A stretch of 32,026 nucleotides of DNA from contig JAIRNB010000028.1 of the NCBI GenBank assembly GCA_031258265.1, forward strand, positions 1 to 32,026. Reading direction: 5' to 3'. This DNA comes from Treponema sp. GTDB taxonomy: Bacteria > Spirochaetota > Spirochaetia > Treponematales > Breznakiellaceae. Positions 1-32,026 of the stretch are shown in pieces. The position numbers and the translations under genes are program-made. Each line of letters opens with the position of its first letter. Within the stretch, counting starts at the first letter, position 1. The notes under the pieces are model-generated. The model did no database searches, was not told where the DNA came from, and saw only the letters and a list, made by a program, of their open reading frames with translations.

Positions 1-27
1 TAACTGCCGTAACTGTTCAGGAATCAT
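1..27 (-). CDS. 5' end of a CDS running off the window (MIPEQLRQL...)
   Basis: Minus-strand ATG at 25-27 preceded by AAGGAGG at a suitable distance; only 9 codons visible. Confidence 0.4.
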
Positions 28-146
28 TTTTACATGCCTCCTTGGGAGAATGGACTTGTTCAAGAACCCAGTTGGTTCTTTCACAAGTCTTACAAAAAAC
101 GCAGATTTCTAACAAAATCTACGTTTTTTGTTGTTTTTAAGCGGTT

Positions 147-176
147 GTTGTTTAAAAACTGAAGTTTTTAAACAAC
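147..176. repeat. Perfect 14-bp-stem hairpin GTTGTTTAAAAACT-GA-AGTTTTTAAACAAC (copy 1 of 2)
   Basis: Read directly. A second copy with compensatory changes is at 31082-31111; both are preceded by TTTTTAAGCGG and followed by TCTAATA. Confidence 0.85.
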
Positions 177-249
177 TCTAATACTTTAGCGGCATATAAT
201 AACGCTTTTTTTCTCACACGGCAAGCGCCGAAATATTCGGCATGTACCC

Positions 250-567
250 TCGGCGCCATGGGGTGCCGCATTATTCAATATACAGCCTTCGGCTTTGTAG
301 CATTAGTTTCAGCACAACGCGCTCCGCGTGTTGTGTCGCGCGCGCACTGGCCAGCATGGATGCTGGCTGTGACAGATGTATACGTTTTTGCGGCTTTTAT
401 TCCAGCCCAAAAATGGCATGGATGTCATTTTTGGGCAGCGCAAGGGATTGTAGGGGTGCGAAGCAGCCACGCCGCCAGGCGGGGCCGGAGCAAAGCGGAG
501 CCCCGAAAAGCCCGGTCCCCTTTTGAAATTGTCGCGCAAGCGACACCCATGAGGCGGGGATGCGCCC
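250..567 (+). repeat. Dispersed palindrome-rich intergenic element, copy A
   Basis: Shares TACAGCC, GCGCGCACTG, GCCCAAAAATGGCATGGATGTCATTTTTGGGC, GCGCAAGGGATTGTAGGGG, GCCCCGAAAAGCCCGGTCCCC and terminal ATGCGCCC with copies B-D. Confidence 0.8.
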
Positions 568-616
568 AAAAAGAGGGATAAAAATTCCTGTGCGCCTATC
601 CTGATTATTTTAGCGG

Positions 617-1747
617 TTACACGGTTTCCTGGATGATCTGCAGAGTCCGCCCGGCGCAGCGGTCCCAGGAAAAGGACTGTACCCGCTCCAGGCCATGACG
701 CCGGCATTCCCGGTAAACATCCCGTTTGGTGGTAAGGGTAACTATGCGGTCCGCCATATCCTCGCAGTTCAAGGGATCAAAATACAGGGCGGCGTGTTCC
801 GCGGTTTCCGGCAGGCTGGCCGCCCGGGCGCAGGCGACGGGTACCCCGCTGGCCATGGCCTCCAGGACCCCCAGGCCGAATCCCTCGTACAGCGAGGGAA
901 AAACGGCAATATCGGCCCCGGAGTAGAGTTCGGGGAGACTCCGGAGGGGGAAATGGCCGGTAAAGAAAATGTCATTCCGGTAAGGGGAAGCGGCGACCGC
1001 TTTTTTGACTTTCTCCGCCCCCCGGTTGTCCCCGCCGGCCAGGACCAGCCGGTGGGGGTATTTGGTCCGTTCCTTGAAAATCCGGAAGGCCTCGATAAGC
1101 CTGACATGGTTTTTTATGGGGTGTTCGATCCGGGAGACGCAGAGGATATAAGGCTGGCGGAAGCTGAAAGGCTGGATAAGTACCACGCTTTCCTCGTTCC
1201 GGGGCCGGGGCTGGAAAGCCGCCAGATCAATACCGTTGGGGACTACTTCGATCCGGGATTCCTTTACCCCGGTCAGCTCCACCAGCTCCTGCTTAACCCA
1301 GCCGCTTACCGCGATGATCCGGTCCAGCCGGCGCAGGGCGTCGGGGAGGACCATCCTGGGCACTATCCCCAGGCTTTCCCGGGCTTTTCTGCTTCCCCAA
1401 TAGGCGGCCATGTCGTGAACCGTACCGACCGTGGGACAGGGTGATTTGCCGAAGGCCGCCAGCCGGTGGGCGGCGGGGAAAAAGCAGATGTCGTAGTTCC
1501 TGGATCTGGCAAACTCCGGGTATTTTAAGAAATGCCAAATGGAATTGGCGGTTTTACCGTTCACCGAACAGCGGGAAACAAATTCCAGGTTCGGGGCGGC
1601 GTCACTGTAAACATAACGGTCAAATTCCCAGCCAAAGATCTCAAAAAGGGCCCCGGAGGGGGGAATACGTCTCAACAACTGGGTCAAATAGGTACCAATA
1701 CCGGACTTTCCACTGTTACAGGCAAAGGTATCGATCCCAATCTTCAT
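617..1747 (-). CDS. Glycosyltransferase, GT-B fold, group 1/GT4-like
   Basis: MKIGIDTFACNSGKSGIGTYLTQLL start; SRIEHPIKNHVRLIEAF and PSLYEGFGLGVLEAMASGVPV motifs; SD CCTCC (rc GGAGG) upstream. Confidence 0.9.
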   Translation of the reverse strand: MKIGIDTFACNSGKSGIGTYLTQLLRRIPPSGALFEIFGWEFDRYVYSDAAPNLEFVSRCSVNGKTANSIWHFLKYPEFARSRNYDICFFPAAHRLAAFGKSPCPTVGTVHDMAAYWGSRKARESLGIVPRMVLPDALRRLDRIIAVSGWVKQELVELTGVKESRIEVVPNGIDLAAFQPRPRNEESVVLIQPFSFRQPYILCVSRIEHPIKNHVRLIEAFRIFKERTKYPHRLVLAGGDNRGAEKVKKAVAASPYRNDIFFTGHFPLRSLPELYSGADIAVFPSLYEGFGLGVLEAMASGVPVACARAASLPETAEHAALYFDPLNCEDMADRIVTLTTKRDVYRECRRHGLERVQSFSWDRCAGRTLQIIQETV

Positions 1748-1760
1748 GCACTACCTCCGG

Positions 1761-1782
1761 AAATACCGGGCGCCCGGTATTT
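1761..1782. promoter_or_regulatory. Perfect 22-bp palindrome AAATACCGGGCGCCCGGTATTT upstream of the glycosyltransferase SD
   Basis: Read directly; candidate operator or 5'-UTR hairpin. Confidence 0.5.
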
Positions 1783-1966
1783 GGAAAGGACAGCATGCAG
1801 TGAAAAAAATTAAAAAGCAATACCGGCGGTTTTTGCCCTTTGGCGGGTTTATACGGACCGCATACCCTGACCTTCCTGTCCCTGGTAAGTTTTTCACATG
1901 AAAGAACTTTTTTTTACATACCGGCCTCCGGCCCCTTGCGGCCCAATCCGTAGTGTGATATGGTTC

Positions 1967-2012
1967 TTGACAGTAGAAAAAAACGCTATATGTGTGGCGC
2001 TATATACCGATG
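1967..2012 (+). promoter_or_regulatory. Candidate nrdR-nrd promoter with NrdR-box-like half sites
   Basis: TTGACA at 1967-1972; TATGTG at 16-nt spacing; two CGCTATAT repeats (1984-1991, 1998-2005) resembling part of the NrdR box acaCwAtATaTwGtgt. Confidence 0.4.
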
Positions 2013-2034
2013 TTTTTAGTAAAGGCGACCCCAG

Positions 2035-2496
2035 ATGAGATGTCCCCATTGCGGTAATTCGGATGATAAAGTTATAGAATCCCGCACCTTAGCCAACGGG
2101 GCGGCGATTCGCCGCCGCCGGGAGTGCAGTAACTGCGGTTTCCGTTTTACCAGCTATGAGAGGATTGAAGACAAACAGTTCATGGTTATCAAGAGGGACG
2201 GCCGCCGGGAGCCCTTTGACCGGCAGAAGATCGAGCGGGGGGTAGACCGGGCCCTGGAAAAGCGGCCGGTTTCCCCCATGATGATCGACAGCCTGGTCAA
2301 CCAGATCGAAGATCAGGCGGCTATTATGGGTAAGGTCAATCATGAGATCAGCGCCTCCAGTATCGGGGATCTGGTGCTGGAAAAACTGGCCCTGGTGGAC
2401 AAGGTGGCGTATATTCGTTTCGCGTCCGTATACAGGCACTTTGAGAATCTGGATGAATTTATCCGGGAAATACAAAAAATGGGGGACCTTCCTTGA
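2035..2496 (+). CDS. nrdR: Transcriptional repressor NrdR
   Basis: CPHCGNSDDKVIESR...CSNCGFRFTSYERIE zinc ribbon and ATP-cone region; 153 aa. Confidence 0.97.
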   Translation: MRCPHCGNSDDKVIESRTLANGAAIRRRRECSNCGFRFTSYERIEDKQFMVIKRDGRREPFDRQKIERGVDRALEKRPVSPMMIDSLVNQIEDQAAIMGKVNHEISASSIGDLVLEKLALVDKVAYIRFASVYRHFENLDEFIREIQKMGDLP

Positions 2497-4565
2497 ATAG
2501 ACAGGTGGTAAAACGTTCCGGGGCTATCGAGGCTTACGACCGCTATAAGATATTCAGCGCCATAAGCCGGGCTTTTGACGCGGTGGAGAAGGATTCCCGG
2601 AAAGAGGGGTTTTCTCCGGAGGAACAGGACAGCCGGGTGGAGGCGGTTACAAGCCGGGTGGAGGTTCTGCTGGAGGAGATGATGCGGGGCCGTCATCCCT
2701 CCTCCATCCCCGCCATAGAGGAAATTCAGGACCTGGTGGAAACCGCCCTTATCGAAAAACAGGAAACGGCGGTTGCCAAGGCTTATATCCTTTACCGGGC
2801 CAGGCACGAGGCCCGGCGGGATCTTAAAAACCTGATGCTGGACATTGATTCCACCATGGACGGCTATCTTAGACAGTCCGACTGGCGGGTCAATGAAAAC
2901 GCCAATGTAAACTACTCCCTGGGGGGGCTGATCCTCCACAATTCGGGGAGCATCACCGCCAATTACTGGCTTAAAAACATCTATCCCCCGGAGATTGCCA
3001 ATGCCCACCGGGACGCGGATTTTCATATCCACGATCTTTCCATGTTTTCCGGCTACTGCGCCGGTTGGTCCCTGCGCCAGCTCATTGCCGAGGGGCTGGG
3101 GGGAGTGGCGGACAAGATCACCAGCAAGCCGGCGAAACACCTCTCCACCCTGATGCAACAGGCGGTAAATTTCCTGGGCTGCCTGCAAAACGAATGGGCC
3201 GGGGCCCAGGCTTTTAGTTCTTTTGACACCTATGTCGCCCCCTTTGTGAAGGCGGATAACCTGAGCGACAAAGAAATAAAACAGTGCCTCCAGAGTTTTG
3301 TCTTTGGGGTGAATACCCCCAGCCGCTGGGGCAGCCAGGCGCCCTTCACCAACATCACCCTGGATTGGGTCTGCCCCGCGGACCTCAAGGACCGGAAGGC
3401 CGTGACCGGGGGGCGGGAAATGGACTTTACCTACGGCCAATGCCAGGCCCAGATGGACCGGATAAACCGGATCTTTATCGAACTTATGCTGGAAGGGGAC
3501 GCGGACGGCCGGGGTTTTCAGTACCCCATTCCCACTTACAACATAACCAGGGATTTTGAATGGGACAGCGCCAACGCCGGGCTTCTCTTTGAAATGACCG
3601 CCCGCTACGGCACCCCCTATTTCCAGAATTTTATCAACTCCGACCTGAATCCCGCTGATGTAAGGTCCATGTGCTGCCGCCTCCAGTTGGACAAACGGGA
3701 ACTGCGGAAACGGGGGGGCGGCCTTTTTGGTTCCGATGAGCTTACCGGTTCCGTGGGAGTTGTAACCATCAACCTTCCCCGGATCGCCTACCTGGCCAAG
3801 GACCGGGGGGATTTTTACCGCCGCCTCGAAAAACTCATGAACCTGGCCAAGGAAAGCCTTATTATCAAACGAAAGACCGTAAAAAAACTCCTGGACGCGG
3901 GACTTTTCCCCTATACCCGCCGCTACCTGCAAACCCTGGACAGCCATTTTAACACCATTGGCCTGGTGGGAATGAACGAAGCCTTGCGGAATTTCATGGG
4001 GGAAAAAACCACCATCGCTACGCCGGAGGGTAAGGCCTTTGCCCTGGAGGTCCTGAACTTTATGCGGGAAAAGCTGGCGGATTTTCAGGAAGAAACGGGG
4101 GAACTCTTTAACCTTGAGGCTACTCCCGCCGAATCAACATCCTACCGCCTGGCGAAGCACGACAAGAGCCGTTACCCCGGCATTATTACCGCGGGAAGCG
4201 GGGAACCCTATTACACCAATTCTACCCAGCTTCCGGTAATGGAAACCGAAGATATTTTTGATGCCCTGGATCAGCAGGAGGCCCTGCAGACCGCCTATAC
4301 CGGGGGGACGGTTTTTCACGCCTTCCTGGGAGAGTCAATCGAAGACTGGCGGAGCTGCCGGGATCTGGTACGGAGCATCGCCTCCAATTACCGGATTCCC
4401 TATTTCACTATTTCCCCTACCTTTTCCGTATGTCCGGTCCACGGTTATCTGCGGGGGGAACATTTTCACTGCCCCAAATGCAGGGAGGAACAGGAGACGG
4501 AACTGCGGGAGGAAATCGCCGCCCTGGAACGGGAGCGGGAACAGATTTTAGAGGCGGTAACATGA
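2493..4565 (+). CDS. nrdD: Anaerobic (class III) ribonucleoside-triphosphate reductase, main polypeptide lacking the C-terminal glycyl-radical motif
   Basis: ATP-cone N-terminus, DFHIHDL, RSMCCRLQLD, GSVGVVTINLPRIAYL; ends FSVCPVHGYLRGEHFHCPKCREEQETELREEIAALEREREQILEAVT*. ATGA-type overlap with nrdR. Confidence 0.95.
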   Translation: MNRQVVKRSGAIEAYDRYKIFSAISRAFDAVEKDSRKEGFSPEEQDSRVEAVTSRVEVLLEEMMRGRHPSSIPAIEEIQDLVETALIEKQETAVAKAYILYRARHEARRDLKNLMLDIDSTMDGYLRQSDWRVNENANVNYSLGGLILHNSGSITANYWLKNIYPPEIANAHRDADFHIHDLSMFSGYCAGWSLRQLIAEGLGGVADKITSKPAKHLSTLMQQAVNFLGCLQNEWAGAQAFSSFDTYVAPFVKADNLSDKEIKQCLQSFVFGVNTPSRWGSQAPFTNITLDWVCPADLKDRKAVTGGREMDFTYGQCQAQMDRINRIFIELMLEGDADGRGFQYPIPTYNITRDFEWDSANAGLLFEMTARYGTPYFQNFINSDLNPADVRSMCCRLQLDKRELRKRGGGLFGSDELTGSVGVVTINLPRIAYLAKDRGDFYRRLEKLMNLAKESLIIKRKTVKKLLDAGLFPYTRRYLQTLDSHFNTIGLVGMNEALRNFMGEKTTIATPEGKAFALEVLNFMREKLADFQEETGELFNLEATPAESTSYRLAKHDKSRYPGIITAGSGEPYYTNSTQLPVMETEDIFDALDQQEALQTAYTGGTVFHAFLGESIEDWRSCRDLVRSIASNYRIPYFTISPTFSVCPVHGYLRGEHFHCPKCREEQETELREEIAALEREREQILEAVT

Positions 4566-4573
4566 GGAACAAA

Positions 4574-4612
4574 GGGGCCTCTAAAACCTTTCCGGGGTTT
4601 TTAGAGACGCCC
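4574..4612 (+). promoter_or_regulatory. Intercistronic hairpin between nrdD and the small radical-domain gene
   Basis: GGGGCCTCTAAAACC...GGTTTTTAGAGACGCCC; imperfect stem with small bulges, not followed by a clean U-tract. Confidence 0.6.
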
Positions 4613-4641
4613 TCTATTTTATTTAGAAGGAGTAACAGGAA

Positions 4642-5154
4642 ATGAGGACCCTTGAGGAAGTAGAAAAAGATTTGGAACGGACCAGGGAGGCCCTTGCATC
4701 GGTAGAGGGGATGCCCGCGGAGGTATACAGCCGTATCGTGGGTTACTACCGTTCAGTGCGGAACTGGAACCGGGGCAAACGGGAGGAGTACGGTGAACGG
4801 CGGCTTTACAACCTGTCCCTGCCGGAACATTCCGGCAGGGCGGGTACTGCCGCGCCTTCACCTGTTCCTGCCCCGGAACCTGCCGCCCCGGATTCCCGTA
4901 CAAGCGGGGAAAGCTCCAGGGTGCTTCTCTTCTGGCGTCCCGCCTGCCCGGCCTGCCCTTCGGCTAAAGAAGCGGCAGGCCGGCTGGGGATTCCGGTGGA
5001 CCTGGTAAACGCCGATACGGAAACGGGATTCGCCGAGGCCGTAAAGCGGAACGTACTTGCCACCCCCACCGCCATCTTCCTTTCCCCGGCGGGAACGGAA
5101 ATCGGCAGGGCTTTGGATTCCCGTTCCATCGCCGCCTTCGGCGCCGCGGTTTAA
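4642..5154 (+). CDS. Stand-alone NrdD-type glycyl-radical domain fused to a thioredoxin/glutaredoxin-like (CPAC) domain
   Basis: EVYSRIVGYYRSVRNWNRGKREEYGERRLY resembles the C-terminal radical region of class III RNRs; RVLLFWRPACPACPSAKEAA redoxin motif and ATPT cis-Pro-like motif; AGAAGGAG SD; in-frame TAA at 4633-4635 upstream. Confidence 0.85.
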   Translation: MRTLEEVEKDLERTREALASVEGMPAEVYSRIVGYYRSVRNWNRGKREEYGERRLYNLSLPEHSGRAGTAAPSPVPAPEPAAPDSRTSGESSRVLLFWRPACPACPSAKEAAGRLGIPVDLVNADTETGFAEAVKRNVLATPTAIFLSPAGTEIGRALDSRSIAAFGAAV

Positions 5155-5188
5155 AACGCAGGAATTCCGGGGGCCTTCGCCTTTAGAT

Positions 5189-5911
5189 ATGCGGCACCTT
5201 CCCCCGGTAATCCTGCGGAAAACCAGTCTGGTGGATTACCCGGGCAGGGTCTGCGCGGTTATCTTTCTGCCGGGATGCAACCTCCGTTGTCCCTGGTGTC
5301 AGAACCGGGAACTGGTCCTGGCCGGTGATTCGGCAAAGGACAGCACGGAAGGGGGGGATTTTATCCCCCCCGTTGAGGCGATGGCCCTGATTCAAAAGCG
5401 GAAAACGGTGCTGGGAGGGGTGGTCATCTCCGGGGGGGAACCGACCATCCACCCGGCCCTGGGGGCCCTGGTCGGCGAAATCCACAGCCTTGGGCTGGCG
5501 GTAAAACTCGATACCAACGGCATGAATCCTTCAAGACTCAAGGAACTCTGGGCGGATAGAGCCTCCCGGCCCGATTACATCGCCCTGGATCTTAAGCTGG
5601 CCCCCGGCCGTTACAGGGAACTCCTATCCGGCCCCCGCTCCTTTGATCCCGCCGCCGCCCTGGCCGAAAGCGCCGCCCTGCTGCGGGACTCCGGGGTAGA
5701 GCATGAATTCCGCAGCTTAGCCCTGCCGGACGCTTACTTTGGAGCGGAGGACATTAAAGCCCTGGCCCCCCTGGCCGGGGGCAGTCCCTGGAATGTCCGG
5801 CCCTTCATACCGGGAAACTGCCTGGAACCGGCCTGGAATTCCCTTCCCGCCGCGGGAGAAAAGGAAACGGCCCGGCTGGCGGAAATGGCGCGGCGGAAAG
5901 CCCGGCCCTAA
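5189..5911 (+). CDS. nrdG: Anaerobic RNR-activating protein, radical SAM (NrdG2-like)
   Basis: LPGCNLRCPWCQN (CxxxCxxC), VVISGGEPTIHPAL, KLDTNGMNP. ORF track starts at 5057 but homology begins near ATG 5189; exact start uncertain. Confidence 0.9.
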   Translation: MRHLPPVILRKTSLVDYPGRVCAVIFLPGCNLRCPWCQNRELVLAGDSAKDSTEGGDFIPPVEAMALIQKRKTVLGGVVISGGEPTIHPALGALVGEIHSLGLAVKLDTNGMNPSRLKELWADRASRPDYIALDLKLAPGRYRELLSGPRSFDPAAALAESAALLRDSGVEHEFRSLALPDAYFGAEDIKALAPLAGGSPWNVRPFIPGNCLEPAWNSLPAAGEKETARLAEMARRKARP

Positions 5912-7224
5912 GGGTCCTGCTTTACCAGCTCCGCCCCCATGACCGCGACATTGTAAATGGGCGCGTAGAAACTGGTTAGAAAATATACGGTTTTTCCACC
6001 TTCCTTTGTATAGACGGGGTGCATAAAGGCCCCGTACAAACCGGGATAATCGGATTGCTTGGCTATGATGTGGGCCGCGCTGAAAGGCCCCTCCAGGGTC
6101 TTGGAACTCCGCATGATCAGATTCTCAGCGGCCAGGTAACTGATAAGCCACTCATCCACATAGGGACTGTACATCACCGACAGTTCCCCCGCGGGCCCCG
6201 GTATGACGCGGGCCGCGTTTTCTTCGGCCCCCTCCCCGCTTTTGTACAGGGGCAGGTTTTCCTCAAAACCGCTGAAATACTCATACGCGCTTTTATCCTC
6301 GACCCGATCTTCCCGGACCCGCATAAGGCCCACGGGGCCGGTCCGCCCTCCCCCGATACCGTAAAAGTACACATAACCCTGGTACTTCACCGGACAGAGT
6401 TGTACAAAAATGCCCTGGCCGTCCCATCGCGGACTCTCAAGCTTTTCCCAGCTTTGGCCGTTGTTACGGCTTCGTGCCAGGCCCCCGTAATTGCAGTCCC
6501 ATTTACCGGGCTCGCCCCAGTGCCTTACCGACATATAGCAGAGGTACAGGGTATCGCCTATGGAGAATCCCCCCGTGGGGATCACCGTCATTTCGATATT
6601 GTCCTGCCTGCGGGCATGGAGCAGCTCAATGGCATTCCGGTTTAGCTTCGTGCTGATCATCCGGTCAAAAAGGATGCCGTCGGAGGCGTCCCTGTCGGAG
6701 CTGACGGCAAGAACATTGCTCCGCCAGTCCCCCGTAAAACCGGGGCCGGAAAAGGTGTCTCCAAAGGCGATGAATATTTCCTCCCCCCTGTCAAATATTA
6801 TCCCCAGATCCGTACCAAAAACACGGTAATTGCTTAAGGTCCTGTTTATCGAATACTCGCCGGTCAGGGCCTCCACGATGCGGACATCTTTTAGGCCCTT
6901 AAAGTTATAGGGAAAATCCTCCCCCTTGGGGGGATAATTAAGACGCTTTTTTTTATATTCATAAAAGCGAAGTTCCCCGGCATCGGCGGCGGACGCCGCG
7001 TCAACGGCAGGTGCCGCGTCAATGGCCTGCACAACGTCAACGGCCGGCGCAGCGGAAGAGGGATCGCCGGCCTTTTTTTCCGCGCAGGAAACAAAACAGA
7101 AAACCGGCCCCAGGATCGCCAGGGCAAGCAACCTGCCGCGGCGGAGGATTCCCCCGCCACCGCCAAATCGAAAAAGCCGGCTGCCCGGCATCTTTCCGGT
7201 CTTCACGCATCTCCCCACTGCCAT
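5908..7224 (-). CDS. DUF4185-family (GH183-like) lipoprotein
   Basis: LALAILGPVFCFVSCAEKK lipobox-like signal; FGTDLGIIFDRGEEIFIAFGDTFSGPG...WRSNVLAVSSD; MYSPYVDEWLISYL. Confidence 0.75.
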   Translation of the reverse strand: MAVGRCVKTGKMPGSRLFRFGGGGGILRRGRLLALAILGPVFCFVSCAEKKAGDPSSAAPAVDVVQAIDAAPAVDAASAADAGELRFYEYKKKRLNYPPKGEDFPYNFKGLKDVRIVEALTGEYSINRTLSNYRVFGTDLGIIFDRGEEIFIAFGDTFSGPGFTGDWRSNVLAVSSDRDASDGILFDRMISTKLNRNAIELLHARRQDNIEMTVIPTGGFSIGDTLYLCYMSVRHWGEPGKWDCNYGGLARSRNNGQSWEKLESPRWDGQGIFVQLCPVKYQGYVYFYGIGGGRTGPVGLMRVREDRVEDKSAYEYFSGFEENLPLYKSGEGAEENAARVIPGPAGELSVMYSPYVDEWLISYLAAENLIMRSSKTLEGPFSAAHIIAKQSDYPGLYGAFMHPVYTKEGGKTVYFLTSFYAPIYNVAVMGAELVKQDP

Positions 7225-8291
7225 TTTTCCTCGTCTATGGGGAGCCGTCCTTCCACCGGCGGCAGCGGATCAAATTTCTTATGCGGTTCGGTCTGATACC
7301 AGTAGGCTGTGGAGCTTATATCGTCGCGGCGGTGATTAGCGTGGCCATGTTCAATGGTGGCCCGGATAGATTTGGTAAACATGACGGGGTCCTGTATGTG
7401 GTAACGGTAATAACTGATCTTCCCCTTCCAGTTATCATCTCCCCCCAGAATAAGGCCGTGGTATGGGGCCGCGTAGCTCTGGGTGGGGCACCAGGCCATG
7501 TTCACGTAATCTTCCGTCCCTGTACCGTGCAGACGCGGAGGCCAGGGTTCCCCGTCAATAAAAAACATATCGTCCCCTTCTCCGGGCCAATCCCAAAGGG
7601 CGCTTTTCCCCAGGTTATGTATGTTAATATTGGCCCCCACATAGTGGCCGGCCCCCTCCGCTTCCATAAGAACGTAGTTATCCTTCCCGTCCCGGTTTTG
7701 CCCTCCAAAACAGTATTCCCGATGGTTTGAAAATTCTTCCGGTTCCCTTCCCCCGGTGGGGTTTTGCCGCCGCCACTGGGCATGGAAGCGCAGGGCGGAA
7801 TCGGGAAGGCCGGGCATTAGTTCATAGTCAACATAATAATAAACGATCAGGGTCGATTCACATTCGTTGGTGACGGTCAACAGGGCCCGCTCCGCAAAGG
7901 GCATGGGAAACCAGCAGTTAAGGGCCTTCCCGTCCTGGGGGCTCATCTGCAGGGGGGCGGACACAAAATTCCGCGTCATGCCGTGCCCCATACCAAAGAA
8001 ATCGCCGGCGGGCGCTTCGACGCTGGGGTTCTCCTCGTTATCCCAATAAAAGCGGAGGAGGGCCTTGCGGAGGGAATACTTTTCCTGGGTAAAGCCGTCG
8101 TTGGCAAGGGTCATCCAGATATGGGTAACAAGGCCGGCCCCCTTTATGTCCGCGATGGGCGCGGTATCCCCGCTTTTAATATATATCCGGTCATCATTTC
8201 CCCCGGTACGATCGTAGGAAGATTCCCTCATCCGTTTGGAATCCCGTTTCAGAAAAATGTTCGACAGGCCGGCGGTAGAAAATGTACCCAT
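7203..8291 (-). CDS. DUF2961-family (GH172-like) protein, no signal peptide
   Basis: GAGLVTHIWMTL, FYWDNEENPSVEAPAGDFFGMGHG, GTGTEDYVNMAWCP, RYHIQDPVMF motifs. Confidence 0.88.
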   Translation of the reverse strand: MGTFSTAGLSNIFLKRDSKRMRESSYDRTGGNDDRIYIKSGDTAPIADIKGAGLVTHIWMTLANDGFTQEKYSLRKALLRFYWDNEENPSVEAPAGDFFGMGHGMTRNFVSAPLQMSPQDGKALNCWFPMPFAERALLTVTNECESTLIVYYYVDYELMPGLPDSALRFHAQWRRQNPTGGREPEEFSNHREYCFGGQNRDGKDNYVLMEAEGAGHYVGANINIHNLGKSALWDWPGEGDDMFFIDGEPWPPRLHGTGTEDYVNMAWCPTQSYAAPYHGLILGGDDNWKGKISYYRYHIQDPVMFTKSIRATIEHGHANHRRDDISSTAYWYQTEPHKKFDPLPPVEGRLPIDEEKWQWGDA

Positions 8292-8336
8292 GTTTAAACT
8301 CCCCTTTTACTGGTTTTATGCCCGGTTTTACGGGCC

Positions 8337-9161
8337 CTATTTTAAGCCGGATAATACGACTCCGGCGACGATCCGTTTTTGAAAAACAAAGAACAACGCT
8401 ATTGGGGGCAGCACAATAACACAGCCCGCCGCCAGGACGGAACCGTAATTTGAGCTGTAAAAAGAACTATAGGACCGAACCACCTGCATAACCTGCATTA
8501 AATGGGGGCTGGATATGGTCATGGAGGGCCATATAAAACTATTCCAGTAGCCGGTAAAGGTCCCCGCCCCCATGACTACCATGGGGGCTACGCTCATGGG
8601 TACAAAGATAAACCAGAATATCCGGAATCTGGTACAGCCGTCAATGAGGGCGGCCTCTTCAAAACTGCCGGGGAGATTAAGAAAAAACTGGCGGAAAAAG
8701 AATATGCTGTAACCGGAAACCAGGCCGGGAAGAATAAGCACCCAGACGGTATCCAGCATCTTCAACTGATTCACCACCAGGAATGATGTTATCAATATGG
8801 CGATTCCCGGAACAAACATCGTGGAAATAGCGATGACCCAGAAAACTTTTTTAAGCTTGAACTCCAGCCGGGCAAAGGCATAGGCGGCCATCATATTGAG
8901 GAGCAGGGAAAGAACCACCGCCGATGAAGCCACGATAAAAGTAACCACCATGGCGTTGGGCAGGGGATAGGTTTTATTGTTGATCACGTTCTGGTAATTC
9001 GCCGGATCAAAGACCGATGGAAAAAACTTTAAGGGGATGGCGTAGATCTCCCGCCTGGTCTTAAAACTCGAAAGGACCATCCACAAAAAGGGGAAAAGGG
9101 CCAGGAATACCGCAACAAGACTGACAATATAGGCGGGTATTTTACCCGTTATTTTTTTCAC
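8337..9161 (-). CDS. Carbohydrate ABC transporter permease (MalG type)
   Basis: Multi-TM protein; EEAALIDGCTRFRIFWFIFVPMSVAP EAA loop. Confidence 0.93.
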   Translation of the reverse strand: MKKITGKIPAYIVSLVAVFLALFPFLWMVLSSFKTRREIYAIPLKFFPSVFDPANYQNVINNKTYPLPNAMVVTFIVASSAVVLSLLLNMMAAYAFARLEFKLKKVFWVIAISTMFVPGIAILITSFLVVNQLKMLDTVWVLILPGLVSGYSIFFFRQFFLNLPGSFEEAALIDGCTRFRIFWFIFVPMSVAPMVVMGAGTFTGYWNSFIWPSMTISSPHLMQVMQVVRSYSSFYSSNYGSVLAAGCVIVLPPIALFFVFQKRIVAGVVLSGLK

Positions 9162-9165
9162 GACG

Positions 9166-10044
9166 TTACGCCTCCAGGGATTTCTCGGACCTGATGATTT
9201 TGAATATGACGGCGTTAACCGATGCGATAATAACCAGCATGATCAGGGCTCCGGCGATGGTATAGCCCAAGCCCTTATCAACATCCCGGTAGTTGTTGTA
9301 CAGGTACAACATGGGGGTAAGAGTCTGGCTGGCAGGTCCCCCGCCGGTCATCATATAGGGCAGGTCGAACATCTGCAGGGTTCCGGTGGTAAGGCTGATG
9401 CAGATAAGGATAAATATATTCTTCATCTGGGGGATGGTTATAAAAAGCATTTTGCCCAGGGCTCCCGCGCCGTCAATCGAAGCGGCGTCATAATATTCCT
9501 GGGGAATATTCACCAGGGCGGCATACATCAGGATCGTGTTTCCCCCCAGGCCTATCCATGCAGTAACGGCGCTGACGCTGAGAACCGCCAGAACCGGAGA
9601 ATTAAAAAAAGCGATCCGGTCAAAACCCAGGGCCCGCAGACTCTGGTTAATGATCCCGGCGTTGAAATTAAAGATAAAATTGAAGATCAGGGCAACGGCT
9701 ATCCCCGACACAATGCCGGGGATATACAGAACGGTTTTTGAAAAATCCGCCCATGTCCGGGGAAGAATCTTTAGGATATTGGACAGTAAAAACGAGAAGA
9801 ACATCATCCCCGGCACGATAATACATACAAATTTTCCCGCGTTGATCAGGGACTGGCGGAACAGCGTGGTCTTAAGGATGATGCTGAAATTCCGCAGGCC
9901 AACAAATGTGGAGTCCTGGTAAAAGGACACGTTAAAAAAACTATACCGCAGGGCCATGAACAGCGGAGCGATAACAAACACCAGCAAAAAAAGTAAAGCC
10001 GGAGATGCCATCGCGTAGGCGGTAAGCGAGTCCCTGTTTTTCAT
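9166..10044 (-). CDS. Carbohydrate ABC transporter permease (MalF type)
   Basis: Multi-TM; YYDAASIDGAGALGKMLFITIPQM EAA loop; likely start MKNRDSLTAYAMASPALLF at 10044. Confidence 0.92.
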   Translation of the reverse strand: MKNRDSLTAYAMASPALLFLLVFVIAPLFMALRYSFFNVSFYQDSTFVGLRNFSIILKTTLFRQSLINAGKFVCIIVPGMMFFSFLLSNILKILPRTWADFSKTVLYIPGIVSGIAVALIFNFIFNFNAGIINQSLRALGFDRIAFFNSPVLAVLSVSAVTAWIGLGGNTILMYAALVNIPQEYYDAASIDGAGALGKMLFITIPQMKNIFILICISLTTGTLQMFDLPYMMTGGGPASQTLTPMLYLYNNYRDVDKGLGYTIAGALIMLVIIASVNAVIFKIIRSEKSLEA

Positions 10045-10069
10045 ACATACCTCCGGCTTCTTTGGGAAC

Positions 10070-11374
10070 CTACTTGCCGGGATTCTTTCCCGCCAGCTCA
10101 TTGTTCTTGATAATTTCGCTGATAGTCTTCGCGGCCTCCTCCGCGGCGGCATCAACGGATACCCCGTTGATGGCTACATTTTCAAACATGGTGGCCACCG
10201 CCACGGAAATATCCCATGGGTATACCGGCTCGGGTATGGCCCGGGAGGCGACATAGGCGATGGGCTCCGCCCAGGCCGCATCCCCGGCGGCATGGGCGGC
10301 GATATACTCGTCCACGCTTTTCCGGGGAGAGGATTTTGAATACTGGGCTATCTCAAAAAATTCCGCCGGAATAGACGGGTCGTCCCCCAAAAGCCAGTAG
10401 ATATAATCGGCCATGGCCTTCTCATGGCTTGTCTTTGCGTCGATCACAAAAGTCCAGCCGCCGTTGGTGGCGGTGGGTTTATCCTGGTTTCCGTCCTTTG
10501 TGGGGACCGGAGCCACGGCGAAAAGTTCCGCCATTTCAGGATGATCATTGATGATTCCCGCAACTCCCCAGGAGCCGCAGATCTGCATCGCCACATAACC
10601 CAGCCCGAAGGGCTCAATATTCGTGTAGCCCGACAGGGACTGTTCCGGTACCACCCCTTCCGCGTACAGACGCCTGTAGAAATTCGCCAATTCCTTGTAA
10701 TTATTGTCGATAAGCGGGGCATCCCAGTTGTCGTTTATCGCCAGGTGGCCGGAAACCGCGTATTGGGCCCCCCAGGTACACCAGCCAAAGGCCCCAAAAT
10801 CGCCGATAGCCAGGCCGTACATATCCCTGGTACCCAATTTTTTACCGTATTCGATAAGCTCGTCCCAGGTCCTGGGGGGCCGGGTAAGGCCGGCCTTTTC
10901 AAAGAGATCTTTCCGGTAAAAAAGGACCGCCGACGGCTCCACAAGCTGGGGATATGCGTACACCTTGCCGTCAAAGGTAACCATGGACTTTACATTATCA
11001 TGAATATCGTCCAGGGCCGGCTGGGGGACCAGGCCGTTAAGGGGCATCAGCTCGCCCCGGACTACGCCGCCGCGGATATTGTTGTAGGCGATAACATAGC
11101 CATCGGGGGCGGTACCGGAGGCGATGGCCGCGGTCATCCGTTCGGTCCAGGCGTCACCGGTGATAAATTCCTGATTCACCCGGTATCCCCTGTTCAGGGC
11201 GTTGTACTGTTCCGCCTTTTTTTCAAAGTACTCTACATTCCAGGTCTCAAACACCTGGTTCCAGAAGCTGAACTCTTCTACCTGGACGGTAGTGGAGGAC
11301 CCTCCCCCCCGCTTGCATCCGCAGAACACCGCGATAATGCCCAGGGCCAGAAAAAACCTTACGCCAATTTTCAT
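10070..11374 (-). CDS. Extracellular solute-binding protein family 1, lipoprotein
   Basis: Lipobox-like AVFCGC; FYRKDLFEKAGLTRPPRTWDELIEYGKKL. Confidence 0.93.
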   Translation of the reverse strand: MKIGVRFFLALGIIAVFCGCKRGGGSSTTVQVEEFSFWNQVFETWNVEYFEKKAEQYNALNRGYRVNQEFITGDAWTERMTAAIASGTAPDGYVIAYNNIRGGVVRGELMPLNGLVPQPALDDIHDNVKSMVTFDGKVYAYPQLVEPSAVLFYRKDLFEKAGLTRPPRTWDELIEYGKKLGTRDMYGLAIGDFGAFGWCTWGAQYAVSGHLAINDNWDAPLIDNNYKELANFYRRLYAEGVVPEQSLSGYTNIEPFGLGYVAMQICGSWGVAGIINDHPEMAELFAVAPVPTKDGNQDKPTATNGGWTFVIDAKTSHEKAMADYIYWLLGDDPSIPAEFFEIAQYSKSSPRKSVDEYIAAHAAGDAAWAEPIAYVASRAIPEPVYPWDISVAVATMFENVAINGVSVDAAAEEAAKTISEIIKNNELAGKNPGK

Positions 11375-13698
11375 TATTTTTCTCCTCCTATGTTTTTTTC
11401 AGGTTCAACAAACCTGTTAAATACCATGGTTTCCAGGGGCGCCATGTTTAGTTTTACTGTGCCCGCAGGGACGGGAGGCATGGGGGTCTCATCCGGGCAG
11501 CCGGGATTCTTAACCGCCTCCCAGGCTCCGCCGCCGGACAAAAGAATTTCCGCCTCCTCGTGAAAAAGGGAAGTGTTCACCACATAGAGAACCTCTTTGC
11601 CCTCGAAACAGTAACCCTGGCCCAGCACCGCATCCAAAAGAACAATCCCCCGGTCTCCCTGTTCCCCCGATGCAAGGCCATGGTTGTACATATAGTAGCC
11701 GCGGTAAATTCTCCTGCATCGAATTTCGGGAGTCTTCAACATTCGGCCATAGATAAGCGGGGCCCCATGAACGCCAAGGCGCAGCCGGGCGCATTTCCCG
11801 GTGAACTTCGCCGGTCCCGGATCATAGGCAAAGCCCTGGGGTAAAAAATGGTAATAGTGTTCCTCCGGCTTGTTGGTCTTTCCGCCGATCCATTCCATTT
11901 CGCTGTATTCAAGGTTGATCTCAAAAATACCGCCCCACAGATAGGTCTTTGCGATGCTGTGATAAATAATGTCCCCCGTTTCAGCGGTGAATTTACCCCA
12001 GCCATCACAGCGCAGGGGGGCGTATTCACTGTAGACATACTGAAAAAGCGGTATAACCCTGGCCTTATTTTGGCGGATCAGTTTCCGCAGGGGCCAGAAT
12101 TCCAGCGCCGAGTTCGGCTGGGCATTGGCCCGGGCCTGGTAGTAATCAACTTCCCCGATAAGCGTCTCGTTGATCATCTCCGTGCCGATGGGAACATAGG
12201 CCCCCTTTTTCCCGGCCATGGCCTCCTTGGTTTCCCGGTAGATCCGCCGGTAGGCCCCGGTCATCTCCGCCCCCGCGCCGGGGGCATGGCCGTGGTCCCC
12301 CGACATACAGGTTTTAATGATATTATTGGCGGAAATATCGTAGTACAGGGCGTCGCAGCCCGATTCCTCCACAAGCCGCGCGTCCCGCCTTACATGGAGG
12401 TCCCGGGCGTATTCGGTCAGGGGACAGAGCATGTTAAACGTGTATTTATCCACCGATTTCGGCCGATCCGGCCATGCCTGCAGATTTTTCCTAATAAGTT
12501 CCGCGTCTGTTTTATCCACGGCGGTGAGGAAATCAAATTCAAAGGGGGCGAAATGATCCCCCTGACGCCGGATACACTCGATATTTTTCCGGCTGAAACG
12601 GGCGGGAAACCAGCCGCCGTATCCACCGGGGAGTGAGTTGTAGAAGTTCTGATCCACCCGCGGCCAGTCGGGGCCCAGGATATGAAAAAGGGGACTCCCA
12701 ATATCCCGGCGGTAACGCTCTATCCAGAGGCTCCGGTCATGGGAGGCGTCAATACCAAAGGTAACCGCCCCCGTTTCCCCGGTAAGCCATTTAGCGGCCC
12801 CGCCGCGCTCCGCCAGCCTCCCCTTTTCGCACCAGGGCTGCCGTAGAGCCCAGGACCTGTATATACCGGCGCAGCTTTCCCAGCGTCCTTCCCGCAGGGG
12901 GACAAGCGCAAAATCCCAGTCTTGCTCCAGCCCTTTTCCCTTGCCCGTATCTTCATAACCGTATATCTGGCTGGCCCGGAGCTTCCCCCCTTGTTTGTAA
13001 AAGTTAAGCCACTTCTGCCGCCCCCCGCCGTCACGGGCAGTAAAAAACAAACCGGGGCCCCCCTTCATGTAATAGGCGAAAAACTGCATGGCCGCGCCGG
13101 AAAAACTCTCCGGGTAAGGCATGTAGCGCAGCCCCCCGCCCCCATCCTCAAAATTTTCCAGGGGTGAGTCGATCTCTATCCCCGTAGCCCAGGGGTGAAT
13201 CAACTGATGAATACCGCCGCCAAAACGGGAAATGCCATCTATAACCGGATATTCCAGCGAATAGACGATCCCGTCCCCCCGGTTCTCCACGGAAGACCGG
13301 AAAACAAGCCCCCCCGCCCCCAGGCTCAGACGCGCATGGATACTCAAGCCCCCCGCAAGAGTCCAGGAGAAAAGGGTCCCCGCCTCCCCAGGGGAAGGAG
13401 AGACGGGGGAAGGAGAAACAGAAAAACACTCAAAGGCGGAACAGAGTCCAGCCCCCCCGGCCTCCCCGCCGCGCTCAAGGAGAAAAGGGACATCCAGAGA
13501 ATTTTTAAGGTACTCCACAGCGGAACTGTCATCGGAAAAGGACAATAGAACCCCGGTACTTTTATCAAAAACCGCCCGGAGGGTTCCGCTCTTTAGTTCT
13601 ATTACCGTCACGGTAACATGATGGAACGGGAATTTTGGGACTGTCAATAAAAACCCACTAATTTCCCGGTTTCGGTTTATGGCATCACAGTTTTTCAA
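11374..13698 (-). CDS. Large DUF6259-like putative glycoside hydrolase; start may be downstream (near 13617)
   Basis: PLFHILGPDWPRVDQNFYNSLPGGYGGWFPARF and CDALYYDISANN type TIM-barrel motifs; co-directional with the ABC genes. Confidence 0.6.
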   Translation of the reverse strand: MKNCDAINRNREISGFLLTVPKFPFHHVTVTVIELKSGTLRAVFDKSTGVLLSFSDDSSAVEYLKNSLDVPFLLERGGEAGGAGLCSAFECFSVSPSPVSPSPGEAGTLFSWTLAGGLSIHARLSLGAGGLVFRSSVENRGDGIVYSLEYPVIDGISRFGGGIHQLIHPWATGIEIDSPLENFEDGGGGLRYMPYPESFSGAAMQFFAYYMKGGPGLFFTARDGGGRQKWLNFYKQGGKLRASQIYGYEDTGKGKGLEQDWDFALVPLREGRWESCAGIYRSWALRQPWCEKGRLAERGGAAKWLTGETGAVTFGIDASHDRSLWIERYRRDIGSPLFHILGPDWPRVDQNFYNSLPGGYGGWFPARFSRKNIECIRRQGDHFAPFEFDFLTAVDKTDAELIRKNLQAWPDRPKSVDKYTFNMLCPLTEYARDLHVRRDARLVEESGCDALYYDISANNIIKTCMSGDHGHAPGAGAEMTGAYRRIYRETKEAMAGKKGAYVPIGTEMINETLIGEVDYYQARANAQPNSALEFWPLRKLIRQNKARVIPLFQYVYSEYAPLRCDGWGKFTAETGDIIYHSIAKTYLWGGIFEINLEYSEMEWIGGKTNKPEEHYYHFLPQGFAYDPGPAKFTGKCARLRLGVHGAPLIYGRMLKTPEIRCRRIYRGYYMYNHGLASGEQGDRGIVLLDAVLGQGYCFEGKEVLYVVNTSLFHEEAEILLSGGGAWEAVKNPGCPDETPMPPVPAGTVKLNMAPLETMVFNRFVEPEKNIGGEK

Positions 13699-13810
13699 TA
13701 CAATACTGCTGACAAGCCATAGAGGGGCATATACGGCCGAATTTTAAGTTTTGTTACCAGGCTGTCCGGCAGCCAAAACACACGAAACAAAATTCCAAAT
13801 CCCGCGAGAC

Positions 13811-14205
13811 GCGCGCACTGCGCGCACTGCCCCGGTTAAAACCGGGGCGCATTGGTAAATTTTGGGGTATTTTCTGGCGCTAAGCCATGCCGCATTGTCA
13901 AATAGACAAGCTGCGCTTGCCTGCCGCGGGCTCAGCTAAAGCTGGGGCGCATTGCCCAATATCTGGGGAATCACTGGCGCTATGCGGTTCCGCATTTGTT
14001 AATATACAGCCTGGCCGGCAGGATGCCGGCTGTAAGGAATTTCTACGTTTTTGCAAAGCAAAAACGTAAAGCTAAAAAATGGCAGGGATGCCATTTTTTA
14101 GCAGCGCAAGGGATTGGAGGGGCCCGAAGGGGCCACCGCAGTCCCGCAGGGACGAGGAGGCCGGAGCCCCGGAAAGCCCGGTCCCCGCGAAGCGGGGATG
14201 CGCCC
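13811..14205 (+). repeat. Dispersed palindrome-rich intergenic element, copy B (with internal duplication)
   Basis: CCCCGGTTAAAACCGGGGCGCATT, AGCTAAAGCTGGGGCGCATT, GCTAAAAAATGGCAGGGATGCCATTTTTTAGC, GCGCAAGGGATTGGAGGGG, CCCCGGAAAGCCCGGTCCCC, ATGCGCCC. Confidence 0.85.
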
Positions 14206-14228
14206 ATAGAAACTCGACATTTGGCCTG

Positions 14229-15230
14229 TTATATCTTCCGCTGGAGGGGGACCGGATACGCGCCGGTTTCCAGTTTGGTGATAAGAATTTTGCAGAGCTC
14301 CGCCCCCAGGGTAAAGAAAGAGGGGGCCACCCTTTTTACCGGGCTTAGGCCCTTGTAGTGGAAAAGATCCTCCTCGCAGTCGTAAACAAGGAAATTATCG
14401 TTTTTTACCCTGATCTCATGCTGGATAAATTTCGCCGCCACAATATAATTCGCGGAAAAATCCACCGAAAAAACCGCGCAGCGGGAATCAAAGTTGTTAA
14501 AAAAAGAATCCAGGGCATTCATGGCCCCAAATTCCGTTAGACAGACATACTTTATACTGCCGGAAAAATCCTTTACCGCGTCGTACAGGCCCTCGAAGCG
14601 GCGGTTCTTCCTCTGCGGGTAATAGCCGGCCACCAGAATCCTGCGGTATCCATTATCCAGAAAAATCCGCCCCGCCTCCCCGGCATGCCGGTAATTATTG
14701 GTCTGTACCACCGGGAGGCCGGGAAACTCATCGGGAATAATATCCGCCGCTATATCCAGCCCCTCCCTCATGACGTGGTAGAAAGGAAGCGCCGAATTAC
14801 TAAAATAAAGGGCGATGATGCCGTTGACATTCAGGGACAAAAGGTATTCCCCGAAACGGAGGGAACAGGTATCAATGTTGGGGAGTTCCTCAAAACTGAC
14901 GTTTATGCCCTTCTCCCCGGCGGTCTCCCGGATTCCCTTGAAGAAAGCCCGGTTAAAACGGGTATCCTCCCGGGCGGACACCACCGCTATTCTATAATCC
15001 CCCGCCTTTCCCAAAGGACGGACAGATTTTACCGTGATGCCGGCCCGCTGTTTTACGGAGAGGCAGCCCAGCTCTTCGAGTTTTTTCACCGCCCGCTGGG
15101 CGGTCTGGACGCTTACCTGAAATTTTTCCGCCAGTTTTCTAACGGAAAGGTACTTGGAACCCTCGGAATAGTGATTCTCCAGATCCCGTTTTACCGTGTT
15201 GAAAAATTCGTCAAAGATTTTTCTGGGCAT
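14229..15230 (-). CDS. GntR-type wHTH regulator with LacI/periplasmic-binding-like sensor domain
   Basis: KYLSVRKLAEKFQVSVQTAQRAVKKLEELGCLSVKQRAG, then PBP-like domain. Confidence 0.88.
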   Translation of the reverse strand: MPRKIFDEFFNTVKRDLENHYSEGSKYLSVRKLAEKFQVSVQTAQRAVKKLEELGCLSVKQRAGITVKSVRPLGKAGDYRIAVVSAREDTRFNRAFFKGIRETAGEKGINVSFEELPNIDTCSLRFGEYLLSLNVNGIIALYFSNSALPFYHVMREGLDIAADIIPDEFPGLPVVQTNNYRHAGEAGRIFLDNGYRRILVAGYYPQRKNRRFEGLYDAVKDFSGSIKYVCLTEFGAMNALDSFFNNFDSRCAVFSVDFSANYIVAAKFIQHEIRVKNDNFLVYDCEEDLFHYKGLSPVKRVAPSFFTLGAELCKILITKLETGAYPVPLQRKI

Positions 15231-15321
15231 GGCTTATGTGTAATCGAAATCCCCGCCTTTCGCAACTATTTCCCGCAATAGAAAAAATAGCGTCCGGCGC
15301 CGCACTCTGCCCCGCGGAGGC

Positions 15322-16728
15322 TCATTCATCCGCCCCTCCGGCATCCTCTCCGCCGTCGTAAGCGCCGCCATATTCAGCGGCATATTCGCCGCCGTATTCG
15401 GCAAGCTTGCGGTGCAGGGTCTTCCGGCCGATACCTAAAATATCCGCGGTTTTACTCTTGTTCCCCCGCTGGGCGGAAAGGGTATTCCGGATGATGATCT
15501 TCTCCGCGTCCTCCAGGGAGGAACCCAGGGGGACACGAATCCAGCCTTCATCGTTTCCCTGCCGCAGGGTGGGGGGCAGGTCCTCAATGCCGATAAGGGG
15601 GCCGGGAGTCATAACCACCGCGCTTTCCAGACAGTTCCGCAGTTCCCGTACATTGCCGGGCCAGTCATAGGCATAAATAGCGGCCCTGGCCTTGCCGCTT
15701 ACCCCTTCGATGGTCTTGCGGTTCTCCCCGGCGAATTCCCGGAGGAACACGGCCATAAGCAGGGGGATGTCGTCTTTCCGTTCCCTCAAAGGGGGTACAT
15801 GGATGTTGACCACGTTAAGCCTAAAGTAAAGGTCCTCCCGGAAGTTCCCCTTTTCGATCTCCGCCTTCAGGTCCTTGTTGGTGGCCGCCACGATCCGCAC
15901 ATCGGTTTCAACGGTCTCCTCCCCCCCCAGGCGCTCGAATTTCTTTTCCTGCAGGACCCGCAGCAGCTTAATCTGGATGTTCTGGTCAATCTCGCCGATC
16001 TCGTCCAAAAACAGGGTCCCCTCGTTGGCAAGCTCGAAGCGGCCCCGGCGGCGGGATACCGCGCCGGTAAAACTGCCCTTTTCGTGGCCAAAGAGTTCAC
16101 TTTCCAGGACGCTTTCCGCCAGGGCCGCGCAGTGAACCTTGATCAGGGGTTTGTCCTTGCGGGGGGAAAGACCGTGGATGGCATCGGCCACCAGTTCCTT
16201 CCCCACCCCGGATTCCCCGGTAATAAGGATGGACGCCCTGGTGGGGGCCGCCCGGCTGATAGTGTCGAAGACCCGGCGCATGGGGGCGCTGGTACCGATG
16301 ATCGTCTCAAACTGTTTCTTCTGCTCCAGCTCCTCCTCAAGCTCCCGGTGTTTCAGGGCCAGTTCCCGGTTTTGCAGGGCCCGTTTAACCAGTTGGGAAA
16401 GGTGATCCAGATTCACCGGCTTGGTAAGGAAGTCCCAGGCCCCCTGACGCATGGCCTCCACCGCGTTTTCCACCGTCCCGTGGCCGGTGAGGACGATCAC
16501 GGGAATACCGGGGCTTTCCGCGCAGATCCGCCGCAGAAGCTCCTCCCCGGAAAGGCCGGGCATCCTGAGATCGGTGATCACCAGATCGATGTCCCCCTTG
16601 CCGAAACGGCGGAGTCCCTCATCCCCGTCAAGGGCCGTAACCACCTCGTAGCCGTCCATTTTTAAGGACGCGGCCAGCCCTTCCCGGATATTCTTTTCAT
16701 CATCCACCACCAAAAGCCGGAATTTCAT
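15322..16728 (-). CDS. Sigma-54-dependent response regulator (NtrC family)
   Basis: VITDLRMPGLSGEE receiver; GESGVGKELVADAIH; GSFTGA loop; Fis-type HTH (NKSKTADILGIGRKTLHRKLAEYG). Confidence 0.96.
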   Translation of the reverse strand: MKFRLLVVDDEKNIREGLAASLKMDGYEVVTALDGDEGLRRFGKGDIDLVITDLRMPGLSGEELLRRICAESPGIPVIVLTGHGTVENAVEAMRQGAWDFLTKPVNLDHLSQLVKRALQNRELALKHRELEEELEQKKQFETIIGTSAPMRRVFDTISRAAPTRASILITGESGVGKELVADAIHGLSPRKDKPLIKVHCAALAESVLESELFGHEKGSFTGAVSRRRGRFELANEGTLFLDEIGEIDQNIQIKLLRVLQEKKFERLGGEETVETDVRIVAATNKDLKAEIEKGNFREDLYFRLNVVNIHVPPLRERKDDIPLLMAVFLREFAGENRKTIEGVSGKARAAIYAYDWPGNVRELRNCLESAVVMTPGPLIGIEDLPPTLRQGNDEGWIRVPLGSSLEDAEKIIIRNTLSAQRGNKSKTADILGIGRKTLHRKLAEYGGEYAAEYGGAYDGGEDAGGADE

Positions 16729-17969
16729 GAAGCTCCCTCCCCACGATCTGAGGATTTTTCCTTTTCGATATCCCCTTCAAAATCCCCCTCAAAGCCGATA
16801 AGCCGGCGTTCCCTCTGGGGAACGGGCAGGGAAATAGTAAAACTGGTCCCCTCCCCTTCCCTGGATTTCACCGAAATCTCCCCCTGATGTTCCCGGATAA
16901 TCTTAAACACCAGGGTAAGACCCAGACCGGAACCGGTAGCCTTGGTAGTAAAGTAGGGTTCAAAAATTTTGGAAAGGTTCTCCTCCGGAATCCCCAGCCC
17001 GGTATCCATGACGCTGATAAAAGCCTCGTTGTCCTTGCGCCCGGTCTTAACCGTCAGCTTCCCCCCGCCGGGCATCGCCGCCGCGGCGTTTTTTACCAGG
17101 TTAAGCAGGGCCTGTTTCAGATACCGCTCGTCAAATTTAAGCAGGGGAAGCCCCTCCTCCAATTCAAGGTTACAGACAATAGAAGCGCCGGAAAGCTCAA
17201 AGCCCATAAATTCCATCAGTTCCCCGATAAGGACATTGATATTCCCCTCCCGCAGATCCAGGTTCATGGGACGCACCGCGAAAAGGAAATCCACCACAAT
17301 ATGGTTAAGCCGGTCAATCTCCTCGTTTACCACGGCGATATACTTGTCAAGCTGATCCAAGCCTTCGGTGTTCGCCGCGCCCCGGGCCATAAGACCGCGG
17401 TTGGCCTCCAGAGCCTTCTGCATAAGCTGAATATGTATCGAAATGGACCCCAGGGGATTCTTGATCTCGTGGGCCACCCCCGCGGCCAGGGTAGTCAGGC
17501 TGGCAAGATTCTCCGCCCGCCGCAGCCGGGCCTCCCGGCCCCGTTTTTCCGTAATGTCTTCGATGTAGATCAGGGAACCGGTAACCCGGTGTTCCCGGAC
17601 CAGGGGCAGCACCGAAATAGAGAGAAGCCGCTGAATCCCCGCCTCCACATTGAATTCCCGGTCCTCCACCCGGTCTCCGCTTTTCAGCGTAGCCTCCAAA
17701 AAATCGGCAATCCGTTCATCCCAAATCCTGGACCACAGGGGATCGCTGCCCAGGGTGGAAACCGTGATAGGGATAAAACGCTCGGCGCACTTATTAGCCA
17801 GGACCAGGGAATGTTTGGTATCGCAGACCAGAATCCCCTCCCCCAGGGACTCCAGCACCGTCTCCAGGCGGTCAATCTCCTCCGCCGCGTCAATAAAAAG
17901 ATCCTCTATCTGCTCCCCGGTAAGCTTGGAAATTTTCTTGATGGACCTTTTGATAAAATCTTTCATCAT
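16725..17969 (-). CDS. PAS-containing sensor histidine kinase (NtrB-like)
   Basis: AAGVAHEIKNPLGSISIHIQLM H-box; DTGLGIPEENLSKIFEPYFTTKATGSGLGL; ATGA overlap with the regulator. The ORF track start (18032) extends into repeat element C. Confidence 0.95.
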   Translation of the reverse strand: MMKDFIKRSIKKISKLTGEQIEDLFIDAAEEIDRLETVLESLGEGILVCDTKHSLVLANKCAERFIPITVSTLGSDPLWSRIWDERIADFLEATLKSGDRVEDREFNVEAGIQRLLSISVLPLVREHRVTGSLIYIEDITEKRGREARLRRAENLASLTTLAAGVAHEIKNPLGSISIHIQLMQKALEANRGLMARGAANTEGLDQLDKYIAVVNEEIDRLNHIVVDFLFAVRPMNLDLREGNINVLIGELMEFMGFELSGASIVCNLELEEGLPLLKFDERYLKQALLNLVKNAAAAMPGGGKLTVKTGRKDNEAFISVMDTGLGIPEENLSKIFEPYFTTKATGSGLGLTLVFKIIREHQGEISVKSREGEGTSFTISLPVPQRERRLIGFEGDFEGDIEKEKSSDRGEGAS

Positions 17970-17983
17970 CGTATCCGCTCCTT

Positions 17984-18306
17984 GGGCGCATCCCCGCCCC
18001 TTTCGGGGCGGGGACCGGGCTATCCGCTCCAATTCCTCAGCTTTACCTGCGGTAAAGCCTCCGGTATTTCCGCTTCTATCCCTTGCGCGCGCAAACTTCG
18101 TTTGCGGCTAAAAAATGGCATCCATGCCATTTTTTAGCACGTTTATCACAGCCGGCATCCTGCCGGCCAGGTTGTTAATTAAACCAATGTGGCTTCGCAT
18201 AGCGCCATCGTATGCCCCCAAATTGGAAAATGCGCCCCGGTTTTAACCGGGGCAGTGCGCGCGCGGCTCACCGCGCTTTTTGCGCGGTGAGCTGGAACAA
18301 AAGCCA
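17984..18306 (-). repeat. Dispersed palindrome-rich intergenic element, copy C
   Basis: Minus strand reads GGCTTTTGTTCCAG[stem]CCGCGCGCGCACTG CCCCGGTTAAAACCGGGG CGCATTTTCCAATTTGGGGGCATACGATGGCGCTATGCG... to ATGCGCCC next to the kinase SD. Confidence 0.85.
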
Positions 18307-18360
18307 CAAAAACCTAAACATTTGCCACAGCCGGCCGGCGCGGCCCAAACCGCGGGAATA

Positions 18361-19677
18361 CTAACATTCCGCCATGGCCCCTTTAAGGCCGCTGATCATA
18401 CGGTCCAGGGCCAGGGAGGGACTCTGATTCCAGACCCCCACCGCCGCGGCGGCCTCGGTGGCGTAGTTTTTCCAAAGCCCCATATAGACGATCCTCCGGG
18501 AACCCGCGGCCCCGGAGAGGGAGCCGGAAACCAGGCCCAGGACCGCGGCCAGAAAATGGGAAAAAAGGGAGCGGACCTGAAAATCCTGGGCCCCCGCCAA
18601 AACCTTGTCAACGATGGTTTTATTATCTCCCACCGGCCGGCCAAGACCAGCGGCGCCGGCGATGGGGGCGCTGTACCGGCCCAGGGCCACCAGTTCCTCC
18701 GGCAGAACCGCGATACGGCGGCGGCGAAAGTTATCCAGGGCGGCCAGGGCCACGGAGGATACAAAAAAGGCTGCCAGGGGGTAAAGATCGTCCCGGCTTA
18801 CCGGGAGAAAACCGTCCAGGTAGGCTTCCAGGCCCCCCTCCTCCCAGGCTTCCGGTTCACGGTAGACCCGGCGGATCAGTTCCTCCGCGGCGGCGCGGTC
18901 CCTCGTCATAAAGCGGTAAGGCCGGAGCCGGGAAAGCAGGGTGGGAAGAACGGCATCCCGCCTGGTGGTACAGAGTATAATACTAAGCCGTTCCGGGGGT
19001 TCCTCCAGGATTTTTAGAAGGGAATTCAGGGCCTCCTCCTTCATCCGGTCGGCGTTTTCGATGACCAGAAGCTTCCGCCGGCCCGCCGGGGCCAGGCGGC
19101 CCCAAAAACTGGCCTTCCGTATCTGGGCCACCGGGATATGTTCGGAGATCCCTCCGGCCTCAAGCTTCAGGGCGTTCTTCACAATCGAGGCCCCCAGCTT
19201 TTCCCCGGCGCTTCTGATCTTCTCCGGTTCCTCCGCCCCCGCTTCATTCAGCTCCTCCAGGTCCTCTTCCAGGGCCTCGATCAGGGGGTTAAGCCTTCCC
19301 AGCTCCCTGTCCCCTTCCCAAAGGACCGGGGAAAAACGCCCCAGGAGCTTCCTCACCGCCCGGAGGAGCAGAAGCCGGCCATGACGGGGTTCCCTCAGCA
19401 GCACCGCCGAGGAGGCGGCGATTTCGGCGGCAAAGGCCCGGGGCCCCATCAAAAGCATATCCGGGTGAAGGAGCAGCCGGTGCCGCCCGCAATGGGGGCA
19501 GGAACAGTTCCAGGCCCCCCGGCCCTCGCAGGAGAGGACCCTTCCCAGTTCCAGGGCCGCGGTCCCCTTCCCCGACGCGGGGGGGCCGAAAAAAAGCATG
19601 GAGGGGGGCAGAACCCCCGCCTCCAAATCCTCCTTCAACCGTTCCGCCGCGGCCTGGGCTATAATATTTTCAAACAC
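18361..19677 (-). CDS. DNA polymerase III clamp-loader subunit (delta'/HolB-like)
   Basis: MLFFGPPASGKGTAALELGRVLSC...CSCPHCGRHRLLLHPD; LLVIENADRMKEEALNSLLKILEEPPERLSIILCTTR. Confidence 0.85.
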   Translation of the reverse strand: MFENIIAQAAAERLKEDLEAGVLPPSMLFFGPPASGKGTAALELGRVLSCEGRGAWNCSCPHCGRHRLLLHPDMLLMGPRAFAAEIAASSAVLLREPRHGRLLLLRAVRKLLGRFSPVLWEGDRELGRLNPLIEALEEDLEELNEAGAEEPEKIRSAGEKLGASIVKNALKLEAGGISEHIPVAQIRKASFWGRLAPAGRRKLLVIENADRMKEEALNSLLKILEEPPERLSIILCTTRRDAVLPTLLSRLRPYRFMTRDRAAAEELIRRVYREPEAWEEGGLEAYLDGFLPVSRDDLYPLAAFFVSSVALAALDNFRRRRIAVLPEELVALGRYSAPIAGAAGLGRPVGDNKTIVDKVLAGAQDFQVRSLFSHFLAAVLGLVSGSLSGAAGSRRIVYMGLWKNYATEAAAAVGVWNQSPSLALDRMISGLKGAMAEC

Positions 19678-20231
19678 GCAAAACCCGCCAAAAACTGAAC
19701 GGAAGCCCTCATCCCGTCCGCCGGAACTTCCCGCTGGAGAATAAGGGGCAGCAAAAGTTCCGCAAAAAAACTACCCTCCAGCAGGGGCCCCGCGTCAAAA
19801 ATAGGCTGTAACGTAAAGGCCAGGAGCAAAAGAGTCGTTACCATAATTCCCTCGGCAAAGCCAAAAAGGAAACCTAAAAAACGGTCCACCCCGCCCAGGT
19901 TGATCCGTTCCACAATATCCGTCAGAAGGTACTCCACCAGCTTAACCAGGACAAAAACCAGGGCAAAGATCAAAACAAAAGAGAGGATCTCCGGTATATT
20001 CCGTACCAGAGCGGGCAGCAGCCTTCGGATAAAAGCGGGGATCTTTTCCGTAAAAGCCTCCAGCCCCCGGCTCCGCAGAAAGGCCGCGCAGTTCCGGTAG
20101 AGAAAAAGGGAACCGAGGACCCCCAGCACCAGGGAGGCCAGAGTCATAAATTCGGAGATAAAACCCCGCAGGGTACAACGGATAACCAGGAGCAGGGTTA
20201 GGCCGATAAACACATAGTCAATTATCCTCAT
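19659..20231 (-). CDS. CvpA family membrane protein
   Basis: MRIIDYVFIGLTLLLVIRCTLRGFISEFMTLASLVLGVLGSLFLY. Confidence 0.85.
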   Translation of the reverse strand: MRIIDYVFIGLTLLLVIRCTLRGFISEFMTLASLVLGVLGSLFLYRNCAAFLRSRGLEAFTEKIPAFIRRLLPALVRNIPEILSFVLIFALVFVLVKLVEYLLTDIVERINLGGVDRFLGFLFGFAEGIMVTTLLLLAFTLQPIFDAGPLLEGSFFAELLLPLILQREVPADGMRASVQFLAGFACLKIL

Positions 20232-20236
20232 GGAGT

Positions 20237-21367
20237 TCAGGGATCTTCCCCACCCCCCGGAGCGCCCCCGGAAAGCGCGGCTTCAATCGCCCCGGCAATG
20301 ATCGCGGCCCCGTCGGTCCCCCCAATCCGGGCGGCGGCGGCGGACAGTCCCGCCAGCCTCTCCGGGTCCTCCGCCAGTTCCCCGATCAGGGCGGCCAGGT
20401 CCTCCGCCCTAATCCCCTCCCCTCCCCGGGACCGCAGCACCACAGCGGCGCCGGCTTTCTCGAAAAATTCCGCATTCTCCACCTGGTCTCCCCGGGTGCC
20501 GCTTCCCCGAAGGGGAAGAAGGACCATGGGCTTTCCAAGAACCGCGTTTTCCCACAGTGTCCCGGCGCCGCTGCGGCTTAACACCAGCTCCGCCGCCGCC
20601 AGAACCTGGGGCATCTCCTCCCTAAAATAGGCATAGGGCCGGTATCTCTCGCCCGGTTCCGCCCCCCCGTTCCCCGGCCCCGTCTGGTGGACCACGGTGT
20701 AATATTTAGTCAATTCCGGCAGGGCCTTCAGGACCAGGGCGTTAAGTTCCAGCGAACCCTGGCTGGCCCCCAGGACCAGGAGAATCCGCGCCCCCTCCCC
20801 CAGGCCCAGGAAAGCCCGCCCCGCTGCCGCATCCGCGCCGCGAAAACCGGGCCGCACCGGATTCCCGCTTACCGTAAGCAGGGAACGGCAGGCCGGCGGC
20901 AGAAAAGCCGCGGTAGCGGCGTAGGCGGTAAAGATCCGGCCCCCGCTGGCCCGCACAAAGCGCAGGTTTATCCGGGTCGCCAGGCCGGGGCTAACATCGG
21001 ATTCGTGGGTATATACGGGAATCCCCAGGGAAGCCGCCGCGGCGCAGGGGGGAACGCTGACAAAGCCCCCCTTGGAAAAGAGCAGCACGGGCTTCAGCTT
21101 TTTCAGGATAGAGCGGGCGGCAAAGAAGCCGGCCAGTACCCGGAACAGATCGGGGATAGTTTTCAGGGAAAAGTAACGGCGCAGCCGCCCCGCGGGGATG
21201 CCGAAAAATTCCAGCCCCTCCCTTTCCACCAGGGAGCGGTCCATACCCCGGCGGTCGCCAAGCCAAACAATCCGGCAGTTTCCCCGGCGCTTCAGCAGGG
21301 CGATCACCGCAAGACCGGGGTAAATATGCCCCCCCGTCCCTCCCCCGGTAAAGGCGACGGTCAACAC
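20237..21367 (-). CDS. murG: UDP-GlcNAc--(pentapeptide)pyrophosphoryl-undecaprenol GlcNAc-transferase
   Basis: LTVAFTGGGTGGHIYPGLAVI; LLVLGASQGSLELN; AELVLSRSGAGTLWE. Start taken as GTG/TTG near 21367. Confidence 0.93.
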   Translation of the reverse strand: MLTVAFTGGGTGGHIYPGLAVIALLKRRGNCRIVWLGDRRGMDRSLVEREGLEFFGIPAGRLRRYFSLKTIPDLFRVLAGFFAARSILKKLKPVLLFSKGGFVSVPPCAAAASLGIPVYTHESDVSPGLATRINLRFVRASGGRIFTAYAATAAFLPPACRSLLTVSGNPVRPGFRGADAAAGRAFLGLGEGARILLVLGASQGSLELNALVLKALPELTKYYTVVHQTGPGNGGAEPGERYRPYAYFREEMPQVLAAAELVLSRSGAGTLWENAVLGKPMVLLPLRGSGTRGDQVENAEFFEKAGAAVVLRSRGGEGIRAEDLAALIGELAEDPERLAGLSAAAARIGGTDGAAIIAGAIEAALSGGAPGGGEDP

Positions 21368-21501
21368 CGCCGGCCCCCTATATCGTTCAGCATAAACAGA
21401 TTCTACCCAAACAGGGGAAAATCCGCAATCATGACCGGGACTTTGCCCGCCCTCCACGAAGAAAACCGGAAACCCAAAAAGGACAATGTTCTAGCCCCGC
21501 C

Positions 21502-22089
21502 TCAAATCCCGTCCCCCAGACCCTTCACCGCAAAGCTCAGCCGCTGCAGCGGCGAGGGGCCAAGGCGCCGCATGGCTTCCCGGTGGGCCCTGGTGGGGTA
21601 GCCCTTGTGGGTTTCGTAGCCGTAGCCGGGGTAAATACAGCCGTAAAGCTCCATAAGCCGGTCCCGCTGGGTCTTAGCCAGGATAGATGCGGCCATCACC
21701 TCCGCCACGGAGGAGTCGGCCTTTACCAGGGCCCTGGCGGGGATGGGGAGTTCCGGCAGGTAAAGGCCGTCCACCACCGCCTCCAAGGTTCCATGTCCCC
21801 GCCCCCATTCCGGAGAGCGGAAAAGCAGGTCTTCCCAGGCCCGGCTCATGGCCAAAAGGCTTGAACGTAAAATATTGATACAATCAATTTCGGCGGCGGA
21901 AGCCCAGCCGATGCCCCAAGCCAGGGCCCCGTCCAGGATAATACGCCGGGCTTCCTCCCGCTTCTTGACGGACAGCTTTTTTGAATCCCCCAGGATTCCC
22001 GCGGGAAAATACGGCGGCAGTATTACTGCGGCGGCACAGACCGGCCCCGCCAGGGGGCCCCGCCCCGCCTCATCAAAACCACAGATCAT
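21502..22089 (-). CDS. rnhB: Ribonuclease HII
   Basis: MICGFDEAGRGPLAGPVCAAAVIL; LGDSKKLSVKKRE; KADSSVAEVMAASILAKTQRD. Confidence 0.97.
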   Translation of the reverse strand: MICGFDEAGRGPLAGPVCAAAVILPPYFPAGILGDSKKLSVKKREEARRIILDGALAWGIGWASAAEIDCINILRSSLLAMSRAWEDLLFRSPEWGRGHGTLEAVVDGLYLPELPIPARALVKADSSVAEVMAASILAKTQRDRLMELYGCIYPGYGYETHKGYPTRAHREAMRRLGPSPLQRLSFAVKGLGDGI

Positions 22090-22104
22090 CCGGTTTTTGG
22101 CGCG

Positions 22105-22737
22105 TCATTTAGAATCCGTTACCCGGCCGCCGCCCCGGTTAATGACTCCCAAGACCTCCCGCAGTCCGTCATCCCCGGCGTAGTAATGCTCCTCCAGTTC
22201 ATCTTCCTCAAGGCCCACCAGTTCATGACTCATGTAGTGAATCCACTGGGGTTCATCCTTCAGGGAAAGTTCATGTTTACGGCAGTAATAATCGGGCTGG
22301 ATGGGAAGCTGTTGGGATTTATCGTAAAAGTATTTATAATCGTGGACCGCGATCTTAAGATCATGCCGGGGTATTCCCTTTTTTAAAAAAATCTCCGCCA
22401 GGTAATTTATAGTACGCCCCGAATCAAATATATCGTCCACCAAAAGCACCCGGTCTCCGGTCCTCAGATGGGCGGGATCGTAAGTCCAGCCCTCCACAGA
22501 AATTTTATCCTGACTCATCACGTCCGAATAAGAGCGGGCCACTACCGCGGCATAGTACACCGGCCGGTCTCCCTTCCGCAGTATCTTAAAATACTCGCTG
22601 ATTACGTTCCCCAGAAAGGCCCCGCCCCGCAGGGACACGTAGATCACATCGGGAATAAAACCGTCAAGGTATATCCGGTGGGCAAGTTTAAGGGTATTGT
22701 TCCGCACCGTGTCATAGGGAAGAAATTCTTTTTTCAC
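22105..22737 (-). CDS. Phosphoribosyltransferase
   Basis: VLLVDDIFDSGRTI PRPP-binding motif. Confidence 0.88.
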   Translation of the reverse strand: MKKEFLPYDTVRNNTLKLAHRIYLDGFIPDVIYVSLRGGAFLGNVISEYFKILRKGDRPVYYAAVVARSYSDVMSQDKISVEGWTYDPAHLRTGDRVLLVDDIFDSGRTINYLAEIFLKKGIPRHDLKIAVHDYKYFYDKSQQLPIQPDYYCRKHELSLKDEPQWIHYMSHELVGLEEDELEEHYYAGDDGLREVLGVINRGGGRVTDSK

Positions 22738-23723
22738 CGTTCCCCCGGATACAAGAGAGCGCCCTGGGCGCGGATCTGATCCATGGTTTCCATGATGACA
22801 AGGGATTCGGAAAGACCCATGATTCCACTTTCCAGCTTCCCGGCCCTAAGGCAGTTCATTAATTCCTCCGCCTCGTAGTTATACCCGTTGGATAAGAATT
22901 CCGGTTCGTAGTGATACTTGTAGCGGCCATAGACCTGAAGGTCCGCGCTGTGGGAAAAAACAAAATCCGGCAGGTGGATATACCCCTGGGTTCCGTAGAT
23001 CCAGCCGTCGTTTACCCCGGCGGTACTGATGGCGGCGCTGAGGGAGGCCATGCGGGGCCCGCCGTAGGAAAGCAGGGCGGAGACCTCCTCATCGACCCCC
23101 GTTTCCCCCAGGTACATCATGGATTTTACGGCCTCCGGCTTTTTCCCGCCAAAGGCAAAGGAGGCCAGGGAAACGGGGTACACACCGGCGTCAAGCAGGG
23201 CCCCGCCCCCCAAGCCGATATTGTAAAGCCGGCCCTGGGGGTTAAAGGGGGCGGAAAAACAGAAATTCGCCTGTACCATCTTTACTTCCCCGATAATGCC
23301 GGAATTAAGCCATTCCTTAAACTTGAGGAGGGGGGGAACAAAACGAGTCCACATGGCCTCCATGAAAAACACCTTATTGGCCTTGGCTTCGGCAATCATC
23401 TGTGACAGCTCGGCGGCGTTGATACTTACCGGTTTTTCGCAGAGGACTGCCTTTTTTGCCCGGAAAGCCGCAATGGCCATTTCTTTGTGGGTAACATGGG
23501 GAGTACCGATATAGATCGCCTCCACCGCGGGATCATCCAGCATCGCCCGGTAATCGCCGTAGGCTTTTTCAAAGCCATATTTGGCGGCAAAAGCTTCCGC
23601 CTTTTCCCGGCTCCGGGACGAGGCCGCATAGAGACGGGCCCCCTTCGCGTCCCGCAGGCCCATGACAAAACGGTTGGAAATACCCCCGGTTCCCGCTACT
23701 CCCCAGTTGATTCTGTCCTTCAT
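22734..23723 (-). CDS. Gfo/Idh/MocA family oxidoreductase
   Basis: MKDRINWGVAGTGGISNRFVMGL; VLCEKPVSINAAE. Confidence 0.93.
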   Translation of the reverse strand: MKDRINWGVAGTGGISNRFVMGLRDAKGARLYAASSRSREKAEAFAAKYGFEKAYGDYRAMLDDPAVEAIYIGTPHVTHKEMAIAAFRAKKAVLCEKPVSINAAELSQMIAEAKANKVFFMEAMWTRFVPPLLKFKEWLNSGIIGEVKMVQANFCFSAPFNPQGRLYNIGLGGGALLDAGVYPVSLASFAFGGKKPEAVKSMMYLGETGVDEEVSALLSYGGPRMASLSAAISTAGVNDGWIYGTQGYIHLPDFVFSHSADLQVYGRYKYHYEPEFLSNGYNYEAEELMNCLRAGKLESGIMGLSESLVIMETMDQIRAQGALLYPGER

Positions 23724-23766
23724 AAAAAAACCCTCCTGTAGGCCGGACAAATTAAATGCCGCCGGA

Positions 23767-24369
23767 TTAGGCGGGCAAGGGCCGTTTCCGCCCTTCCCGT
23801 TCTCTGCCCCTCCGGGGCCGTAAAAAACCAAAGAGACTGCCGGTAAAACCCCCCACGATATGGGCAAATTGGGAAATATTGTCGGGGTCAAAGGAATTTA
23901 GAATCTCCCGTCCCAGGTAGAGGATCAGAATCAAAATAAAGGTAAGGGGAATTTCCCCGGCGGTAAAATTGGTAAACGAGGCCAGGAGGATCATCATGAA
24001 CACCACCCCGCTGGCCCCCAAAAGACTTTTATTAAAAAAGGCGATATTAAAAAGGCCGGTTACCAGGGCGGTAACAAGAATCATGAACAAAAGGTGAAGG
24101 GAACCGTAATATTCTTCCAGGATGGGGCCAATCAGCAAAATAACCATAAAATTAGAAACCAAATGCGGCCAGCCGGCGTGACCCGCCGCATGGGTAAACA
24201 GGGTAATCCAGCAGCGCGGACTGGCCGGATTAAAACCCCCTTTACCGGGGACGGAAAACCAGAGTTCCTCCAGGGGATAAAAACGGAAAAGGGTCTGGGA
24301 AAGGGCCAGGACCAGAACGCTGGTAAAGGCAAAGCTTAACACCGTGGGGGCGTTGTACTTAATCCGCAT
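23767..24369 (-). CDS. Rhomboid family intramembrane protease-like protein
   Basis: HLVSNF; SLLGASGVVF (GxSG); FAHIVGGFTGSLFG (catalytic His); multiple TMs. Confidence 0.8.
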   Translation of the reverse strand: MRIKYNAPTVLSFAFTSVLVLALSQTLFRFYPLEELWFSVPGKGGFNPASPRCWITLFTHAAGHAGWPHLVSNFMVILLIGPILEEYYGSLHLLFMILVTALVTGLFNIAFFNKSLLGASGVVFMMILLASFTNFTAGEIPLTFILILILYLGREILNSFDPDNISQFAHIVGGFTGSLFGFLRPRRGREREGRKRPLPA

Positions 24370-24476
24370 AAGCGGATTATAACGTCTCCGGCTTGGCTTA
24401 GGCAATGAAGCGCGGGGCCGTAATCCCGGCGGGGAAAATCTTGTGGGGAAGTCCTGGATTGCCAATACTTAAAGGT

Positions 24477-25301
24477 ATGAAAAATATAGAAACAGAATAT
24501 TTCGGACCCCCCCGGCGGCCGTGGCAGATCCTTTCGGGAACCGGCATTAAGATCGCCGGTATTATCCTTATGACCATGGACCACCTGCACCAGATGTTCA
24601 TTGCCCAGGGGGCGCCGAACTGGCTTAACTGGTTTGGCCGGCCGGTGGCGGTGATGTTCGTCTTCCTCTCCGCCGAAGGTTTTTTTTACACCCACCACAA
24701 ATGGCGGTACATGCTGCAGTTCCTGACGGGTTTCCTTTTCATGTCCGCCATGAACCTGACATTATCCACCCTCATGCCCATGGAATATATAGCCCTGATC
24801 AACAACATCTTCGGGACCCTGTTCATGGCCGCCTTTTATATGTGGAACATTGATCGTATCCGGGACGGTCTTAATGATAAAAACCCGGCCAAAATTCTTG
24901 GCGCCATAGGGGGTTTTCTCCTCCCCTTTATCACAAGCCTTGCCGTGATTCTGGCCATCCAAAGCGAAAACCGGACCGTCGCGATGATCTCCCTTTTCAT
25001 TCCCGACCTTCTGTCCGTGGAAGGCGGCTTTGCGCTGGTCCTTTTGGGGGCGGCTTTTTATGTGCTAAGAAAGTACCGCTTCGTCCAGGCTGTCCTGGTA
25101 CTGGCCGTAAGCGCCCTTAGCTGGTACTTTTCGAAGGACAGCGCCGATTTAGGAAATTTTCAGTGGCTCATGGTTTTCGCCGTCATCCCCATACTCCTGT
25201 ACAACGGCAAACGGGGAAAGGGGATAAAATACTTTTTCTACATCTTTTACCCCGCCCATATCTACATTCTGTACTGCGCTGCCTGGTTTTTACGGGGCTG
25301 A
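24477..25301 (+). CDS. TraX family membrane protein
   Basis: LSGTGIKIAGIILMTMDHLHQMF...RPVAVMFVFLSAEGFFYTHH; multi-TM. Confidence 0.82.
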   Translation: MKNIETEYFGPPRRPWQILSGTGIKIAGIILMTMDHLHQMFIAQGAPNWLNWFGRPVAVMFVFLSAEGFFYTHHKWRYMLQFLTGFLFMSAMNLTLSTLMPMEYIALINNIFGTLFMAAFYMWNIDRIRDGLNDKNPAKILGAIGGFLLPFITSLAVILAIQSENRTVAMISLFIPDLLSVEGGFALVLLGAAFYVLRKYRFVQAVLVLAVSALSWYFSKDSADLGNFQWLMVFAVIPILLYNGKRGKGIKYFFYIFYPAHIYILYCAAWFLRG

Positions 25302-25323
25302 CCGGACTTGTTCAAGGACAACG

Positions 25324-25884
25324 CTATTTTTCTATAACCACCTTCATAATATTATCCTCGAATTTCCAGGTAATCGTTGGGGAATATAGGGCCACAGTAA
25401 AGTTGGGGCTGATGGTGTATATTTTCGCCGGATCATGCGTATTACTGCCAGCCGGAATAGTTAACTCAGTGGCCAGGGAACCGTCGGGTTTTGTACATTC
25501 TATGTATTCATACTCCAGCGTATCATTGATAGATTTAGCGGCCCTAAGCTCCACAGCCACATTAAGATTATTCGTCACCTGAAGCTCAAAGGGAATACCG
25601 TCAACTAAAGGGGTAATATCCCTGAACACATAGCGTTCCCCGGAAGCATGGGATTCCATTTTTACGCTCATGGCCCCCGCCAGTACGGATATACCTTCGG
25701 GGGGCAGCGTATATGCTTCGACACGGTAAAGCTCGGAAGAATTTGGGCTTAGAGTTCTTACGGCGCCATTGTAGGCGTATGTTACGGTCTTTGAAGATTG
25801 ATTGTCCGCCGTGACGGTATAGTATTTTGTGTCGCAGGAAAAAAACGTCAGAACTAACAAAACAGTAACACTGAACTTTTTCAT
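25324..25884 (-). CDS. Hypothetical lipoprotein
   Basis: MKKFSVTVLLVLTFFSC lipobox; no family recognised. Confidence 0.7.
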   Translation of the reverse strand: MKKFSVTVLLVLTFFSCDTKYYTVTADNQSSKTVTYAYNGAVRTLSPNSSELYRVEAYTLPPEGISVLAGAMSVKMESHASGERYVFRDITPLVDGIPFELQVTNNLNVAVELRAAKSINDTLEYEYIECTKPDGSLATELTIPAGSNTHDPAKIYTISPNFTVALYSPTITWKFEDNIMKVVIEK

Positions 25885-25919
25885 GGAAGCCTCCTCAGCG
25901 GCTTTTTATTTGGTTTCTG

Positions 25920-25943
25920 TCCATAATGTAGACACATTATGGA
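25920..25943. promoter_or_regulatory. Dyad TCCATAATGT-AGAC-ACATTATGGA upstream of the lipoprotein gene
   Basis: Perfect 10-bp arms; about 36 nt upstream of the lipoprotein start. Confidence 0.5.
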
Positions 25944-26012
25944 AAGGGCATATATGCCGCGGCTTTCTTAAAAATAATTTCCCTGCCGCCCGTTTTTTGG
26001 GGGAAGGGCCTT

Positions 26013-26795
26013 TCATTTTTCCGCCAATTCAATTTCCACCGGGCAGTGGTCGGAGCCTTCCACGGCGGAGAGAATCCGGGTGCCTTTTACCCGGCCCAGG
26101 AAGGGATGGTCGATACAGTGGTAATCAATACGCCAGCCCACATTCCGCAGGCGGGCCCCTGCCCGGTAGGACCACCAACTATAGTGCCCGGTTTCCCCGG
26201 GGTGGAAGTGCCGGAAGCTGTCCACATGCCCCGCCTGGGTAAAGGAGTCCATCCAGGCCCGCTCCTCCGGCAGGTAACCGGCATTACCCTCATTTTCCCT
26301 GGGCCGGGCCAGGTCTATGGGGGTATGGGCGATGTTGTAGTCCCCGCAGAGGACAAAGTGCCGCTTCTTTTTTACCAGGCCGTTGCAGAGATCCATCATG
26401 GCGGCGCAAAAATCAAGTTTATAGGGCAGCCGGGCGCCCCCGTCCTGGGAATTGGGAAAATACGCGGAAATAAGAGTAAAATTCGAAAATTCCGCTAAAA
26501 GAACCCGGCCCTCATCGTCAAAGGCGTCAATCCCCAGGGGCTTAACGCTTTTTGGCTTGACGCGGCTAAAAATGGCTACCCCGGAATAGCCGGCTTTCCT
26601 GGCGCTTGCCCAGTAAGCGTAATAAGCTTCTCCCCTGTTGTTCCGGGGCTCCCGCAGCTCCGGGGAAAGCTGTTCCGGCCGGGCCTTGGTTTCCTGCAGG
26701 CACAGAATATCCGGGGAATCCGAGCCAAACCATTGGACAAAACCCCGCTTTTCCACAGCCCGAATCCCATTGACATTCCAGGAAAGAATACGCAT
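26013..26795 (-). CDS. xth: Exodeoxyribonuclease III
   Basis: MRILSWNVNGIRAVEKRGF; DILCLQETKA; CGDYNIAHTPIDLARP; GWRIDYH; GSDHCPVEIEL. Confidence 0.95.
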   Translation of the reverse strand: MRILSWNVNGIRAVEKRGFVQWFGSDSPDILCLQETKARPEQLSPELREPRNNRGEAYYAYWASARKAGYSGVAIFSRVKPKSVKPLGIDAFDDEGRVLLAEFSNFTLISAYFPNSQDGGARLPYKLDFCAAMMDLCNGLVKKKRHFVLCGDYNIAHTPIDLARPRENEGNAGYLPEERAWMDSFTQAGHVDSFRHFHPGETGHYSWWSYRAGARLRNVGWRIDYHCIDHPFLGRVKGTRILSAVEGSDHCPVEIELAEK

Positions 26796-26850
26796 AAGGC
26801 AAATATAGATGGACCGGCCTCTAATAGCAAGGCGGCCCCTCCCCCCTATG

Positions 26851-27370
26851 CCGGATTATCTAATATACAGCCTCTGGCCCTTGGCTTTTGTTCCAGCCCA
26901 AACCTGCGGTTTGGGCCGCGGCCGCACTGCCTCCGCTAAAGCGGAGGCGCATTTTTCAATTTGGGGGCATACGGAGGCGCTATGCGTAGCCGCTTTGGTT
27001 CAATAACAGCCTGCCGGCATGGGGCGAAGTAATTGCCCTGGTAAGGGGCGTTAAGGAAAAAATGTAACACCCGCCCGGCGCAGGGCAACTGTACTTATCC
27101 CGGCCAAATGCAAGCCCGGCTTTAGGCGGGCGGGCGCGCCGCGGGGCCGGCTGTGATAGACGTATACGTTTTTGCAAAGCAAAAACGTAAAGCCCAAAAA
27201 TGGCATGGATGCCATTTTTGGGCCGCAAACGAAGTTTGCGCGCGCAAGGGATTGTAGGGGCGCGCAGCCCCGAAGGGGCTGGAGCGTTCCCGGAGCGAAG
27301 CGCAGGGAATGAAGCGTAAGCGGAACCCCGAAAAGCCCGGTTTCCGGCGCACAGCGCCGGAAATGCGCCC
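26851..27370 (+). repeat. Dispersed palindrome-rich intergenic element, copy D (upstream of clpS)
   Basis: TTGGCTTTTGTTCCAG[stem]..GCACTG CCTCCGCTAAAGCGGAGG CGCATTTTTCAATTTGGGGGCATACGGAGGCGCTATGCG; ACGTTTTTGCAAAGCAAAAACGT; GCCCAAAAATGGCATGGATGCCATTTTTGGGC; ATGCGCCC. Confidence 0.85.
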
Positions 27371-27458
27371 AAATACACAGAAAAAGCTTTGTACTGTAAT
27401 CGCCGAAAGGGAAGCCCTGTCCATTGTCCAACGGCCTTTTTTCGGCTATGATGATTCT

Positions 27459-27770
27459 ATGGCCGGGTTGGAAAAAATCGGCGTGAGGCCCTCCTCCCGG
27501 AAGGAGGAAAAGCTCAAGGAACCGGAAGATTACCGGGTCATTTTGCTTAACGATAATTATACCACCATGGAATTTGTGGTGGCGGTTTTGATTTCGATTT
27601 TTCAAAAGAACGAGGGCGAGGCGAAGCGGATTATGCTGGATGTACATCGTAAGGGCCGTGGGACGGTGGGGTTCTACCCTTGGGATATAGCCAGAACCAA
27701 GGCTGAACAGGTCCATGCGGAAGCGGGACGGAGAGGATTTCCCCTGCGTTGTGTTGTTGAACAGGCCTAG
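27459..27770 (+). CDS. clpS: ATP-dependent Clp protease adaptor ClpS
   Basis: YRVILLNDNYTTMEFVVAVLISIF...MLDVHRKGRGTVGFYPWDIARTKAEQV; start taken as MAGLEK at 27459. Confidence 0.96.
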   Translation: MAGLEKIGVRPSSRKEEKLKEPEDYRVILLNDNYTTMEFVVAVLISIFQKNEGEAKRIMLDVHRKGRGTVGFYPWDIARTKAEQVHAEAGRRGFPLRCVVEQA

Positions 27771-27804
27771 AAGGGGTAGAATTGCTTAGTTTGGGAGAAA
27801 CTCA

Positions 27805-30339
27805 ATGAAAATCTCTGGTCATGTACAGGCGATTATTAACGCTGCTTATAACGAGGCCAAAGGACGGAATCACGAATATTTAACCCCTGAGCATGTCCTT
27901 TACGCGGCCCTTGGCTTTGAGGAAGTTCAGGGAGTGCTTTCCGCCTGCGGGGCGAATCTGAATCAGATTCGCAGCGAAATGGAAAACTATTTTGAGCAGA
28001 AGATTCCGGTTATCGACGATACCGAACCTACCCAAACGGTGGGTTTTCAGAGCGTTATTGAGCGGGCCGTGCTTCAAAGCCAGTCTTCCCAAAAGGATAT
28101 GCTGGATGTGGCGGATATTCTGGTTTCCCTCTTTGACGAGGAGCTGACCTACTGTTCTTATTATCTAAAAAAGGCCGGTGTCAAACGTCTTGAGCTTCTC
28201 AATGTCCTTTCCCACGGCTATGACGGCGACAGCTCCCATGTTTTCGATTTTGGCAAGGTCCGCCACGGCCACGAAACGGAGGGGGGGGGTAAATACGGGG
28301 GGAACGAGGAAGACCCGGGGGAGGCTCAAAAGGCCCGGGGGAATAAACGGAGCGCCCTGGAGCGCTATGCCACGGAACTTACCTCCCTGGCCCGGGAAAA
28401 CAAGCTGGAACCGGTTATTGGCCGGGAGGCGGAGCTGGACCGGACTATCCAGGTTCTCTGCCGCCGGCTTAAGAACAACCCCGTCCATGTGGGGGATTCG
28501 GGGGTGGGGAAGACCGCCATTACCGAGGGTCTGGCCCAGCGGATCGTGGCGGGCAAGGTGCCTCCCACCCTGAAGAATTTTTCGATTTATTCCCTGGACA
28601 TGGGGGCCCTGGTGGCGGGGACCAAGTACCGGGGGGATTTTGAGGAGCGGATCAAGCGGGTAATAGAGGAAATGCTGAAAAAAGAACGGGCTATCCTCTT
28701 TATCGACGAAATTCACACCCTGGTGGGGGCCGGTTCGGTCTCCGGCGGGGCCCTGGACGCCTCCAACCTGCTGAAACCGGCCCTGACCAGCGGTAAGATC
28801 CGCTGTATCGGCTCCACCACCCATGAGGAATACGGCAAATTCTTCGATAAGGACCGGGCCCTGTCCCGGCGTTTCCAAAAGATCGACATTAATGAACCCA
28901 GCCAGTCCGATGCCGTTAAGATTCTCCAGGGGCTTAAATCAAAGTACGAAGAATACCACCATGTCCGCTACAGCGATGAGGCGGTGGAGGGGGCGGTGCG
29001 GCTTTCCGCCCAGTTCATAACCGAGCGGCGTCTGCCGGATAAGGCTATTGATGTTATTGATGAGGCCGGGGCCTTTGCCCGGATCGAGGCGTACAAAAAA
29101 GACGCGGAGACCCATGAAAAATTCCGGGAGAACCTGACGGCGGAGGGGGAAGATGCCTATTTTGAAGAAAGTACCCGGCCGCCGGATTCGGTTCCTTACC
29201 GCAATGCCCGCGAGGCCGGAAAGAATACTATCCAGGAAGGGACTGTGGAAATCGTGGAAGTGGGGCTTCCGCTTATCGAAACCGTGGTCTCCAGAATCGC
29301 CCGAATCCCCGAGCGTTCCGTGGGGGAAACTGAAAAGGATAAACTGCGGGAACTGGAAACGGGGCTGCGGGGCCGGATCTTCGGCCAGGATGAAGCGGTG
29401 GCCGCGGTGGTGCAGTCGGTTAAACGCAGCCGGGCGGGTTTCCGGGCCGAGGGCAAACCGGTAGCCAACTTCCTCTTTGTGGGGCCCACGGGGGTCGGCA
29501 AAACGGAGCTGGCCCGGCAGTTGGCGGATATTCTGGGGATCGTTATCCACCGCTTCGATATGAGTGAATACCAGGAAAAGCATACCGTATCCCGGCTTGT
29601 GGGGGCCCCCCCCGGTTATGTGGGTTACGAGGAGGGGGGACTCCTGACCGACGCCATCCGCAAGCAGCCCCACGCGGTGGTCCTTCTGGATGAGATCGAA
29701 AAGGCCCATCCGGACATTTACAATATCCTTCTGCAGATCATGGACTATGCCACCCTGACGGATAACAATGGCCGTAAGGCGGATTTCCGCAATGTGATTC
29801 TGATCATGACCAGTAACGCCGGGGCCAGAGACATCGGCAGGGGACTTATCGGCTTTGGGGATCGCCGGGTGGATGAATCCGCGGTAAAAGACGCGGTGGA
29901 AAAGATATTTACCCCTGAATTCCGGAACCGCCTGGACGCGGTGGTCCGCTTCGGACACCTTTCCCGGGAGATCATGATCAGCATTGTCAACAAAGAGCTG
30001 GATTCCTTTAAGGCCCAATTAACGGAGAAGAAGGTTCGGCTCCAGGTTACCGGGGCCTGTGTGGAGCGGCTGGCGGAAGAGGGTTACAGCCGGGAATTTG
30101 GTGCCCGGAATGTGGGAAGGTTAATCGAGGACAAGATCAAGGGGTTCTTTGTGGACCTGGTACTCTTTGGGGAACTTAGCTCCGGCGGCAGCGCCCAGGT
30201 GGATTACCGGGATGGTGAATACAAGCTGGACCTTTTAACCCAGGGTCCCCTGCCCCAGGATACGGAGGAACTTCTGGCAAACCAGGGGGGCGGGGGTCCC
30301 CGGAAAACCCTCCCCGAAACGCCGGAAAGGATCAGCTAA
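27805..30339 (+). CDS. clpA: ATP-dependent Clp protease ATP-binding subunit ClpA
   Basis: [65 protein letters not shown]. Confidence 0.97.
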
Positions 30340-31038
30340 ATGGGCCGCCGGTTTTTCCCCGGCCCCGATCCTTCCTTTCCCTACCTTGACGAAAACCGCC
30401 GTTACCGTTTTCCCGATCCGGCTTTGGGCAAGGGGGACATTATCGCCGTTGGCGGAAACCTTTCCCCCGGGATGCTCCTTTCCGCCTATGAACAGGGGAT
30501 CTTCCCATGGTACAACCCGGGGGACCCTATCCTCTGGCAATCCCCGGACCCCCGCTTCATAATCTTTCCTGAAAAACTCCACATCTCCGCCAGTATGCGA
30601 AAGGTCCTTACACAGGAAAAATTCACCGTCACCTTTGACCGGGATTTTCCCGCCGTTATCAGGGGCTGCGCCGCCGTGGAACGCCCCGGCCAGGAGGGGA
30701 CCTGGATCAGCGAGGATATTATCGGCGCCTATACAGAACTCCACCGCCTGGGTTGGGTCCATTCGGCGGAAAGCTGGCTGGAGGGGGAACTGGCGGGGGG
30801 CTGCTACGGCATTAGGCTGGGGGCGGTGTTCTGCGGGGAATCCATGTTCGCCCGGCGGAGTAACGCCTCTAAAGCGGCCTTTCTTAGCCTGGCCCGCTCC
30901 CTCTTTGCCGGCGGGCTCCGCTTTATCGACTGCCAGATCCCCACGGAACACCTGCGCAGCCTGGGGGGAGAAGAAATAAGCCGCCCCCGTTTCCTTAAAC
31001 TGCTCAGGGAAACCCTGGGCCGGGGGGCGCTGGTATGA
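30340..31038 (+). CDS. aat: Leucyl/phenylalanyl-tRNA--protein transferase
   Basis: GIFPWYNPGDPILWQSPDPRFI; GGCYGIRLGAVFCGESMFARRSNASKAA; IDCQIPTEHLRSLGGEEISR. Confidence 0.97.
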   Translation: MGRRFFPGPDPSFPYLDENRRYRFPDPALGKGDIIAVGGNLSPGMLLSAYEQGIFPWYNPGDPILWQSPDPRFIIFPEKLHISASMRKVLTQEKFTVTFDRDFPAVIRGCAAVERPGQEGTWISEDIIGAYTELHRLGWVHSAESWLEGELAGGCYGIRLGAVFCGESMFARRSNASKAAFLSLARSLFAGGLRFIDCQIPTEHLRSLGGEEISRPRFLKLLRETLGRGALV

Positions 31039-31081
31039 AGAAGGGGCAAGGTCTTTCGCCTATTCGATTTTTTAAGCGGCG

Positions 31082-31111
31082 GCTGTTCAAAAACTGAAGT
31101 TTTTGAACAGC
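31082..31111. repeat. Perfect 14-bp-stem hairpin GCTGTTCAAAAACT-GA-AGTTTTTGAACAGC (copy 2 of 2)
   Basis: Read directly; see copy at 147-176. Confidence 0.85.
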
Positions 31112-31570
31112 TCTAATATATTGCCTGTGGTCTTATTTTCCGGTTACACAAAATAAATAATCCCCGCCTAAAGGCGGTGGGTTTAAACCTGGCACATGAA
31201 AAATATAAGAATGCCGCAGGCCGTGAAACGTGATACTCCTCCGGCGCTGTTCTTAATCGTCTATAACCTTTTTCCCGTTCTTATCAGTGGTGAATTTGTT
31301 TGTACCGATTACTAAAGCTCGACAACCAATGCCCGGCGGAAAAAATTATTGCTCAGGGGTTCACCCTGACGGCGCATACCTTCAAAGACAAAATGATCCG
31401 GAGCGGGGTTTGCCGATGTTTGCCGGGCCGCCTCGGTCCCCTTTCTGCGCCTTCCCTGGCACCTTTTCCTCCTGCCGGCCGGCGGGGCCCCCGGAAGTTC
31501 AAGTCTCCAAGCGCCGGGGGAAAGATCATATTGAAAACGCTGGTTTTTTAAGCGAGATTAACTTTTTCTT

Positions 31571-31652
31571 TGCGGCCAAGAAGACTTGAACTTCCATGCC
31601 TCTCGGCACCAGCACCTCAAGCTGGCGTGTCTACCAGTTCCACCATGGCCGC
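31571..31652 (-). tRNA. tRNA-Leu (anticodon GAG)
   Basis: Minus strand GCGGCCA...CCAGC-TTGAGGT-GCTGG...TGCCGAGAGGCA...GGAAG-TTCAAGT-CTTCT-TGGCCGC-A; class II variable arm; CCA not encoded. Confidence 0.95.
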
Positions 31653-31903
31653 ATTAGACGGTAAATAACCATAGCTGTTTTTTTCTGCCTGTGTCAAGCA
31701 ATCGCAAAACCAAGCTGGCAGGATGCCCATACAGGCGACAGGCAGCGGGGGGGCAGCGAGAAGACCGCAGGGGCAAACCAGGGTTTGGCACGGGGACTAC
31801 GGAACGATGTTATGATAAAAACATGCGGGTATTTGGGGAGATCTATCAGATGTTGAAGAAGGGGGAATACCACTATGGGTTTATGTGTGATCGCGGTAAG
31901 CTG

Positions 31904-32026
31904 TCAGCGCAGGGTCCCGCCGGTTTTTTTTGAGTAGATCGAAATGGCGATCATCACTAAAAGGGTAAACAGGTAGGGGATGGCCAGGATAAAGTCGGCG
32001 GGAACGTTTAAGGCGCCCTGGGCAAA
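31904..32026 (-). CDS. 3' end of an ABC transporter permease (truncated by window edge)
   Basis: Minus strand translates ...FAQGALNVPADFILAIPYLFTLLVMIAISIYSKKTGGTLR*, like the C-terminus of nucleoside/sugar ABC permeases. Confidence 0.65.
   Translation of the reverse strand, partial: FAQGALNVPADFILAIPYLFTLLVMIAISIYSKKTGGTLR

Follow-up and report, generated by a model that had tools for sequence, protein, structure and literature searches.

A gene cluster in a Treponema genome that pairs an endo-D-arabinanase-like lipoprotein with a sugar importer raises the question of whether a spirochaete can feed on D-arabinan, an unusual sugar polymer of mycobacterial and related cell walls. This polymer is a hallmark of the Mycobacteriales wall, and ethambutol targets its synthesis, but enzymes that degrade it were not described until 2023, when they were reported from Actinomycetota, Bacteroidota, Myxococcus, a phage, and a parasitic bacterium. 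The 32,026-nt window analyzed here spans the whole of contig C27 in a draft assembly of 2.9 Mb and 399 contigs, with an estimated completeness of 86.6%. Gene content, conserved catalytic residues, and synteny indicate that the cluster is very probably a D-arabinan utilization operon, i.e., a gene set that probably allows its bearer to eat this polymer. It would add a spirochaete, along with a Paenibacillaceae counterpart that is widespread, to the D-arabinan degraders.

The cluster lies on the minus strand in the order DUF6259 protein, substrate-binding protein (SBP), two CUT1 permeases, GH172 (DUF2961), and GH183 (DUF4185 lipoprotein). A regulator of the GntR type (Pfam) is encoded upstream. 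A sequence-only reading of this DNA had named these genes, and all of them were recovered on this strand from open reading frames (ORFs) and Pfam matches, at the coordinates given below. Genes from DUF6259 through DUF4185 overlap or are separated by gaps of at most 46 nt, and this stretch is thus likely a single transcription unit.

The GH183 gene (5908–7224, minus strand) encodes a predicted endo-D-arabinanase-like lipoprotein with a full-length DUF4185 domain (PF13810, E = 1e-83; 281.6 bits over positions 2–308 of 309, cut-off 39.5), which matched the EndoMA1 structure 8hhv at 2.9e-58. EndoMA1 relies on catalytic Asp33/Asp51 and Glu243, and contacts its substrate through Arg198, Trp138, Pro141, Leu292, and Tyr293 (PMC10509167). 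Residue mapping showed that all eight of these published active-site residues are identical in the window protein, with D33, D51, E243, and R198 corresponding to D139, D156, E347, and R294, and W138, P141, L292, and Y293 to W236, P239, L396, and Y397, so that the alignment to a characterized GH183 upholds the family assignment first proposed. Asp139 is therefore a candidate nucleophile, Asp156 a candidate acid/base, and Glu347 a candidate supporting residue. The N-terminus carries a lipobox-like FVSC motif with lipid-attachment residue Cys47, followed by an Ala/Pro/Asp-rich linker, in agreement with the lipoprotein originally called. In a phylogenetic tree, the protein groups (100/99) with GH183 lipoproteins adjoining the SBP or transporter of D-arabinan loci, a subclade in which we found no assayed member. 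Its apparent Microbacterium counterpart, MIAR_33320, picked by its position beside the SBP, was insoluble when expressed in E. coli (PMC10509167); the subclade, which resisted expression from Microbacterium, is now open to trial from other hosts.

The neighboring GH172 gene (7203–8291, minus strand; PF11175, 1.7e-83, 280 bits, full length) encodes a protein that lacks a signal peptide, as initially read, and is predicted to be a cytosolic exo-alpha-D-arabinofuranosidase-like enzyme, with structural relatives 4kq7, 7v1v, 8ah3, and 8ic8. Alignment to characterized GH172 members confirmed that its catalytic residues are kept: residue mapping identified E238/E260/D261/W235/W267/Y151/N32/D34 as conserved, including catalytic Glu238 and Glu260 with the adjacent Asp261, while Tyr187, Asn31, and Asp33, contributed by the neighboring subunit in alphaFFase1 of Bifidobacterium dentium, correspond to Tyr151, Asn32, and Asp34. 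The sequence-only reading had left D-arabinan and a furanoside fructan side by side as substrates, and of these the fructan is now disfavored. Utilization of alpha-fructofuranosides (DFA I, inulobiose) by a GH172 acting like alphaFFase1, a DFA I synthase/hydrolase, would fit the dual alpha-D-Fruf/alpha-D-Araf activity of the family, the 41% identity between the two proteins over the stretch compared, the shared catalytic pair (Glu270/Glu291 in alphaFFase1), and the ABC transporter beside the alphaFFase1 gene (PMC8605356). However, Gly299 of alphaFFase1, which leaves room for the C1 hydroxymethyl group of fructose, is replaced in the window protein by Cys268, and the Cys of 4kq7 is said to clash with fructose (PMC8605356, PMC10509167). 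The same Cys occurs in 4kq7 and in the D-arabinofuranosidase DgGH172c, and D-arabinan is therefore favored over fructan. Of the +1 residues of alphaFFase1, Lys147 is unmatched, facing a gap, and Glu85 falls in an unaligned stretch. Moreover, the operon also encodes a GH183 endo-D-arabinanase-type protein, as do nearly all syntenic loci, and no such partner is reported for alphaFFase1. We thus rejected fructan or DFA I as the leading reading on the Gly299-to-Cys268 comparison, and consider such a function very unlikely.

The importer points to the same substrate. The SBP is a predicted lipoprotein (10070–11374, minus strand; SBP_bac_1, 2.9e-31) whose closest solved relative is 4qrz. Its best match in nine other genomes scored 234–385 bits, with the next usually at or below 118 bits: in each tested genome, one match stood far above 10–75 others, and wherever it was compared with mapped loci, this best match was the SBP of the GH183-containing D-arabinan locus. 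Permease 1 (9166–10044, minus strand; PF00528, BPD_transp_1; UgpA/GlcT-like) and permease 2 (8337–9161, minus strand; PF00528, BPD_transp_1, 6.7e-15; UgpE-like) share 35–42% and 45–53% identity, respectively, with permeases of syntenic loci. For permease 1, an internal ATG at 10044 is the likely start, the mechanical ORF extending to 10155. CUT1-type ATPases (TOBE_2) are encoded in the spirochaete genome.

Among known systems, the D-arabinan locus of Microbacterium arabinogalactanolyticum (PMC10509167) resembles the window in its secreted GH183, ABC importer, and signal-less exo-enzymes including a GH172, as well as in the GH183 lipoprotein adjoining the SBP. It also holds the genome's best match to the window SBP (37%), and is reported to be induced both on D-arabinose and on an extract of mycobacterial walls (PMC10509167). 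Unlike the window, it includes several GH183 genes, the GH116 enzyme ExoMA2, and an isomerase and kinase, its GH172 (ExoMA1) belongs to a different clade (33%), and a search of the genome found no DUF6259. PUL42 of Dysgonomonas gadei (PMC10115798) likewise combines GH183 endo- and GH172 exo-enzymes, among them DgGH172c with the same Cys at the Fruf-discriminating position, but is a Bacteroidota PUL with multiple GH172s and GH183s and a fucose isomerase; a literature search found no DUF6259 in it.

A closer counterpart emerged in Paenibacillaceae, where most regions examined contain all six core genes in a different order. These uncharacterized loci, identified here, read GH172-GH183-SBP-permease-permease-DUF6259 and are 35–61% identical to the window genes, with DUF6259 last rather than first as in the spirochaete. 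The window GH172 shares ~60% identity with its counterparts in the GH183 loci of Paenibacillaceae and of some Actinomycetota. About half of the Paenibacillaceae loci carry a FucI-type isomerase and an FGGY kinase, and they often add a LacI regulator, a second GH183, or an ExoMA1-like GH172, and sometimes a GH116. No paper on the spirochaete locus or this counterpart was found in a literature search. No other sampled spirochaete has the locus, and because its best GH183 identity is at most 45%, this distribution suggests an old horizontal acquisition. Recent transfer from a sequenced donor is unsupported, given this identity and the lack of a clear GC break.

The analysis demonstrates the gene content, the conservation of catalytic residues, the synteny, and the linkage of DUF6259 described below; from these data, we infer the activities, substrate, transport direction, regulation, and D-arabinose catabolism of the locus. 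The GH183 lipoprotein would cut alpha-(1,5)-D-arabinofuranan from outside at the cell surface, the SBP and both permeases, energized by a shared genome-encoded ATPase, would import D-Araf oligosaccharides, and cytosolic GH172 would strip alpha-D-Araf residues from the non-reducing end. The secreted GH183, ABC importer, and cytosolic GH172 of a Gram-positive type D-arabinan locus are all present. This sequence of surface endo-cleavage, import, and cytosolic exo-cleavage, as already proposed from sequence, is supported by active-site conservation, Paenibacillaceae synteny (often with FucI and FGGY kinase), and the induced Microbacterium locus. The subsequent catabolism is less clear. Neither the cluster nor the window contains a FucI/FGGY pair, and an isomerase search of the genome (86.6% complete) yielded nothing stronger than Fucose_iso_C hits of 29.8 and 26.8 bits, both weak. 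Seven FGGY kinases are encoded elsewhere in the genome, and as candidates for D-arabinose catabolism we discarded both the two FGGY-containing clusters, which look like L-arabinose araBAD genes, and a weak FucI-like protein on contig C142.

Two alternatives retain D-arabinofuranose as the sugar. Remodeling or recycling of the organism's own surface D-arabinan, instead of feeding, is extremely improbable, as the cluster combines an importer with a cytosolic exo-enzyme and a regulator but lacks arabinan-synthesis genes, and to our knowledge D-arabinan synthesis is not known in spirochaetes. The precedent for such a role is the GH183 carried by mycobacteria and proposed to act on these bacteria's own walls (PMC10115798). 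A non-exclusive variant, in which the operon serves D-Araf glycans outside actinobacterial arabinogalactan and LAM, is possible although fairly unlikely: such glycans exist, e.g., in LPS O-antigens or on pilins, and GH172 and GH183 enzymes can hydrolyze D-Araf oligosaccharides of pilins (PMC10115798, PMC8605356). No specific observation speaks against it, although the related Microbacterium locus does respond to mycobacterial wall extract (PMC10509167).

Within the favored D-arabinan pathway, DUF6259 (ORF 11374–13698, minus strand; PF19773, 3.8e-21) stands out as a concrete missing enzyme, expressible and testable on defined D-arabinan oligosaccharides. Homologs suggest a GTG start at 13611 within this ORF, from which residues are numbered here. 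The protein has no signal peptide (read by eye), and a literature search found no paper on DUF6259. Its AF2 model (pLDDT 86.9, pTM 0.90) comprises a beta-sandwich, an alpha/beta barrel, and a C-terminal beta domain, as in GH129/GH101, and Foldseek matched it to GH36/GH129/GH101 with E-values down to 1.8e-22. The best solved folds were NagBb 5wzn, ZgGH129 8rzk, and FpGalNase 9awt, at only 8–14% identity and TM-scores of at most 0.68. A profile search of solved structures retrieved no member of these three families and nothing convincing otherwise, with only a borderline match to a GH38 C-terminal domain. Asp425 and Glu478 are invariant in 29 DUF6259 sequences, at or just after predicted strands. 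DUF6259 thus models confidently as a GH129/GH101/GH36-type glycosidase, predicted to be retaining and cytosolic.

DUF6259 is a tightly linked component of the locus. Across 300 Paenibacillaceae genomes, canonical GH183 was present in 27/27 with a close DUF6259 vs. 2/273 of the others (Fisher p = 2e-36, a test that ignores shared ancestry), and 27/28 close DUF6259 genes lay within 4 kb of a GH183 gene. This linkage could reflect inheritance of one operon, with DUF6259 a bystander or active on an unrelated imported sugar: most loci belong to one family, actinobacterial loci manage without DUF6259, and a second copy (G412, L203), as well as the copies in L220 and L222 within the stretches covered, lies away from GH183. 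We consider this unlikely, since the spirochaete has the same partners in a different gene order and nearly all close homologs lie within 4 kb of GH183. Instead, DUF6259 probably takes off the cap or branch at which GH172 would halt, our best guess being terminal beta-D-Araf, or else alpha-D-GalN or another substituent. A search for a GH116 exo-beta-D-arabinofuranosidase found no PF04685 match in the genome (86.6% complete). DUF6259 and GH116 do not strictly exclude each other, as four Paenibacillaceae loci (L197, L213, L214, L157) carry both, and the split is only suggestive because it otherwise tracks phylum. Overall, we lean slightly towards the joint proposition that the GH183-linked DUF6259 clade is an undescribed GH family removing GH172-blocking residues other than alpha-D-Araf (terminal beta-D-Araf, like GH116 ExoMA2, or alpha-D-GalN), and that D-arabinan feeding reached spirochaetes by old horizontal transfer.

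The adjacent, co-directional regulator gene (14229–15230, minus strand), ~530 nt upstream of the DUF6259 ORF, encodes a putative local regulator that probably controls the unit. Of the GntR/LacI type first assigned to it, the GntR DNA-binding domain stood (PF00392, 3.4e-8), whereas no LacI-type sensor domain was detected by Pfam. The intergenic region upstream of the operon (13612–14228, minus strand) includes a promoter-like TTGACA-N18-CATCAT at 13647–13618 and a TD-2 RNA/palindromic repeat at 14014–14106, both consensus matches only.

All seven genes attributed to the cluster by the sequence-only reading are present on the minus strand, from 15230 down to 5908, and are transcribed in the order regulator, DUF6259 (11374-13698), substrate-binding lipoprotein (SBP; 10070-11374), permease 1, permease 2, DUF2961 (7203-8291), and DUF4185 (5908-7224). 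Pfam matches were obtained for DUF4185 (E-value 1e-83), DUF2961 (1.7e-83), DUF6259 (3.8e-21), and the SBP (SBP_bac_1, 2.9e-31), while both permeases matched BPD_transp_1 and were placed near UgpE and UgpA/GlcT in NCBIfam, and are thus of the CUT1 type. From DUF6259 through DUF4185, genes overlap or are separated by gaps of at most 46 nt. The SBP and permeases presumably mediate transport and the regulator presumably controls the operon; the latter, described earlier as GntR/LacI, retains its GntR-type DNA-binding domain, while no LacI half was detected. Reading of the protein sequences agreed with a DUF4185 lipoprotein (lipobox-like FVSC at Cys47) and a DUF2961 protein devoid of signal peptide, as is the DUF6259 protein. 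Convergent with the operon lies a row of genes (2035-5911, plus strand) encoding NrdR, the anaerobic ribonucleotide reductase NrdD, a thioredoxin-like protein, and a radical SAM protein.

The DUF4185 protein can be firmly assigned to GH183 from its sequence. Its nearest solved structures are EndoMA1 (8hhv) and the D51N mutant thereof, 8ic1 (2.9e-58), and it shares all eight EndoMA1 active-site residues listed in PMC10509167, i.e., Asp33 (nucleophile), Asp51 (acid/base), Glu243, Arg198, Trp138, Pro141, Leu292, and Tyr293, which correspond to its D139, D156, E347, R294, W236, P239, L396, and Y397, respectively. A GH183 homologue tree places it with transporter-adjacent lipoproteins of Paenibacillaceae and Actinomycetota (support 100/99), a subclade for which no assayed member was found. 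This group includes the gene adjoining the SBP of Microbacterium arabinogalactanolyticum, which by position we infer to be MIAR_33320, a gene reported to be induced both by D-arabinose and by an extract of mycobacterial walls, with a product that was insoluble in E. coli (PMC10509167).

The DUF2961 protein is homologous to the GH172 structures 4kq7, alphaFFase1 (7v1v), DgGH172c (8ah3), and 8ic8. Reference residues from PMC8605356 and PMC10115798, the latter also reporting growth of the Bacteroidota member Dysgonomonas gadei on D-arabinan, place the catalytic pair at Glu238 and Glu260, with Asp261, Trp235, Trp267, Tyr151, Asn32, and Asp34 also kept. Gly299 of alphaFFase1 underlies fructose acceptance and Asn253 of ExoMA1 arabinose specificity (PMC10509167); this position is Cys268 in the window protein, and Cys in both 4kq7 and the D-arabinofuranosidase DgGH172c. 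Since a Cys here appears to clash with fructofuranose (PMC8605356), Cys268 favors alpha-D-Araf over alpha-D-Fruf as the likely substrate, which tilts the earlier proposal of D-arabinan or furanoside-fructan towards its D-arabinan side.

Genome contigs were scanned for canonical GH183 genes related to the window protein, which were identified at up to 43% identity (best segment) in Actinomycetota, Paenibacillaceae, Myxococcota, Chloroflexota, and Acidobacteriota. Searching the window proteins against these loci then revealed GH183 together with GH172 (~60%), SBP (42-46%), and DUF6259 (42-45%) in Paenibacillus taihuensis, Cohnella zeiphila, and Paenibacillus sp. PL91, the latter with the order GH172 - LacI - FucI - FGGY - GH172 - GH183 - SBP - permease - permease - DUF6259 - GH183 - ADH - GH183 (leading LacI assigned by sequence appearance). 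A D-arabinan-like locus of Paenibacillus bovis DE0126 (L101) also includes a sulfatase (7201-8715) and a GH43 protein (12424-13629), which suggests a modified substrate. SBP matches numbered 10-75 per genome, yet each of nine other genomes tested had a single outstanding one (234-385 bits), with runners-up at or below 118 bits, apart from a duplicate SBP scoring 305 bits in one of these genomes. By coordinates, the outstanding match was the GH183-locus SBP in the Paenibacillaceae regions and in M. arabinogalactanolyticum (L075). The closest solved relative of the window SBP is 4qrz, the structure also named for MIAR_33310 (PMC10509167).

Linkage of DUF6259 to GH183 was examined across 300 Paenibacillaceae genomes. 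Close homologues (>580 bits against the window protein; n = 28) occurred in 27 genomes, all 27 with a canonical GH183, which was otherwise detected only in two (G399 and G450; Fisher p = 1.9e-36, a value that overstates independence among related genomes), and GH183 lay within 4 kb of 27 of the 28 genes. The spirochaete, with the same partners in another gene order, is an instance outside Paenibacillaceae. Three DUF6259 copies had no GH183 in the fetched stretch (L203, from G412:C15; L220, from G432; L222, from G416); GH172 does occur near DUF6259 in L220 and L222.

A confident AF2 model of DUF6259 (pLDDT 86.9, pTM 0.90) matched FpGalactosaminidase, GH129 enzymes, GH36 alpha-galactosidases, and GH101 in Foldseek (E-values to 1.8e-22, TM-score ≤0.68), none of which were matched in a sequence-profile search. 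Asp425 and Glu478 (numbered from a suggested GTG start at 13611) are invariant across 29 sequences with identities down to 16%, and are predicted at a strand end and just past the next strand, as expected for candidate nucleophile and acid/base residues. The fold matches and this invariant pair predict a cytosolic retaining glycosidase.

Breakdown of D-arabinan needs more than alpha-D-Araf cleavage. The polymer has beta-D-Araf ends, which Microbacterium takes off with the GH116 enzyme ExoMA2 (PMC10509167), and some of its 3,5-branched Araf residues carry GalN on C2, in a linkage reported to be alpha (Peng et al. 2012, as cited in PMC5964476). No GH116 was detected in the 86.6% complete window genome. 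Across 38 GH183+GH172 loci from the scan, 16 included GH116 without DUF6259, four DUF6259 without GH116, and 18 neither within the retrieved stretch; in 29 regions around Paenibacillaceae-type loci, DUF6259 was alone in 25 and accompanied by GH116 in three. As a matter of judgement rather than computation, we consider beta-D-Araf the leading candidate for the DUF6259 target, at somewhat below an even chance, followed by the less likely alpha-GalN, as GalN is reported from slow-growing mycobacteria and fits the near-universal DUF6259-GH183 linkage less well; some other cap is possible.

Within the order, window-type DUF6259 was found in one of 394 sampled genomes, the window's own, and in none of five other genomes of the genus. 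No DUF4185 match exceeded 76 bits in other sampled genomes of the phylum, vs. 283 for the window protein. About 33 of these have distant matches, mostly at 40-75 bits and often to the C-terminal half of the model only (loci L003-L031 and phylum scan), apparently a different subfamily. Given that identity to the Paenibacillaceae set is 35-61% and that there is no clear GC break, the most likely origin is horizontal transfer long ago, with a donor outside the sampled genomes. A D-arabinose isomerase and kinase were not located in the window's 86.6% complete genome. Two araBAD-like L-arabinose clusters with one regulator each were recognized there by sequence appearance (L153 on contig C164 and L155 on contig C368).

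Between regulator and operon, a dispersed palindromic repeat (GCTAAAAAATGGCA..TGCCATTTTTTAGC; 14014-14106, plus strand) may act as a terminator. Weaker copies lie at 27138-27227 (plus) and 18103-18167 (minus), with a related repeat at 362-470; one palindromic repeat scores above the Rfam gathering threshold for TD-2 RNA, a family known from Treponema, and two fall below. The TD-2 match supports placing the organism among treponeme-type spirochaetes. Near both contig ends, a 50-nt direct repeat (88%) with a hairpin-like core occupies 134-183 and 31069-31118.
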